NCBI GenBank assembly: GCA_020723305.1
Contig: DYJC01000012.1
Location: forward strand, 84,680 to 148,679
DNA length: 64,000 nt
Reading direction: 5' to 3'
DNA from: Desulfosudis oleivorans
GTDB lineage: Bacteria > Desulfobacterota > Desulfobacteria > Desulfobacterales > SURF-7
Shown here: positions 1 to 64,000 of the stretch, in pieces
Layout: each line of letters starts with the position of its first letter
How positions within the stretch are numbered: the stretch's first letter is position 1
The notes under the pieces: generated by a model
What the model was told of the DNA's origin: nothing
The model's input: only the letters and a program-made list of their open reading frames with translations
The model's database searches: none
Translations under genes and position numbers: made by a program

Positions 1-1205
1 CAATGACCACCACGGGTGGCGACCTCGTCATCAGTGGCAACACAGCCGCGACGGTGATCGACGTGAGCTCAATGACCACCACGGGTGGCGACCTCGTCAT
101 CAGTGGCAACACAGCCGCGACGGTAATCGACATGAGCTCAACGACCACCACGGGTGGCGACCTCACTATCGTCAACAACGGCGACGCAGCGGTCGACGTA
201 TCCTCGCTCACCGACGTGGGCGGCAGCCTCACCGTCGAGACGACAGGCACGGGATCGTTCGCAATGGGTACCGGCACGGTCGCTGGTGACATCACGGTCG
301 ACGCGACCGGTTACACCGACATGAGCGGCACGACGCCCGGTGGCTCCCTCGACCTCACGGCAACCAATTCCGAAGCCGTGATGCACCTCCAGATCCAGGC
401 GGCGACCTTCACGACGCCCGTGAGTTTCTCTCTCACCCGCACAGACCCGGTCGCGCTGGCGCCCGAGAGTGGCCTCGATGCCAACGGCTTCCCCGCGACC
501 ATCGATCCGATCGCGGCGTACCAATTCACCTTCGCGGTCCCGACGCTGAATCGCGACGCCGCGCTCTCGTTCGACATCACCGTCGCCCATCTCGACGCGG
601 CCACCCGGACGGCGCTTCTCGGCGCCCTCACCGCGGGCACGGCGACGCTGGTGACCAAGGGCGACGCGCCGGGCAGTGCCTTCCATGCCTTCCCGATTTG
701 CGGGGGCGCGGAGACTCCGACCGCCGGCGGCTGCGTGCGCATCGAGACCTTCGACGCGCTCGGACAGCCGACCACCGGCACGCCGGCGATCATCCGCTTC
801 AGCAACGTGGTGGGCCACTTCTCCACCTGGGCGGTCGCGATCGTCACGAAGGCCGCACAGGACAATCGGACTGTGATCTGCTCGACACTCGGAAACCAAC
901 GGCTCCTCGATATCGACTTCTTTGAATTCAACGGCGTCAAAGGGGAGAAGGTGACTGTTTCACTCGCGCCGAATCCCGCGGGGACCTTCACACCCGGCAG
1001 GGCGACACTGGCCCTTTTCGGCCTCGGGCTGTTCAGGCTAGACGGGACGCTCCTTCCGAACACGATCACAGCGACCTTGCCCCGGACCGGAAAGTACTTT
1101 GTCACGGTCTCCGAGCAGCTCTTAAAAACAGGAAAGTTCAAGGGTGATTACTGCTTGAGTGTAGAGTCAACCCAAAACGCCTGGCAAACCTTCCACCGGA
1201 AGTAA
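1..1205 (+). CDS. GC-rich repeat-containing secreted/surface protein, 5' partial
   Basis: The reading frame is open from the window edge, so the true start lies upstream; the ATG at 3 is only the first residue of a repeat. It opens with two near-identical 23-residue units beginning MTTTGGDLVISGN and a third diverged one, a pattern expected of beta-helix or adhesin-like repeats. The middle (about residues 120-270) is an unrecognised beta-rich domain. The C-terminal ~110 residues (FNGVKGEKVTVSLAPN, then LPRTGKYFVTVSEQ and GDYCLSVES) resemble a PPC-type beta-sandwich found at the end of secreted proteins. By eye the DNA is far richer in G and C than everything after ~1110. This suggests recent transfer, or less likely an assembly join. 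The function is unknown; an extracellular role is inferred. Confidence 0.6.
   Translation, partial: MTTTGGDLVISGNTAATVIDVSSMTTTGGDLVISGNTAATVIDMSSTTTTGGDLTIVNNGDAAVDVSSLTDVGGSLTVETTGTGSFAMGTGTVAGDITVDATGYTDMSGTTPGGSLDLTATNSEAVMHLQIQAATFTTPVSFSLTRTDPVALAPESGLDANGFPATIDPIAAYQFTFAVPTLNRDAALSFDITVAHLDAATRTALLGALTAGTATLVTKGDAPGSAFHAFPICGGAETPTAGGCVRIETFDALGQPTTGTPAIIRFSNVVGHFSTWAVAIVTKAAQDNRTVICSTLGNQRLLDIDFFEFNGVKGEKVTVSLAPNPAGTFTPGRATLALFGLGLFRLDGTLLPNTITATLPRTGKYFVTVSEQLLKTGKFKGDYCLSVESTQNAWQTFHRK
3..209 (+). repeat. Tandem 69-bp coding repeats
   Basis: Units at 3-71 and 72-140 differ at only two positions by direct comparison. A third unit from 141 starts with the same ACCACCACGGGTGGCGACCT and then diverges. 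The array probably continues left of the window. The near-identity points to recent duplication or gene conversion. Confidence 0.85.
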
Positions 1206-1256
1206 AAGGAAGTAAAAGGAAAAAACTTTTTACCGAATCATACTGGAGAATGAAAA

Positions 1257-1662
1257 ATGAACCCATTGCATCGCTTATTTGGGATAAAAGAAAAACCTTT
1301 GAATTATATCTGTTGCTCTGAAAGTGAATTCCGGAAAAAATTAAAAATTGAACGGAGCCGCACACATCGGAACTCACATGAATTTTCGCTTATTGTGTTA
1401 AAACTGAAACCATTAAAGCTAAATGATAAAAAAAGAGAAGATGATTCAAAACCTCTATAGCCGTATCCGGGATATCGATCATATCGGGTGGTATGATAAA
1501 AACAATATCGGAATTATTCTGCCGTATACTTCCACTGAGGGAGTCGATGGTTTTGTAAGGAGTATCCTTCAATCCATTACGGAAGTAAAACAGGACATAA
1601 AATATATCTCATATAAATATCCTCCGGATAAGAAATCAATTACAGAAAACACAGCGGAATAG
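1257..1662 (+). pseudogene. GGDEF-like domain gene broken by a one-base shift
   Basis: The frame starting at 1257 (after a GGAG site) encodes SESEFRKKLKIERSRTHRN and EFSLIVLKLK. The frame from about 1429 continues with LYSRIRDIDHIGWYDKNN and IGIILPYTS. Together they read like one copy of a degenerate GGDEF-like domain that I associate with exopolysaccharide loci of Desulfobacterales, where the usual catalytic GGDEF signature is absent. The two halves are joined across a run of seven A (1428-1434); removing one A restores a single ~135-residue frame. This is either a mutation, a sequencing error at a homopolymer, or frameshifting. The family assignment is from memory and moderate. Confidence 0.55.
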
Positions 1663-1675
1663 GTTTTTTAAAATA

Positions 1676-1799
1676 TAGAGTCAATTTCAAAACTATAAAA
1701 AGACGTCACACCGGCGAAAGCCGGTGTCCAGAAAGGGGCCATAATACTGGATTCCAGCTTCGCTGGAATGACAATAATATACTTTTTAAATTAGCTCTA
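1676..1799. mobile_element. MITE-like palindromic element, copy A
   Basis: A 124-bp non-coding element is bounded by imperfect terminal inverted repeats (TAGAGTCAATTTCAAAA and TAGAGCTAATTTAAAAA). It contains two internal hairpins (CACCGGCGAAAGCCGGTG and TCCAGCTTCGCTGGA). TA dinucleotides flank both ends. It aligns almost without gaps, in the opposite orientation, to copy B at 7475-7598. The right end supplies the last codons and stop of the Crp/Fnr remnant, so it inserted into that gene. Confidence 0.8.
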
Positions 1800-2112
1800 T
1801 ATAAAAGTAGTTTTTCAATATGACTGATTCGCGTCCGGATTTTACCCAACCCTGTTTTTCCCAGCGGCTGATCGAATGGCTTACGGTAAATAAGGTGGTA
1901 CCGGTGTAATCGGTTATGTTTTGACGGGAAAGAGGGACATCGATTTTGATGCCGTCCGGCGTTTTTATACCAGGCTGCCGCATGATCCGCAGAATAATCA
2001 TTTCTTTACCTTGCTCGTCGAGTTTGGTAAGTTTCAATCGCCCCTGATTCACTAAAAAACAATGGGTCGCTGGATCACCCTGATGGAAAAAATAGGTTTT
2101 GGGTGGGATTTG
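1786..2112 (-). pseudogene. Crp/Fnr-family regulator remnant
   Basis: The open frame encodes a partial cyclic-nucleotide-binding-type barrel (YFFHQGDPATHCFLVNQGRL, then KLTKLDEQGKE) followed by a winged helix (LSRQNITDYTGTTLFTVSHS, RWEKQGWVKSGR). No start codon is available: an in-frame stop at 2113-2115 precedes the fragment, so roughly the first 40 residues of a normal Crp/Fnr protein are missing. The last residues (YFYIELI) come from the MITE end. Both ends are therefore destroyed, although the recognition helix survives. A GTG at 2050-2052 could start a short HTH-only protein, but I consider this non-functional. Confidence 0.75.
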
Positions 2113-2120
2113 TTATCTGT

Positions 2121-2468
2121 ATGCATATTAGACGCACAAACATGATTTTGTACTGCAAAAAATGGAAGGAAACCGTTGCTTTTTATCAGAAGGTGTTACA
2201 GTTGGAGATAACGTTCTCCAATGATTGGTTTGTTGAATTTCGTCTAAATGATACATCGCGAATCAGCGTGGCGGATGAAGAAAAGACCTCTATCAAAAGT
2301 AGCGAGGGAAAAGGGGTTACGATCAGTTTGCAGGTGGAAGACAGTCAAAGGCTGCATACCGAAATGACGGCTTCCGGACGTAACCCATCACCGGTAAAAT
2401 CACGGTGGGGTGCCAGGGTGTTTTATATCCATGATCCGGAAGGGAATCGAATTGAATTTTGGTCGTGA
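2121..2468 (+). CDS. VOC/glyoxalase-fold protein
   Basis: A 115-residue single VOC module of the glyoxalase/bleomycin-resistance/dioxygenase superfamily. The N-terminal strand-helix (TNMILYCKKWKETVAFYQ) and the C-terminal YIHDPEGNRIEFW, whose Glu is the usual metal ligand, are typical. The substrate cannot be told. The ATG at 2121 is chosen because the protein alignment begins there; an upstream GTG at 2103 is possible. The gene starts just beyond the divergent Crp/Fnr remnant and sits in otherwise decayed DNA, but it appears intact. Confidence 0.75.
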   Translation: MHIRRTNMILYCKKWKETVAFYQKVLQLEITFSNDWFVEFRLNDTSRISVADEEKTSIKSSEGKGVTISLQVEDSQRLHTEMTASGRNPSPVKSRWGARVFYIHDPEGNRIEFWS

Positions 2469-2539
2469 AGGATAGACTTTTTGGTTAGCAGGAACAAACC
2501 TGCAACGACCGGGTGTATTTTGGTCCTGATTTGATAGCT

Positions 2540-3097
2540 TTATTCTAATTTGATACGAGCGGCTATATCCGGATAAAGCTTCCGGGCACAATCCGGGCAG
2601 ACACTGTGACTGAAATCGGCCTCGGAGTGATCTCGAATGTAGGATTCGATTTGAAGCCAGTTTCCATCTTTATCCCGGATATTTTTACAGGAAGCACAGA
2701 TCGGCAGCAAACCTTTCAGAATTTTTAATTCCGATTGGGCCTTTTCACGCTCTTGTATCGCATCTTCACGCTGGTCCTGGGCTTTTTTCCGGAGCAATCC
2801 CAGACTCACGGTTATCCAGATCGCAAACAGGGCCAGGAAACGATTGACAATTACTTTCCACACTTCCCCACCGGACGGGGATGAAAACAAGCCGGCAATG
2901 GTTAAAATCGATGCGAGTATGCCAAAGGCCACAACCGTCTTCTTCTCGGTTGACCACAGACTGATCAGGATCACAAGGATATAGGGCACACCGCCGGCGA
3001 CACCCAAGGGCAAGGCCGAATCGATGGCGAATATACATAGGGAGATAGCAATACACCAACAGATGATTTTGAAATCAGTCGTTTTGGTAGTTATCAT
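2540..3097 (-). CDS. Membrane protein with C-terminal zinc-ribbon-like domain
   Basis: 185 residues. Four hydrophobic segments (about 9-28, 32-48, 54-72, 81-100) are followed by a charged coiled coil (100-128) and a CASC...CPDC motif within LLPICASCKNIRDKDGNW and SHSVCPDCARKLYP. This Cys4 tail is common in Deltaproteobacteria, where it ends PAS or receiver proteins, so a signalling role is plausible. No catalytic domain is visible. The gene is single and convergent with the VOC gene. Confidence 0.65.
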   Translation of the reverse strand: MITTKTTDFKIICWCIAISLCIFAIDSALPLGVAGGVPYILVILISLWSTEKKTVVAFGILASILTIAGLFSSPSGGEVWKVIVNRFLALFAIWITVSLGLLRKKAQDQREDAIQEREKAQSELKILKGLLPICASCKNIRDKDGNWLQIESYIRDHSEADFSHSVCPDCARKLYPDIAARIKLE

Positions 3098-3504
3098 GTG
3101 TTTTTCTCATGACTTTTTTTGATGTTTACCAATGGATGCACAATTTCAGGCGAATCGATGTTGGATATTGGATAAGACGTTCCTTTTTTTGTAGATGAAT
3201 ATAAAGGAAAGGCACTTGTGTGTCAACGGCAATATCTATGTAACATATAGAGAGGTGTTCGAAAAGATGAAAACAGTTGAATGAAAATCGGAGAGGCGCC
3301 TCTGATTTATTCTGCTCAACGATAAAAAAATCATTTGAAGATACTGATTTTTGACGCAGGTATCGGGTATGACGCGATGTATGATTTTTTTATTGAATCC
3401 AGTAATCATATGGTGGGATCTGGGAGTACGCATCATCATATGAGGCTTGAGTTATTACAGCAGTGATCTTTGGCGGATCATGGTTATTCGTTTAGCGCTG
3501 AGCT
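3098..3504. other. 407-bp stretch without recognisable gene
   Basis: AT-rich DNA between the membrane protein start and the transposase remnant. I read all frames and saw no credible protein, tRNA or strong terminator. It is probably degenerated sequence plus the promoter of the membrane protein. Confidence 0.5.
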
Positions 3505-4047
3505 TCACTGCGTGTCCCAAAGGTCAAGGTGTTTCAAGACTTCATAACGGAACAGGTTATTAAGATCGGATGGCTTGGGGCAATGTCCCACCTGAAAGGT
3601 GCTGTTGCCTGTAAAACAGCCATCGGTTGCGATAATATGGAGGTGAGGATTGAAATTTTGAAAATCGCCGAAGGTCTGGACAGCGATCACCGCATCGAGA
3701 TCAGCGCTGTTATCGATCAAGGAATGTTTCAAATAGACGCTCAGAATTTTCCAGGCACAGCGGGAAAGTTTGGCAAGCAGTTTTCGATCGTACATGAAAT
3801 AGATTCGAAGTCGCTTGGGAATGCTGAACACCCATTGCCGGTGGGGGACAGCGCTGAGAACCTCTGTGCATAACCATTCGCCAAACTCGATGACCCGTTT
3901 CTGATGACAAGAGGGACAAAAATGACGGCGCTTACAGGAAAACGCCAGCAGGTATTCATGACCGCAGTCTTTACATTTAACCCGGGCAAAACCGCAATGT
4001 AAATCCCCGCAATCCAGATACCGATAAATAACCGCTAAGGTGTTGTT
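3505..4047 (-). pseudogene. IS91-family transposase remnant
   Basis: One open frame without a start codon encodes the zinc-binding N-terminal region (LDCGDLHCGFARVKCKDCGH, then SCKRRHFCPSCHQKR) and the beginning of the Y2 catalytic region (VFSIPKRLRIYFMYDRKLL, FNPHLHIIATDGCF with the HxH metal motif, NLFRYEVLKHL). A full IS91-type transposase is about twice this length. The N-terminus is lost at an in-frame TGA (4048-4050). The C-terminal half, which would carry the catalytic tyrosines, is missing after 3505. Inactive. Confidence 0.8.
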
Positions 4048-4195
4048 TCAGAAAAATTTAAATCCGCTGTTCCGGCGGTAAAACCAACGGTGCCCTTGAG
4101 GGCAGATGAAAGGTTGAGATGATACGTAGGCACCTGAAGAAGAACAGGGGAGGGTGTTAATTACAAATCAAGATTTTTTCCTCCGCGCATGAATA

Positions 4196-4597
4196 TCACT
4201 CAGGGCGCTGGAAGAGACGATAAACGAGGCCGTGGATTTTATCAAAATGATTATCCATCGTTACAAGTTCTGCTCCCGTTTCCATAGTCTGTGCTGCAAT
4301 CCAAATATCGTTTGAAGGAATGGGCGTTCCTTGTTGTTTAAGTTGCGCGGCAATTCTTGAGTATCTGTCGGATGTAATTTCAGATAGCTTAACAATTTCA
4401 ACTGCGTGATGCGATAAGAAGAGGTTCAGTTCTTCCATATTTCTGTTAAATCGTGAGCCGTTCCGGAATCCAAACATGAGTTCACCCAGCATAATAGGAG
4501 ATATAAATATCACATCCGCCCGGGTAAGGCATTCAACGATTTCGGGATAACCCAGTTTAAACCCGACGTAGGCGTTCGTGTCCAAAATAAGTTTCAT
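4196..4597 (-). CDS. vapC: PIN-domain toxin VapC
   Basis: A 133-residue PIN-domain ribonuclease, expected to cleave RNA when not bound by its antitoxin. Acidic active-site residues are in place: Asp in LILDTNAYVG, Glu in MLGELMFG, and Asp in SNDIWIAAQ and VTMDNHFD. The ATG at 4597 overlaps the vapB stop (ATGA), a usual coupling arrangement; a GTG at 4603 is an alternative. It lies between transposon debris and gene relics, where such modules often persist. Confidence 0.88.
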   Translation of the reverse strand: MKLILDTNAYVGFKLGYPEIVECLTRADVIFISPIMLGELMFGFRNGSRFNRNMEELNLFLSHHAVEIVKLSEITSDRYSRIAAQLKQQGTPIPSNDIWIAAQTMETGAELVTMDNHFDKIHGLVYRLFQRPE

Positions 4598-4839
4598 TTC
4601 CACATATCCTCATCAATTTGTTCACAGGATTTGATGGAAAGTTCGAATTCAGCGGCCTCATTTCGGCTCCAACCGCCCGCCAGTTCTTTTAAAGACGATG
4701 CTGGAGCTTCATGCTTCTTAAATTCCCTATAAATGATCTCTTTGATAACCTGATTGATGGATTTCCGGCTGCCTTTTGCGCTTCGTCGAATTTCTTGCTC
4801 AATTTCAGGTTCTATGCCCCGTATAGTGATTTGTTGCAT
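4594..4839 (-). CDS. vapB: Ribbon-helix-helix antitoxin VapB
   Basis: 81 residues. The N-terminal MQQITIRGIEPEIEQEIRR and the following helix (SINQVIKEIIYREF) match a ribbon-helix-helix DNA-binding fold. The acidic C-terminal part would wrap the PIN toxin. It is upstream of vapC with a 4-base overlap, and the pair would autoregulate from the region above 4840. An AGGAGGTGAGTCATG-like ribosome site precedes the start. Confidence 0.85.
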   Translation of the reverse strand: MQQITIRGIEPEIEQEIRRSAKGSRKSINQVIKEIIYREFKKHEAPASSLKELAGGWSRNEAAEFELSIKSCEQIDEDMWK

Positions 4840-4996
4840 GACTCACCTCCTGATTTTTTTTACCTCAGTATACGATGCAACACTTTTTATGTCAATGGTT
4901 CCGAGAATCGTTAAAGAAAAATTTTCATGGATAAGAAGATCGATGACTGATGCTGAAATAAATATATGAAATAACGGGATTGACTGGATATGGGGA

Positions 4997-5065
4997 AATA
5001 ACCATTTTTCCAAGCAAATGATCGACACTATTCCCGACCTGATTTTCTACAAGGATACCAATAGC
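4997..5065 (+). pseudogene. PAS-domain fragment
   Basis: A short in-frame stretch reads NNHFSKQMIDTIPDLIFYKD followed by TN. This is the typical opening of a PAS domain in a sensor kinase or cyclase. It has no start codon and is joined directly to a fragment of der, so it is a relic at a recombination junction. Confidence 0.5.
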
Positions 5066-5066
5066 G

Positions 5067-5401
5067 GAAGGAATTTCAGAACAGGATATTCGGGTGGCAG
5101 GTTATGCTCATGACCGTGGTTGTGGTAGTATTTAAACGAGCCTTCTCTTCACAAGGGCAAACGCCTCAAATTTTATTATGCAACGCAGGTATCAACCAAA
5201 CCACCGACATTTGTTGTATTTACAAACTATCCCGAAGCAGTTCATTTTTCATATCAGCGTTATCTGATGAACCAGATCAGAGAACAGACCGGCCTGGATA
5301 AAACCCCGATCCGGTTGTATTTCAGGCTTAGAACCGGTCGAATTGAATTTCCGGATAAAAAGTACCCACAAAAAGATTCCGGAAAAAGAAAGAAAAAATA
5401 G
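5067..5401 (+). pseudogene. der: Two fragments of GTPase gene der (engA)
   Basis: At 5067-5135 one frame reads EGISEQDIRVAGYAHDRG and stops, matching the segment of the second G domain of Der just before its NKWD motif. From 5132 a different frame reads [20 protein letters not shown], then [18 protein letters not shown] and GLDKTPIRL, ending in a Lys-rich tail at 5401. This matches the KH-like C-terminal domain of Der, the ribosome-assembly GTPase. The part in between (NKWD to the KH domain) is deleted and the first G domain is absent. A functional der must exist elsewhere, since it is essential in most bacteria. Confidence 0.75.
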
Positions 5402-5407
5402 GATCTT

Positions 5408-5749
5408 TCATAGGAAAACAACCTGATTGATGGATTCTTTTTCCATGATCATCTGTTGAATTGTTTTTTTAGCCTCTTGGTTCCGGATGGGTATGATCTC
5501 AGAGATATCACTTCCATTGCTCTTTTTTTTCTGCTTCCAGTTGACGATGATGCCGTAAACAACTGCGTAAACACAGCCGCCGGCACCGCAGCAGGTGGAA
5601 TCAAAAACTGCATGGCCGGTCAGATAAAGGATTTCCTGATCGTTATACCGGAGCTGCTTTTCATCGGTTAACACATATCGGCCGCCGATAGCCTGCACCT
5701 CCTGATTCAGATCTTCATGAAAATATTCTTTTGTCATTTCCGGTTCCAT
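5408..5749 (-). CDS. Conserved hypothetical protein with CCGAGGC motif
   Basis: 113 residues, no signal peptide or clear membrane span. The centre is YLTGHAVFDSTCCGAGGCVY, with three cysteines that could bind a metal or cofactor; the C-terminus is Lys/Glu-rich helix. It starts 8 bases after the acyl-CoA ligase stop on the same strand, so it is probably co-transcribed. I do not recognise a named family and assign no function. Confidence 0.6.
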   Translation of the reverse strand: MEPEMTKEYFHEDLNQEVQAIGGRYVLTDEKQLRYNDQEILYLTGHAVFDSTCCGAGGCVYAVVYGIIVNWKQKKKSNGSDISEIIPIRNQEAKKTIQQMIMEKESINQVVFL

Positions 5750-5757
5750 GGAGTTGG

Positions 5758-7455
5758 TTACCTCAGGGCTTTTTTATCAACCTTTCCAACGGCAGTCAGT
5801 GGGATTTCATTTACAATTTCAATTATTTTGGGAACTTTGTAGGGAGCCATATTCTCACGGCAGTATTCGGTTACCTCCTGTTTGATGTCTTTGGAATCTT
5901 TTTCTCCGGCTTTTTCCCTTAATTGAAGCACGGCTTTGACAATCTCATTTCCAGGACGTTTTTCATCCTTTACACCGACAATCGCACAAAATTCAATATC
6001 CGGATGTTGGTACAATGTTTCCTCAACCTCTCTTGAAAACACCTTATACCCTCCGACAATCAGCATATCCTTGGAACGATCTACGATATAAAGGTAACCA
6101 TCTTCATCCATCCGGGCGATATCACCGGTATGGAGCCATGCTTCATTTTGAAACTCTTTCAGTGTTTTTCCGGTTTCCTCCGGTTTATTATGATAGCCTT
6201 TCATGATCTGAGGCCCTCTGGCGATCAACTCTCCTTCTTCTCCGATATTGACCTCTTTTGTGCCGCCCTCAAGGTCAATCAGTTTGATCATGGTATTTTG
6301 AATCGGAATTCCCACTGAACCGATTTTCTTTTTGCCATGAATTGGGTTCATGGTAAGCAGCGGGCTGGCTTCCGTCATGCCATAAACTTCCATGATTTTT
6401 CCTTTGCCGATAATTTTTTCAATGGCATGGATGCCTTCAACGGAAAATGGCGCAGCTCCGGAAACACAGATTTTAAGGGACGAAAAGTCAAGGGTCTTGA
6501 AAGAAGGTTCATCCATCAGCATTTTATAAAGAGTCGGCACATATGCCATTACAGTTGGTTTCTTGGAAGCGATCTCTTTGCAGATATGTTTTGTATTTCT
6601 TGGGTCCGGGATCAGACACTGGGTATTTGCGGTACATAGCGCAAGCATACCAAAAGCAAGGCCGGCCAGATGAAAAAAAGGAAACCCTGAACAAAGAATA
6701 TCGTTACCAATTTCAAATCCTGTCCATTCTTTGGCGTGAACATTATTGGCCACCAGATTTCGATGGGTCAGAACCGTTCCTTTGGGCAATCCGGTTGTTC
6801 CGCCTGTATACTGGATCAGACAGGTATCATTCGGCATGATTTTTGGTGGATGAGAAGATGAATAGGCTTCAGATATAAGATTTTTAAACAGCATGACCTC
6901 CTTGCCAGGGATCGGTACCATTTTTCCAGAGGGGATTTTTTTCAGCAGATTGCCCAGTATCCGTTTGATCGCCGGCAGATAGGTCCCGACATTTGCAAGC
7001 ATGATATGTTTCACTTTTGGAATTTTATCCTGTATTTTTAAAAGCCGTTCTTCAAAAAGTGAGTCCATGATAACAATGCATCCTGCTCCGGAATCATTAA
7101 TCTGATATGCCATCTCTTTGGGGGTGAGCAAAGGTGATATTCCGGTAACCGCACAACCTGCTCGCAATGCTCCGGCAAGGGCGATCGGGTATTCCGGTAT
7201 ATTGGGGAGGTCTATGCCGATAACTGAGCCCGGGCCATATCCATTCAGGTTTAAAAAGGATGCAAAATTCCGGGACAACCGGTCCAGATCGGAAAAAGTG
7301 AGCATCTTGCCCAAGTAATAAAGAGCCGGTCTTTCCGGAGAATGAGAAAGCCCTTCTTCAAGAAGATCAACATAGGTTTTTTCAGGGATCTGAATTTCCG
7401 ATGATACATGATTATCATAATGCTGTAACCAGGGTTTTTGATCGTCTTTGGACAT
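5758..7455 (-). CDS. Long-chain acyl-CoA ligase (AMP-forming)
   Basis: 565 residues. It activates a fatty or aromatic acid with ATP and CoA through an acyl-adenylate. The ANL-superfamily P-loop is YTGGTTGLPKGTVLTHRN, the A5 motif is YGMTEASPLL, the hinge region is WLHTGDIARMDEDGYLYIVD, and the catalytic lysine lies in TAVGKVDKKALR. The start at 7455 (MSKDDQKPW) is preceded by GAGGAG; the open frame runs further upstream only because it crosses the MITE copy B. It probably forms one transcription unit with the acyl-CoA dehydrogenase upstream, the MITE having inserted between them. Substrate chain length cannot be read. Confidence 0.9.
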   Translation of the reverse strand: MSKDDQKPWLQHYDNHVSSEIQIPEKTYVDLLEEGLSHSPERPALYYLGKMLTFSDLDRLSRNFASFLNLNGYGPGSVIGIDLPNIPEYPIALAGALRAGCAVTGISPLLTPKEMAYQINDSGAGCIVIMDSLFEERLLKIQDKIPKVKHIMLANVGTYLPAIKRILGNLLKKIPSGKMVPIPGKEVMLFKNLISEAYSSSHPPKIMPNDTCLIQYTGGTTGLPKGTVLTHRNLVANNVHAKEWTGFEIGNDILCSGFPFFHLAGLAFGMLALCTANTQCLIPDPRNTKHICKEIASKKPTVMAYVPTLYKMLMDEPSFKTLDFSSLKICVSGAAPFSVEGIHAIEKIIGKGKIMEVYGMTEASPLLTMNPIHGKKKIGSVGIPIQNTMIKLIDLEGGTKEVNIGEEGELIARGPQIMKGYHNKPEETGKTLKEFQNEAWLHTGDIARMDEDGYLYIVDRSKDMLIVGGYKVFSREVEETLYQHPDIEFCAIVGVKDEKRPGNEIVKAVLQLREKAGEKDSKDIKQEVTEYCRENMAPYKVPKIIEIVNEIPLTAVGKVDKKALR

Positions 7456-7474
7456 GCTGATTCTCCTCAATAAA

Positions 7475-7598
7475 TGAGCCAATTTCAAAAGTCTCTTGTT
7501 GTAGTTCCGGCGAAAACTAAAATCCAGTATTTTCGGCTCTTTTCTGAGCACTGACTTTCGCCGGTGTGACGCTTTATAATCGTTTTGAAATTGGCTCA
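7475..7598. mobile_element. MITE-like palindromic element, copy B
   Basis: Bounded by a perfect 16-bp terminal inverted repeat (TGAGCCAATTTCAAAA at 7475-7490, its complement at 7583-7598). The reverse complement aligns to copy A (1676-1799) along its whole length, including the internal CGTCACACCGGCGAAAG. It carries no gene. It lies between the acyl-CoA dehydrogenase and ligase genes and creates a spurious 48-residue N-terminal extension of the ligase frame. Confidence 0.85.
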
Positions 7599-7623
7599 AA
7601 TGAATATGTTATTGAAAAAATTC

Positions 7624-8769
7624 CTATAGCCCCATACATTTTGCAATGATGCCTTTCATAATTTCATTGGTTCCGGCGAATATGGACATGACGCGGACAT
7701 CTCGAAAATCTTTCACTACCGGGCAGCTTTCCAGGGTTCCGGTTTCCCCAAACAAATTCAAACTTGTTTCAGCTATTTTTCTGGCCAGATCTGTTGTCCA
7801 GTATTTTGCCATGGAGGTTTCGATGACAACATGTTGCCCTTCCATGTGGTCAGCGATCAACTTGTTGATGAATGTTCGGCCGATTTTGACTTCGGTTGCC
7901 ATCTCAACAAGTGTAAACTGAACAACCTGGGATTTGATATGAAAATTACCGGCATTATTTTTTCCTTGAATAAGCGTCAGCGTGGATTTCAGAATTTTTT
8001 CTGCTGCAGCGATACCCATAACAGCGCAGACTAGTCTTTCCTGCTGGAGCTTTTCCATCAACATAATGAAACCCGATCCTTTTTCTCCAAGCTGGTTTGT
8101 TTTGGGTATTCTGCAATTGTTAAAGAACAATTCAGCGGTATCCTGACTTTTAAGACCCATCTTATTGAGCCGGCGTCCTTTTTGAAAACCCGGAGTTCCC
8201 GATTCAACCAGATAAAGAGAAATGGCTTGATGAGGATTCTCAACAAGGGAGTCCCGTGCAGCAACAATAACGAGATCTGAATTGATACCATTGGAGATAA
8301 AGGTTTTGGAACCATTCAGTATAATTTCTTCACCATCTGTGACAGCGGTGGTCGTCATGGATGCCAGGTCGCTTCCTGCATCCGGTTCCGTCATTGCGAC
8401 AGCCGTAATGATATCTCCGGAAACACATCCGGGAAGGTATTTTTGTTTTTGTGCTTCCGTTGCATAGGTGTTGATATATGGAACAATAATATCACTGTGA
8501 AGGGGTGCGGCCAGACCGGCTTCCGATATCTGTGACAGCTCTTCGATTACAACCACGGAGTAAAGGAAATCACCTCCAAGGCCACCATATTTTTTTGAAA
8601 TGCCGGTACAAAGGAATCCTTGTTCTCCCATTTTTTTCCAGACCGCCCTGGGTACAATTTTGTCCTGTTCCCATTGCAGTCCATGAGGTTGGATTTCATT
8701 GGATAGAAATGAGCGTAATCTCTCTCTGAACTGATCGTGGTTGTCTGTATATTGTAACAATGAGGCCAT
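7624..8769 (-). CDS. Acyl-CoA dehydrogenase, long-chain-type active site
   Basis: 381 residues. A flavoprotein that introduces the alpha-beta double bond into acyl-CoA. Visible signatures are the FAD-binding AMTEPDAGSDLASM, the substrate/FAD segment ISNGINSDLVIVAA, and the C-terminal SIFAGTNEIMKGIIA. The last motif has Ala where medium- and short-chain enzymes have the catalytic Glu (YEG). A Glu is present instead in LQQERLVCAVMGIAAAE, the position used by long-chain and isovaleryl-CoA dehydrogenases. The start at 8769 follows AGAGG; an ATG at 8817 is less likely because it lies inside the palindrome. Confidence 0.9.
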   Translation of the reverse strand: MASLLQYTDNHDQFRERLRSFLSNEIQPHGLQWEQDKIVPRAVWKKMGEQGFLCTGISKKYGGLGGDFLYSVVVIEELSQISEAGLAAPLHSDIIVPYINTYATEAQKQKYLPGCVSGDIITAVAMTEPDAGSDLASMTTTAVTDGEEIILNGSKTFISNGINSDLVIVAARDSLVENPHQAISLYLVESGTPGFQKGRRLNKMGLKSQDTAELFFNNCRIPKTNQLGEKGSGFIMLMEKLQQERLVCAVMGIAAAEKILKSTLTLIQGKNNAGNFHIKSQVVQFTLVEMATEVKIGRTFINKLIADHMEGQHVVIETSMAKYWTTDLARKIAETSLNLFGETGTLESCPVVKDFRDVRVMSIFAGTNEIMKGIIAKCMGL

Positions 8770-8805
8770 TTTCAACCTCTGATGAAATCGTATTGAGTTG
8801 TTGCT

Positions 8806-8829
8806 TACTTCCATCATATGATGGAAGTA
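8806..8829. promoter_or_regulatory. 24-bp perfect palindrome, probable operator
   Basis: TACTTCCATCAT is followed immediately by its exact reverse complement. It sits 37 bp upstream of the acyl-CoA dehydrogenase start, in the divergent region shared with rarA. Perfect palindromes of this size are typical of TetR/FadR-type operators controlling fatty-acid oxidation. No such regulator gene is in this window. Confidence 0.6.
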
Positions 8830-9031
8830 CCATAAATGGTTCGATCATATCAAGTCAAGACAGATTTTTAGATTCTGTTTTTGCCAAGAGATTTTTTCGA
8901 ATCAAGACGACTTAACTTTTTTCTATGTTCCGGGAAGTGTGTATGATAATATTTTTATCCAGGCTCAGGTAATATGGCTGAAAGATGGGATGAAGAATGT
9001 CAATGGATATCTCTATAAAATAGGACAGGAT

Positions 9032-10408
9032 GTGGATCTCTTTAAATTTCAAGCAGGAAAGCATGCTGATGGACGGGCACCTTTAGCAGATCGTATGCGG
9101 CCGAAAAATCTGGATGAGTTTTTTGGCCAGTCACAAATCACCGGGGAAGGAACCATAATCCGTCATGCAATTGAGACGGATCAGATTTTTTCAATGATTT
9201 TATGGGGGCCTCCTGGATGCGGAAAAACAAGCCTTGCTTCCATTATTGCCCGGAGTACCCATTCCAATTTTATCCAGATTTCTGCTGTTTTATCCGGTGT
9301 AAAAGAGATCCGGTCGGTGATCGAGGATGCGGAAAAACAGAGAGTTTTGTTTCGTAAGCAAACGATTCTTTTTGTCGATGAGATTCATCGATTTAATAAG
9401 GCTCAGCAGGATGCTTTTTTACAACATGTGGAAAGCGGTCTGATTACCCTGATTGGAGCAACAACTGAAAATCCGTCGTTTGAAGTGATCCCAGCGTTAC
9501 TATCACGTTGCAGGGTAATTGTTTTACATTCAATCTCAAATGAGGATATTTCAACAATAATCAAGAGGGCATTATCCGATGAAGAAAGAGGACTTGGGAA
9601 AAGATCAATCCGGATTGAAAAACAGGCATTGGACCATCTGATTGCTGTGTCGGATGGTGATGTTCGAACCGCGCTGAACAATCTGGAGGTGGCATCTTCT
9701 TTGTTGGATTCCAGAAAAAAGACGGATGACGATTTGTTGGATGTTGCTGTTACGATTTCTCTGCACGATCTTGAGATGGCGCTTCAGCAAAAAGCATTGC
9801 GGTATGATAAAAATGGGGAAGAACACTATAATCTGATATCCGCCTTTCATAAAAGTCTTCGCGGCAGTGATCCGGATGCTGCCGCATATTGGCTTATTCG
9901 TATGATGCAGGCCGGCGAAGATCCTTATTATATCGGAAGGAGAATGGTCCGGTTTGCATCAGAGGACGTGGGAAATGCAGATCCGAATGCGTTGAACGTC
10001 GCCCTTAATGCGGTGGAAGCCTTTCGTTTCCTCGGTCATCCGGAAGGAGATTTGTCATTACTGCAAGCGGCTGTTTATCTGGCAACCGCTCCGAAAAGCA
10101 ATAGCTTGTATCAAACTGAAAAGCAGGTTTCCCAGATTGTACAGAAAACCGGTTCTCTGCCTGTACCTCACCATATTCGAAATGCACCGACCCATCTGAT
10201 GAAAGATTTGGGTTATGGCAAGGGATATCTGTATGCTCACGATTATCAGGATGGGTATATACCTCAAACCTATTTGCCGAAAGAGCTGGAGGAACAAATC
10301 TACTATACCCCTACCCAGAGAGGATATGAAAAGATTATCAAGCAACGGCTTGATAAATGGAGGGAACTCAGAAAGAAAAAACGCCGGACAGATGAGAACC
10401 TCTCCTGA
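9032..10408 (+). CDS. rarA: Replication-associated recombination protein RarA (MgsA)
   Basis: 458 residues from the GTG at 9032. AAA+ ATPase of the clamp-loader clade that acts at stalled replication forks. Motifs: APLADRMRPKNLDEFFGQ, Walker A GPPGCGKTSLA, Walker B FVDEIHRFNKAQQDAFLQ, sensor region GATTENPSFEV, and the C-terminal tetramerisation segment (RGSDPDAAAYWLIRMMQAGE, then FASEDVGNADP). Other members start with a short MDLF-like sequence, matching VDLFKFQ here, and AGGACAGGA precedes it; in-frame starts upstream (8939, 8990) are possible. Monocistronic, divergent from the fatty-acid genes. Confidence 0.93.
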   Translation: MDLFKFQAGKHADGRAPLADRMRPKNLDEFFGQSQITGEGTIIRHAIETDQIFSMILWGPPGCGKTSLASIIARSTHSNFIQISAVLSGVKEIRSVIEDAEKQRVLFRKQTILFVDEIHRFNKAQQDAFLQHVESGLITLIGATTENPSFEVIPALLSRCRVIVLHSISNEDISTIIKRALSDEERGLGKRSIRIEKQALDHLIAVSDGDVRTALNNLEVASSLLDSRKKTDDDLLDVAVTISLHDLEMALQQKALRYDKNGEEHYNLISAFHKSLRGSDPDAAAYWLIRMMQAGEDPYYIGRRMVRFASEDVGNADPNALNVALNAVEAFRFLGHPEGDLSLLQAAVYLATAPKSNSLYQTEKQVSQIVQKTGSLPVPHHIRNAPTHLMKDLGYGKGYLYAHDYQDGYIPQTYLPKELEEQIYYTPTQRGYEKIIKQRLDKWRELRKKKRRTDENLS

Positions 10409-10515
10409 AAGAACTTGACAAAAGGCATGAATATATTAAAAGAGACACTGAAACGAAGTTCCAAACTCGCGTGTAATGAATTACACAGTACAAGTAAAAA
10501 ATTTTGTTTATCCAG

Positions 10516-10605
10516 ATTTGTAACAGTGTTTTTGAATTTAAACATGAATTTTGTGCCATGAAAAAATGTTTGTATTTTTTTCCTGGATGATCTGAATTTG
10601 TAACA
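10516..10605 (+). promoter_or_regulatory. Direct repeat ATTTGTAACA upstream of TRAP operon
   Basis: ATTTGTAACA occurs at 10516-10525 and 10596-10605, exactly 80 bp apart, in the 239-bp gap before dctP. The first copy continues as GTAACAGTGTT, which resembles the GTAACAATGTT motif upstream of sdhC. Possible regulator sites; no promoter is assigned with confidence. Confidence 0.3.
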
Positions 10606-10647
10606 AAAATCGTCCACTATCAACCTGCATAGGTGAGGCGGCAAACC

Positions 10648-11688
10648 ATGAAAAATATTGTTTTTATTATTTGTGTCTTTTTATTTGGCATGGGTGTTTC
10701 TTTTGTTGAAGCCGAAGAAAAAGACAAGCCAGGGGTTACCATCAAAATTGCGACGCTTGCTCCTAAGGGTTCCGCTCTGATGAATGTACTTGAGGAGCTG
10801 AGGGATCGCGTAAGGGAAGAAACAAAAAATGAAGTGTATTTTAAAATCTATCCTGGGGCGATTCAAGGGGATGAAAAAGATGTATTGACCAAAATCAGGC
10901 TTGGACAACTTCAGGGCGGCGCATTTACCAGCAATGGGATGGGAAGAGTTGTTCCGGAGGTCAGGATAACGGATATCCCTTATTTGTTTAAGAATTATGA
11001 AGAGGTTGCTTATGTCCGTTCCAAGATAAAAGATAAACTGGAAAAGCTTTTTGATGAAAAAGATTTTGTTGTTGTTGCGTGGGCGGATATCGGATTTGTT
11101 CATCTTTTTTCAAAAGAGCCGGTTACCGCTGATAATCTGAAAAATTTAAAAGTATGGGTATGGGGAGATGATGTATTGAGTCTGACAATATGGAAAACCG
11201 TAGGAGTTACACCCATTTCTCTTTCCATTACAGATGTGCTTACGTCTCTTTCAACAAAATTGATTGATACTGCTCCCTCTACTCCCTTTGGAGCGGTAGC
11301 CTTCAGATGGTATACAAAATTCAATTATATCTCGGAAATTCCATCAACCGACCCATCTTCGGCGCTTCTGGTTTCCAAAAATACCTGGAATAAGATTTCA
11401 CCGGAAAGCAAGGAAAAGATCGCCAGGATTGCAGAATGGTATCATGACACGATTACCACTACCAATCGAAAGGCAAATGCAGACTGTCTGAAAATATTAA
11501 GAGATGCCGGCATTAAAGTGGCTCCCGCAACAGAGGAAAGCATCAAGTTTGTTACGGATATGCAAATGAAAACAAGAGAGGCGCTCATTGGAAAACTTTA
11601 CTCCAGGGAGCTTTTAAATGAAGTGCTGGGGTATCTGGATGAGTATAGAAAAATGAATCCGAACAGCGATTACATCAGAATCCAATAA
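10648..11688 (+). CDS. dctP: TRAP transporter solute-binding protein DctP
   Basis: 346 residues with a cleavable signal peptide (MKNIVFIICVFLFGMGVSF, cleavage near VEA). Periplasmic receptor of a tripartite ATP-independent transporter that uses an ion gradient. DctP features include IKIATLAPKGSALMN, the DIPYLF segment and a central VWVWGDD region. The ATG at 10648 is preceded by GGTGAGG at good spacing. First of three genes (dctPQM) in one operon. The ligand is probably an organic acid but cannot be deduced. Confidence 0.9.
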   Translation: MKNIVFIICVFLFGMGVSFVEAEEKDKPGVTIKIATLAPKGSALMNVLEELRDRVREETKNEVYFKIYPGAIQGDEKDVLTKIRLGQLQGGAFTSNGMGRVVPEVRITDIPYLFKNYEEVAYVRSKIKDKLEKLFDEKDFVVVAWADIGFVHLFSKEPVTADNLKNLKVWVWGDDVLSLTIWKTVGVTPISLSITDVLTSLSTKLIDTAPSTPFGAVAFRWYTKFNYISEIPSTDPSSALLVSKNTWNKISPESKEKIARIAEWYHDTITTTNRKANADCLKILRDAGIKVAPATEESIKFVTDMQMKTREALIGKLYSRELLNEVLGYLDEYRKMNPNSDYIRIQ

Positions 11689-11698
11689 GGGAAACAAA

Positions 11699-12259
11699 AT
11701 GATCTGCCAAGAATGTGGAAAAGAGGTTGAAGACGATACAAGGACATGCCCGATTTGCTATGCTAGCATACTTGAAACCGACAGTTTTTTTGATAAGATT
11801 GCAAAAATTGAGGGATATTTTTTATCCGTCTGCCTCGCCATGATGGTGATCATGGTTCTTCTCCAGATTGTCCTTCGGAATTTTTTTTCAAGTGGAATCG
11901 CCGGCGGAGATGCCATTGTAAGACATTTGCTTTTATGGGTCGGATTCCTGGGAGCGGGTCTGGCAACCAGAGGTGGCATGCATATCCGGGTGGATATTGC
12001 ATCCAAGATTCTTTCTCAAAAGGGGATGAGGGTTGCTAGCATATTTACCGATTTTTTTTCTGTAATCGTTGGCTGCTTTCTGGTTTATGCATCTTTTTCT
12101 TTTGTCAGACTGGAATATCAGTCCGCAGATAAATTGCTTTTTATGCACCTTCCGATCTGGGCTATGGAGAGTATCATACCGATTGGCTTTTTGACCATCA
12201 CCATCCGTTTTGCATCCAAAGGAATTGAAAAATTTTTAAAGCTGGTAAAGGAAGCGTAA
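11699..12259 (+). CDS. dctQ: TRAP small permease DctQ with N-terminal zinc ribbon
   Basis: 186 residues. The C-terminal ~150 residues are a standard four-helix DctQ subunit (SVCLAMMVIMVLLQIVLRNF, GGDAIVRHLLLWVGFLGA, then HIRVDI). The first 20 residues instead carry CQEC and CPIC, a double-Cys zinc-ribbon-like module not normal for this family. The ATG at 11699 is the only sensible start and the Cys pairs lie directly after it. It is 10 bases from dctP and 1 base from dctM. The ribbon should be cytoplasmic and might tether or regulate the transporter; this is inference. Confidence 0.88.
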   Translation: MICQECGKEVEDDTRTCPICYASILETDSFFDKIAKIEGYFLSVCLAMMVIMVLLQIVLRNFFSSGIAGGDAIVRHLLLWVGFLGAGLATRGGMHIRVDIASKILSQKGMRVASIFTDFFSVIVGCFLVYASFSFVRLEYQSADKLLFMHLPIWAMESIIPIGFLTITIRFASKGIEKFLKLVKEA

Positions 12260-12260
12260 G

Positions 12261-13538
12261 ATGACAACACTGATTGTTCTGGTGATCATTTTAATGGCAA
12301 TCATGGGGGCTCCGGTTTTTATCGTATTATCCGCCTTTGCCATGCTTGGGTTTTATATGACGGAAATTCCACTGGCGGCTATTATTGTTGATCTTTACAG
12401 TAACTTTTCCAGCCAGCCGCTTTTATACACCATACCCTTGTTCACTTTTGCCGGTTATGTGCTTGCTGAAAGTAAAACCTCAATCAGACTGGTTAATTTT
12501 ACCAGTGCGATCCTGGGCTGGCTGCCTGGCGGTCTGGCCATTGTCGCACTGATCACGTGTGCATTTTTTACCGCTTTTACCGGAGCCTCCGGAGTTACCA
12601 TTATTGCACTGGGAGGTCTTTTATATCCGGCAATGATTAAGGAGAAGTACCCGGAAAAATTCTCTCTTGGATTGCTGACATCTTCCGGGAGTCTTGGGCT
12701 TTTGTTCCCTCCAAGCCTCCCCATTATTCTGTTTGGTGTTGTATCGGAAGCAAGCATAAACCAATTGTTTGCCGCCGGCCTGCTTCCAGGAATTTTTCTC
12801 ATCGTTCTTCTTTCTTTATACAGTATGTTCATTGGAAAAAGGGATGGGGTTGTCCAGACGAAATTTCATTTTGTAGAAGTACTCAAGACAGCAAATCAGG
12901 CAAAGTGGGAGCTTTTTATTCCTGTAATCGTGGCAGTGGGCATATATGGAGGTTTTTTTACCTTAGGAGAGATTGCATCGATTACCGTCGCCTACTCAAT
13001 AATCGTTGAGGTTTTTATTCAAAAAGATATCCGGATTCAGCAGATTCCCTCGATCATGAAAAGGAGTATGATACTAGTAGGGGGGATACTGGTTATTTTG
13101 GGGGGGGCTTATGGTTTGACAAATTACCTGATTGATGCTGAAGTTCCAATGTTAATACTGGATTCCATGCGAGTCTATATCACTTCGAAGTTTTTCTTCC
13201 TGCTTACCCTGAATATTTTCCTTCTAATTGTCGGATGTGTCCTGGATATTTTTTCAGCGATCCTTGTGACAGTTCCACTGATTCTCCCGATTGCAGAAAG
13301 TTACGGAATCAATCCTGTACACCTTGGAATCATCTTTTTGACCAATCTGGAAATCGGGTATTCAACACCACCGGTTGGAATGAATCTGTTTATCGCTTCT
13401 TTCCGGTTCAACAAATCGGTTCTCACACTCTATCGGTCAACCATTCCGTTTCTGGTGATTCTTTTTATGGCACTCATGTTCATTACATACATGCCGCAAC
13501 TCAGTCTGTGGCTTGTGGACTATCTTCACATCAAATAG
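12261..13538 (+). CDS. dctM: TRAP large permease DctM
   Basis: 425 residues, hydrophobic throughout (about 11-12 membrane segments). It has DctM-family hallmarks FFTAFTGASGVTIIALGG, LLFPPSLPIILFG, and GYSTPPVGMNLFIAS near the C-terminus. This is the transport-conducting subunit that works with DctQ and DctP encoded immediately upstream; a single base separates it from dctQ. Length is normal for the family. Confidence 0.93.
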   Translation: MTTLIVLVIILMAIMGAPVFIVLSAFAMLGFYMTEIPLAAIIVDLYSNFSSQPLLYTIPLFTFAGYVLAESKTSIRLVNFTSAILGWLPGGLAIVALITCAFFTAFTGASGVTIIALGGLLYPAMIKEKYPEKFSLGLLTSSGSLGLLFPPSLPIILFGVVSEASINQLFAAGLLPGIFLIVLLSLYSMFIGKRDGVVQTKFHFVEVLKTANQAKWELFIPVIVAVGIYGGFFTLGEIASITVAYSIIVEVFIQKDIRIQQIPSIMKRSMILVGGILVILGGAYGLTNYLIDAEVPMLILDSMRVYITSKFFFLLTLNIFLLIVGCVLDIFSAILVTVPLILPIAESYGINPVHLGIIFLTNLEIGYSTPPVGMNLFIASFRFNKSVLTLYRSTIPFLVILFMALMFITYMPQLSLWLVDYLHIK

Positions 13539-13558
13539 CCAGGCCAAAATGGTAGACA

Positions 13559-13798
13559 ATGAAAATCAGTGTGAACCTTTTTGCTACGCTTGTCTGTTTT
13601 AAACCGGATAATACAGGAAGGGATCCATGGACAGTGGATTGTTCAGAAGGAACCACTGTCGGAGAATTACTCTGCATGTTGAAAGTTCCTTCTGCCAAAG
13701 CACGAATTTTTTTTGTCAATAATGTTCACGCCAATGAAAAAACAGTTCTGAAAGATGGAGATCAGGTGGGAATATTTCCTCCGGTAGGAGGCGGATAG
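13559..13798 (+). CDS. MoaD/ThiS-family sulfur-carrier protein
   Basis: 79 residues, beta-grasp, ending in the diagnostic VGIFPPVGGG, whose C-terminal Gly-Gly is thiocarboxylated in active members. MoaD supplies sulfur for molybdopterin; dedicated MoaD paralogs often lie beside tungsten aldehyde oxidoreductases, as here (AOR at 14468-16204 on the other strand). It follows dctM by 20 bases and may be read through from the TRAP operon. Its 3' end overlaps the end of the convergent gene by 37 bases. Confidence 0.85.
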   Translation: MKISVNLFATLVCFKPDNTGRDPWTVDCSEGTTVGELLCMLKVPSAKARIFFVNNVHANEKTVLKDGDQVGIFPPVGGG

Positions 13799-14376
13799 AT
13801 AACAAGATGAATGGTTTTGTCTTTCCATCCGTGAGATAAAAATTCTTCCGCGTCGATATCTTTCCCGAAAATTGCCTGCTTTTTACAGACAGTAATGAAT
13901 CTGTCTTTTTGGTGAAGGATGAAATCTTGAAATAAGCTTCCGCTTACTCGTATGCCTGTTTTGAAAAGCCGTGGTCCCAGTTCTTTGGCAATCGTATTAA
14001 AAAGTTTCAAGGTAAAGTCAATTGCCTGTTTATGAGAAACAGTTGATTGTTGCTCATATGAGATATTTTTCCGAAATGAAGAATAGAACCCTGATTTTCG
14101 AAATGTTGCACCAACAAGCCCCGGCATGGCAGCTGACAGGGCAAGTATTGAACCTTGTTTTAAAAAAGTGTTTGTAACATCATCAACAGCCTTGCCATCA
14201 AGGAAAATGGTTTGAATGCGATGGTCAATATATTCCGGGACAATTCCAATATCGATTGTCAAGAAATGATGAATAGAGGCTCCTGAGATCGTTGAAGCTA
14301 TGATTCCCTGGGCCAGCAATTGATGAAAAAAAGATATTGGATCGGCAACGATATGAGCAACGGTATCCTGTTTCAT
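13762..14376 (-). CDS. Conserved hypothetical protein next to AOR
   Basis: 204 residues, soluble, no signal peptide. The most conserved-looking parts are TIFLDGKAVDDVTNTFLKQG and ILALSAAMPGLVGATFRKSG. I associate similar sequences with AOR/MoaD neighbourhoods in Desulfobacterales but know no function. The pattern LDGKAV..D...L..GS.LALS is reminiscent of a beta-grasp-like domain, speculatively related to cofactor delivery. It lies downstream of AOR on the same strand, past a strong terminator, and its end overlaps moaD antisense by 37 bases. Confidence 0.6.
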   Translation of the reverse strand: MKQDTVAHIVADPISFFHQLLAQGIIASTISGASIHHFLTIDIGIVPEYIDHRIQTIFLDGKAVDDVTNTFLKQGSILALSAAMPGLVGATFRKSGFYSSFRKNISYEQQSTVSHKQAIDFTLKLFNTIAKELGPRLFKTGIRVSGSLFQDFILHQKDRFITVCKKQAIFGKDIDAEEFLSHGWKDKTIHLVIYPPPTGGNIPT

Positions 14377-14397
14377 GAAGAGAGCGGTATTTGGTTT

Positions 14398-14432
14398 TAA
14401 AAAACCAGGGATGCCCCAAAGGCCTCCCTGGT
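14398..14432 (-). terminator. Rho-independent terminator after AOR
   Basis: On the minus strand, ACCAGGGAGGCC pairs with GGGCATCCCTGGT around a short loop, followed by six T. It lies just downstream of the AOR stop and upstream of the 204-residue gene. Confidence 0.8.
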
Positions 14433-14467
14433 GATTTATGGATTAGATTTTTATCCTGTTTCACTCC

Positions 14468-16204
14468 TTACCAGTTGAAAACCTGATCAAGTTCATCCCC
14501 GTTTACTGCAAAAGTAACTTTATGGGGTGGAAGCGGTTCTTTTAAAAAAAAGTCAGGAAGCCTGTCATGGGCGGATGTAAAGCCGGCGCGGGAATTAAAG
14601 CTCCTTTCAAAATCGAGTATTTTTTTTCCAAGTGCAACCACATCGTCCGCTGTCAGATTCTGCCCGGTGAAGGCGGATAAAACATCAAGCATATCCTGGA
14701 AGGTATCTTCCTGGTCCAGTATGGCAAAAGCGATGAACAGGCAATATCCTGTTGCATCGATCGCGGCCGTGGCAATTTGCAGATTTCGGGAAAGTTCAAT
14801 CTGACCTTTTGGTTTCAAAGGGTCTACGTCACCACCAACCTTCAAAATATTGGCGGTTACAGCATATCCTGCTGTATGATCTGCGCCCATTGGCGATGTT
14901 GCATAGGTGACCGCTATCCCCTGAACCGCTCTTGGATCATAAGCCGGCATGGATTGGCCTTTCACAGTCGGAACCCTTTCCACTCCGAAAACTTTTCCGG
15001 CAACCTCTGCACCGCTGCCAAGGATACGACCAAGGTGAGAGCCTTTGCCTACTTCTTTTACAAGATTGATTGCAGCCTGACTATCTCCGAATTTCGCGAT
15101 TCCGGCTTCCATGGCGATTCCGATGGTCACCCCCATCTCAATGGTGTCGATACCAAAATCATCATCAAGTCTGTCCAGTTGTGCAATCGCATCCAAATCA
15201 TCGATTCCGCAGTTCCCGCCATGAGCCCATATGGTTTCGTATTCCGGCTGTTTGCTTAAGAATTTTCCATTTTTGTCTGGATATGTACCTGAACATTGGA
15301 TTATACAACCGCTGTGGCAACCATGGGTTGCGTTGCCTCCACGGCTTTTTTCCGTTTCAGCCAGTGTTTCACCGCTGATCTTGGAGGCCCCGGCAAACTG
15401 GCCTGTCGAAAAGTTATTCACCGGATATGCACCCGCTTCGTTAATGATGTTTGTCAACACATTGGTTCCGTATGATGGAAGACCTTCTCCGGTTACAGGG
15501 TGTTTTTTTAATCCTTGCACAAATTTTTTATTGGCTTCCTTAAATTTTTGTGGATCTTTGGGTTGCCTGGTTTTCATTCCGGAATCATCTAGTATGATCA
15601 CCTTTACTCCTTTTGATCCCATAACCGCACCAACCCCGCCACGACCTGCATGACGTGTCGGTCTTGTCTCCATATCGGTAAAGGCAACCGAGGCTACAGG
15701 CATTTTCATTTCACCAGCTGGGCCGATTGAGATATAGGCAGCTTTATCTCCATAAGTGGTTTTCATTTTATCGATTAAATCGTAATTGCCCATCATTTTA
15801 AGGGAATTATCTTCGGTGATTTCAACCTTGTCCTTGTCAATGAAAATCTTATAAATGGAATTCTTTACTGGCTTACCTTCAATTACAATCGCTGCATATC
15901 CAAGCCTTGCCAGAACTTGAGATGCCTGCCCGCCGGAGTTGGCTTCCTTGATTCCACCGGTCAAGGGGCTTTTGCATCCTACCGATATCCTGCCTGATTG
16001 CGCTGCTGCGGAGCCGCTTAAAAGCCCTGGCGCAATGACAAGTTTGTTATCCTCTCCAAGCGGATGACATGTCGGTGGCACCTCTGCGGCGATAATTGCA
16101 GAGGTCATTCCACGACCTCCCAGTCCGTTGTATCCACCGAGTTCCTGGATTGAAGTTTTTGGGCCGTTTTTTGCCCCCATGTTAATCCGTAGAATCTTAT
16201 CCAT
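14468..16204 (-). CDS. Aldehyde ferredoxin oxidoreductase family protein (tungsten)
   Basis: 578 residues. Family members use a bis-pterin tungsten centre and one 4Fe-4S cluster to interconvert aldehydes and acids with ferredoxin. Seen: LGGRGMTSAIIAAEVPP and TRHAGRGGVGAVMGSKG for pterin binding, cluster cysteines in THGCHSGCIIQCSG (spacing C-x3-C-x3-C, as in YdhV-like members, not the C-x2-C-x3-C of archaeal AOR), and DATGYCLF for the fourth Cys. The start at 16204 has GGGAGGAAATAGT upstream. It may feed acids to the acyl-CoA ligase or recycle aldehydes; the substrate is unknown. MoaD-like sulfur carrier nearby. Confidence 0.9.
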   Translation of the reverse strand: MDKILRINMGAKNGPKTSIQELGGYNGLGGRGMTSAIIAAEVPPTCHPLGEDNKLVIAPGLLSGSAAAQSGRISVGCKSPLTGGIKEANSGGQASQVLARLGYAAIVIEGKPVKNSIYKIFIDKDKVEITEDNSLKMMGNYDLIDKMKTTYGDKAAYISIGPAGEMKMPVASVAFTDMETRPTRHAGRGGVGAVMGSKGVKVIILDDSGMKTRQPKDPQKFKEANKKFVQGLKKHPVTGEGLPSYGTNVLTNIINEAGAYPVNNFSTGQFAGASKISGETLAETEKSRGGNATHGCHSGCIIQCSGTYPDKNGKFLSKQPEYETIWAHGGNCGIDDLDAIAQLDRLDDDFGIDTIEMGVTIGIAMEAGIAKFGDSQAAINLVKEVGKGSHLGRILGSGAEVAGKVFGVERVPTVKGQSMPAYDPRAVQGIAVTYATSPMGADHTAGYAVTANILKVGGDVDPLKPKGQIELSRNLQIATAAIDATGYCLFIAFAILDQEDTFQDMLDVLSAFTGQNLTADDVVALGKKILDFERSFNSRAGFTSAHDRLPDFFLKEPLPPHKVTFAVNGDELDQVFNW

Positions 16205-16470
16205 ACTATTTCCTCCCTTTTTATATGTGAGCAATCAAGTAAAAGATACCGGAAAACGATTTTTATAATTTGATAATGATGTGAGTCGATAAATGGATTA
16301 ATTTACAAGGTTACTATCATGGGTTCGGCGATTTTTCAAGATTCAAAAAGGATTTTCTCTTTCCTTGACATGGCTGGATTGATGAGGCATTGTTGCCACG
16401 TGTTTTATGCAGGAATCCAGAAGTATTCGTTCCAGATTGTTTTACAGGTTTTTTTCATTAGGGAGAGCTT

Positions 16471-16860
16471 ATGGAAAGCATACCTTACCACTTATCCATT
16501 CAGATTTATTATGAGGATACAGATCATTCCGGTGTTGTTTATCACGCTAATTATTTAAAGTATTTTGAACGGGCAAGAGAACACGTTATCGGGACGGATG
16601 AGCTGGCAAGATTGTGGAAAGAAGAAGGGCTTGGCTTTGCTGTCTATAAGGCGGATCTGGTCTATTCCGAGGGGGTAGAGTTTGGTGAGACCATTGATAT
16701 TCGATCAACCTATAAGCTGGATAGTGATTATCGAATGATTTGGTCCCATGCGGCCTGGCGGAAAGGAGGAAAAAAACCTGCTGTTTCGTGTGAGCTGCAT
16801 CTGGTCTGTCTGGATAAAAATAAAAAATTAATTCCCATTCCTCCCATCCTTACCAAATGA
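16471..16860 (+). CDS. ybgC: Acyl-CoA thioesterase, YbgC/4HBT family
   Basis: 129-residue hotdog-fold protein. The active-site block YYEDTDHSGVVYHANYLKYFE-like segment near residues 12-32 has the catalytic Asp (TDHSG), and the length is normal. YbgC proteins hydrolyse short acyl-CoAs and are often encoded with tol-pal, but here the tol-pal operon is 40 kb away. An AGGGAGAGCTT ribosome site precedes the ATG at 16471. The gap 16205-16470 must hold divergent promoters for this gene and AOR; no clear boxes are called. Confidence 0.85.
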   Translation: MESIPYHLSIQIYYEDTDHSGVVYHANYLKYFERAREHVIGTDELARLWKEEGLGFAVYKADLVYSEGVEFGETIDIRSTYKLDSDYRMIWSHAAWRKGGKKPAVSCELHLVCLDKNKKLIPIPPILTK

Positions 16861-16908
16861 AAAACAGGTACATTGTAGGCAGGGAAAAAATTTTTCAAAT
16901 TGAACAGG

Positions 16909-18402
16909 CTATTCAGGATACTTTTTGTTGATATCGAAAAAGCGGGTCATATTTTTAAGAAAGAGATCTACGAGGTAAGGATCAAAATGTTTTCCACGCT
17001 CTTGTATTATTTTTTCAATGACCTGATCTTGTGGCCATGCTTTTTTATATACACGGCTGTGACTTAATGCATCAAATACATCCGCAAGACCCGTAATTCT
17101 TCCATAGATATGAATTTTCTCTCCTTTTAAACCCTGGGGATAACCATTGCCATCCCAATGTTCATGATGTTGCTGGGCTACAATGGTTGCGGCTTGCAGG
17201 ATTTTCCGTTTCGAACTTTTAAGGATTTCATGACCGATTCCACTATGGTTTCGAATGACAGCATATTCATCCAGTGTGAGTGCTGCCGGCTTATTTAAAA
17301 TTGCATCCGGAATCCCTATTTTCCCGACATCATGCATAGGAGAAGCAAGTTTTAAAAGTTCTGCCTCTTGTTCATCCAGGCCCGCCAACAGTGCCATTTG
17401 GAAAGAAAATTCGGCAACTCTTCTGACATGATTGACAAGTCCTTTGGAACGGGTATCAACGAGTTCACCCAGAGTAAAAATAATTTCCTTTTGTGTATCT
17501 ACGATTTCCTGGGATAAATATATATTATCATACACGATTGCAACATTGGAAGAAAATATTCTGATTAAATCTCTCTCCAGCTCTGTTAAATTTTTGCATC
17601 CATTCAGATAGATGAAATTCTGAGCTCCTGTTTTTGTGCTGAAATATCCGATATAGGCGTCATCGATAAATAATCCTTTTTTTCTTTCAAGGACGATATT
17701 TAATTGGTCTTGAATGGTGCTGGAAAGCACTTTATGGCCATCCTGATGAACTATGCTTTTAAACTCACCGGTTCCGGCCAGGATAGAGAAGTGATTGTTA
17801 TCAAGTAAGGCTGCAAAACCAGAAGCCTCTGAATTGGAGGTGCTTTTATCAAGATTCAGGATGGATGATATCTGGTTCAGGACTCCTGCTGTAAAATTTT
17901 CTAAAGAGTTGTGACTGAAAATGTGTTCGGATGAGTGGATAACCAATTCTAGAACACGTCTCGTTTTATCAATTGTTATAAGATCTTTATATGCTCGCAG
18001 CGATGCAGTAACGGTTGTATATAGTTTTCTGGATGTCAGTTCTGTTTTTTCTTTATACTCATTGATGTCATATTCCATAATGACATTTTGTTCAGGCGCT
18101 TTCCCGGGTTGACCGGTCCGGAGAATGACACGGATAAATTTATTAAGTAAGGTTTTTCTTATGTATTGGACAACCTCCAGCCCGGCATTCTCAGTTTCCA
18201 TCACCACATCTAAGAGGACGATAGCGATATCTGGATATTTTTCAACAAGTTCTTTTGTTTCTTTTCCTGAATAAGCACTGATAAATTCAAGCCGTCGACC
18301 ATCGAAAAGGTAATCTGAGAGAACCATTTTGGTGATTTGATGAAGCTCTTCTTCATCATCGGCAATCAGAATTTTCCAGGGGTTTTCATTTTCGTTTTTC
18401 AA
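16909..18402 (-). CDS. Response regulator with DUF3369 and HD-GYP domains
   Basis: 497 residues: receiver (1-130, phospho-Asp in AIVLLDVVMETENAG), a DUF3369-like GAF-type middle (about 150-300), and HD-GYP (about 305-490). HD is intact (MHDVGKIGIPDAIL) and so is GYP (HHEHWDGNGYPQGLKG), so it should hydrolyse cyclic di-GMP. The receiver implies control by an unlinked kinase. It is divergent, across 294 bp, from the repeat-protein/CsgG-like operon, suggesting c-di-GMP control of surface structures nearby (inference). Confidence 0.92.
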   Translation of the reverse strand: MKNENENPWKILIADDEEELHQITKMVLSDYLFDGRRLEFISAYSGKETKELVEKYPDIAIVLLDVVMETENAGLEVVQYIRKTLLNKFIRVILRTGQPGKAPEQNVIMEYDINEYKEKTELTSRKLYTTVTASLRAYKDLITIDKTRRVLELVIHSSEHIFSHNSLENFTAGVLNQISSILNLDKSTSNSEASGFAALLDNNHFSILAGTGEFKSIVHQDGHKVLSSTIQDQLNIVLERKKGLFIDDAYIGYFSTKTGAQNFIYLNGCKNLTELERDLIRIFSSNVAIVYDNIYLSQEIVDTQKEIIFTLGELVDTRSKGLVNHVRRVAEFSFQMALLAGLDEQEAELLKLASPMHDVGKIGIPDAILNKPAALTLDEYAVIRNHSGIGHEILKSSKRKILQAATIVAQQHHEHWDGNGYPQGLKGEKIHIYGRITGLADVFDALSHSRVYKKAWPQDQVIEKIIQERGKHFDPYLVDLFLKNMTRFFDINKKYPE

Positions 18403-18696
18403 TTTATCTCCTGATGGGCGGAATTTATTTTTATTATTACCAATTATTTAGAAAAAAAGCAATTCATCATGTTATTGTATCTGGAATGGTGACAGACTGA
18501 AAATTCAAACCTGCACTATCTATAACGATCCATGTAGCAGATTTCATATCTTTCGGGTGATTCATTTCATTGCATTTTGAAAAATCTTGGAGTATAAGAT
18601 CATCCATACTGGCAAAAAAGATACGAACAGTATCCGATAATTTTAGTCTGCAAGGCCAGAATCTAAACTTTAACAAAATAACAGGAGGAAAAAATC

Positions 18697-19302
18697 ATGA
18701 AGAAAGTAATTATTATGGTAATTGGAGTTCTTTTTTTAACAGCTTCCGTATCATTTGCGGAATCCACTGTATCGGGGAAAGTTATCAACAAGGCAGATGT
18801 TAAAGAATCCGCCAACATCGCAATCGGTGAGAATGCAAAAGCCAACATGGGTTCTGTAACCATGAAAGATTCCAGTGTATCTGGAAAGGTTGTGAATAAG
18901 GCAGATATTAAAGAATCCGCCAACATCGCAATCGGTGAGAATGCGAAAGCCAACATGGGTTCTGTAACCATGAAAGATTCCAGTGTATCTGGAAAGGTTG
19001 TGAACAAGGCACATGTTAAACAATCCGCCAACATCGCAATTGGTGAGAATGCAAAAGCCAACATGGGTTCTGTAACCATGAAAGATTCCAATGTATCTGG
19101 AAAGGTTGTGAATAAGGCAGATATTAAAGAATCCGCTAATATCTCATATGGTAAAGGCGCGACCGCGAATATGGGCGCTGTGACCATGAAGGATACCAAC
19201 GTATCCGGCAAAATTATTAATAAGGCCGATGTGAAAAAATCCGCTAATATCGCTATCGGTGATAAAAGCAAAGCAAACATGGGTTCTGTAACCACGGAAT
19301 AG
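18697..19302 (+). CDS. Secreted five-repeat protein, candidate fibre subunit
   Basis: 201 residues: signal peptide (MKKVIIMVIGVLFLTASVSF, cleavage after FAE) then five tandem repeats of 36 residues (18763-18870, 18871-18978, 18979-19086, 19087-19194, 19195-19299) and nothing else. Each unit contains VSGKVVNKADIKES and SANIAIGENAKANMGSV, alternating short polar and small residues as in beta-solenoid or amyloid repeats; NIAIGENAKA resembles YadA-type head repeats. Curli subunit CsgA likewise has a signal peptide and five imperfect repeats, though the sequence differs. AACAGGAGG precedes the start. First gene of a five-gene exported set that includes a CsgG-like protein. Self-assembly into a fibre is inference. 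Confidence 0.8.
   Translation: MKKVIIMVIGVLFLTASVSFAESTVSGKVINKADVKESANIAIGENAKANMGSVTMKDSSVSGKVVNKADIKESANIAIGENAKANMGSVTMKDSSVSGKVVNKAHVKQSANIAIGENAKANMGSVTMKDSNVSGKVVNKADIKESANISYGKGATANMGAVTMKDTNVSGKIINKADVKKSANIAIGDKSKANMGSVTTE
18763..19299 (+). repeat. Five tandem 108-bp coding repeats
   Basis: Units 1-3 and the first half of unit 4 are nearly identical at DNA level; the second half of unit 4 and unit 5 are diverged at many third positions while protein spacing is kept exactly. This suggests recent expansion of the N-terminal units. Confidence 0.9.
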
Positions 19303-19425
19303 TTTGATGAGATGACGAAATTTTTTCCAGGATCGGGTATGTTATCCCGATTCTGGAAAAAAGAAGCAAATTTTTTTCTATATGGTACGGCATTTTTATT
19401 TTTTGGTGGGAAAAAGGAGGTTATC

Positions 19426-19785
19426 ATGCGGAGTCGATTTTTTTTAACAATCGTGATTGCTACATTCTTTTTTGTTGCAGCAGGTGTTGGAGTAGCTGTG
19501 TGTGGTGATCAGGAAGATGGTATAGCGACGGATGATAACATTACGAGTTATGATGATCTTGGAGATTCAAACCAGAATATCAATTTTATCAAGTTGAACG
19601 CAAAAAGCAGCGCAAAACAAAGAGAAAAATCAGTAAAAAAGGGAACAAAATCGGATGATGGATCAGGGAAAAACGGCAGCGGTTCGATGAATAGCGTTAT
19701 TATGGGGCCTGGGTCAAACGTTAAGGGAGATATCATTATAATTGATGAGTCAAAAGGGGATAAGACACAGGTTGTTGATAAATAA
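19426..19785 (+). CDS. Small secreted protein with a single degenerate repeat motif
   Basis: 119 residues from the ATG at 19426, which has an excellent AAAAGGAGG site. Signal peptide MRSRFFLTIVIATFFFVAAG, cleavage probably near AVCG. The mature part is short, Ser/Lys/Gly/Asp-rich and low complexity, then MNSVIMGPGSNVKGDIIII. That segment mirrors MGSVTMKDSNVSGKVV of the neighbouring repeat protein, so it may be a minor subunit or nucleator. No known family recognised; function inferred from context only. Confidence 0.65.
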   Translation: MRSRFFLTIVIATFFFVAAGVGVAVCGDQEDGIATDDNITSYDDLGDSNQNINFIKLNAKSSAKQREKSVKKGTKSDDGSGKNGSGSMNSVIMGPGSNVKGDIIIIDESKGDKTQVVDK

Positions 19786-19851
19786 TTGATGAATCAAAAT
19801 AGAAAACACCAATGGTGTGGTTAACTTTATTGAGCGAATACAGGGTGAAAA

Positions 19852-21309
19852 ATGAATTATTTATTGGGTGAAATGATCAAAATGAAATGGATACGGTCGG
19901 TGCTATTTTTATCACTTTTCCTTTTGGTGCTGATTTCCTGTGCCAGTGTTGACCCAAGAAATGTGGATGTGGAAATCAAAGAAGAACCACCGACTGCCAA
20001 GATAACATCTTTTACCGAAACATTGCCTCTGCTTGGGAGGATGACGGAAATCTATTCAACACAGGAGTTGAGGGTTCAAAGCAAGGAAATCGCAGATAAT
20101 ACAGGTACATCAGGGGCAACTGGTGGCGAAATTCCACGGGATATTTCCGAAATGCTTCAAAGCACACTCAATTCCATTGGCGGGAAAGTTACATATGTTC
20201 CATATAATCCTGATTTTATTCAAAATCAAATGGTAACAGGGTATTCAACATTTGAGAATAAAACAATCCCAAACGTGGTGATCACAGGTGGAATAACTGA
20301 GTTTGACAGAGGCCTTGAAACCAGAGGGAGCAATGTGGACGCCGGGATAGCAGCAGATTTTTCCCATGCACCATCATGGACACCATCCAATACAGTAGCC
20401 GCAGATTATGGTACGGAAGAAAAATTCGGTTTGGCGAGCATCACACTTGATTTTAATATGATTGATTTTCAGTCAATGGCCGGTATTGCCAAAATGCAGA
20501 CAGTGAATTCGATCAAGGTCTCCAAGGCAGTCAGTGAAAAAGAATTGGCCATAACTCTTTTGGGCCCTACTTTTGGATTAAAGGGCTCCATTAAAAAAGT
20601 ACAGGGCCGGCACGCAGCAGTAAGGATGTTGGTTCAACTCAGCATGGTTCAAATTATCGGTAAATATCTTATGGTGCCATACTGGACACTATTGCCTGAA
20701 GCAAATCCGGATCCGGTAGTCATGGATGCAGTGAAAAAGGCTTTTATTAATATGAGTCAGGTTGATCGGATTATCAAGGTTCAGGAATTTTTATTTATTC
20801 AGGGATATGATGTCCGCATAACAGGCGAGCTTGATCAACAGACATTGACTGCACTTCAAAAGGTCAAACCCGGGGCTAGAACCATTGACAGGGAGACCTA
20901 TCTTGCTGTGTTTTTATCTGTACCGATCAACGATGATGTGTTTGAAAGACGCATAGAGCTTAACAAGGCTTATGCAGCAGCAGCGCTTGAGCAGAAAGCC
21001 AAAGCTGCTCGTGCCAAGAGGGAGCGGGAGGTCGCTGCAAAAAAAAAGGCGGCCAGACAGGAAGCGCCGGCTTCAGTTCCAACTCCTGAGTCGGAACCTA
21101 AGCCGGCTCCAGAGCCTGAGCTTAAACCAGCTCCAGAGCCTGAATCTAAACCTGCTCCAGAGCCCCAGGAAGTCGCGAGTGCTCCTGCTCCAAAAATAGA
21201 GAAGCAAGCTACTCCAAAAGAGGATCCATCCGTCAAAGAAGAGGAAAAGAAACCTTCAGCTACCAAGAAGGGTCTGGGTGGCACAGAGCTGTCTGAAGAA
21301 GAGTGGTAG
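19852..21309 (+). CDS. CsgG-like outer-membrane lipoprotein with PG-binding-like domain
   Basis: 485 residues. Lipobox LLVLISC gives a lipidated Cys. Residues ~40-290 look like CsgG/HfaB: NVVITGGITEFDRG, then ITLDFNMIDFQSMAGIAKMQ and a helical RMLVQLSMVQIIGKY. Known CsgG forms a nine-fold outer-membrane export pore for curli. A peptidoglycan-binding-like unit follows (VQEFLFIQGYDVRITGELDQ, then QTLTALQK), then a charged helix and Pro-Glu-Lys repeats (PEPESKPAPEP), all absent from E. coli CsgG. Starts at 19852, 19873 or 19882 are possible; the last gives a 20-residue lipoprotein signal. The CsgG assignment rests on pattern recognition, not alignment. Confidence 0.7.
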   Translation: MNYLLGEMIKMKWIRSVLFLSLFLLVLISCASVDPRNVDVEIKEEPPTAKITSFTETLPLLGRMTEIYSTQELRVQSKEIADNTGTSGATGGEIPRDISEMLQSTLNSIGGKVTYVPYNPDFIQNQMVTGYSTFENKTIPNVVITGGITEFDRGLETRGSNVDAGIAADFSHAPSWTPSNTVAADYGTEEKFGLASITLDFNMIDFQSMAGIAKMQTVNSIKVSKAVSEKELAITLLGPTFGLKGSIKKVQGRHAAVRMLVQLSMVQIIGKYLMVPYWTLLPEANPDPVVMDAVKKAFINMSQVDRIIKVQEFLFIQGYDVRITGELDQQTLTALQKVKPGARTIDRETYLAVFLSVPINDDVFERRIELNKAYAAAALEQKAKAARAKREREVAAKKKAARQEAPASVPTPESEPKPAPEPELKPAPEPESKPAPEPQEVASAPAPKIEKQATPKEDPSVKEEEKKPSATKKGLGGTELSEEEW

Positions 21310-21312
21310 ACA

Positions 21313-21708
21313 ATGTGTGCAAGCATGAAAATCACCGTTCAATGGATTATCTTTGTTGTTTTGATTTGTATATGCTTTGCCTCATCGATTTGGGCGGGAA
21401 ACAAGGCGATGGTGGAACAGAACACCAAAGAATTGGATGAAATAAACAAGCAGGCAGTCGGTCAGCTTTCTGATCTACCCAAAAATGGAACTGTAAAAAT
21501 AAAGGCCAACGCAAAATATAAAGAAGGTGTTATTCAGTTTGATGTCTATGACAAAAAGATCGTCTCCGATACCGAGGAAAAAGAGATTAAATTGGAGAAC
21601 AACAGTGATTTGAATGCCGGGTCAGTAAAAGAGGAAACCGTTAATATCAATAACTCAAACGACAAAACGAACAGGGAGAAACAAGGAAATGATCCCAAAG
21701 ATAATTAA
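21313..21708 (+). CDS. Small secreted protein of the CsgG-like locus
   Basis: 131 residues with a signal peptide (ITVQWIIFVVLICICFASSI, cleavage near WAG). The mature part is polar, with KNGTVKIKANAKYKEGVIQF and NNSDLNAGSVKEETVNINNS; the second resembles the NAKANMGSV...NV pattern of the repeat protein. The Asn/Lys-rich tail is likely disordered. It starts 3 bases after the CsgG-like gene and overlaps the next gene by 20 bases. No known family. Confidence 0.6.
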   Translation: MCASMKITVQWIIFVVLICICFASSIWAGNKAMVEQNTKELDEINKQAVGQLSDLPKNGTVKIKANAKYKEGVIQFDVYDKKIVSDTEEKEIKLENNSDLNAGSVKEETVNINNSNDKTNREKQGNDPKDN

Positions 21709-22438
21709 GTATTTTATCGTGGCAGCAGTTTGTATGGGGGTGATGGCTCACGCTGGTTGGTCAGGTAATAAAAGGATCATGACAATAAGAGCGGCTAAGG
21801 TGATGGCGGAAAGGGCGATTGTTGAATCAATATATGGATTGAAATTGAAGGCTACAGAAGAAGTCAAAGATATGATTCCTACGAGTTTCGAGGGCTCAAC
21901 AGAAACCAAGACAATGGCCAAAATCAAGGGAATAAGTTATGACGATATTGTCTATGATCAGGAGAAGGATATTGCCAAAGTTACTGCGTCAGTGGCTTTG
22001 GACACCATCACCAATATTGATGGAAAGGTAATGAATCTGAAGAATAAAGTTTACAAGAGGGTAGGTTTTGCAACATCCACTCCTGAAATGGCAGGTCCGA
22101 TAAAAGCTCTTCGTTCCGCTGAATTGGACGCCTATAAACAACTGATCAAACAGATTGTTGGTTTTACATTGGAAAGCCAAACCAAGGTTGAAAATTATAT
22201 GCTGAAATCCGACCTGGTAAAAACAAAGGTGCTTGCTACACTGTATCTTGCTGAGGTTACGGATTATGGCTGGGATAAACAAAATGATGCTTTTGTAAAA
22301 ATGTCGCTGAAGGTAAGTGAGATATCTGAAATCCTTGGAGAGACCATCGTAGATGGTGGTAAAGTGATTGAGGTTGAGGGCCAGGGGGCTCAGGAGGATG
22401 ATTTTTCTGCTGTTAAAAAAGCAGAGAAAAAACAATAA
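21689..22438 (+). CDS. Periplasmic protein with duplicated LPP20/FlgT-N-like domain
   Basis: 249 residues. Signal peptide MIPKIIKYFIVAAVCMGVMA then AHAG. The mature protein has two related halves, each beginning with an Ala-rich helix: TIRAAKVMAERAIVESIYGL and ALRSAELDAYKQLIKQIVGF. This helix followed by a strand carrying V and K alternation is typical of LPP20/FlgT-N-type domains. Such domains occur beside outer-membrane secretion machines. It overlaps the preceding gene by 20 bases and is the last of the five-gene set, followed by a terminator-like inverted repeat. Confidence 0.65.
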   Translation: MIPKIIKYFIVAAVCMGVMAHAGWSGNKRIMTIRAAKVMAERAIVESIYGLKLKATEEVKDMIPTSFEGSTETKTMAKIKGISYDDIVYDQEKDIAKVTASVALDTITNIDGKVMNLKNKVYKRVGFATSTPEMAGPIKALRSAELDAYKQLIKQIVGFTLESQTKVENYMLKSDLVKTKVLATLYLAEVTDYGWDKQNDAFVKMSLKVSEISEILGETIVDGGKVIEVEGQGAQEDDFSAVKKAEKKQ

Positions 22439-22465
22439 AATGTTATTTTTATAATCAGTATTTTC

Positions 22466-22526
22466 AAATACGGTTTTCAAACAGTCAGATTTCAATTCGA
22501 GATTGTTATAAAACCGTATTTTTTTA
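22466..22526 (+). terminator. Long-loop terminator-like inverted repeat
   Basis: AAATACGGTTTT (22466-22477) is repeated inverted at 22510-22521 and followed by a T run. The 32-base loop is long, but the position just after the CsgG-like operon fits transcription termination. Confidence 0.55.
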
Positions 22527-22545
22527 TGTAGATCAAGTTGAATAT

Positions 22546-23091
22546 ATGCATGACGGTAAAAGCGCACTACAGATACGCTTACGAGAGCTTGTAAAAGATT
22601 GGAACAGGGCAGACAGATCTTTTCCTTCTCACAGTGAGCTGGAATCTTTCGGCAGGTTGCTTCTGAATTGGAAAAGTATGGAAAAGATAAAGGGCCTTTG
22701 GGATGAATCACCCCTGATGGTATCCACAACCCTGGATGATGGATTGGGGCAGGGGTTACGGATCATCCATCTGTACGCGGAAGTTGCCGGGCTCACGGTT
22801 ATGCCAATAGGCCTGCTTCAGCCGCCTGAAAAAATAATAGATGTCTGTAACAAGAATTTTCCGGATATATTGGGGTTGACAGTATTGCAATTTGATTCTG
22901 AAGAAATGGTTGTTAAAATTCGTCGGGCAATAGATCCAAACATTAAAATGATTGGAGGAGGGCCTGTTTTCTCCGCTGATTCAGAGTTTGCGAAACGAAC
23001 CGGTATAGATTTTGTAGCAAAAAATGTTGCTTCCTTTTTAGAATATCTCTTAGGGTTTGCCGGATCAGATCAACGGGCAATGGCATTTTGA
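22546..23091 (+). CDS. Cobalamin-binding-like Rossmann protein lacking the DxHxxG motif
   Basis: 181 residues. Residues 50-175 follow the flavodoxin-like B12-binding fold: VSTTLDDGLGQGLRIIHLYA, MPIGLLQPPEKIID, DILGLTVLQFDSEE, KMIGGGPVFS, and ending with VAKNVASFLEYLL. In place of the cofactor-ligating DxHxxG it has TLDDGLGQG, so it should not bind B12 base-off through His. The family appears in Deltaproteobacteria as a stand-alone protein of unknown role. The 3' end overlaps the convergent M48 protease gene by 22 bases. Confidence 0.65.
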   Translation: MHDGKSALQIRLRELVKDWNRADRSFPSHSELESFGRLLLNWKSMEKIKGLWDESPLMVSTTLDDGLGQGLRIIHLYAEVAGLTVMPIGLLQPPEKIIDVCNKNFPDILGLTVLQFDSEEMVVKIRRAIDPNIKMIGGGPVFSADSEFAKRTGIDFVAKNVASFLEYLLGFAGSDQRAMAF

Positions 23092-24830
23092 AATTTGATG
23101 AGTTGTTTTTCATATATATCCCGGTCATCTTCTTTTGCCAGTGAAAGTGCCTGATTTTCTGCAGAGATGGCATCCTGAATAAATCCATTTACAAAGTAGG
23201 CTTCTGCAAGTGTGTCCAGAATATAGGCTTCCCTTTTCAGTTCAACTGCTTTTTTAGCCAGTGTCAGAGCCCGTTTATGATTCTGACATTCCGGCTTCAT
23301 GCTGGTGGCATAAACCCATGAAAGATTATTCAATATTTCAGGAGACTCTGGTTTTTCTGAAAGAGATTTTTCGTATGCAGCTATAATAGGAACACAATTT
23401 CTCGTCATCAAGGTTTCAAAAAGATGATAGTTTAATTTCTTCCCAGTGCTGCCAAAATTTAAATCGTATGCTGCTGCACTTACCAAAGTCATTCCAATAA
23501 GAAACAACGCGATGCTGTTTTTTACTTTCCGATGATGCTTATGAATCCATTTTGGGTTGATTTCACATTTTTTCAGGTAATCAATTCTTTCCGCAATACT
23601 GAAATGATGCCAATTGGGTTTGTCTGATGGCTGACCGCTGATAATGGATATTTTATGAAGGGATGATATGAGTGGTTTAGCGGTGCCTTGTAATTCATAG
23701 ACATAGATATCTGCCTGACGCTCAAAATTCCGCATAAAATAGCCGAAAAAAAATCGGAAATAGAGAATAAAAAGGAGGATCAGAAAAAAGCTGATCAAAA
23801 TGGAAGACGCAGATTCCTGATGCAGGCCGGATAATGTAAAAAAACCAACCAGCGGCTCAATGTAGATAATAAGATAGATCAGCAGGTCGAATCCGGCAAA
23901 TGAAATCAGCATATATCCTGCAAAAAAGAGAAGATAGAACAAGAGATGTTTTTTCTTCACATGGCCGATTTCATGGGCCATGACAGCATCGAGTTCTTGT
24001 GGATCCAAAAATTGTAAAAGGGCCGGAGTTACCAGTATGTATCGAAATTTTTTTACAAGTCCCATGACACCAGCAGTAATCATACGACCACCGAATAAAG
24101 GCCATCGTAATATATCCGCAAACTGGACATCTGCTTTTCTGCAAAATGTTTCGATCTGAGTTCGATGAATACCCGGAGCCAATGGGACACAACCCCAGAA
24201 TTTTTGAATGATTATAGGGGCTGTAATAGCGGCAACGATCAGAAAAAAAAGAAAATAAACAGCTTGGCCAAGCGGCGTTGACAACGCTTCCTTGGGGAAT
24301 TTCAGCGGAAGCAGAAAAATGATATCGGAAATACCGGATAACAGAAACCAGGGAAGAATAACCGGAACTGAAAAAGAGATGTTGGAATGAATATAGTTTT
24401 TTCTGGAGAGGGATGGATCATTAAGTTGCGAATAGCACCCATAGGCATGAAACCAGATTATCGAAAGATAAACAAGGAACAGGCTGATGAAGATCAGGGC
24501 TGTCAGGGTTGGGATTGATTCCAATATGGGAATATTGATAAAAAATGTTGGTAATGACAGACAGTAGATGTTGATCGAAAAAAAAGTGACAGCCATAATG
24601 CTTTGGCGAGTGATCAAAGATTCAAATCGATGAATGAGCTGGTGCGATTTTTGAACCAGGAGCTGTTTTTCAAGGTTTTTAAAAAGACGATGCGTGATAT
24701 AGTAAAAAAGAAAAAAGGAAAGAAAAAACAGGAAAAGCGTTTCAACATCTGTAAAATTTGATTTTTCAGGCGGTTGATAGGTACTGTAGATGAGCAAGAC
24801 AATAATAAAATACAGAAAATTTCCAAACAT
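23070..24830 (-). CDS. Membrane M48 metalloprotease with TPR tail
   Basis: 586 residues with about eight membrane segments. The zinc site is AVMAHEIGHVKKKH with a downstream ERQADIYVYE glutamate, as in HtpX/Ste24-type peptidases. The last ~110 residues form tetratricopeptide-like helices (EILNNLSWVYATSMKPE, ILDTLAEAYFVNGF). A role in membrane-protein quality control is known for the family; the TPR suggests partner recruitment. It is followed upstream by queH with a 29-base gap. Confidence 0.88.
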   Translation of the reverse strand: MFGNFLYFIIVLLIYSTYQPPEKSNFTDVETLFLFFLSFFLFYYITHRLFKNLEKQLLVQKSHQLIHRFESLITRQSIMAVTFFSINIYCLSLPTFFINIPILESIPTLTALIFISLFLVYLSIIWFHAYGCYSQLNDPSLSRKNYIHSNISFSVPVILPWFLLSGISDIIFLLPLKFPKEALSTPLGQAVYFLFFLIVAAITAPIIIQKFWGCVPLAPGIHRTQIETFCRKADVQFADILRWPLFGGRMITAGVMGLVKKFRYILVTPALLQFLDPQELDAVMAHEIGHVKKKHLLFYLLFFAGYMLISFAGFDLLIYLIIYIEPLVGFFTLSGLHQESASSILISFFLILLFILYFRFFFGYFMRNFERQADIYVYELQGTAKPLISSLHKISIISGQPSDKPNWHHFSIAERIDYLKKCEINPKWIHKHHRKVKNSIALFLIGMTLVSAAAYDLNFGSTGKKLNYHLFETLMTRNCVPIIAAYEKSLSEKPESPEILNNLSWVYATSMKPECQNHKRALTLAKKAVELKREAYILDTLAEAYFVNGFIQDAISAENQALSLAKEDDRDIYEKQLIKFQNAIAR

Positions 24831-24859
24831 ACGCTTATCATGTATCCATATCTGGATGG

Positions 24860-25414
24860 TTAACCCGTTTGTGGGATTATTTTTTTGGGTTTGTAAAATC
24901 GATCCCTTTCACTATAGATGCAACCGCAATATTGTTGGCGATACATCCCCATGAGCTTGGATTCTTCGACTCCCTGTTTCCAGCCTATCCGGAAGTCATG
25001 GTAGAAGAAGTCGATGCCGACAGACCCACCTATATTATCGCCAATGACTTTGATTAATTCATGGTTTTGGAATTTGCTGTAGAGAAGAGTTGTGGAAAAG
25101 CAGTCGAATTTTTCTTTTTTTGCAAGAATTGCTGTGGATTTGAGCCGTGTATGATAACAGATTCTGCATCGATCGGATTCCCGGAATACGACATCCTGGA
25201 TGAAGCTTTTAAGATTGTATTCTTCTTCAATGATCAGTTTTAGTTGGATTGTTTTTGCATACGTTTCAAGAGTCTCTAAGCGTTTTGTGCATTCTGTGTA
25301 TGGATGAATATTGCTTTTAAAAAAATATCCGATAACATCCATATTTTCTTTTTTTAAAATCTGTATGGGAAAGATGGAGCAAGGTGCACAACAAGTATGC
25401 AGAAGAATTTTCAT
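24860..25414 (-). CDS. queH: Epoxyqueuosine reductase QueH
   Basis: 184 residues. QueH (formerly DUF208) performs the last step of queuosine synthesis in tRNA with an Fe-S centre. Cys clusters are visible: LLHTCCAPC at the N-terminus, ESDRCRICYHTRL in the middle, and MYRQQYCGCIYSE at the C-terminus. The start overlaps the yggS stop by 4 bases (ATGA), so they are translationally coupled. Confidence 0.92.
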   Translation of the reverse strand: MKILLHTCCAPCSIFPIQILKKENMDVIGYFFKSNIHPYTECTKRLETLETYAKTIQLKLIIEEEYNLKSFIQDVVFRESDRCRICYHTRLKSTAILAKKEKFDCFSTTLLYSKFQNHELIKVIGDNIGGSVGIDFFYHDFRIGWKQGVEESKLMGMYRQQYCGCIYSERDRFYKPKKIIPQTG

Positions 25415-26106
25415 TCTCTTTCTCCGAATATCGCTGTCCCAATTCGAATCATGGTGGCTCCTTCCCGGATGGCAACCTCAAAATCACCGGTCATTCCCAT
25501 GGACAATTCTTTCATGTCAATATTTGTAATCTTTTCATTTTGAATAATATCCCGGAGTTTCCGCAGGGTCTGAAAATAGGGGGCAACCCGCTCCGGTGAG
25601 TTGTATACAGGAGGAATGGCCATCAATCCTTTGACTTTCAGGTGTTGCAGGCTGCTTATTGCTTTTGTTAGATCAAGGACATCATCCGGGGGAGCTCCGG
25701 ATTTGGAGTCCTCCATTCCGACATTAACCTGGAGGAGGATATCTTGAACTTTATTGATTTTTTGAGCCTGCCGATCCAGTTCATAAGCCAGTTTGATTGA
25801 ATCAACTGTGTGGATCAGATCAAAAAGTTTGACCGCATATTTTGCCTTGTTGCTTTGCAGGTGTCCAATAAAATGCCAGGAGATGGATGAATCGGCAATT
25901 GAAGCGATTTTTTCTCTGGATTCCTGAATATAGCTTTCACCAAAAGTTTTCAAACCGCATTCAATGGCTTCTCTGATCATTTCCGGCGGGATGGTTTTTG
26001 AAACAGCAATGAGTTGTATTTCATCTATCTTACGACCATATAAATATGCGGACTCCCTTATGCGTTTCAGTATATGGTCAACTTGTTTTTTGAAGATCGG
26101 GATCAT
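25411..26106 (-). CDS. yggS: YggS-family PLP-binding protein
   Basis: 231 residues. A single-domain PLP barrel (PLPBP) involved in vitamin B6 homeostasis. The cofactor lysine is in LIAVSKTIPPE; the phosphate-binding end is GMTGDFEVAIREGATMIRIG, followed by the usual TAIFG. The length is normal. It sits between maf and queH in a tight minus-strand operon, with its start overlapping the maf end by 29 bases. Confidence 0.92.
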   Translation of the reverse strand: MIPIFKKQVDHILKRIRESAYLYGRKIDEIQLIAVSKTIPPEMIREAIECGLKTFGESYIQESREKIASIADSSISWHFIGHLQSNKAKYAVKLFDLIHTVDSIKLAYELDRQAQKINKVQDILLQVNVGMEDSKSGAPPDDVLDLTKAISSLQHLKVKGLMAIPPVYNSPERVAPYFQTLRKLRDIIQNEKITNIDMKELSMGMTGDFEVAIREGATMIRIGTAIFGERE

Positions 26107-26716
26107 GGTTTGTTGTTAATCCATCTATTGTGATTGCACCTTTTTGCAGAAGATACTCGATTACTTCACAGACCGGCAGCCCGACAACATTGGTATAGGA
26201 ACCGTTTATCCGGCGAACGAGAAAGGTGCCTAACCCCTGGATTGCATATGCGCCTGCTTTATCAAAGGGCTCTTTTGTGTGGATATACCACTCAATCTCT
26301 TGGTCGGTCAGGTTTTTAAAACAGACATCCGTTTTAATGGCCTCTGAAAAAAAATGATTTTCAGTAATACATTGAATGGCGTAGCCGGTAAATACCTGAT
26401 GAGTTCGACCACTGAGATGTCGTAGCATTTTCCGTGCGTCATTCCGTGAATCTGGTTTTCCGAGAATTTTATTGTCAATGATTACAACCGTATCTGCGCC
26501 AATTACCCAGCTTTCGGGATGAAGCCTTGCGATATCAGCAGCTTTGGATTCCGCCAGGGTTATTACATAGGTTTCCGGATCTGTCATGGCCACGGAGTTT
26601 TCATCAAAATTGCTTGGTATAACTGAGAACACTAATCCAGCTTGTTCTAAGAGATATTTTCTCCTGGGGGATTGGGATGCCAGTATCAGGGAATTATAGT
26701 GAACTGAATTTTGCAT
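26078..26716 (-). CDS. maf: Maf-family nucleoside triphosphate pyrophosphatase
   Basis: 212 residues. Maf proteins hydrolyse dTTP/UTP or modified nucleotides. Signatures: ILASQSPRRKYLLEQAG, then WVIGADTVVIIDNKILGKP, HLSGRTHQVFTGYAI and EPFDKAGAYAIQGLG. First gene of the maf-yggS-queH unit. The upstream gap to the DUF169 gene (208 bp) should contain divergent promoters; nothing distinctive was seen there. Confidence 0.92.
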   Translation of the reverse strand: MQNSVHYNSLILASQSPRRKYLLEQAGLVFSVIPSNFDENSVAMTDPETYVITLAESKAADIARLHPESWVIGADTVVIIDNKILGKPDSRNDARKMLRHLSGRTHQVFTGYAIQCITENHFFSEAIKTDVCFKNLTDQEIEWYIHTKEPFDKAGAYAIQGLGTFLVRRINGSYTNVVGLPVCEVIEYLLQKGAITIDGLTTNHDPDLQKTS

Positions 26717-26924
26717 GGAAAACTTGTACCAGATAGGTTATTGTTTTACAAGAATCAAAGAGATAAAAGATCTATACCATGAGCTGTATCGCGTTATGAT
26801 GAGTGAAAGCCCTGTTTCAGCTCAGTAGCGCCTTTACGTGTCATGGAGCCGTGGGTGTATTTGAAAAACACTCATATTGCAAAAAGAACATGGAAAGAGT
26901 ATTTATTTTAAAAAGGAGGGTTCG

Positions 26925-27791
26925 ATGTCGGATCTGAGAAGAGCATATGATTGTATGATAGAGAATATGGGCGTACCGGGGCTGCAGATCCCGCTTACAG
27001 CCGTAAAGTTTTTCCGGGGGAGCGATGTCATACCGGAAACCGTGCTGAACTGCCGTCCACAAGGATTAACCATTACAAGTTGTCAAGCAGCCAAACAGGC
27101 AGGGCTCGGTGATGGGGTGTGTCTTACCCGGGAGACCATCGGATGTATTGCTGCGGCCATTACTTTTGGATTGGTGGGGAAGGATGAAGAAAAACCCCTT
27201 GAGGGGTCCAGGGTGTACATCGATATTATGAAAGAACATTATGAAAAAAAGGATGATTTTACATCTCCAAGTCCCATGGATTTTACAAATGGCAGCGTCT
27301 ATGCCTGTAAAGCTGCCGGTCGTGAAGAGTTTGCGCTTTTTGGCAAGGAAGATGTGGGTCGCTACAAAGATGTTGAGACTGCAAAATTTGCAGTCAGCCA
27401 AATGATGGCCATTCAACCTCCGGATACTCAGGCGGTTTTCTTTTTTCCCTATGATTTTGATGAAGAGAATCTGATACCGGATGTTGTTGTGTTGAGTGTT
27501 CGTCCGGTTGAACTGACACGGATTATTCAGGCATACCAATATAATACGGGAAAAAGAGTGATCGCCAACATGGGGGGGCTCCGGGTAGTCAATTCGGATT
27601 TGATTGTTCGCCCCTATCTAACTCAGGAGATGAATGTGTCAACCTACTGTCTTGGGGCAAGGTTGATCGCACAATACGAAGGGGATCGAATGGGGATTGG
27701 CATGCCTTTTTCCATTTTTCTGGAAGTATCGAAAGGGATGCGGGATTCCCGTACGGGTTTCCCATTTCATCAATACCCAGGTGCTTGCTAA
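26925..27791 (+). CDS. DUF169 family protein
   Basis: 288 residues from the ATG at 26925, preceded by AAAAAGGAGG. DUF169 (COG2043) proteins are uncharacterised and frequent in strict anaerobes. Characteristic stretches are TAVKFFRGSDVIPE, the CQAAKQAG segment, and GTGKRVIANMGG-like NTGKRVIANMGGLRVVNS with a C-terminal MPFSIFLEVSKGMRDSR. Cys residues near the front (TSCQAA, VCLTRET) could bind metal. It is 29 bases before the DsrC-desulfurase fusion, so the two may act together. Confidence 0.8.
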   Translation: MSDLRRAYDCMIENMGVPGLQIPLTAVKFFRGSDVIPETVLNCRPQGLTITSCQAAKQAGLGDGVCLTRETIGCIAAAITFGLVGKDEEKPLEGSRVYIDIMKEHYEKKDDFTSPSPMDFTNGSVYACKAAGREEFALFGKEDVGRYKDVETAKFAVSQMMAIQPPDTQAVFFFPYDFDEENLIPDVVVLSVRPVELTRIIQAYQYNTGKRVIANMGGLRVVNSDLIVRPYLTQEMNVSTYCLGARLIAQYEGDRMGIGMPFSIFLEVSKGMRDSRTGFPFHQYPGAC

Positions 27792-27820
27792 TAATAATCT
27801 GTGAATTGTATTGAATCAAC

Positions 27821-29254
27821 ATGCTGAATAATTACGTAAAGACTTTTATTAATCAGATGGCGAGGCGTACCGGGATCAATTTGACGGATCTGCATACGCG
27901 GATTTTGGAATTTGCCTATCTCTATTATGAAATGCACCGTGTAGGTCCCATGTATCGAAATATTGAACGATATACCGGCGCAACAAAAGAAGACCTGGAA
28001 AGGCTTTTCCCACATGGCTTGAATTCAGTATATACATGGGTGGGTATTCCAATTCAGTCTGTGAACGATTTATGTAAACCGATTGCGGATGTTAAAGTGG
28101 ATGAAGCTCGAGAGGTGTATTTTGATTACAATGCGACCACTTTTGTTCGCAAAGAGGTTGTTAAGATTCTTACGGATTATTATAACAGTAAAACAGCGTA
28201 TGGGAATCCTTCCAGCAGCACCTTTCTTGGTAAAACAGCTTTTAATGCAATTCTGGAAGCCCGTAGGGAAGTCGCGGATTGTTTAAAAGTTAAACACTCT
28301 GAGATTATATTTACAGGCAGTGGCTCAGAAGCGAATAATTTAGCGGTAAAAGGGATTGGCTTTAAATATATCGAAACCAAAGGGCATATTATCACTTCCC
28401 AGATCGAGCATCCTTCGATCATTGAGCCGGTTCAGTTTCTCGGAATGTTCGGATTTGATATCACGTTTCTGGATCCGGACCAGAATGGTTTGATAACAGC
28501 CGATTCCGTGAAAGAAGCCCTTCGATCAGACACGGTTCTGGTTTCAATCATGGCAGTGAATAATGAGATCGGGACAGTAAATCCAATTTCTGAAATCGGT
28601 GAAATATGCAGACTTGCAGAAGTCCCTTTTTTGGTGGATGCCATTCAGGCTTTTGGTAAAATCGATCTTTTCCCAAAACAGATGGGTATAACAATGATGT
28701 CTCTTTCAGGGCATAAAATTTATGCACCAAAAGGCGTAGGCGCTCTTTATCTTGATGAAACGGTTTCATTGGTGCCATTAATTCATGGAGGATCTCAGGA
28801 ATTCAATAATCGCGCCGGCACAGAAAATGTAGGGCATATTATTGCTTTTGGCAAGGCAGCGAAACTGGCTCACCTGGAAATGAAATCCGAAATGAAAAGG
28901 ATCCAAGAAATCAGGGATTATTTCCTCCATCAGCTAAACCAATATTGTCCGGATTGTATCCTGAATGGATCGTTAAGCCATCGCCTTCCAACGAATCTTA
29001 ATATCGGGTTTCCGGATATAGACAGTGGCGCTCTTTTGTTAAGCCTTAACCGGATTGGAATATATGTTTCTGCAGGATCTGCATGCAGTTCCGGCAGCAA
29101 GGAAGCGTCTTCTGTTATCAAAGCCATTGGGGTTGATACGGATCGATATGGGATTATCCGTTTCAGCTTTGGTCTGCAGACAACCAGAAAGGATGTGGAC
29201 TATCTTTTTAAATATCTCCCCGGGATTCTTGATCAAATACGAAATGCCGGATAA
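27821..29254 (+). CDS. Cysteine desulfurase with N-terminal DsrC/TusE-like domain
   Basis: 477 residues. Residues ~95-477 are a class V aminotransferase/NifS-IscS desulfurase: YFDYNATTFVRKEV, SQIEHPSI (His), LSGHKIYAPKGVGALYLDE (PLP lysine) and SAGSACSSGSKEASSV (catalytic Cys loop). Residues ~20-75 (ILEFAYLYYEMHRVGPMYRN, TGATKEDLERLFPHGLNSVY) resemble the C-terminal region of DsrC/TusE, a sulfur-relay protein. The two DsrC cysteines are not in their normal places; the only Cys near is in VNDLCKP. Direct sulfur transfer is therefore doubtful and the domain may act as a docking unit. The DsrC assignment is from pattern memory. Confidence 0.8.
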   Translation: MLNNYVKTFINQMARRTGINLTDLHTRILEFAYLYYEMHRVGPMYRNIERYTGATKEDLERLFPHGLNSVYTWVGIPIQSVNDLCKPIADVKVDEAREVYFDYNATTFVRKEVVKILTDYYNSKTAYGNPSSSTFLGKTAFNAILEARREVADCLKVKHSEIIFTGSGSEANNLAVKGIGFKYIETKGHIITSQIEHPSIIEPVQFLGMFGFDITFLDPDQNGLITADSVKEALRSDTVLVSIMAVNNEIGTVNPISEIGEICRLAEVPFLVDAIQAFGKIDLFPKQMGITMMSLSGHKIYAPKGVGALYLDETVSLVPLIHGGSQEFNNRAGTENVGHIIAFGKAAKLAHLEMKSEMKRIQEIRDYFLHQLNQYCPDCILNGSLSHRLPTNLNIGFPDIDSGALLLSLNRIGIYVSAGSACSSGSKEASSVIKAIGVDTDRYGIIRFSFGLQTTRKDVDYLFKYLPGILDQIRNAG

Positions 29255-29507
29255 CAGTGATACCCATTTCAATATTTTTTTTCATAGGGTTTATAGACAA
29301 TGGAGTGAAGTTTATTTTTTTCTTGAAAAAGAGGTCTGTATTTATTATACTGTATACGCTCGATGATTGCTTAAATGGCATGCATCGGGTCTTGTAACTT
29401 TCAAAACCGCATCTTCAAGATCATTCAGTAAATGCCCCAATAATATAGGCTTAAGGAACCATTTGCAGCTACTTCCGGGTGATTGTTTTATTACCTATGG
29501 AGGCAAA

Positions 29508-31424
29508 ATGAATATCCGATTCAATCGTTTGCCTTTACGAAGAAAAACGTTTATTTTTGCTGCTTTGATTAGCCTCCTGTTATTGTTATTTTTCACTCTT
29601 TTTTTAATTGCAATCCATGTCTTTGAATCGAATGTTTTTCAACCCATCCCCTTGTTTTTATTGTTTGCCATTTCATTGATAACAGTGTTCCTACTCCTCA
29701 AACGATTTCAAGCTATGCTGGTTGCTCCTGTAACAGATCTGGTCAATACGGCCAGGATTGTTTCCGAACAAAAAGATTACACGGTTCGAGTATGTTCCCT
29801 ATACGATGACGAGTTTCATACCATGTCAGAGTCGTTCAATGACATGCTGGATCAAATACATTCGCAGGATATGGAACTAAAAAGAAGGGAAAAAGAATAC
29901 CGTAAATTGTATGAGGAATCCAAAAAGGCAGAAAAAGTATATCGATCTCTTATCCATTCGTCTGCTGACCCAATTATTATTTATGATATTGAGGGGCAGA
30001 TTACATATGTCAGTCCTGCCTTTACTTCTATTTTTAAATGGACTGTCGCAGAAACCCTTGAGATGCGAACAAAGTTTGTTCCTCCATCAGAGCATCTTGC
30101 AATGCAGTCTATTTTTGCGGATTTGATAAAGAATAAAAAATCATACAATGAATATGAAACAAAGCGTTATACCAAAGAGGGCGATCTGCTGGATGTGAAT
30201 ATCAGTGTCTCTTGTTTTGATGATCATGAGGGAAAGCCAGCAGGTATATTAATGATGTTACGAGATATGTCAGAGCGAAAGCGGTTAGAATCTCAGTTAA
30301 TGCAGTCTCAGAAAATGGAGGCCATTGGTACGCTTGCCGGAGGAATCGCCCACGATTTTAATAATATTTTAAGCGCGATGATGGGATATTCTGAAATGAT
30401 GATGATGGATGTACCGGAAGATTCAGTCCATTATAATTATCTTCAGCAGGTGATGTTCGCAGGGATGCGGGCAAAGGAGCTTGTCAAACAGATTCTCACC
30501 TTCAGCCGCCAGAAAGAACAAGATCGCATCCCCCTGAAGGTTGATAAAATCATAAATGAAGCCTTAAATCTTCTCCGCGCATCTTTGCCGGCAACCATTG
30601 ATATTCGTCTGAAAATCAATTCTGTTCATGGAAATATTATGGCCGATCCCACACAACTTCATCAAATTATAATGAACTTATGTACCAATGCAGCGTATGC
30701 AATGGAAAATAAGGGGGAGTTATCGGTTGCACTTGAGGATGATGAGATAATGGATTGCGGTAAACAATATGACATAATGCCGGGAAAATATATCAAGCTC
30801 ATGGTTAGCGATACAGGTAAGGGAATGGATCAGGCAATCATCAAGCGGATTTTTGAACCTTATTTTACGACAAAAGAACAGGGTAAAGGGACAGGTATGG
30901 GGCTGGCCGTCGTTCATGGCATTGTTAAGTCTTATGGAGGATCAATACGTGTTCATAGTGTCAAGGGGATTGGAACAAAATTTGAAATTTTTTTTCCGAA
31001 AATAGAAACCCACATTGACTCAAAGAGTATTGACAATAAGCCAATGCCAACGGGAAATGAGAGAATCCTGTTTGTTGATGATGAAAAGGCTCTGGTTGAA
31101 CTTGGCGGCAGTATGCTGGAACGGCTAGGGTATCAAGTGGTTACCCGTACATCACCCGTTGAGGCTGTAGAGGCATTCAAGAACAACCCGGACAGTTTTG
31201 ACCTTGTAATAACAGATATGACCATGCCGCAAATGACAGGAGATGTCCTTGCAAAAGAGATTATGAAAATAAAACCGGATATGCCTGTAATTCTGTGTAC
31301 AGGGTATAGCGAGTTGATGACAGAAGAAAAAGCGTCTGCCTCCGGAATACGTAATTTTTTTATGAAGCCTTTTGTATTAAAGGACTTGGCTGGTACGATC
31401 CGAACCGTTCTTGATTTATCATAA
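29508..31424 (+). CDS. Hybrid sensor histidine kinase (HAMP-PAS-HisKA-HATPase-REC)
   Basis: 638 residues from the ATG at 29508 (GGAGGC upstream). Two membrane helices (15-36, 46-64) with almost no periplasmic loop, HAMP (65-120), PAS (145-260), HisKA with GTLAGGIAHDFNNILSAM, HATPase (SDTGKGMDQAIIKRIFEPYF, GTGMGLAVVHG), and a C-terminal receiver with DLVITDMTMPQMTGD. It senses through PAS or the membrane. The receiver is very like that of the kinase at 39929-42415, so the two are paralogs. No cognate output gene is adjacent; the terminator at 31452 ends the unit. Confidence 0.92.
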   Translation: MNIRFNRLPLRRKTFIFAALISLLLLLFFTLFLIAIHVFESNVFQPIPLFLLFAISLITVFLLLKRFQAMLVAPVTDLVNTARIVSEQKDYTVRVCSLYDDEFHTMSESFNDMLDQIHSQDMELKRREKEYRKLYEESKKAEKVYRSLIHSSADPIIIYDIEGQITYVSPAFTSIFKWTVAETLEMRTKFVPPSEHLAMQSIFADLIKNKKSYNEYETKRYTKEGDLLDVNISVSCFDDHEGKPAGILMMLRDMSERKRLESQLMQSQKMEAIGTLAGGIAHDFNNILSAMMGYSEMMMMDVPEDSVHYNYLQQVMFAGMRAKELVKQILTFSRQKEQDRIPLKVDKIINEALNLLRASLPATIDIRLKINSVHGNIMADPTQLHQIIMNLCTNAAYAMENKGELSVALEDDEIMDCGKQYDIMPGKYIKLMVSDTGKGMDQAIIKRIFEPYFTTKEQGKGTGMGLAVVHGIVKSYGGSIRVHSVKGIGTKFEIFFPKIETHIDSKSIDNKPMPTGNERILFVDDEKALVELGGSMLERLGYQVVTRTSPVEAVEAFKNNPDSFDLVITDMTMPQMTGDVLAKEIMKIKPDMPVILCTGYSELMTEEKASASGIRNFFMKPFVLKDLAGTIRTVLDLS

Positions 31425-31451
31425 AGAGATTTTTATCATTTCAGAAAAGGA

Positions 31452-31486
31452 AAAAGCAGAAACAGCAAGTGCTGCTTCTGCTTTTA
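31452..31486 (+). terminator. Rho-independent terminator after hybrid kinase
   Basis: AAAAGCAGAAACAGCA pairs with TGCTGCTTCTGCTTTT around a 2-base loop, with one A/C mismatch, followed by few T. It is 27 bases after the kinase stop. Confidence 0.75.
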
Positions 31487-31498
31487 AAGGAGGTGATG

Positions 31499-31540
31499 AT
31501 GAAAAAGAGATTACAACAATCGCCTCATAATAAAGCATAA
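31499..31540 (+). CDS. Tiny ORF with near-perfect Shine-Dalgarno
   Basis: A 13-residue frame (MKKRLQQSPHNKA) starts right after AAAGGAGGTGAT, which is complementary to the whole anti-Shine-Dalgarno end of 16S rRNA. An overlapping ATG at 31496 would add one residue. It sits directly after a terminator stem. It may be a leader peptide, a small basic peptide, or a chance remnant of a lost gene's ribosome site. Confidence 0.3.
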   Translation: MKKRLQQSPHNKA

Positions 31541-31791
31541 TTTATGCCATAAATAAAAAAATATTTGAATTGCCGGTTGTACATTCTTAAAGGGTAGTGC
31601 TGGAAATCCCAATTGGGTGTGTATGAAAATACATAATATTGTATGAAAAAAGATGCCTTATTGTGTGAAAAATAAGTACGTTTTTCAAATTTTCAATTCA
31701 CTTTCCAAATACGGTGAATCAGTTAATTGAAGTCTCTATGGCTCATACTAAAGTGGTATTGAAATATTGGATCATACAATGAAAATGCAAT

Positions 31792-31842
31792 AGCCCGAAA
31801 GAGAATCCGGATTTTGATTCCTTTCGGGCTGGATGTTTTTTT
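31792..31842. terminator. Terminator-like hairpin beyond LysM gene
   Basis: AGCCCGAAAG (31792-31801) is inverted at 31821-31830 (CTTTCGGGCT). A T run follows on the plus side (31836 on). It lies 20 bases beyond the end of the minus-strand LysM gene, so it could serve either direction. Confidence 0.6.
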
Positions 31843-31861
31843 CTTTTTGGTTTGTGTTCTG

Positions 31862-32974
31862 CTATTCTGATTTCACAGGTGTGCAAAAGCCAATATCCGG
31901 TACCAGCTCACCCTTTGATTTTGTTATTAAAACAGTTGAAGTTTCGCTTTCTGTGTGTAATACAATAAAAGATCCCATATCAATTTTTTTAACGAAATCA
32001 TCTAACTCTTCTTTCCGATATATGCTGTAATGTTGACCATGCATTACACCATCAGCATTTCCCTTATTAATAAAGGCAACATCTCCTTCAGCAAAGATTT
32101 TTTTGTGATTTTCTTCTGTGATGATTCTACCATCCAAATCCGCAGGGCTATCCGTCAATATTATTTTGGGGGAACGTTTTTTGTATGGGATCAGGATGTC
32201 ATCAAAACCAATCGTATTAAAAGTTTTAGAGACACGTGCTTCTGCTATCATCGGATCTTTTTGCATGATTTCAGTGATCTCAACGATTCCTTTAATATTA
32301 TGCTGTATGCCGACATACTGATTTGTGACATTGTCTATTATCGGCTCTTTTTGCATTTCAATTACTGCATACAGGGTTCCGGGAATCAACGCCGGAGTTT
32401 CAGTATTTTTTTGTTTTAAATAAATAATGTCATCTTCACTAATAAGTTTCTTTTCGCCTTTGATTTTAAAAACAAAGGCATGAGCTGGGACTGGTTCTTT
32501 TGTAATGAATCCTGTCCTGTCAATCTGAGTGAACAAAAAGGACGGACGTTCGATTTCCGGTTGTTTTTCAACAAAGGCTTCTTCTTGGGGCTTCTCCACG
32601 ATTTCTGCTGGTGGCGCCTGTTCCGGTATTTTTTCCGGAGCTGCCTCTTGAATCACCTCTTCTGGTACCTTGGTGATGGAGATGACACCGTCTTTTTTAT
32701 ATATGCGAAGACGGTCCCCTGGATAAATCAGGTGTGGATTCATTATCTGGTTATTTCTTGACCATAGTTCCGGCCATACCAGAGGCGTATTAAAGAAGTG
32801 TCTTGAGATATCCCAGAGTGTATCACCTTTTTTTACAGTGTAATAAAAAACAGTTTTCTGTTCGATTTCCGATGTTGTCCCTTCCTCCGACGCTGTGCAT
32901 GGTTGAAACGATAGAAATAACAAGACATATGCGAATACTGCTGTTATAGAATTGAATCGGATTTTAGAAAGCAT
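31862..32974 (-). CDS. Exported LysM-domain protein
   Basis: 370 residues. Signal peptide ([20 protein letters not shown], then TASEE) and one LysM near residues 44-90 ([18 protein letters not shown], then [20 protein letters not shown]) for peptidoglycan binding. A Pro/Glu-rich linker follows, then a ~230-residue beta-rich domain of a type seen in deltaproteobacterial LysM proteins. Presumably periplasmic and wall-associated; the role is unknown. Monocistronic. Confidence 0.85.
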
Positions 32975-33199
32975 AATTTGCCCCTATTTTTTAGTGAATA
33001 TTAGTAAAGTGTATTGAAGTAAGCATTTCATACCCTTTATGACAATTATCTGTCAAGACTTTGAGCGTATTATCTTTATTTTTAAGATAGATCATATCGC
33101 CAGTTTGTGAGTGATTCATACTAAAAAAGAGGCAATGGTTGAATCGTTATGATTGTATCGATGTGTCGGTACAGAATGTGAACAGGAAGGAGTAGGAGG

Positions 33200-33769
33200 A
33201 TGATTGAAATCAAAAATATTGTGAGTCTGCTTTTTGAAGCCAGAATGCTGAAAGAGATCCGGCGCTCCGGATATCGTTTTTTAGGTTCGGGAAATGAGAC
33301 CGTAGCTGAACATTCTTTTCTGGTTTGTTTTATTGGGTATGTTATGGCTCAGATGGTTCCAGGCGTTGATGCTCTCAAATTGATTTCCATGGGTTTGGTT
33401 CATGATCTGGCAGAGGCGCGAATGGGTGATTTGGATATGGTTCAGAAACAGTATGTTTCCGCGGATGAAAAAAAAGCAATCCATCATATGACGGAAGGTT
33501 TGTTATTTGGCTCTTCAATAACAGCGCTCATAGAAGAGTTTAACGCCGGTGAAACAACAGAGTCGAAACTGGCTCATGATGCAGATCAATTGGCGTTTGT
33601 GTTAGATTTAAAATCAATGCATGATAGAGGTTTTGTTCCTGCATCCAGATGGTTGGACTCAGTGGAGAAACGGTTGAGAACCGAAGTCGGAAGGAGAATT
33701 GCGGAAGGTATCAGGGGAGTTGGATGGGATCATTGGTGGTGGAAAAATTTTCTTGACATATCGGATTAA
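33200..33769 (+). CDS. HD-domain 5'-nucleotidase, YfbR/HDDC2-like
   Basis: 189 residues. The metal-binding HD pattern is complete: ETVAEHSFLVCF (first His), GLVHDLAEARMGDLD (HD), and KLAHDADQLAFVLDL (last Asp). This arrangement matches YfbR/HDDC2 enzymes that dephosphorylate deoxynucleoside monophosphates. The C-terminal part (GWDHWWWKNFL) is Trp-rich. A GGAAGGAGTAGGAGG stretch precedes the ATG. Confidence 0.85.
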   Translation: MIEIKNIVSLLFEARMLKEIRRSGYRFLGSGNETVAEHSFLVCFIGYVMAQMVPGVDALKLISMGLVHDLAEARMGDLDMVQKQYVSADEKKAIHHMTEGLLFGSSITALIEEFNAGETTESKLAHDADQLAFVLDLKSMHDRGFVPASRWLDSVEKRLRTEVGRRIAEGIRGVGWDHWWWKNFLDISD

Positions 33770-33776
33770 AGGAATT

Positions 33777-33791
33777 AGTAACAATGTTACT
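33777..33791. promoter_or_regulatory. Palindrome AGTAACAATGTTACT upstream of sdh
   Basis: A 15-base symmetric site (six-base arms, AAT centre). Its core GTAACAATGTT recurs at 33930-33940, and a variant GTAACAGTGTT lies upstream of dctP (from 10520). Possible binding site of a shared regulator. Confidence 0.35.
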
Positions 33792-33883
33792 TGAATATGG
33801 GAAAAAAACATATTTTAAGAGAATTTCCGAACCACCAATATGTAAATACGATATATTGAGTATTAAAAGAGAATGAGGTTTCT

Positions 33884-33942
33884 TTATCTGGGTATCCCCA
33901 GGAATAACCCCAGATAATATGATTGATCGGTAACAATGTTTC
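33884..33942. promoter_or_regulatory. Inverted repeat and second GTAACAATGTT site before sdhC
   Basis: TATCTGGG and CCCCAGATA form an inverted repeat at about 33886-33918, and GGTAACAATGTTTC lies at 33929-33942, some 75 bp before the sdhC start. The two features together suggest the regulated promoter of the sdhCAB operon. Confidence 0.35.
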
Positions 33943-34015
33943 TGGATATAAGGTAAGCGTTTCCGGCAAGTGATTCGGATACAGAAAAAATAATTTTGAT
34001 AGCGTGGAGCATAAA

Positions 34016-34657
34016 ATGAATTGGCTGTTGGATATTATTGAATCTTCCATTGGGAAAAAACTGTTAATGGCATTGACCGGATTAGGTTTTTGTGTTTTTC
34101 TTTTCGGTCATCTAGCAGGAAACCTTACGATCTATGGGGGAAAGGATGCATTCAATTCCTACGCCGAGCATCTGCATTCACTAGGCCCTATTCTTACGGT
34201 TGCGGAAATCGGGCTTCTGATTTTTGCGATGGTACATATCTTGAGCGGCATATTTTTGTTTTGGGGAAACCTTAAGGCACGACCTCAAAGATATGTGATG
34301 AAAAAAAGTGCCGGTGGCCGGACAATCGGCTCCAGAACCATGCCCTACACTGGTTTTCTGGTACTTTTGTTTGTTATTTTTCATCTCATGAATTTCCATT
34401 TTGTTGATAAGACCAACACAACGATTTTTCAGATCGTTCAAAATGCGTTTTCCGATCCAATCTATGTCGGAATTTATATCGCGGCAATGTTGGTGGTTGG
34501 AATTCATGTAAGTCATGGGTTCTGGAGTGCATTTCAAACCCTGGGTGCCAATCATCCCAAATATATGCCACTGATTAAGGGGCTCAGTATCTGTTTCAGC
34601 CTGATCGTCGGTATGGGATTTGGTTTTTTACCGATATATTTTTTGTTTATGTTATAA
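34016..34657 (+). CDS. sdhC: Succinate dehydrogenase/fumarate reductase cytochrome b, type B
   Basis: 213 residues, five membrane helices, of the single-subunit diheme b558 family found in menaquinone-using organisms. Heme-ligand histidines lie in LFGHLAGNL, SYAEHLHSLGP, MVHILSGIF, IFHLMNFHF and IHVSHGFWSAF. GTGGAG precedes the ATG at 34016. First gene of sdhCAB. In sulfate reducers the enzyme serves the citric acid cycle or propionate route and reacts with the menaquinone pool. Confidence 0.92.
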   Translation: MNWLLDIIESSIGKKLLMALTGLGFCVFLFGHLAGNLTIYGGKDAFNSYAEHLHSLGPILTVAEIGLLIFAMVHILSGIFLFWGNLKARPQRYVMKKSAGGRTIGSRTMPYTGFLVLLFVIFHLMNFHFVDKTNTTIFQIVQNAFSDPIYVGIYIAAMLVVGIHVSHGFWSAFQTLGANHPKYMPLIKGLSICFSLIVGMGFGFLPIYFLFML

Positions 34658-34669
34658 AAAGGAAAAAAA

Positions 34670-36583
34670 ATGCAGCTTGATTCTAAAGTTCCGGGAGGAC
34701 CTCTTTCAGAAAAATGGGATAAACATCTTTTTGATCTGAAACTGGTGAATCCGGCAAACAAGAGAAAGTTTGAAATAATCGTTGTCGGGACAGGGCTCGC
34801 AGGAGGTTCTGCATCTGCCACACTGGCGGAATTGGGATATAATGTAAAAACCTTTTGTATTCAGGACAGTCCAAGAAGAGCACATAGTATTGCAGCTCAG
34901 GGAGGAATCAATGCCGCCAAGAACTATTCCAATGATGGAGACAGCGTTTGGCGTCTTTTTTATGATACTGTAAAGGGGGGCGACTACAGATCCAGGGAGG
35001 CCAATGTATATCGTCTGGCTCAAGTCAGTAACAATATTATTGATCAGTGCGTTGCACAGGGGGTTCCATTTGCACGAGAGTATGGGGGGCTTCTGGCAAA
35101 TCGCAGTTTCGGCGGAGCTCAGGTTTCAAGAACTTTTTATGCAAGGGGTCAGACCGGTCAGCAGCTTCTGATAGGGGCATACAGCGCCCTGTCCAGACAG
35201 ATTGCAGTCGGTAAGGTCAAGTTGTTTACGCGAAGGGATATGCTTGATCTTGTTCTTGTGAATGGTAAAGCCCGTGGAATAGTCACCCGGAATCTCGTAA
35301 ACGGCAATATAGAAACCCATGCAGCTGATGCAGTTGTGCTGGCAACCGGGGGGTATGGCAACACATTCTATCTTTCCACAAATGCCATGGCAAGCAATGT
35401 TTCGGCTGCTTACAGCGCATATAAAAAAGGCGCTTTTTTTGCCAATCCTTGTTATACTCAGATTCATCCAACCTGTATTCCTGTGCATGGCACATACCAA
35501 TCCAAATTGACCCTGATGAGTGAAAGCCTGCGAAATGACGGCCGCGTCTGGGTTCCCAGGAATCCTGGTGATAAGCGTCATCCAGGCCAAATACCAGAAT
35601 CGGAAAGAGATTATTATTTGGAAAATAAATATCCCAGTTTTGGCAATCTTGTCCCACGGGATGTTGCTTCTCGAAATGCAAAATTGCAATGCGATCAGGG
35701 CAAAGGAGTTGGAGAAACAGGCCTTGCCGTGTATCTTGACTTTAAAGATGCGATTCAGAGAGATGGAAAGGATGTGATTGCCAAAAAATACGGCAATCTT
35801 TTTCAGATGTATGAAAAAATTACAGCCGACAATCCATACGAAACGCCAATGATGATCTATCCGGCAGTCCATTATACCATGGGAGGCCTTTGGGTTGATT
35901 ACAATCTGATGAGTACCATACCCGGTCTGTTTGTTCTTGGAGAAGCAAATTTTTCAGATCATGGCGCGAACCGTTTGGGTGCCAGTGCACTTATGCAGGG
36001 TCTGGCAGACGGATATTTTATTATTCCCTATACAATTGGTGGCTATCTGGCCGGAACAAAGCTTGAAAAAGTCAGCACGGATGATGCCGGTTTTAAGGCA
36101 ACTGCCGAAGATGTGAAAACACGGATCCAGAAACTGTTGTCAATTGGCGGCAAGAGAACGGTGGATGATTTCCATCGACAACTCGGCAATATCATGTGGG
36201 AATACTGCGGTATGGCCAGAACAGCCAAGGGACTTACCAAGGCAAAGAATTTGATTACAGAGTTACGTGCGGAATTCTGGGAAAACGTGTTGGTATCCGG
36301 ATCCGGGGATCAGTTTAATCAGAGTTTGGAAAAGGCAGGTCGTGTTGCTGATTTTATAGAGTTTGGAAAACTCATGGTACTGGACGCACTGGCCCGGAAA
36401 GAATCCTGTGGCGGGCATTTTAATGAAGATTACCAGACAGAAGAAAATGAGGCAAAACGGGATGATGAGTCTTTCTGTCATGTGGCTGCCTGGGAATATG
36501 CAGGAGAAGAAAACGAACCGAATTTTCATAAGGAAGCGTTACATTTTGAAAATGTTACGTTAACGCAAAGGAGTTATAAGTGA
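34670..36583 (+). CDS. sdhA: Succinate dehydrogenase/fumarate reductase flavoprotein
   Basis: 637 residues. FAD-binding Rossmann start [19 protein letters not shown]; covalent flavin His in [17 protein letters not shown]; dicarboxylate/catalytic part with [27 protein letters not shown] and [15 protein letters not shown]. Length is normal for type B enzymes. It converts succinate to fumarate on the cytoplasmic face with SdhB and SdhC. Twelve bases after sdhC and overlapping sdhB by 4. Confidence 0.95.
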
Positions 36584-37347
36584 CACGGTCAAACGGTAAA
36601 AAAAATATTAATCTGACATTAAAGGTATGGCGTCAGGTCGGATCAGATGTTAAAGGCCGTCTTGAAACATATCAAGCCAATAATATTTCGACAGATATGT
36701 CCTTTCTGGAAATGCTTGATGTTGTAAACGAAGAGCTGATCATAAATCACAGGGACCCCATTGCCTTTGACCATGATTGCCGGGAAGGTATTTGCGGAAT
36801 GTGCGGAGCTGTAGTGAATGGCAGGGCGCATGGCCCTGAAAAAGGAACTACCCTTTGCCAACTGCATATGAGGCATTTTTCGGATAGAGATACGGTTATT
36901 ATCGAACCTTGGCGATCCAGAGCATTTAAAATCATAAAAGATCTTGTTGTTGACCGGAGCGCGTTGGATGCGATCATTCAAGCTGGAGGCTATATTTCGG
37001 TGAGTGCCGGCGGGACTCCGGATGCGAATGTGATTCCGGTTCCTCAGGAAGCTGCGGAAAAAGCCATGGATGCGGCTGCATGTATCGGATGCGGCGCTTG
37101 TATCGCAGCCTGCCCGAATGCATCGGCGATGTTATTTGTCGGTGCAAAGGTTTCCCACCTGGCCCTTCTCCCTCAGGGAGCGCCGGAAGCAGCCAGACGT
37201 GTACTGAAAATGGTACAAAAGATGGATGATTGCGGCTTTGGTAATTGCACCAACGAAAGAGAGTGTGAGGCAGTCTGCCCAAAAGAGATTTCAATTACAA
37301 ATATTGCACGGTTAAATCGTGAATATATTAAGGCCGGTTTTTTATAA
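36580..37347 (+). CDS. sdhB: Succinate dehydrogenase/fumarate reductase iron-sulfur subunit
   Basis: 255 residues, GTG start overlapping the sdhA stop (GTGA). Clusters: 2Fe-2S in [15 protein letters not shown] with a distal TTLCQLHM cysteine, 4Fe-4S in [15 protein letters not shown], and 3Fe-4S/4Fe-4S in [20 protein letters not shown]. It carries electrons between FAD and heme b. Last gene of the operon. Confidence 0.95.
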
Positions 37348-37495
37348 GATTTGAAGTTTGATTCATTCCGGCAATATTTTACTTGATTTGCATAAGGACT
37401 GAGTATAAATTTTTCCATTCAACATTGCCTCATCTATTGTTTACGGTATGGTTTTCACAACAAACACAAATAATAATTAATATTTGTTGGTAGTT

Positions 37496-38173
37496 ATGAG
37501 ATTATCACTTCAAGAGACGGCAAAACTGCTTGATCTTCCCATGGGTATGGTTGAACGATGGATTCGGCAGGGACGAATTCCCATAAATAAAATCGGGGAG
37601 GATTGTTATTTTAAGAAAGCAGTTTTGGAAAAATGGGCGCTGACCCATAACCTTTCCTTATCAAAAATGAGAGCGGATCAACAAGAAACAGAACCAATAA
37701 CCACTGTTTCCCTTCGGTCTGCCATGGATTTTGGAGGGGTTTCCCATCAAATTCAAGGAAAAAATATTAAAGAGGTTCTGGAAGCGGTTGTTTCCAGAAA
37801 TACCTTTTTACATGAAACAAACAAAAAGCTTCTGCTCGAACGCCTTATTGAACGAGAAAACTTAACGTCAACCGGTATCGGAAACGGCGTTGCTATTCCG
37901 CATCCACGCGTTCCTCTGCAGGAGGCGATCCAACAGCCGGCAATATCCACCTGTTTTCTTGAAAAACCAATTGATTTTCAAGCCATGGATGGAAAACCGG
38001 TTTTTGTATTGTTTCTGCTTATCAGTACTTCTATGAAAACCCACCTTCATCTTTTATCCGGACTTTCACTTTGCCTGCGTAATTCTTCTTTTATCACGTT
38101 TTTACATTCCCGGCCGGATCAAAATTCGTTGATGGAGAGAATTGCAATGTTTGAACACGCTGATAGTCTATAG
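37496..38173 (+). CDS. PTS EIIA-type protein with N-terminal excisionase-like HTH
   Basis: 225 residues. Residues 1-55 (RLSLQETAKLLDLPMGMVER, WIRQGRIPINKIG) are a MerR/excisionase-type helix-turn-helix. Residues ~75-220 are an EIIA fructose/PtsN-like domain with the phosphorylatable His in GIGNGVAIPHPRVPL. No other PTS gene is here, so it is likely a nitrogen-PTS-type regulator rather than a sugar transporter. It ends 11 bases before the ClC gene and probably forms an operon with it. Confidence 0.85.
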   Translation: MRLSLQETAKLLDLPMGMVERWIRQGRIPINKIGEDCYFKKAVLEKWALTHNLSLSKMRADQQETEPITTVSLRSAMDFGGVSHQIQGKNIKEVLEAVVSRNTFLHETNKKLLLERLIERENLTSTGIGNGVAIPHPRVPLQEAIQQPAISTCFLEKPIDFQAMDGKPVFVLFLLISTSMKTHLHLLSGLSLCLRNSSFITFLHSRPDQNSLMERIAMFEHADSL

Positions 38174-38184
38174 GTAAAAAAAGC

Positions 38185-39909
38185 ATGAAAAAATTCAGAC
38201 CTTGGCGATATCCATCAGAATGGGCATTGTTTCGTATTGATGATCGTCTGCTATTAATTGTCATCGGAGCTGTTGTTGGTATTTGCAGCGGATTTGCCGC
38301 ACTTTTATTGAATCGGAGTCTGACAGCCATTCTGGAAATGTTGCACGACTGGAGGCATTATTGGTGGGCATTTTTGCTTCCTGCAACAGGTGCGGCCTTT
38401 TCCTCACTATTTCTGGATAAGATCGTAAAAGAAGAAGCTGGTCACGGTGTTCCGGAAGTGATCTTCAGTGTTTTCCGTCATGGCGGGCTGCTGCGATTGA
38501 GATCCAGTTTTTCCAGATTGATATCATCCTGGCTTACAATCGGAAGCGGTGGTTCCGCAGGCCCTGAGGCTCCGGTGGTCATGAGTGGCGCTGCGATTGG
38601 ATCTAATATCGCAAGATTTTTTGCACTGAATGAACGTCAGCGGATTACGTTGGTGGGATGTGGCGCCGCAGGAGCCATCTCTTCCATTTTTAACGCCCCA
38701 ATTGCGGGCATGGTATTCTCCATTGAGGTGATCATTGGTGAGTGGTCAGCGGTAAATATTATTCCAATAGCGATTGCATCTGTTGCCGGTACGGAGATCA
38801 GCCGGACGCTTCAGGGAAACCAGATTGCATTTTCTCACAGACAGTTCAATCCGGGGACAATCGATATTGTCGCAAGCATTGGTATTGCTGTTATTGCAGC
38901 CGTTCTTTCTGTTGTTTTGACAAGGTTATTACGAAGGATGCATACAATCTCGGGAAAAACCAGAATGCCATTATGGCTAAGGGCTGCTGTGGGAGGGTGT
39001 GCGGTCGGTATCATTGGCATTTTTTTCCCGGATGTTCTGGGAGAGGGTTACCATTCCATTCGAATGATAATTGAGGGCGTCTATCCCGGTGGGATTGCAG
39101 TCGCTTCTTTTTTGATGCTATCAAAAATTCTGGCAACCTCTTTGACTATCGGATGGGGAGGATCAGGCGGTATATTTGCCCCATGCCTGGTGATCGGAAG
39201 CTTTGCCGGGGTTGCATGGCATCGCATACTCGTATTCCTTTGGCCAACAGTCACATGGGTGAATGAAGGTTGTTTTGCTTTGATCGGGATGGCAGGAATG
39301 ATCAGCGGCATTCTCCAGGCCCCTCTCACAGCTATTTTTTTAATTGTCGAAATTACAGGTAGTTATGAAGAGATTCTTCCTTTGATACTGGTATCTACGA
39401 TCTCAACAACCTTTTGTCACTATTTTGAACCAGCATCTTTCTATCTAAGGGATCTTGTGGAAAATCGACAGTTGCTAAGACCCGGCACGGATGGGAGAGT
39501 TCTCGCGGATCTGAGCGTCGGCGACCTTCTTGAAAAAGATTGTATTGTTGTCGGGCAGCAGATGTTATTAAGAGATTTTATTGAAGTTATAAAAAAATCC
39601 CATCGAAACCATTTTCCTGTAGAAGAAGAAGAGACAGGAAAATTTCTAGGTATGATCCAGATGGATCATATAAGGCCCTATCTATTTGATACGGTAATGT
39701 ACGACACGGTTCTTCTGGAACAGATTATGGAGGTAGATGTTGTAAAAGCCTGTCCGGATGATAATTTGAATGATATTCTTAGAGAAATGGATACATTGAA
39801 TCTGTTCAGCATTCCTGTGGTTGATAGCGGAAGATTTGTCGGTATGATTTCCAAGGCAACGATTCTGGATCAATATCGCAAGGAGCTACTGGTTCAGACA
39901 ACCCTGTAG
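38185..39909 (+). CDS. ClC-type chloride channel/antiporter with CBS pair
   Basis: 574 residues. Ten or more membrane helices with the ClC signatures GSGGSAGPEAPVVMSGAAIG (selectivity region with gating Glu), a second helix set GWGGSGGIFAPCLVIGSFAG, and GMAGMISGILQAPLTAIFLI. The last ~130 residues are two CBS repeats (DLSVGDLLEKDCIVV, NLFSIPVVDSGRFVGMISKA), which bind adenine nucleotides in other proteins. Co-oriented with the EIIA-like gene 11 bases upstream. Confidence 0.92.
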   Translation: MKKFRPWRYPSEWALFRIDDRLLLIVIGAVVGICSGFAALLLNRSLTAILEMLHDWRHYWWAFLLPATGAAFSSLFLDKIVKEEAGHGVPEVIFSVFRHGGLLRLRSSFSRLISSWLTIGSGGSAGPEAPVVMSGAAIGSNIARFFALNERQRITLVGCGAAGAISSIFNAPIAGMVFSIEVIIGEWSAVNIIPIAIASVAGTEISRTLQGNQIAFSHRQFNPGTIDIVASIGIAVIAAVLSVVLTRLLRRMHTISGKTRMPLWLRAAVGGCAVGIIGIFFPDVLGEGYHSIRMIIEGVYPGGIAVASFLMLSKILATSLTIGWGGSGGIFAPCLVIGSFAGVAWHRILVFLWPTVTWVNEGCFALIGMAGMISGILQAPLTAIFLIVEITGSYEEILPLILVSTISTTFCHYFEPASFYLRDLVENRQLLRPGTDGRVLADLSVGDLLEKDCIVVGQQMLLRDFIEVIKKSHRNHFPVEEEETGKFLGMIQMDHIRPYLFDTVMYDTVLLEQIMEVDVVKACPDDNLNDILREMDTLNLFSIPVVDSGRFVGMISKATILDQYRKELLVQTTL

Positions 39910-39928
39910 GCATCGGCTTGATAGGTTT

Positions 39929-42415
39929 CTATGCTTTTAGGCCATCCAGAACATCCCGGATGGTGGTTGCGATTTCTTTCATGGATACAGGCTTGAAAAC
40001 AAATTTATGGATGCCCATGGATTTTGCTTTTTCATCGTTCATATATTCACTAAATCCAGTACACAAGATAATGGGGATTTCCGGTCTGATTTTTTTTATC
40101 TCACGCGCCAGTTGATCGCCGGTCATGTTGGGCATTGTCATATCCGTAATGATCATATCAAACTTCAACGGATCGGCCTGAAAAATATTGAGCGCATCAA
40201 TGCTTCCTGCGCGAGTTGTCACTCTATACCCGAGACGCTCCAGCATCTGTTGCTCAATCAGTACGATCTCCTTTTCATCATCCACGAGAAGGATATGCTC
40301 TGTGCCCCTGGGCAATGGTTTTTTGGGGGTTATGATTTGTGATTCTGGATCATCAACAACCGGGAGAAAAACACTGAATGCCGAACCTTGGCCAGGTATG
40401 CTTTTCACAGTAATTGCACCATTGTGGCTATTGATGATTCCATGGACGACAGCAAGACCTAACCCTGTTCCCTTTCCTTTTTCTTTAGTAGTAAAATAGG
40501 GGTCAAAGATCCGTTCAATCGTACTTTGGCTCATACCGATTCCAGTGTCTATAACTTCCAGCTTTGCATAGGATCCAGGAGATAGATCTGCATTTATCTC
40601 TGAATCTTGAGCCCGAATTTCAATCGGTGAAAGGTTTACAGTCATCACTCCGCCATTTCTTTGCATTGCATGAAAAGCATTGGTGCAAAGATTCATGATA
40701 ACCTGATGGATCTGGGTGGGATCAGCAAGAATCGGTTTGCATTTTTGAATTTTATGAATAATTTCAATCGTTGTTGGAATAGAAGATCGGAGAAGTTTAA
40801 GAACTTCATTGGCAATCATGTGCATTTTGATGGGTATATTTACCAGTTCTGTCTGCCTGCTGAAAGTAAGGATCTGACTGACCAGATCCCTGGCTCGTTC
40901 TCCTGCTCTCAGGATTGCCTGCATATTCTGTTTTGAAGCGGATTTGCCTTCAGACAGGTCTGCAAGGGTCAGTTCCGCATACCCGATTACAGAAGACAGA
41001 ATATTGTTGAAGTCGTGTGCAATTCCTCCTGCGAGTGTTCCAATGGATTCCATTTTCTGGGCTTGTCGGAGTTGGATTTCAAGTCGTTGTTTTTCAATTT
41101 CAGCCTGTTTGAGATCTCCGATATCCATGGCAGAGACCATTATGGCATTTTCCCCTTCAAATTCAATTTTTTCTGTCCGGAAATTAACCCATTTTTCAGA
41201 TCCGTCCCTAGAAATGATTTTCAATTCATGGCTGGTTTTCAAAAAAGCATCGCTCAGGTTTGTCATGCTGTTGTTCCGGTAAATATGCTTGAAATCAGGA
41301 TGGATGATATCACTGAATTCCAGGGAAGACAGTTCGATCAAAGAAGCTGCCATCAGTTTTTCTGCAGCAGGATTGGCATAGATCCATCTGTTATTCTGAT
41401 AGATGATGATGGCTACCGGTGCCGATTCTGTAAATGTCCGGAATTTTTTTTCACTTTTCTTTAACTCCACAGTGGCGCTGGATGCTCTCAATGCCTGACA
41501 ACTGAAGGAGGCCAAAATTTCTCCGACCTCCTTATCCTGATCCACAAAAGGGGATGTCTCTTTGCTGTGAAGGGATAACAGGCCAAAAACATTTCTATTT
41601 TTATCAATAAGAGGAAAGGAGAGTACCGAATTGTTTTGGTAGCCATTCCATCCGCTTTTGCAGTAGTCGGTATTTTGGGCGATATCCGAAAGGATAAGCG
41701 GTTTTCCTGAGTTATAAACGTTGGATAAAATCGATTTTTCAGGTAAGGGAAAGGGTATGTAGTATGCGGCGTGCCCAGGATCTAGTGCATGCACGAGTCG
41801 CAGTCCATTTTTTTCAGAAAAATAAAGGCAACCCCCTTTTGCGGACATGTGATGGCCAAATTCATGGAGCAGCAGGGAACCGAATCTTCCGGCATCTGTT
41901 TCTGATGTAATTGTTTTGGTTGTTTCTACAATTTGCCGGAGGCGGTTATTCAGTTGAAGAAGATTGATATTTGCTTGTTCAACCTGTTGGGTTCTTTTTT
42001 CGACCTCGGATTCAAGATGGAGGTTATATAATTTGTTTTCCCGGATCAGACGGGCCCGTTCAATGGCCTTGTTTACCGCATGGAGAAGAACGGAAAAATC
42101 TTGTACTGGTTTCAGGATGTAATCCCATGCACCAAGCCGCAGTGCTTCAATCACATCACGGATTACACCGGTTCCGGAGCAGACAATAGTCGGTGTATCC
42201 GGTGCATGTTCGGCTGCCCAGGCGAGAATTTCAAGGCCGTCAATATCCGGCATGTGGAGATCAACGAGGACAAGATCCGGAATTTTTTCTTTGAGAAGCA
42301 TCATCCCTTCATGACCGCTGGATGCTTCAAGGGTCGTATAGTTGTAATCTTCTAAAAAATTTGAGTAGCTTTTTCGAATGGATTGTTCATCATCAATAAC
42401 AAGGATTGTGTACAA
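39929..42415 (-). CDS. Hybrid histidine kinase: REC-GAF-PAS-HisKA-HATPase-REC
   Basis: 828 residues, cytoplasmic. N-terminal receiver (VLVDLHMPDIDGLEI), GAF (about 165-320), PAS (330-450), HisKA with SIGTLAGGIAHDFNNILSSV, HATPase (IDTGIGMSQSTIERIFDPYF, GTGLGLAVVHG), C-terminal receiver (MIITDMTMPNMTGDQLA). The two receivers make it an intermediate in a phosphorelay. The kinase core and C-terminal receiver are close to those of the kinase at 29508-31424. It follows the single-receiver gene at 42431-42823 by 15 bases; the two are probably one operon. Confidence 0.92.
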   Translation of the reverse strand: MYTILVIDDEQSIRKSYSNFLEDYNYTTLEASSGHEGMMLLKEKIPDLVLVDLHMPDIDGLEILAWAAEHAPDTPTIVCSGTGVIRDVIEALRLGAWDYILKPVQDFSVLLHAVNKAIERARLIRENKLYNLHLESEVEKRTQQVEQANINLLQLNNRLRQIVETTKTITSETDAGRFGSLLLHEFGHHMSAKGGCLYFSEKNGLRLVHALDPGHAAYYIPFPLPEKSILSNVYNSGKPLILSDIAQNTDYCKSGWNGYQNNSVLSFPLIDKNRNVFGLLSLHSKETSPFVDQDKEVGEILASFSCQALRASSATVELKKSEKKFRTFTESAPVAIIIYQNNRWIYANPAAEKLMAASLIELSSLEFSDIIHPDFKHIYRNNSMTNLSDAFLKTSHELKIISRDGSEKWVNFRTEKIEFEGENAIMVSAMDIGDLKQAEIEKQRLEIQLRQAQKMESIGTLAGGIAHDFNNILSSVIGYAELTLADLSEGKSASKQNMQAILRAGERARDLVSQILTFSRQTELVNIPIKMHMIANEVLKLLRSSIPTTIEIIHKIQKCKPILADPTQIHQVIMNLCTNAFHAMQRNGGVMTVNLSPIEIRAQDSEINADLSPGSYAKLEVIDTGIGMSQSTIERIFDPYFTTKEKGKGTGLGLAVVHGIINSHNGAITVKSIPGQGSAFSVFLPVVDDPESQIITPKKPLPRGTEHILLVDDEKEIVLIEQQMLERLGYRVTTRAGSIDALNIFQADPLKFDMIITDMTMPNMTGDQLAREIKKIRPEIPIILCTGFSEYMNDEKAKSMGIHKFVFKPVSMKEIATTIRDVLDGLKA

Positions 42416-42430
42416 AGTTATATTTCCGTT

Positions 42431-42823
42431 TTATCTATTTTTTACAGGAAAAAATTCTCGAATGGCATCTGTTATTATATTTAAATCCGGTAATGGTTTG
42501 AGGAAAACATGATCTGGTTTCATTCCGGCATTCAAGAGCTCTTGTGAAATTTGATATCCGACAGATCCCGTATGGATAATGAATTTCATCTTGGGATTCA
42601 TTTGATGTGCATTTTTGATTAACACATCCCCATTCATTCCAGGAAGCCGGAGATCAATAATTCCGACATCAAAATGATGATCTGCAATCAGCTTCAGTGC
42701 TGCCTCAGCACTGTCTGCGGATGTTACAGCAAAGTGAAAATCATCCAGGAATTCCTGCAAACTCCTTCGTATGGAAGGTTCATCGTCAACCACCAAAACC
42801 TTTATCAATGAAGAGGAGGACAT
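42431..42823 (-). CDS. Single-domain response regulator
   Basis: 130 residues, a lone receiver: VLVVDDEPSIRRSLQEFLDD, phospho-Asp in VGIIDLRLPGMNGDVLI, Thr in FIIHTGSVGY, Lys in HVFLKPLPD. No output domain, so it acts through partners, most likely the adjacent hybrid kinase. The start at 42823 has AGGAG 7 bases upstream. Confidence 0.88.
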   Translation of the reverse strand: MSSSSLIKVLVVDDEPSIRRSLQEFLDDFHFAVTSADSAEAALKLIADHHFDVGIIDLRLPGMNGDVLIKNAHQMNPKMKFIIHTGSVGYQISQELLNAGMKPDHVFLKPLPDLNIITDAIREFFPVKNR

Positions 42824-43079
42824 TAAAACTCCTACGAACTTATTGATCCCGCATTTTCTTGAAAAAATAGAAACCAATCAATTTTTTCGGTGAATCATAG
42901 TAAGGGGAAATTTGATTTTTTCAACACCAACCAGGTCCGGGGCAGGCGGGCATTGACTGAATATAACAAAATACGTAACGTCAGTAGAGAAATAAATACC
43001 CAAGAAATTTACTTATATTTATATAGGAAAAGTCAGCGTTCGTCAAGTTTGATGCTTTCGCAACAAGCCGGTTCCTTCA

Positions 43080-43865
43080 TTACAGGATAATATGTTCCAG
43101 ATGAATTTTTTGTTTTAAGATTTTCTGAGCAGTAAGTTTAAATTGATCCGTGATGTCAGATACATAAAATTTTGATTTGCCTTTTTTTGAAAGGGAAAGA
43201 TCAATTTCAGGAGAATTTTGAATATAGGTTTTAATTTGAGATGCAATGGAGATAGAGGAATCAATGATCTTGACCTGTTTCCCGATTTTATGCTGAATAA
43301 TATCCTTCAACAGCGGATAATGAGTACATCCAAGAATAAGGGTGTCAATCTGTTTGCCCTTTAATGGGTAAAGGTATTTTTTTACAATCATTCTTGTTTC
43401 AGGTTTTGACATCCAGCCTTCTTCTACAAGGGGGACAAGCAGGGGGCAGGCGTTTGAATAAACGAGAGCTTCCGGATTTTTCTCCATGATTTTTTGTTCA
43501 TAAATGTTGCTGTTGATTGTTGCCCGTGTCCCAATCACTCCGATTTTATAGTTTCTGGTTGCAGACAGGGCATTTTCAATGGCCGGTGTAATGACTTCAA
43601 ATATGGGGAGTTTGTATTTTTCAGACAGTTTTTGAGTGGCCACACTGGATGCAGTGTTGCATGCAATAATGATCACCTTTGCTCCCATTTTAATTAAAAA
43701 TTCAGTGTTTTCAAAAGAATATCCGATTACAGTCTCGCGGCTTTTTGAACCATACGGTGTTCTGGCCGTATCTCCAAAATAGACAATGTCATATTCTGGA
43801 AGCTTTTTCATCATTGTCCTTACAACCGTTAGTCCGCCCAGGCCCGAATCAAAAATTCCTATCAT
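43080..43865 (-). CDS. murI: Glutamate racemase MurI
   Basis: 261 residues. Makes D-glutamate for peptidoglycan. N-terminal IGIFDSGLGGLTVVRTM, first catalytic Cys in IIACNTASSVA, second in LILGCTHYPLLKDI. Complete and of normal length. The 256-bp gap to the downstream response-regulator gene shows no gene. Confidence 0.95.
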   Translation of the reverse strand: MIGIFDSGLGGLTVVRTMMKKLPEYDIVYFGDTARTPYGSKSRETVIGYSFENTEFLIKMGAKVIIIACNTASSVATQKLSEKYKLPIFEVITPAIENALSATRNYKIGVIGTRATINSNIYEQKIMEKNPEALVYSNACPLLVPLVEEGWMSKPETRMIVKKYLYPLKGKQIDTLILGCTHYPLLKDIIQHKIGKQVKIIDSSISIASQIKTYIQNSPEIDLSLSKKGKSKFYVSDITDQFKLTAQKILKQKIHLEHIIL

Positions 43866-43937
43866 CTTATAACCGTTTCATTCTTATGTTCTTTTTGTTT
43901 AAAAAAAGTGATTTCAGTGTTTAAATTTATAAAAACA

Positions 43938-43981
43938 TGGTAAGGTGGATTCTGATCTTCATGATCCATCGGTCCTTACCG
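43938..43981. other. Nested inverted repeat upstream of a small gene
   Basis: GGTAAGG (43939-43945) pairs with CCTTACC (43974-43980), and TGGAT with ATCCA inside. It lies in the 195-bp divergent region between murI and the gene at 44061. It could be an operator or an RNA hairpin in the leader; there is no T run. Confidence 0.35.
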
Positions 43982-44060
43982 ATATCTGATTTCAGGATGT
44001 CTCTTATCGTCAGTTTGGATAATTTGCAAAGCCTTTTAGAGAAAAAAAGAGGTTTATATG

Positions 44061-44312
44061 ATGAATCAGGAAATTTTTAAATTGAACCTGGAAGTGGAAG
44101 ATGTCTCCCTTTATCTACTCTGCTACGGTCTTGCCAATACCGGCAACTCCATCTCTTTTTCAGATATTTTATCTGTATGGAATGGAGACCGGAAAAGCAT
44201 GGAGAAAAGTATCGGAACATTAGAAGCTTTGAATATTCTTTCTGTTCATGAGGCTGAGAAAAAAGAAAATACAGTTTATTATTTAAATCCTCTTGAAAAA
44301 TGGAAAATTTAA
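44061..44312 (+). CDS. Small hypothetical protein, possibly winged-helix
   Basis: 83 residues. Helices with the pattern DVSLYLLCYGLANTGNSISF, then DRKSMEKSIGTLEALNILSV and a final NTVYYLNPLE strand resemble a small winged-helix domain. ATGs at 44058 and 44061 are both usable behind AAAAGAGG. It is convergent with the cysteine-cluster gene, with only 2 bases between them. Function unknown. Confidence 0.6.
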   Translation: MNQEIFKLNLEVEDVSLYLLCYGLANTGNSISFSDILSVWNGDRKSMEKSIGTLEALNILSVHEAEKKENTVYYLNPLEKWKI

Positions 44313-44314
44313 TA

Positions 44315-44719
44315 TCATTTTTTTTTAGAAAGTTCTTTCTCAACAATGGTCTTAATAACCTCATCCGGAAAATTCGTATGGATTCCAGGACATGAACCAG
44401 CCATGATTTCCCAATTTGTGATGTCCGCCAGGACCGGTTTGATAAAGGGCCATTCACGACACATTCTGGGTTTTACCGGATGAATGGTGCAGATCTTATC
44501 CCAGAAGAAACAATATCCCTGCTGGTTTTGCTTGATGACGGGGTTTTTGCCTGATATCACGCAATACTCTTTAACAAACGAATCCGGATTGGTGTGGATG
44601 TAAGCTGCAATAGCCTTGACATCGTTTTGTGTTAGATAGGTTCCACCGTATCCTTTGCAACACTCGCCACATTTTTTGCATTGGAAGATTGTTGAGGCTT
44701 GAATGGCGTCATATTTCAT
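44315..44719 (-). CDS. YkgJ-family cysteine cluster protein
   Basis: 134 residues. Cysteines in FQCKKCGECCKGYGGTYLT, FWDKICTIHPVKPRMCREWP, and a late GSCPGIH fit the YkgJ (CxxCxxCC) family of predicted Fe-S or zinc proteins with no settled function. Its start overlaps the recR end by 11 bases, so it belongs to the dnaX-ybaB-recR unit. Confidence 0.82.
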   Translation of the reverse strand: MKYDAIQASTIFQCKKCGECCKGYGGTYLTQNDVKAIAAYIHTNPDSFVKEYCVISGKNPVIKQNQQGYCFFWDKICTIHPVKPRMCREWPFIKPVLADITNWEIMAGSCPGIHTNFPDEVIKTIVEKELSKKK

Positions 44720-45308
44720 ATCGGGACTCCATTGCTCTTTTTAAGGTAACCTGATCCACATATTTTAAATCTCCTCCAACAGGTACGCCTGAAGCGATTC
44801 GTGAAATTTTGATGGGAAATTTTTCAAGCCGGCTGATTAAGTAAGAAGCAGTCGATTCCCCTTCAACATTGGTACTGGTTGCGATAACAATCTCCTTGAT
44901 TTCCCCTTTATTCACTTTTGAAATCAATTCCTTAATCCGTAGGTCATCCGGTCCGATTCCATCCATCGGAGAAAGTACACCTTGAAGAATATGGTAGAGA
45001 CCAAAATAGGCTCCGGACTTTTCAAGTGCGGCCATATCGGTTGGCTGTTCAACAACGCATAGCAGTTCCTTTATCCTGGATGGATCACTGCAGATACGGC
45101 ACACATCTTTATCACTCATGGAAAAACAGTGTCTGCAGAGTCTGCTTTTTTCCTTTACCTCGAGGATACTTTGTGCCAGTTGATTTGCTTCAGCAGATGA
45201 AGCTCTCAGTAGGTGCATGGTAAGACGTTCCGCTGTTTTTTCACCAATCCCCGGAAGCTTGGAAAAGTTTCGAATCAAATTGCTGATTGATTTAGGGTAG
45301 TGGTTCAT
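44709..45308 (-). CDS. recR: Recombination protein RecR
   Basis: 199 residues. RecFOR-pathway protein that helps load RecA on gapped DNA. Helix-hairpin-helix KLPGIGEKTAERLTMHLL, zinc finger CRHCFSMSDKDVCRICSD, Toprim start LLCVVEQPTDMAALEKSG and the C-terminal ASGVPVGGDLKYVDQVTL. Third gene in the dnaX-ybaB-recR order known from many bacteria. Confidence 0.95.
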   Translation of the reverse strand: MNHYPKSISNLIRNFSKLPGIGEKTAERLTMHLLRASSAEANQLAQSILEVKEKSRLCRHCFSMSDKDVCRICSDPSRIKELLCVVEQPTDMAALEKSGAYFGLYHILQGVLSPMDGIGPDDLRIKELISKVNKGEIKEIVIATSTNVEGESTASYLISRLEKFPIKISRIASGVPVGGDLKYVDQVTLKRAMESRYEI

Positions 45309-45345
45309 TAAGCACCGTCAACTTTAAAAAGTCTGGGCCATTGCA

Positions 45346-45657
45346 TCACATCAGACCGGGAATGTTTAACCCGCCTGTCAGCTTTCCCATTTCAGATGAC
45401 ACCATCTCCTGGGATTTGGTAAGTGCATCATTTATCGCTGCAAGAATAAGATCTTGCAGCATATCGACATCTTCAGGATTCACAACTTCTTTTTCAATGG
45501 TAATTGATACAACCTGTTGTTTCCCGTTGGCAACGACTTTTACCATGCCACCACCGGAAGCGGCTTCTACGGTTCTTTCACCCAGTTCTTCCTGCATTTT
45601 CATCATTTTTGCTTGCAGTTTCTGGGCTTGCTTCATCATATTTCCCATGCCTTTCAT
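45346..45657 (-). CDS. ybaB: YbaB/EbfC nucleoid-associated protein
   Basis: 103 residues. Met/Gln/Lys-rich N-terminal helix ([19 protein letters not shown]), then [20 protein letters not shown] and the C-terminal [12 protein letters not shown] small dimeric DNA-binding protein in the standard dnaX-ybaB-recR context, 12 bases after dnaX. Confidence 0.93.
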
Positions 45658-45669
45658 GGATATTCCCTC

Positions 45670-47313
45670 CTATAATACTTTGACATCAATAATATTTCCG
45701 TTAAAAATTTCTATTGCATTCGAAATCAGGGGATGTCGAATGGCCTTGTCCTGTTTTTGATTTTCCCGGCTGTTTTTTTCTTTTTGATCATAGTCTGTAT
45801 CTACTTTCATATCCAGTACCAGAACCATCTCTTTCTGGAAAAAGTCACTACAGATCTCAGTCAGCACAGTCTTTTTTGTGTTGATCCGGTTTAGGTTAAA
45901 CTGGTTTTCCCGGATGGAAAGAAAAATTTTGTCATCGGTGAGCTGTGTGATGACACTTCTTGACAGGGGCGAGGCCATTGATGGAATTTTTTTGCAAATG
46001 GCTGTGCGCAGCTCTTCCCAAATCCGGTTCGGATCTTTGGAAAGAGGAGTATGTGTAGTTTGTGTCCCTGTTGTTTTCGGCTGGGATGGAAGTATCTCCT
46101 CTTTATTCCCGGGGTCTTCTGGTTGTGATGGATTGGAGATGTCTGCCTTTTGTGGCTCCTGAAATCCCCCCCACTCATTTCGCAGTTGGTCCAATTTCCG
46201 GATCAGGGTTTCGATAGAGAGAGCCGGTGGGATCTGAATCATTTTAATGACAGCAATTTCAAAAGCCACCTTGGGTTGAGAAGAGAATCGGATGACAGAC
46301 TCCTCTCTGAGAAAAACATCCAGTATCTGACTTAAGTGAATTTCCGAGGTTTGTTCAACCTGCTGTTTCATGATTGCAATTTCATGGGCAGGCGTATTGA
46401 CCAGATCGGTTTCCCGTTTTCCCATCTGAACCACCAGAAGGTTCCGAAAATGTTCGATCAGATCGGAATATACCTTTTTCAGGTCTTTCCCTTGATTATA
46501 AATCGAATCCAGAAGCGATAGAAAATCCGGAATGTTTTGATTCAAAATTGCTTTTGACATATCAAAAATATTTTTTCGGTTGGTAATCCCAAGCAGTTCG
46601 GGTACGGTTTCCGGATCAACCTTGTTTTGGGTGCAGCCCAGAATCTGGTCAAGCAGGCTTAAGGCATCCCGCATGCAACCACCGGCCTCTCTTGCGATCA
46701 GACTCAAACTTTCTTCCTGGATGGCTATCCCTTCTTTTTCACACAGGGTTGCCATATGTTTGATGATTGTTTCAATGCGGATTCGTTTCAGGTCATGCCG
46801 TTGACACCGTGACAGGATGGTTACCGGTATTTTATGGGGTTCCGTGGTTGCAAAGAGAAACATCACATGTGCAGGTGGTTCTTCAAGTGTTTTCAACAGC
46901 GCATTGAATGCAGCAATGCTCAGCATATGGACTTCATCAATGATATAGATTTTATGAGGGCTATGCTGGGGCATATATTTGATGTTTTCGCGCAGATCCC
47001 TTATCTGATCAACGCTGTTATTGGATGCCCCATCTATCTCAAACACATCCGCTGCGTTTCCGGAGGTGATCTCTCTACAGGATTTGCATTGATTGCAGGG
47101 TGCCGATGATGTGCGTTCCCCGCAGTTCATGGCTTTTGCCAGAATACGGGCAACCGTTGTTTTTCCGGTACCCCGGGGACCGGAAAACAGAATGGCATGG
47201 GCTACTCTGTTGGCGGATATTGCATTGATCAGCGTTCGGGTGACATGTTCCTGGCCGATGACCTGCTCAAAAGTCAGTGGCCGATATTTCCGAGCTAAAA
47301 CAAGATATGACAT
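45670..47313 (-). CDS. dnaX: DNA polymerase III subunit gamma/tau
   Basis: 547 residues. Clamp-loader ATPase: Walker A SGPRGTGKTTVARILAKAM, zinc module CGERTSSAPCNQCKSC, Walker B IYIIDEVHMLSIAAFNAL, sensor FATTEPHKIPVTILSRCQRH. The C-terminal ~170 residues are the variable tau-like region. A lysine-rich A-run near the C-terminus (EKNSREN) is too late to yield a short gamma by frameshifting. Upstream on the same strand are two serine tRNAs. Confidence 0.95.
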   Translation of the reverse strand: MSYLVLARKYRPLTFEQVIGQEHVTRTLINAISANRVAHAILFSGPRGTGKTTVARILAKAMNCGERTSSAPCNQCKSCREITSGNAADVFEIDGASNNSVDQIRDLRENIKYMPQHSPHKIYIIDEVHMLSIAAFNALLKTLEEPPAHVMFLFATTEPHKIPVTILSRCQRHDLKRIRIETIIKHMATLCEKEGIAIQEESLSLIAREAGGCMRDALSLLDQILGCTQNKVDPETVPELLGITNRKNIFDMSKAILNQNIPDFLSLLDSIYNQGKDLKKVYSDLIEHFRNLLVVQMGKRETDLVNTPAHEIAIMKQQVEQTSEIHLSQILDVFLREESVIRFSSQPKVAFEIAVIKMIQIPPALSIETLIRKLDQLRNEWGGFQEPQKADISNPSQPEDPGNKEEILPSQPKTTGTQTTHTPLSKDPNRIWEELRTAICKKIPSMASPLSRSVITQLTDDKIFLSIRENQFNLNRINTKKTVLTEICSDFFQKEMVLVLDMKVDTDYDQKEKNSRENQKQDKAIRHPLISNAIEIFNGNIIDVKVL

Positions 47314-47427
47314 GAATAGAACCTTCTTTCTGTCTTTTTGTCAGCCGGAAACACATTTTTCAGCAGAGTTGGGAAACAAAGACGCGTTTGTACTAAATGT
47401 ACCCGGATTTCCTGGTATTGAAAAAAA

Positions 47428-47518
47428 TGGCGGAGAGAGAGGGATTCGAACCCTCGGTACCAGTTACGGCACACACGATTTCCAGTCGTGCACCTTCAGC
47501 CAACTCGGCCATCTCTCC
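47428..47518 (-). tRNA. tRNA-Ser (anticodon GGA)
   Basis: On the minus strand the acceptor GGAGAGA pairs with TCTCTCC, with discriminator G and CCA encoded. The anticodon stem CACGA/TCGTG holds loop CTGGAAA (anticodon GGA, reading UCC/UCU). A long variable arm (around GTGTGCCGTAACTGGTACCG) and GGTTCGAATCC identify a class II serine tRNA. A T run follows the CCA. Confidence 0.95.
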
Positions 47519-47780
47519 GAAAAAGCTGTTTGCATGAATTCACAAACGGCATCCCTTATCCCTCTTTCTGATCCAAAAATCAAGTTTTTTTTGGTTGAGA
47601 AACGGGTTTCCAGCACTGGAAAAAACCTTACATGATTTCATGATTTTTGAAAAGACTCGTTTTATGTGTTTTCCATTTTTTACTGACGATGGCGATCGAA
47701 AGAAAAATCCATTGCTGCATTTACGCAATCTCCTTATTATCGTTTCCTCGCCTTGTTGTTATGCCGGTAGGGACAGAGAG

Positions 47781-47869
47781 CGGAGAGGGTGGGATTCGAA
47801 CCCACGATCCCGTTGTTACAGGATACCGCTTTTCGAGAGCGGGGCCTTCAGCCGCTCGGCCACCTCTCC
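47781..47869 (-). tRNA. tRNA-Ser (anticodon CGA)
   Basis: On the minus strand the acceptor GGAGAGG pairs with CCTCTCC plus discriminator G. The anticodon loop is CTCGAAA (CGA, reading UCG) in stem CCGCT/AGCGG; a long variable arm and GGTTCGAATCC are present. CCA is not encoded (CTC follows), unlike the GGA tRNA 260 bases downstream, so nucleotidyltransferase must add it. Confidence 0.95.
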
Positions 47870-48169
47870 TTACATGTGGATTGTCATTGCCTGACTGGAA
47901 CTTGAATATCGTTTTTGTTCTTGGCTGTCAATGATCGAATTGATTGCACTTCATTGGTTTTCTGTAACAGTACATATGTTATTTTCATTTTAACATCATG
48001 AAAAAACATATCGTTCAAGGAGGAATCTCATTTTCACAAAAGTGGGCCTTAAAATAATCTTGAACAATACTTTTCTTTTTAGTATCAGTTCAAGATTTAA
48101 TGGCCTGGTCAAAATAAAAGATATCATTTTTTTTGGACAGGAAAACCAATATTTATAAGGGAAAATAAC
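47870..48169. other. 300-bp intergenic region between tRNA-Ser and DUF1015 gene
   Basis: Divergent promoter region. I read no gene or strong hairpin here. Confidence 0.45.
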
Positions 48170-49498
48170 ATGGCAACAGTCTTACCATTCAACGGCATTC
48201 TTTATAATCAGGATAAAATCGACGATTTGTCAACGGTTGTAACACCTCCCTATGATGTGATTTCTCCTGAAGAGCAGATACGGTTTTATGAAAGACACCC
48301 AAACAACGTGATCCGGTTGGATCTTGGGAAAAAAAAGATAGACGATCATGAGAAGGACAACGTGAATACCAGAGCAGCCGGTTATTTTAATGATTGGATT
48401 TCTCAAGGGATACTTATCCAGGATGCCGGGCCTTCTATATATTTGACAGCCGTGGATTTCCTGTTGGGAGGCCGGAGGATGACCCGGTATGGAATGATTG
48501 CTCTTGTGGGATTGGAACCGTTTGAGAAGAGAATTGTGCTACCCCATGAAAAAACTTTCAGTAAGGTGAAGTCGGAACGGCTGGATCTGATGAAGGCCTG
48601 CCATGCCAATTTCAGTCAGATTTTTTCATTATACTCCGATCAGGAGGGTATTCTGGATCTGTTGAAAGAGGCGGCCTTTCAGTCAAAACCGCTTTTTGAT
48701 ATTCTGGATGACCGGAAAGATCGTCATCGGATGTGGCGGATTACAAATCCGGATGTCCATGCAAAGGTGACAGGACTCATGGAGGATAAACGGCTTTTTA
48801 TTGCCGATGGACATCACCGGTATGAGACTGCCTTGAATTATCGGACATGGCGTTCTAAAAATGATCCGGAGTTTACAGATCATCATCCTGCCAATTATGT
48901 GATGATGTATCTGTGCAGCATGGAAGATCCCGGTCTTATTGTGTTGCCGGCCCACCGGATGCTGAATGGTGTGGAGGCTGAGAAAATAAAAACACTGCCG
49001 GACAGATTGGCACAATACTTTGAGATCACAAGAATTCCGTTTGCCGATGATCATAAGGAAGAAGCGCTGAATTCTTTGGCGGTCATGTTGGAAAAGCAGA
49101 AATCCGGAAACGCAATCGGCACATACATTAAAGGATCAGATGCTTTCTTTCATATGGTGATGAAGAAAGGTGTCATGGAAGCGACATTTGGTGATCAGCT
49201 CCCTGAATCATTGAGGCAGTTGGATGTAACGGTTCTCACCAGGCTGGTATTTATGGAGATCCTGGGGTTTGACGGGAGTCATCTGGATAATGAAAAGTTA
49301 ATAACCTATTCCAGCAGCGTAGACAAAGCCATAGAGGCAGTTGTCAGGGGCGAGAGCGATGTTTGTTTTATTTTAAATCCTACCAGGATCGATCAGGTCA
49401 AGAGGATTGCGGAAGAAGGGCAGATTATGCCCAGAAAAACCACCTATTTTTTCCCCAAGCCCTTAACCGGCCAGGTTTTTAACCAGTTAAACCCTTAA
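48170..49498 (+). CDS. DUF1015 family protein
   Basis: 442 residues. Typical of the widespread DUF1015 family of unknown function: VVTPPYDVISPEEQIRFYER near the N-terminus, then LVGLEPFEKRIVLPHEKTF, LFIADGHHRYETALNYR (conserved DGHHR), and LNPTRIDQVKRIAEEGQIMP with PRKTTYFFPKP at the end. In some genomes it neighbours serine or amino-acid metabolism genes; here it is single. Confidence 0.88.
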   Translation: MATVLPFNGILYNQDKIDDLSTVVTPPYDVISPEEQIRFYERHPNNVIRLDLGKKKIDDHEKDNVNTRAAGYFNDWISQGILIQDAGPSIYLTAVDFLLGGRRMTRYGMIALVGLEPFEKRIVLPHEKTFSKVKSERLDLMKACHANFSQIFSLYSDQEGILDLLKEAAFQSKPLFDILDDRKDRHRMWRITNPDVHAKVTGLMEDKRLFIADGHHRYETALNYRTWRSKNDPEFTDHHPANYVMMYLCSMEDPGLIVLPAHRMLNGVEAEKIKTLPDRLAQYFEITRIPFADDHKEEALNSLAVMLEKQKSGNAIGTYIKGSDAFFHMVMKKGVMEATFGDQLPESLRQLDVTVLTRLVFMEILGFDGSHLDNEKLITYSSSVDKAIEAVVRGESDVCFILNPTRIDQVKRIAEEGQIMPRKTTYFFPKPLTGQVFNQLNP

Positions 49499-49522
49499 AT
49501 ACAGTTCCTTTGCAGACATGGA

Positions 49523-50245
49523 TCAGGGCAGGAACATTTTTTCGACCTCGGCGGTATAATTTTTCGGATCTTTATAAATGAACAGCGGGGCTGAAATTTT
49601 TACTCCGGAACCACCCCCTTTTGTCCCTTCGACAAGAACCAGTTTGGCATCTGCCCCCTGCATCGAATGAATGGTCCGTATTCGTTTGGGCTCAATACCG
49701 GTTTTTCGCATTCCTGAGAGGAGATCGATCATTCGATTCGACGGATAAATGATCAAAAATTTTCCCGCGGTTCGAAGGATTTTCCCAGCCACGGTGAGTA
49801 TCTCCTCCAGTTTGATTTTAATTTCATGACGAGCTACAGCTCTTTGGGAGTTCGGATTGATCCTTCCGGAGTCTGTTTTTCGATAAGGAGGATTGCTGAT
49901 CACAATATCCACAGGACCGGATACCATATTGGTGGTTAAGGATTTCATATCTGTGCAAAGAATTTGAATTCGTTTGTCCAGTCCATTTTCAATGACATTT
50001 TCCCTCGCAATGTCAGCAAGAGATTTCTGGATCTCAATACCCCAGAACCGGGTATCCGGGTTTCGGTATGCCAGTATCAGAGGAAGGATGCCACATCCCG
50101 TGCCCAGATCAACGATTGTGCTGTTGGGTCTGATTTCTAAAAAATCAGCAAGAAGCACTGCATCAATGGAAAATCGATATCCATGCCTGTCCTGTTTTAC
50201 CAAAATCCGTCCATTAAAGAATGTGTCTGGAACAAATTGATTCAT
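49523..50245 (-). CDS. tRNA1(Val) adenine-N6 methyltransferase-like protein
   Basis: 240 residues, SAM-dependent methyltransferase: IVDLGTGCGILPLILAYR (motif I) and DIVISNPPYRKTDSGRINPN with the catalytic NPPY of N6-adenine methylases. Overall it resembles YfiC/TrmN6, which modifies A37 of tRNA-Val. The substrate is inferred from the family. It precedes the DciA-like gene by convention of strand: 50284-50598 is transcribed first, 38 bases before it. Confidence 0.85.
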   Translation of the reverse strand: MNQFVPDTFFNGRILVKQDRHGYRFSIDAVLLADFLEIRPNSTIVDLGTGCGILPLILAYRNPDTRFWGIEIQKSLADIARENVIENGLDKRIQILCTDMKSLTTNMVSGPVDIVISNPPYRKTDSGRINPNSQRAVARHEIKIKLEEILTVAGKILRTAGKFLIIYPSNRMIDLLSGMRKTGIEPKRIRTIHSMQGADAKLVLVEGTKGGGSGVKISAPLFIYKDPKNYTAEVEKMFLP

Positions 50246-50283
50246 AGGTATTGAAGTTCGACCGAATTTTCTATCAGAATAGT

Positions 50284-50598
50284 CTATAACGATCCGATTT
50301 TAAATTTTATTTCCGTGATCATTTCCTTGCCAAGGGCGGAATTAAGCTTACGGATAATATCCTGCTTTAAGAATTGAAGTTGTTGCATCCAGGTGGAGCT
50401 GGCGACATTTACCAGAAGTACCTTGCCTTTGAATGCAGCAGGACGGGCATTTTCTGCTATGGTCGGACCAATGGCTTCCTGCCAGAGAGTCCAGATTTTT
50501 GTCATTTCAATATCCGGCCGATTTGAACGGCAGGTATTCAGTATATTGCTGATAAAGCTGCCGACATGGGTGAGTTCTTGTTTGTTTTTGGGGTTCAT
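50284..50598 (-). CDS. DciA-like DUF721 protein
   Basis: 104 residues: LTHVGSFISNILNTC, then MTKIWTLWQEAIGPTIAENA, KGKVLLVNVASSTWMQQLQF and LKQDIIRKLNSALGKE. This is the DUF721/DciA fold, which in bacteria without DnaC-type loaders assists loading of the replicative helicase DnaB. Small KH-like domain, normal length. Confidence 0.82.
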   Translation of the reverse strand: MNPKNKQELTHVGSFISNILNTCRSNRPDIEMTKIWTLWQEAIGPTIAENARPAAFKGKVLLVNVASSTWMQQLQFLKQDIIRKLNSALGKEMITEIKFKIGSL

Positions 50599-50952
50599 TC
50601 ATTTCCTTGATATTTAAAAAATTCACTCACAGTTTTTTTTTGAAAATCGCTTTATCACACCCTGACTTTATTCCCAATTGATTTTCAAGTTCATTCGCAT
50701 TATCTGTAAAAGGATTTTTACTTGACTTGAATCCTGATGTAAATTAGAAACGATACATTCAAGAAAATAAATGGATAAGATGTGAGAGTCAATCTCATAA
50801 AATGAAGATTTTCTTACCATAAAGTCAATTATCCGGGATAAACGGAAACAGGCAATCAGAAAAATTGAATTTATGATCAATATCAAATTCAGTAGAATAA
50901 GATATATTTTATGATCAATAAAAAACAACAAATAGATAAAGTAGGGAAAACA
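50599..50952. other. 354-bp intergenic region before hflK
   Basis: AT-rich, divergent region between the DciA-like gene and hflK. No gene was found; it presumably contains the hflKC promoter, but no box is convincing. Confidence 0.45.
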
Positions 50953-52002
50953 ATGAGTTGGGATTGGGAGAAACTTCAACAGCAAAACCGGCAACATCGC
51001 CAGCAGGGTCCGGGAGGGGTAGTACCGCCTCAAATGGATGATCTGATGGAGAAATTGAAAAATTTTAAATTCTCCAGCGGACCGGTTATCATTACCATAA
51101 TTGCTGCCGTGATTTTTTTGGCTACGTCCATGATTTATACTGTTAAGGTTGATGAGGTGGGCGTTATCCAACTATTTGGAAAATATGTTCGGACAACTAC
51201 ACCCGGCCTCCATTTTAAGCTGCCGGCAGGTATTGAAAGTCTGACAAAGGTCCGGGTTCGGCATGTGTACAAGGAAGAGTTCGGGTTTAAAACCGTCATG
51301 ACAACAAGCTCAAAGCAGACTGCGGAAAATGAAAACATGAACGAATCACTGATGCTGACCGGTGATTTGAATGTGGCGCTTGTTCCCTGGATTGTTCAAT
51401 ATAAAATAAAGGATTCATATAATTATCTTTTTAAAGTAAAGAATGTAACGAATTTATTACGAGATTTGTCCGAGGCTTCCATGCGTCTGGTTGTTGGAGA
51501 CCGCAGTATTGATGAGGTCATCAGCAAGCGGGAAGAAATTGCCATTGAGTCAAGAGAAGTTCTACAAAAAGAACTGGATCATGCAGAAACCGGAATTTTA
51601 ATCACAACCATTGAAATGAAAAAGACCAATGTGCCCCTACCTGTTCAACCAGCCTTTAATGAAGTGAACCAGGCGACCCAGGAAAAGGAGAAGATGATAT
51701 ATCAGGCCAAAGAGGATTACAATAAGGCCATTCCGGCTGCAAAGGGAGAGGCGGAAAGGACGATCAGGGCTGCCGAAGGATATGCCATGGAGCGTATCAA
51801 CAGAGCCGAAGGCGATGCAAATCGGTTTGTGGCTCTGTACGATGAGTATGTTAAAGCAAAAGATGTAACCAAAAGGCGTATATACCTCGAGATGTTGAAA
51901 GAGCTTTTTCCAAAACTGGGTCAGAAATACATTATCGACTCTGATCAGAAAAATGTATTGCCCTTCCTAAATATTGGAAAAGAAAGTGGTGTCGTGAAAT
52001 GA
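50953..52002 (+). CDS. hflK: FtsH protease modulator HflK
   Basis: 349 residues from ATG 50953 (MSWDWEKLQQQNRQ). Gly/Pro/Gln-rich cytoplasmic start, one membrane helix (IITIIAAVIFLATSMIYTVK), then an SPFH/prohibitin domain (VDEVGVIQLFGKYVRTTTPG, IDEVISKREEIAIESREVLQ). With HflC it forms a membrane cage around FtsH. Its stop overlaps hflC (ATGA). Confidence 0.93.
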   Translation: MSWDWEKLQQQNRQHRQQGPGGVVPPQMDDLMEKLKNFKFSSGPVIITIIAAVIFLATSMIYTVKVDEVGVIQLFGKYVRTTTPGLHFKLPAGIESLTKVRVRHVYKEEFGFKTVMTTSSKQTAENENMNESLMLTGDLNVALVPWIVQYKIKDSYNYLFKVKNVTNLLRDLSEASMRLVVGDRSIDEVISKREEIAIESREVLQKELDHAETGILITTIEMKKTNVPLPVQPAFNEVNQATQEKEKMIYQAKEDYNKAIPAAKGEAERTIRAAEGYAMERINRAEGDANRFVALYDEYVKAKDVTKRRIYLEMLKELFPKLGQKYIIDSDQKNVLPFLNIGKESGVVK

Positions 52003-52961
52003 AAATAAGCAATGTTTTACTTATATTTATTGTTGTTCTTGGTAGCATTTTTTATGCATCCGCATTTGTCGTGGATGAAACAGAGCAAGTGGTTGTAACC
52101 CGTTTTGGAAAAGTGGTTGGAGATCCTATCATCCACCCGGGGATCAATTTTAAAGTTCCGATTATCGATGTTGCCAATTATTTTCCAAAAAATTTACAAC
52201 AATGGGATGGTGAATCCGGACAGATACCTACCCTTGATAAGACCTATATTTGGGTGGTTACCTTTGCAAGATGGCGCATTGTCGATCCCGTTAAATTTTT
52301 TCAAACAGTAGGCAATACGATGAATGCCATGGGTCGACTGGATGATATTATTGATTCGGCGGGTCGCAACTTTATTACCTCATATAAACTGATTGAGAGT
52401 GTCCGGCAGGGAAATCGGAAGCTGGTTTTTGATGCAGATGGAAAAGAGGTACTAACTGTTGATGGCGAAAAAAAATCACCGGTAGCTTCCTATAAAATCG
52501 TTTTCGGAAGGAGCAAAATCACGGATGGAATAAGGAAGCAGGCTCAGCCAAAGCTTGTTGAATTCGGGATTGAGCTTGTTGATGTCAAGATCAAGCGAAT
52601 TAACTATGTGGAAGAGGTCAGGCGTTCGGTTTACGACCGGATGATTGCAGAACGAAAACAGATCGCTGAGAAATTTCGTTCCGAAGGTCGTGGAGAGGCC
52701 AGAAAATGGCTGGGTAAAAAGGAGAAGGATTTAAAACAGATTACTTCGGAGGCATATCGGGACGCGCAGGAGATTGAAGGAAAGGCTGATGCAACCGTCA
52801 CAAAAATGCTTGCAGATGCATACGGAAAAGATCCGGAGTTTTACTCTTTTGTCAAAACACTTGAAATATATACCAGTACATTTGATGAGAAAAGCTCTGT
52901 CGTGCTATCGACCGATTCCGAGTTTTTAAAGTACTTTAAAAACTATTCTGGAAGCCCCTGA
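51999..52961 (+). CDS. hflC: FtsH protease modulator HflC
   Basis: 320 residues. N-terminal membrane anchor (VLLIFIVVLGSIFYASAFVV) and SPFH domain: ETEQVVVTRFGKVVGDPIIH, GIELVDVKIKRINYVEEVRR, RMIAERKQIAEKFRSEGRGE. Partner of HflK, coupled by a 4-base overlap. A strong terminator follows. Confidence 0.94.
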   Translation: MKISNVLLIFIVVLGSIFYASAFVVDETEQVVVTRFGKVVGDPIIHPGINFKVPIIDVANYFPKNLQQWDGESGQIPTLDKTYIWVVTFARWRIVDPVKFFQTVGNTMNAMGRLDDIIDSAGRNFITSYKLIESVRQGNRKLVFDADGKEVLTVDGEKKSPVASYKIVFGRSKITDGIRKQAQPKLVEFGIELVDVKIKRINYVEEVRRSVYDRMIAERKQIAEKFRSEGRGEARKWLGKKEKDLKQITSEAYRDAQEIEGKADATVTKMLADAYGKDPEFYSFVKTLEIYTSTFDEKSSVVLSTDSEFLKYFKNYSGSP

Positions 52962-52975
52962 TGACCGGCGACAGT

Positions 52976-53023
52976 AAAAAAGCAGAAAGCACTTGCATAA
53001 ACGCATGTGCTTTCTGCTTTTTA
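52976..53023 (+). terminator. Rho-independent terminator after hflC
   Basis: AAAAAGCAGAAAGCAC and GTGCTTTCTGCTTTTT form a ~16-bp stem with a short A/T-rich loop, ending in T. Confidence 0.88.
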
Positions 53024-53061
53024 TAGAGTTATGAAGAATGATAAAGAATGGGAATGGTCGA

Positions 53062-53160
53062 TTACTTGCCTTTTCTTCTTTGATGTCGTGTACGGGCCAG
53101 AAGCTTTTTGTGTTTGTGTTTTCTCATCTTTTTTCTTCTTTTTTTAATTACGCTACCCAA
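53062..53160 (-). CDS. AURKAIP1/COX24-type short basic protein
   Basis: A 32-residue frame with a TTG start at 53160 preceded by GGAGGTGG: (M)GSVIKKRRKKMRKHKHKK then LLARTRHQRRKGK. The RKxKHKK..R.RRxRRK composition matches the tiny AURKAIP1/COX24-domain proteins annotated in Deltaproteobacteria and related to mitochondrial ribosomal protein mS38. Ribosome association is therefore plausible. The start codon choice is the weak point. Confidence 0.75.
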   Translation of the reverse strand: MGSVIKKRRKKMRKHKHKKLLARTRHQRRKGK

Positions 53161-53278
53161 CAGACCACCTCCAATCTTGACGAATCCTTGTTGAAATAAT
53201 AAAGTGCATAGCTAACATGTTTAAAGATTACCTGTCTACCTTTTTTTAGGTAAAGAATCAACAAAAATAATAAAGTTT

Positions 53279-53806
53279 ATGGAAACATTTACCAAGACAC
53301 AAATTCAAATTGTGAACGACGCGGTGGCGATGTCAGAGGAGATCGTATGCAATTTTTATAAAATGTCGGTCAATCAATGGCTGCGTCATCGATATGATGT
53401 AAAAACACTGATAGATTTAGAGCAAACAGAAATTGTTCAAGGGCCTTTTGCTCAAATAATCCGCTATAAAGGCCGTCGAAAAGATACGATGCTTGGTTCC
53501 GCAACATATGATTTTTATAAAATCTGTATACAGGATCATGCAATTATTGCAGCTCTGAAAAGTTTTGCAGGGTTGACATTATTTCCTTTTGCACTTTATA
53601 TCATCACCCATGAATTGGTACATATTGTCAGATTTGCCATGTTCCTCACTGGGTTTGACGCATCGCAAGAAGAAAAATTAAAGGAAGAGGCCCGTGTTCA
53701 TGAGAAAACGCACGAGATTCTGTATCCTCTGGGTGTGCCGGGCATGGAGAGTGCTTTCGAGTTTTATAAAAGATGGCGTAATCCATTGGAAAATATGCTT
53801 ATATAG
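53279..53806 (+). CDS. Hypothetical protein with HExxH motif
   Basis: 175 residues. LYIITHELVHIVRFAMFLTG contains HELVH, a zinc-protease-type HExxH, within a hydrophobic helix; EARVHEKTHEILYPLG further on offers extra His and Glu ligands. No signal peptide. I do not recognise the family, though similar small proteins occur in Desulfobacterales. A metal-dependent hydrolase is inferred from the motif only. Single gene. Confidence 0.6.
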   Translation: METFTKTQIQIVNDAVAMSEEIVCNFYKMSVNQWLRHRYDVKTLIDLEQTEIVQGPFAQIIRYKGRRKDTMLGSATYDFYKICIQDHAIIAALKSFAGLTLFPFALYIITHELVHIVRFAMFLTGFDASQEEKLKEEARVHEKTHEILYPLGVPGMESAFEFYKRWRNPLENMLI

Positions 53807-53938
53807 CACTTTATAAAACTATTTTCAGGAAGCTTGACAAATTTGAAACACTGACTATATTAGTTCAGGTTTTATCGGGCAGGGAAAGTAGAATGCGACT
53901 GTTATGGTTTGCAAAGATGTTTTTCAGGAGAGAGAAAA

Positions 53939-54208
53939 ATGCCGATTTATGAATATGAGTGTACAGCCTGTGGAATTCACGAAGAAGTGATTCAGAAATT
54001 TTCTGATAAGCCGTTGACAAAATGCTCCAAATGTTCTGGAAAACTGCAGAAGCTGATTTCGCAGAGCTCTTTTCATTTAAAGGGATCCGGCTGGTATGTC
54101 ACTGACTATACGGGCAATGCAAAAAAAACGGAAACAGCTTCTGATGATGGAGCAAAAATTCCAAAAAAAGAGAAGATAGACAATAGCAGTACTATCTCTT
54201 CTGACTGA
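53939..54208 (+). CDS. FmdB-family zinc ribbon protein
   Basis: 89 residues. MPIYEYECTACG, CSKCSGKLQKLI and SSFHLKGSGWYVTDY are diagnostic for FmdB/CxxC_CxxC_SSSS proteins, thought to be regulatory and named from formamidase loci. The C-terminal ~25 residues are disordered and Lys/Ser-rich. The start at 53939 is preceded by AGGAGAG. Confidence 0.9.
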   Translation: MPIYEYECTACGIHEEVIQKFSDKPLTKCSKCSGKLQKLISQSSFHLKGSGWYVTDYTGNAKKTETASDDGAKIPKKEKIDNSSTISSD

Positions 54209-54351
54209 ATTTCAGATTGTTAACAAGAGGTTATTGTTTACAACTACCGGGCCGTTTGCCAGGGACCGGAAATAAATACTTACGGCTTTAAACCTGTTTT
54301 ATGAAAAAGCCAACACTCGATTAAGTTCATCCTTTACAACTTGAAAAAGAT

Positions 54352-54430
54352 GATTATTTTTTCCGAAAAAAATAATTTTTGGATTCCGGTTGTTTTCTAA
54401 CAGCCAGCTTTTTGTAGTAATTATGATTAA
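54352..54430 (+). promoter_or_regulatory. AT-rich hairpins in the groES leader; no CIRCE seen
   Basis: ATTATTTTTTCC and GAAAAAAATAAT form an AT-only stem near 54352-54376, and GGTTGTT/AACAGCC a second near 54390-54408. I looked for the TTAGCACTC-GAGTGCTAA CIRCE element in 54209-54454 and did not find it, so HrcA control is not evident. Confidence 0.3.
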
Positions 54431-54454
54431 ATGAGTGAAAAAAGGAGAGGAAAT

Positions 54455-56415
<1,961 letters not shown>

Positions 56416-56458
56416 TTTCTGTTTAAACTGAAACACAAATGCTTTATTCATAGATAAA

Positions 56459-56505
56459 GGGTAAATGCCTCCGTACTTGAAGATGTATGGAGGCATTACC
56501 TTTTC
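56459..56505 (+). terminator. Terminator after groEL
   Basis: GGTAAATGCCTCCGTAC pairs with GTATGGAGGCATTACC around a short loop and is followed by TTTT. It lies 44 bases after the groEL stop. Confidence 0.85.
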
Positions 56506-56696
56506 AAGGATACATATGGGGGGCTGTAAATTCCTTGACACCTCTGTTGGTCTCATATAGTTTATGACGGTTTAAAAAATTAGGGAATATACCATATATT
56601 GATAAGCTGAAAAGTTTTAACAAAATATGTAGATAAATACGATATTTATTTTATTGAAGTTGTTTTTTGCCCGGAATAGCATGTTGGAGAAATAAT

Positions 56697-57428
56697 ATGT
56701 CACCAGACCAGATTAGTATTATTGAAATGTTTGTTAATGCGAGTTTAGTTGTTCAGCTTGTTTTACTTCTGCTTTTATCTTTCTCCATGGCTTCATGGGC
56801 CATTATTTTTCTAAAATACAATTATATCCGCAGGGCTTTTAATGAGTCTGCTTTTTTTATTGATTATTTTTGGAAAAGCAGGGATCTTTCCGATGCTTTT
56901 AATCAGGCCAAAAAACTGGAAGCCAGCCCGGTTGCACGGATTTTTCGAATCGGGTATATGGAGCTGAAAAAATTGAATCGATCAGGAGCTCCTATCGCAC
57001 AATCTGCTGCGGGAAATACACCTCATCAGGCAGGAATGGGGTTTGCTGGGATTGAAAATGTTAAACGTTCGCTAAGACGGGCCACCAGCACAGAAATTAC
57101 CAAACTCACACAAATGGTGCCATTTTTGGCAACAACAGGAAACACAACTCCTTTTATCGGTTTGTTTGGAACGGTATGGGGTATTATGAACTCCTTCCAT
57201 GGAATCGGGCAAAAAGGTTCTGCAAGTCTTGCTGTCGTAGCGCCTGGAATCGCAGAAGCTTTGATCGCCACGGCATGCGGGCTAGCGGTTGCCATACCTT
57301 CGGTTATTGCCTATAATTATTTTTCACAGAAGATCCGGGTAATTGAATCAGAACTCCATAGTTTCTCTGCGGATTTTTTAAATATTATTGAACGGGATAT
57401 CATGAGAGCCAGGGAGGGAAAAGCATGA
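56697..57428 (+). CDS. tolQ: TolQ/ExbB-type proton channel subunit
   Basis: 243 residues from ATG 56697. Three membrane helices: LVVQLVLLLLLSFSMASWAI, then LTQMVPFLATTGNTTPFIGL and the following SLAVVAPGIAEALIATACGL. With TolR it harvests the proton gradient to energise outer-membrane constriction. First gene of tolQRA-B-pal-cpoB. It overlaps tolR by 4 bases. Confidence 0.93.
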   Translation: MSPDQISIIEMFVNASLVVQLVLLLLLSFSMASWAIIFLKYNYIRRAFNESAFFIDYFWKSRDLSDAFNQAKKLEASPVARIFRIGYMELKKLNRSGAPIAQSAAGNTPHQAGMGFAGIENVKRSLRRATSTEITKLTQMVPFLATTGNTTPFIGLFGTVWGIMNSFHGIGQKGSASLAVVAPGIAEALIATACGLAVAIPSVIAYNYFSQKIRVIESELHSFSADFLNIIERDIMRAREGKA

Positions 57429-57838
57429 CATCAGGTAGCGGCAACGACGGGTTGATGTCTGATATAAATATCACCCCTTTTGTGGATGTAATGCTTGTTC
57501 TGTTGATTATTTTCATGGTAACCGCACCTATGATGGTCCAAGGGATAAATGTATCGCTTCCTGAAGCCGAATCCGGTCCGGTATCTTCGGATGATAACCA
57601 GCTCGTCGTCAGTATTGATAAAGATGGAAAAGTATATATCAATGATTTGAACGTGATACCTGATTTACTGGGGGATAAGCTGAAAAGAATTGTTGAAAAC
57701 CGGGTTAGCAAAGAAGTTTATCTTCGAGCAGACAAGAGTGTTTCATATGGAGTGGTTGTTCAAGTGATGACGGAAATAAAAGGTGCAGGTATCGAAAAAC
57801 TTGGAATGCTCACAGAACCGCTTACCAAGACTAAGTGA
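57425..57838 (+). CDS. tolR: TolR/ExbD-type proton channel subunit
   Basis: 137 residues. DINITPFVDVMLVLLIIFMV contains the essential membrane Asp; the periplasmic part ends VVVQVMTEIKGAGIEKLGML. Partner of TolQ, coupled by ATGA. Confidence 0.93.
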   Translation: MTSGSGNDGLMSDINITPFVDVMLVLLIIFMVTAPMMVQGINVSLPEAESGPVSSDDNQLVVSIDKDGKVYINDLNVIPDLLGDKLKRIVENRVSKEVYLRADKSVSYGVVVQVMTEIKGAGIEKLGMLTEPLTKTK

Positions 57839-57859
57839 ATGGCAAGATAGGCAAACAGG

Positions 57860-58708
57860 ATGACGCAAGCTGATGGTCTGCTGCTGAATGGCGGTGGAGA
57901 GGAATATCGTAAATTTCTTCAATTTCTGGCTATTTCAGCCGCTTGTCATATCATATTTTTTTTGATACTGGTTTTTGCAAAAATTGAGGAACCGATAAGA
58001 CGGATCCAGCCCGGAGTCATCAATGTTGGCCTGGTGTCTTTGCCGACACCATCCGGAGGGAGTTCGGTGAAAAAGCCAACTGTCGAACCGGCAGTTAAAA
58101 CAGAGCCGATTAAAAAAGAAAACACTGCACCACCCAAACAGGAGATTAAAAATCCGCCGGTAAAGGTGGCGACAGTTCTAAAAAAAAAGAAGGATATTGC
58201 TCCAAAAAAGGAAACAACAAAAAAAGAGACGGAACAATCAAAAAAAAAGTTGGAAAGCGCAATCGATGAGATGGAAAAAAAGGTTCAACAGTCTCAAAAC
58301 TATCAGAAAACGATGGAAAGGCTTGCTGAACAGGTCAAGAAGGAGGCCGAGGGAAATGGAGGGCCCGGTTCATATGGAGCTGGGAACTTTTCAGGGGCAG
58401 GTGCTCAGCAGTCAGACCTTTTAACAATATATGCAGCGGAGATATATTCCTATATTTCCAAAAACTGGTCCTTTAATGAACAATTGGCAGATGGTAATCT
58501 TAACTTAGTAGCGCTTTTGGGAATAAAGATTTTGGCGGATGGTGAAATCCAGAAAGTCTGGTTTGATAAAAAATCCGGGAATGACTATTTTGATGAACAG
58601 GCTCTGAAAGCTGTTTTAAAAACAAGATATCTGCCGCCTTTACCAGAGGGGTTCAGGAAGCCTTTTCTGGAAATCGGACTTCGGTTTACACCATCTGGAA
58701 TTCAATAG
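57860..58708 (+). CDS. tolA: TolA/TonB-type energy transducer
   Basis: 282 residues. One membrane anchor (AISAACHIIFFLILVFAKIE), a long Pro/Lys-rich and helical middle (residues 70-175), and a TonB/TolA C-terminal domain (YAAEIYSYISKNWSFNEQL, GEIQKVWFDKKSGNDYF, ALKAVLKTRYLPPLPEGF). Position between tolR and tolB makes it TolA. It spans the periplasm to reach TolB/Pal. Confidence 0.88.
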   Translation: MTQADGLLLNGGGEEYRKFLQFLAISAACHIIFFLILVFAKIEEPIRRIQPGVINVGLVSLPTPSGGSSVKKPTVEPAVKTEPIKKENTAPPKQEIKNPPVKVATVLKKKKDIAPKKETTKKETEQSKKKLESAIDEMEKKVQQSQNYQKTMERLAEQVKKEAEGNGGPGSYGAGNFSGAGAQQSDLLTIYAAEIYSYISKNWSFNEQLADGNLNLVALLGIKILADGEIQKVWFDKKSGNDYFDEQALKAVLKTRYLPPLPEGFRKPFLEIGLRFTPSGIQ

Positions 58709-58760
58709 GAAATTAGGTTTTAACGTAAATCTCTTACTGTATTCAGGCAGGATTTGAATT

Positions 58761-60107
58761 TTGAAAATGACGATTCATTCTAATCAAGACAGGTTGTTTA
58801 TTCGGTTATTGTTATGTGTAACTTTTTTACTGATATTTTTTATATCTGATTCCATCGCAGGGTATGATTATATCGATATTAACAATCCATATATAAAAAA
58901 GATACCGATTGCCGTTCCGTTATTCAAAGAGATGAACGGGAGCATGGATGAACAGACAAAAGCCCGCGAGGCCGTTGTTCTATTGTCCGATACACTTGAG
59001 TTTACCGGATATTTCAAGATGATCGATCATGGGGCATTTTTGGAACATCCTGAGAAACAAGGGATTTCAGAAACATCGATCAACTTTAAGAATTGGACGG
59101 TCATAGGGGCCGAGCTGTTAATTACCGGCGGGCTCAGTATGTCCGGAAATAACATTACCATGGAGATGCGGCTTTTTGATACATTCAAGGCAAAACGTTT
59201 GCTTGGAAAGAAATATACCGGTAGTGTTGCGGATCAACGGATCATGATTCGAAAATTTTGCAGTGATGTGATGTATCTGCTGACCGGGAACCATGGATTT
59301 TTTAACAGCAGGATTGCTTTTGTGTCCACCAGCACAGGGAAAAAAGAGATATATATCTCCGATTTTGACGGATATAACCCCAAGCAAGTCACAAAATCCA
59401 ACAGTATTTCTCTTTCTCCAGCGTGGTCCACTGATGGAAATTGGTTGGCATATACCTCATATGCACGTGGAAAGCCGGATCTTTATATTAAAAATTTGAA
59501 AGATAATCGGGGGAGTGTGGTTGCCAAAGAAGGTGTTAATATCACACCAGAATGGGTTCCAGGGCAATTTGTCCTGGCTGCCACACTTTCTTTTTCAGGA
59601 GATCCGGAAATTTATATGTTGACCGGGGACGGGAAAGTGATTAAAAGGGTAACGAGAAATTGGGGGATTGATGTTTCGCCCTCGTTTTCTCCAGATGGCC
59701 GAAAAATGGCATTTGTTTCTAAACGGTCGGGGAATCCACAAATTTATTATAAAGATCTAAGTTCCGAGCAGGAGAAAAGGTTGACTTTTCAAGGAAAGAA
59801 TAATACTACTCCAAGTTGGTCACCAAAGGGGGATAAAATTGTATATTCTTCTATGGAAAAAGGACAGTTTAATATCTGTATTATCGGGGCCGATGGTGGA
59901 GAGCCAACGCAACTGACAAGTGATGCCGGTGATAATGAATCTCCAACATGGTCACCAGACGGAAGCCTGATCAGTTTTTGCTCAACAAGAGAAGGTGTAA
60001 GTCGGATATATGTAATGACAGCTTACGGAACGGAACAAAGACGTTTGTTTTCCATGTCTGGGGAGCAAACAAATCCAAAATGGTCGTCTAACAATATGGG
60101 TAATTAA
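58761..60107 (+). CDS. tolB: Periplasmic Tol-Pal protein TolB
   Basis: 448 residues. Signal peptide (LFIRLLLCVTFLLIFFISDS, cleavage near IAG), an N-terminal alpha/beta domain, then a WD40-like beta-propeller: SPAWSTDGNWLAYTS, SPSFSPDGRKMAFVSKRSG, TPSWSPKGDKIVYSS, SPTWSPDGSLISFCST. TTG 58761 is set by spacing to AGGA; ATG at 58767 is possible. It binds Pal and TolA. Confidence 0.94.
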   Translation: MKMTIHSNQDRLFIRLLLCVTFLLIFFISDSIAGYDYIDINNPYIKKIPIAVPLFKEMNGSMDEQTKAREAVVLLSDTLEFTGYFKMIDHGAFLEHPEKQGISETSINFKNWTVIGAELLITGGLSMSGNNITMEMRLFDTFKAKRLLGKKYTGSVADQRIMIRKFCSDVMYLLTGNHGFFNSRIAFVSTSTGKKEIYISDFDGYNPKQVTKSNSISLSPAWSTDGNWLAYTSYARGKPDLYIKNLKDNRGSVVAKEGVNITPEWVPGQFVLAATLSFSGDPEIYMLTGDGKVIKRVTRNWGIDVSPSFSPDGRKMAFVSKRSGNPQIYYKDLSSEQEKRLTFQGKNNTTPSWSPKGDKIVYSSMEKGQFNICIIGADGGEPTQLTSDAGDNESPTWSPDGSLISFCSTREGVSRIYVMTAYGTEQRRLFSMSGEQTNPKWSSNNMGN

Positions 60108-60134
60108 ACAAATAGCAATTTAAAAGGAGGTAAT

Positions 60135-60683
60135 ATGCAAAAAAAAGTGTTAAAAGGGTTATCATTACTGTTAATGTTGTCTGGCTTGCTGATGTTCATT
60201 TCTTGTGCATCAACAGATGTTCAATCCACACCGGATGCTCCCAAAGCTCAGCTTGCAGCGGATACAACGGCATCTGATGCGGATCAGGATGCTGCAAAGC
60301 GTGCTCTTGAAGAGGAAGCAATTCGTAAGGAACAGGAAGCAGCAAGAAATGCGTTTATTTCTGAGGATGTTTATTTTGATTATGATGATTCATCTCTGAC
60401 ATCATCCGCTCAAGCTGTACTTCAGACAAAAGCCGGCTGGCTTCGCAATAATCCGGGTGCATCCGTCGTGATCGAAGGACATTGTGATGAACGTGGTACA
60501 ACAGAGTACAACTTGGCATTGGGAGATCGTCGTGCGAATAGCGCAAAAACCTTTCTAGTGGATATGGGTATCCCGGCTGCCAGTTTAAAAACCGTCAGTT
60601 ATGGGGAAGAGATGCCGGTTGATCCAGGAAAGACAGAAGAAGCCTGGGCCAAGAATCGGCGTGCACATTTCACGATCGAATAG
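60135..60683 (+). CDS. pal: Peptidoglycan-associated lipoprotein Pal
   Basis: 182 residues. Lipoprotein signal with lipobox MFISC, an Ala/Glu-rich helix, then the OmpA-like peptidoglycan-binding domain: VYFDYDDSSLTSSAQAVL, VVIEGHCDERGTTEYNLALG, DRRANSAKTFLVD. AAAAGGAGGTAAT precedes the start. Anchors the outer membrane to the wall in the Tol-Pal system. Confidence 0.96.
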   Translation: MQKKVLKGLSLLLMLSGLLMFISCASTDVQSTPDAPKAQLAADTTASDADQDAAKRALEEEAIRKEQEAARNAFISEDVYFDYDDSSLTSSAQAVLQTKAGWLRNNPGASVVIEGHCDERGTTEYNLALGDRRANSAKTFLVDMGIPAASLKTVSYGEEMPVDPGKTEEAWAKNRRAHFTIE

Positions 60684-60701
60684 GGTTTTTTAAACACATA
60701 G

Positions 60702-60747
60702 AAAAAAAGCAGGTGACTGACCATTTTTGTCTCACCTGCTTTTTTTT
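60702..60747 (+). terminator. Terminator between pal and cpoB
   Basis: AAAAAAAGCAGGTGA and TCACCTGCTTTTTTT form a perfect 15-bp stem with a ~15-base loop and a T tract. It should end most tolQRAB-pal transcripts, leaving cpoB to a weaker read-through or its own promoter. Confidence 0.9.
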
Positions 60748-60808
60748 AAAGTAAAAGGCTTGTTCCTCATCAAATATCATTTTTCTCTAATCTGTATCAT
60801 CGGGATGA

Positions 60809-61669
60809 ATGCCAATGCGTATCAGAATTCTGTGTATTTTCATTAGCTTTTTATCCTTGACCGGTTGTGCGACCATACAGGATAAAATTGCTCTGGAAGA
60901 CCGAATTTCCAAATTGGAACAGACTCGTAGCAAATCTGAACAGAATGTAGATAATTTAAAGGTTGAACTTCAGAAAATTGGGAGTACCTGGGACTCGAAG
61001 GATCAGGATTTTTCAGGTCAATATGCGAGTCTCCGGGCAGAGACCAACAAACTAATGGAAGAGGTTCAAATATTAAATGGGCGGATCGAAGAATTGGAAT
61101 TCGCCATTGGTCAAGTCAATTCAGCAAAAGGTGGACTGACCGCAAAACTGAATGATTTATCAACGGAAAATCAAAAAGCGGCTGATCGGATCACTGAGCT
61201 TGAAAAATATATTGGATTGGGCGGATCATCTCCTCAAAAAAGTGACCGCTTTCCTGGGAAGTTTCCTCCTGTAAAAGATAAAGATAGTGAAGATACGGAG
61301 CCTGAAAACGGATTATATATTCAGGCCAAGAAAGCTCTGGATGAGGGCGATTTTGAATCCTCCCGTGAAGGTTTCCAGAAATTTATTTCCTTATTCCCGC
61401 AATCTGAAAATGCGGATAATGCTCAATTCTGGATTGGGGAAACTTACTATCGTGAAGCCTGGTATGAAAAAGCAATACTTGAATTTGAGGCAGTAAAAAA
61501 GAAATATCCAAAGGGGAATAAGATTCCTTCGGCATTATTGAAACAAGGGATGTCATTTCAACAACTGAAAGAAGATGCAAATGCCCGTCTAATATTGGAA
61601 GAATTGATCAATCGGTTTCCGAAGTCAAGTGAGGCGGATATCGCAAAAAAGATCTTACAGAATTTATGA
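60809..61669 (+). CDS. cpoB: Tol-Pal coordinator CpoB (YbgF)
   Basis: 286 residues. Lipoprotein-like signal (CIFISFLSLTGC), a long coiled coil (residues ~30-140, e.g. IQDKIALEDRISKLEQTRSK), and a C-terminal TPR region (LYIQAKKALDEGDFESSREG, ADNAQFWIGETYYREAWYEK). CpoB couples peptidoglycan synthesis with Tol-Pal. Here it carries a lipobox, whereas the E. coli protein is soluble in the periplasm. Confidence 0.9.
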   Translation: MPMRIRILCIFISFLSLTGCATIQDKIALEDRISKLEQTRSKSEQNVDNLKVELQKIGSTWDSKDQDFSGQYASLRAETNKLMEEVQILNGRIEELEFAIGQVNSAKGGLTAKLNDLSTENQKAADRITELEKYIGLGGSSPQKSDRFPGKFPPVKDKDSEDTEPENGLYIQAKKALDEGDFESSREGFQKFISLFPQSENADNAQFWIGETYYREAWYEKAILEFEAVKKKYPKGNKIPSALLKQGMSFQQLKEDANARLILEELINRFPKSSEADIAKKILQNL

Positions 61670-61720
61670 TCAACAGGAAATGACCTCTTCTTTTGTATAC
61701 AAGATATACAGGGATGATAC

Positions 61721-62230
61721 ATGGTAAAATGTATCGGAGTAGATCCGGGGCTTGCTGACACAGGAATCGGATTTGTAACCGGTTCTGGATTTGATATTCA
61801 AAGCTATTCTTTCGGGACCATTCAAACCTTAAAAACTTTGCCTTTACCGGAACGTCTTGACACAATTTTTTCGAAACTTTTACGTGTTCTGAAAGATGAA
61901 AAACCCGATTTGATGATTGTTGAAGATGTTTTTTCTCTTCCGAAATATCCAAAATCAGGAATTACGTTGGGAAAGGTAATCGGTGTGATTCTGCTTTCCG
62001 GTTTTCAATCCAATACTCCTGTTATGGAACTACCGGTACGGGAAGCAAAAAAAATACTTACTGGAAACGGCAATGCAAAAAAGATCCAGTTAGAGAAGGC
62101 TGTTCGGAGCTTGTTGCATCATCCGGAGAAGATTCAGCCGGATCATGCGTCTGATGCATTGGCTCTATCGCTGATTGGTCTATACCGGTATGAACAACGG
62201 ATAAAAAAATGTCATGATTGGATACCTTGA
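61721..62230 (+). CDS. ruvC: Holliday junction endonuclease RuvC
   Basis: 169 residues. Catalytic acidic residues sit in IGVDPGLADTGIGFV, MIVEDVFSLPK and DHASDALALSLI. Resolves Holliday junctions with RuvAB. Its end overlaps ruvA by 17 bases; ruvC-ruvA-ruvB is the usual order. Confidence 0.96.
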   Translation: MVKCIGVDPGLADTGIGFVTGSGFDIQSYSFGTIQTLKTLPLPERLDTIFSKLLRVLKDEKPDLMIVEDVFSLPKYPKSGITLGKVIGVILLSGFQSNTPVMELPVREAKKILTGNGNAKKIQLEKAVRSLLHHPEKIQPDHASDALALSLIGLYRYEQRIKKCHDWIP

Positions 62231-62837
62231 AGGAAGCCTATTAAACAAGTATGAAGATCGCATCCTGCTGTTAGTCCATCACATCGGATACGAAGTCTTG
62301 TTACCTTCATTTGTAATGGATACGTTGGAAGGAAAGGCGATAGGGGAGCAGGTTTCTTTTCATATTTATTATCATCAGACAGAGCGACAACCCAAACCAA
62401 CGCTTATTGGATTTAATCTTGAAGCAGAAAAAGAATTTTTTCAGTATTTTATTTCCGTTGAGGCGATCGGACCCATCAAAGCTGCAAAAGCCCTGACCAT
62501 ATCCATACGTGAAATTGCAAGGGCAATTGAGACCAATGATGTGGAAACCTTAAAACAGTTGAAGGGAATCGGTACCCGGACAGCACAAAAAATCATTGCC
62601 ACATTAAAGGGCCGGGTTGAAAAATTTGCGCTGATTCGGAAGGAGGAAGGGGTTGAAAAGCCGGAATCGAATATTACTGGAGATTTTACGGTTCAGGTTT
62701 TTGAAGTACTGGTCAATCAGCTGGGTCATAAAGCCGCAGATGCAAAGTTGTTGATTAAAAAAGCACTGGAAAGACAACCCGCCATCTCAACACCGGAGGG
62801 ACTGTTTGATGAGGTTTATCGAGGAGAGATCGGCTGA
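62214..62837 (+). CDS. ruvA: Holliday junction helicase subunit RuvA
   Basis: 207 residues. [20 protein letters not shown] (OB fold), helix-hairpin-helix [17 protein letters not shown] and [20 protein letters not shown], and the C-terminal RuvB-binding domain ([20 protein letters not shown]). Binds four-way junctions and recruits RuvB. Confidence 0.96.
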
Positions 62838-63871
62838 TGAATGACGATATCATAAGTTATTCCTCAGATAAACTGGGTATTCTATCCAAACAGAAACTAC
62901 CTGTTGATCAGGAACCTGAGATTCTTTCCCTTCGTCCCAAAACATTATCAGAATACATTGGACAGCCTGAGACGATAGAGACGCTCGAAATCGCAATTCA
63001 GGCGGCAAAAAAAAGAAATGAACCTCTTGATCATGTATTGTTTCATGGCCCGCCCGGTCTGGGTAAAACAACTCTGTCTCATATTATCGCAAATGAATTG
63101 GGTGGAGAACTGACCGTTACGTCCGGCCCTGCTCTTGAGAAGGGGGGGGATTTGATTGGATTGCTGACCCGGTTGTCTGAAAGGGATGTCCTTTTCATCG
63201 ATGAGATCCATAGAACCCCAAAAGTAGTGGAAGAGTTTCTCTATCCTGCAATGGAAGATTTCGCAGTTGACTTTGTATTTGACAAGGGTGTTCATGCACG
63301 AAGCCATCGATTTCGACTGAAACAGTTTACATTAGTGGGAGCAACAACACGCGTAGGATTGTTGTCAGCCCCTTTGAGAGATCGGTTTGGTATTTTCAGA
63401 AATCTTGATTTTTACTCTGAAAGGGATTTGATACAGATTGTCAAAAGATCCGCAGCCCTGCTGAATCTCTCCATGATGGACGATGCATCCGCTATCCTGG
63501 CAAGACGATCCAGAGGAACTCCAAGGATTGCCAATCGGTTATTGAAACGGGTGCGTGACTATGCGCAGGTCCGGTCAGATGGAAACATTACCCCAAAAAT
63601 TGTACAAGCTGCTCTGCTTCTTGAAGGTGTTGATGAGTCTGGCTTGACAAATTTGGATCGTCAATACTTGAAAACCATAATCGACTATTATAAAGGGGGG
63701 CCGGTGGGGATTGAAGCCATTGCTGCGACATTGCAGGAAGAGGCAGATACGCTGGTTGATGTTGTGGAACCCTTCCTGTTGAAAATCGGAATGATCATGA
63801 GAACCTCCTCCGGAAGGATGGCTTCGGAGTCTGCTTATCATCACCTGGATATCATGGTGAAATCAACTTGA
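62837..63871 (+). CDS. ruvB: Holliday junction branch-migration ATPase RuvB
   Basis: 344 residues. Walker [20 protein letters not shown], Walker [21 protein letters not shown], sensor [20 protein letters not shown], and the C-terminal winged helix ([20 protein letters not shown]). Hexameric motor of RuvABC. The A of its ATG is the last base of the ruvA stop codon. The DEIH..T differs little from the family R/N. Confidence 0.97.
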
Positions 63872-64000
63872 ATAAGACCGAATGAAGAAAGAATAGCCAC
63901 CGAATGATAAGCAGCATAAGCAATGGATTGTTCAACATCCATTATGCGAGTTTATTTTTATGGAAGATTGATGCCAGCCGGGTGAAATTATTGACAGTGT
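63872..64000. other. Window end, no gene seen
   Basis: 129 bp after ruvB. No open frame, hairpin or tRNA is convincing before the window ends. Confidence 0.4.

Follow-up and report, generated by a model that had tools for sequence, protein, structure and literature searches.

A five-gene locus of Desulfosudis oleivorans predicted to encode a CsgG/HfaB-type export system for a repetitive β-solenoid protein

Here, we describe five neighbouring plus-strand genes, at positions 18697-22438 of a 64,000-nucleotide stretch of DNA (the window) from the 5.4 Mb genome of a sulfate-reducing Desulfobacterales bacterium, whose products are all exported. They probably form an export system of the CsgG/HfaB type in the outer membrane, with a repetitive β-solenoid protein as its substrate and putative subunit of a surface fibre that would be tied to the cell wall. 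This reading builds on features that our analysis demonstrates, namely export signals, repeats, CsgG/HfaB homology, a probable PG-binding-type domain and conserved linkage of the genes. The locus and its flanks comprise the following features.

18697..19302, plus strand: gene 1, putative fibre subunit; signal peptide and five 36-residue repeats
19426..19785, plus strand: gene 2, small exported protein, putative linker or nucleator; lies between genes 1 and 3 in nearly all loci
19852..21309, plus strand: gene 3, lipoprotein, putative wall-anchored pore for export across the outer membrane; CsgG/HfaB-type domain at residues ~30-285, PG_binding_1-type domain at ~288-360, Ala/Pro/Glu tail
21313..21708, plus strand: gene 4, small exported protein, putative accessory; kept together with gene 5
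21689..22438, plus strand: gene 5, exported protein, putative periplasmic pore accessory; LPP20-type domain at residues 139-202 (LPP20 in relatives)
16909..18402, minus strand: REC-DUF3369-HD-GYP response regulator of the c-di-GMP phosphodiesterase type (Pfam), possible regulator, placed divergently
22546..23091, plus strand: B12-binding-fold protein (Pfam B12-binding, E 8e-10) adjoining gene 5, possibly linked
18541..18573, plus strand: conserved 33-bp element, ~123 bp upstream of gene 1

Gene layout and the secreted repeat protein

The first-pass annotation had described five adjacent plus-strand genes with exported products, closely packed from 19852 onwards, and ORF analysis bears this out: all five reading frames are present, each with a signal peptide or a lipobox. 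Genes 3 and 4 are 3 bp apart, and genes 4 and 5 overlap by 20 bp. For gene 2, position 19426 was preferred to 19312 as the start. The ATG at 19426, which gives a product of 119 aa, is the likely start because a GGAGG (SD) lies just upstream and homologues align from there. A minus-strand ORF at 18663-19427 was taken as a shadow of the gene 1 repeats rather than as a gene. Far downstream in the window, Rfam places two tRNA genes on the minus strand, at 47431-47518 and 47781-47869.

The product of gene 1 has 201 aa and was correctly read from the outset as a signal peptide followed by five 36-residue repeats (e.g. VSGKVVNKADIKESANIAIGENAKANMGSVTMKDSS). Its self-identity at lag 36 is 78%, compared with 24% for the best value at any lag in 1000 shuffles, and the repeats are near-identical, with 20-34 identical positions of 33-36; an N-x3-G element is present in most of them. 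AlphaFold2 folds the protein as an all-β solenoid (pLDDT 87.7, pTM 0.81; good in two of the five models). The strands supplied by one 36-residue repeat are the same as those supplied by the next, and gene 1 is thus predicted, with high confidence, to encode a β-solenoid. No cap domain was seen on it. The shortest homologue has 2 repeats (93 aa) and the longest 26 (972 aa), and the gene is often present as two tandem copies in homologous loci. Additional unlinked copies occur in two other genomes (G001 and G006), with genes 2-5 absent from the stretch read there. In another locus (L086:4925-7321), a 798-aa protein ahead of a gene 3 relative resembles a gene-2-like N-terminus fused to repeats.

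A Foldseek comparison of the gene 1 model with the PDB, suggested in the first-pass annotation as a check for β-solenoid relatives, gave nothing significant; the top entry, FapC, had an E-value of 0.005 and a TM score of 0.09, which is not usable, and ice-binding proteins were among the weak neighbours. No sequence relation of gene 1 to CsgA, CsgB or FapC was detectable, and a profile search did not match FapC chains. We set aside, as composition-driven, weak matches to the Pfam CsgE, YadA and pentapeptide families and to designed pentapeptide-type solenoids in the PDB. NCBIfam matches to toxin subunits covered only residues 1-30, that is, the signal peptide.

The CsgG/HfaB-type lipoprotein

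In the 485-aa product of gene 3, a lipobox is followed by a long domain that is conserved, a short one that is helical, and a tail of Pro, Glu and Ala. It carries the signal of an outer-membrane lipoprotein, a LISC-A lipobox whose Cys30 is invariant in 16 sequences and conserved to at least 90% in 26. When a profile of 26 gene 3 relatives was compared by hhalign with 11 CsgG/HfaB-family proteins (from E. coli, Aeromonas, Pseudoalteromonas, Hymenobacter, Caballeronia, Spirosoma, Rhizobium and Bosea, a relative's CsgG, and the HfaB-annotated proteins of Loktanella and Photobacterium), residues 18-281 aligned with CsgG residues 4-255 at E 4.5e-10 and a probability of 96.7%. The core domain alone reached E 1.7e-8; reversed and 20 column-shuffled gene 3 profiles gave E-values of at least 0.057, and gene 5 gave no match. 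The first-pass assignment of a CsgG-like lipoprotein as third gene thus stands, the CsgG match having come from profile comparison and not from structure. AlphaFold2, run on an alignment of five sequences, returned pLDDT values below 50 at residues 21-287, so that the CsgG fold rests on sequence profiles only.

Family models place gene 3 at a distance from characterized members. The window copy matched no relevant Pfam family above cut-off, PF03783 (CsgG) included, and PF03783 was sub-threshold in 12 of the 26 relatives (E 0.0014 or weaker). The top weak NCBIfam match was HfaB (NF037935), at 17.3 bits against a cut-off of 300 bits, and the best single-sequence matches were HfaB-annotated proteins (E 5e-6 and 1.1e-5). 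On a phylogenetic tree, a branch with 100/99 support separates gene 3 and its relatives from the CsgG/HfaB set, although the exact place of gene 3 is unsure because of long branches. Peaks of β-strand alternation lie close to the positions of the two membrane hairpins in CsgG. By sequence, then, gene 3 is a remote, full-length member of the CsgG/HfaB superfamily, in a clade apart from both CsgG and HfaB. The segment aligned by eye with what we take to be the CsgG constriction loop is ~5 residues shorter and is without the loop's aromatic residue, which suggests a different channel gate. Elsewhere in the same genome, Pfam CsgG matches span ~90-100 of the 210 positions of the family. The proteins concerned are larger, of other architecture, and have no curli genes recognised beside them; one of these matched gene 3 at only E 0.1.

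Of the further features noted in the first-pass annotation, the Pro/Glu-rich tail is present and the PG-binding-like domain is probable. PG_binding_1 (PF01471) is sub- or near-threshold in 9 of the 26 relatives (best E 9.8e-5), and the domain was assigned in the window copy by alignment to those nine and by its own model, in which confident helices at residues 288-355 are in line with a PG-binding domain.

Conservation, accessory genes and flanking elements

Among 96 related genomes, gene 3 has strong matches (E <1e-100) in 12; gene 1 is found in the same 12, with two further weak or partial cases, and gene 5 has strong matches in nine, all of them gene 3 carriers. Hypergeometric probabilities, uncorrected for relatedness, are 1.5e-13 for genes 1 and 3 and 1.7e-10 for gene 5 with gene 3. 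The carriers are spread over several families, and some close relatives are without all the genes. At wider range, gene 3 occurs in 27 of 292 genomes of the order and in 7 of 345 of the phylum. About 20 genomes, not all of them within the order, share the arrangement 1-2-3(-4-5); this agrees with the expectation that the genes would be conserved together in relatives. The full 1-2-3-4-5 arrangement is found in the genus, family and order and in one genome of another order of the same phylum, and six genomes have 1-2-3 without 4-5. In five distant genomes, gene 3 was seen by eye to be preceded by a secreted protein with repeats and by one resembling gene 2. There are exceptions: in one genome genes 1 and 2 are not beside gene 3, a Methylococcaceae locus has genes 2 and 3 with no gene 1 recognised, and in Azospirillum the gene 3 homologue adjoins an OmpA gene.

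The core of the locus is genes 1-2-3, and genes 4 and 5 are an accessory pair, absent in several lineages. Gene 2 encodes a conserved N-terminal acidic/NINFIKLNAKS segment, a Gly/Ser linker and a C-terminal NSVVMGxGSNVKGDIIIIDESKG segment; by hhalign, it showed no relation to CsgF or to the HfaA-like neighbours of HfaB-annotated genes. Its C-terminus looks by eye like a gene 1 repeat, a resemblance that was not significant on comparison. The products of genes 4 and 5 both have signal peptides. Gene 4 matched no Pfam family; LPP20 was found in 10 of 12 gene 5 members (best E 2.2e-10), the window copy being sub-threshold at E 1.6e-4. An apparent homology between genes 4 and 5 (E 2.7e-6) disappeared once the signal peptides were removed.

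On the upstream side, the REC-DUF3369-HD-GYP regulator occupies the same divergent position in G001 and G006 (another genus). The 33-bp element occurs once in its own genome and, in the window, G001 and G006, departs from the consensus by 1-3 mismatches, compared with 11-13 at best in shuffles. A weaker version (7 mismatches, shuffles at best 10) precedes an unlinked gene 1 copy of G006, and the matches of two more copies are close to or no better than chance. The element may be a regulator site common to the locus and the unlinked gene 1 copy. It holds two TTTCAT half-sites ~23 bp apart. Inverted repeats (TTTCACA...TGTGAAAT) that differ from the window's element lie upstream of gene 1 in three loci of another genus. 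A search for a riboswitch upstream of gene 1 returned no Rfam family at threshold.

On the downstream side, the B12-binding-fold gene is kept after gene 5 in the window, G001, G003 and G006. By eye, its product has LDDGLGQG in place of the canonical DxHxxG motif with the cobalamin-ligand histidine. Proteins that are small, exported and marked by a GRYQISxWG motif recur downstream of seven homologous loci, and the same regions hold proteins that look like head-GIN (DUF2807) and sometimes FHA proteins, possibly further parts. In two loci of a distant genus, gene-2-like genes and a gene 3 relative are followed by a large VWA-like-looking exported protein and an ABC transporter.

Proposed export mechanism and comparison with known systems

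In the mechanism we propose, the gene 1 product, which bears a signal peptide, would enter the periplasm by Sec and be kept unfolded, and would then leave the cell through an oligomeric gene 3 pore, as suggested by the full-length CsgG/HfaB homology and the lipobox. Once exported, the 36-residue repeats would stack, probably one layer each, and join end to end as a fibre. The gene 2 product, whose gene almost always lies between those of subunit and pore, would likely be a plug or nucleator and hold the base of the fibre to the pore. The PG-binding-type domain of gene 3 and its extended Pro/Glu tail would tie the pore to the wall, and some lineages may use the products of gene 4 and of the LPP20-type gene 5 as periplasmic accessories. 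Regulation through c-di-GMP and attachment is suggested by the divergent HD-GYP regulator.

The likeness of gene 3 to HfaB raises the alternative of a holdfast-anchor type of system, in which gene 1 would encode a short, pore-bound polysaccharide anchor and not a long fibre. HfaABD is known to anchor the holdfast (PMC6707917), the closest single matches of gene 3 are HfaB-annotated, and in the HfaB-annotated locus of Loktanella, too, the gene before that of the pore encodes a small exported protein. Nevertheless, we consider this unlikely: genes 1, 2, 4 and 5 showed no relation to the neighbours of two HfaB-annotated genes; some versions of the repeat protein are longer than 900 aa, and there are extra unlinked copies; and polysaccharide genes were not recognised within the five-gene stretch.

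LpoB and FlgO are models for a lipoprotein with a CsgG-like periplasmic domain, and gene 3 could be imagined as a periplasmic scaffold of this kind, bridging outer membrane and wall, with gene 1 as a solenoid strut. The PG-binding-type domain, the long Pro/Glu tail and the LPP20-type neighbour would suit such a role, and many Pfam CsgG matches are proteins other than curli pores (PMC3521004). We regard it as quite improbable, however, given that the gene 3 match spans both membrane-hairpin regions of CsgG, with β-alternation there, and that the genome's other, short proteins with Pfam CsgG matches differ from it, as judged from the one compared. It would be more surprising still if gene 1 were secreted by the pore and acted as a monomeric solenoid (an adhesin, or an ice- or mineral-binding protein) without forming a fibre. 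The model is indeed a single-chain solenoid with ice-binding proteins among its weak neighbours, but widely variable repeat number, near-identical repeats and the lack of a cap are as expected of stackable subunits.

Beyond the preferred reading of a fibre exported through a CsgG/HfaB-type pore, we tentatively raise the possibility that the locus represents a separate class of functional amyloid, with a wall-anchored CsgG-type pore, a solenoid subunit of 36-residue layers unrelated to curli or Fap, and with gene 2 as its nucleator and gene 5 as its periplasmic accessory, present in several Desulfobacterota lineages and beyond. The locus would be a CsgG-type secretion lineage with an unrelated substrate, and the rules of subunit recognition and release could be compared across independent solutions. 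It would also supply candidate genes for surface fibres in sulfate reducers, a group with few known fibre proteins and one in which attachment and biofilms are important; gene 1 would be a naturally repeat-scalable (2-26 repeats) protein material.

As in curli (type VIII secretion, CsgA-CsgG), the gene of a CsgG-superfamily lipoprotein adjoins those of small secreted repeat proteins of variable repeat number. Unlike in curli, the 36-aa repeats have another motif, the pore protein bears a PG-binding-type domain, and an LPP20-type accessory protein is present. The curlin repeat (PF07012; QX10Q type motif) is absent from gene 1 and from 10 locus-bearing genomes, CsgF (PF10614) was found in none of the 10, with positive E. 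coli controls in both cases, and hhalign detected no relation of genes 2, 4 and 5 of the locus to E. coli CsgE. Of the curli-like fibre system first proposed, the CsgG/HfaB-like pore protein, the PG-binding-like domain, the exported repeat protein and the conservation of the gene set find support; by sequence, 'curli-like' holds only as a working analogy, and the subunit is not a curlin.

Pseudomonas Fap (FapC/FapB) offers a parallel in repeat length (39 residues, against 36 here), in N-x3-G, and in the arrangement of one layer per repeat, known for FapC (PMC12392863) and also suggested by the gene 1 model. However, the Fap repeat motif, X15GX4NX3GX6NX7 (PMC3792158), was absent as a regular expression from all 14 gene 1 proteins searched, and no fap genes were recognised in the locus. 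A CsgG-like protein with PG_binding_1 and DUF4384 domains from Azospirillum (WP_111069504.1) can be aligned over ~60% of gene 3 at 22-24% identity and has a similar domain order, but its neighbours are OmpA genes, with no repeat subunit recognised beside it. A 2025 screen for curli and fap operons demands their own repeats (PMC12822426), and would thus not report the five-gene set, which the first-pass annotation regarded as undescribed and for which we found no published description in the open-access literature.

Caulobacter HfaABD shares with the locus a CsgG-like lipoprotein, HfaB, and gene 3 is slightly nearer to HfaB-annotated proteins than to CsgG. It differs in that gene 3 lies far under the HfaB model cut-off and has an extra C-terminal domain, and in that no HfaA or HfaD relative was recognised by comparison with the neighbours of two HfaB-annotated genes. 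Since the locus would operate in the manner of curli and the holdfast anchor but, beyond the pore superfamily, shares the tested defining features of neither, we class it as a variant within CsgG-type export.
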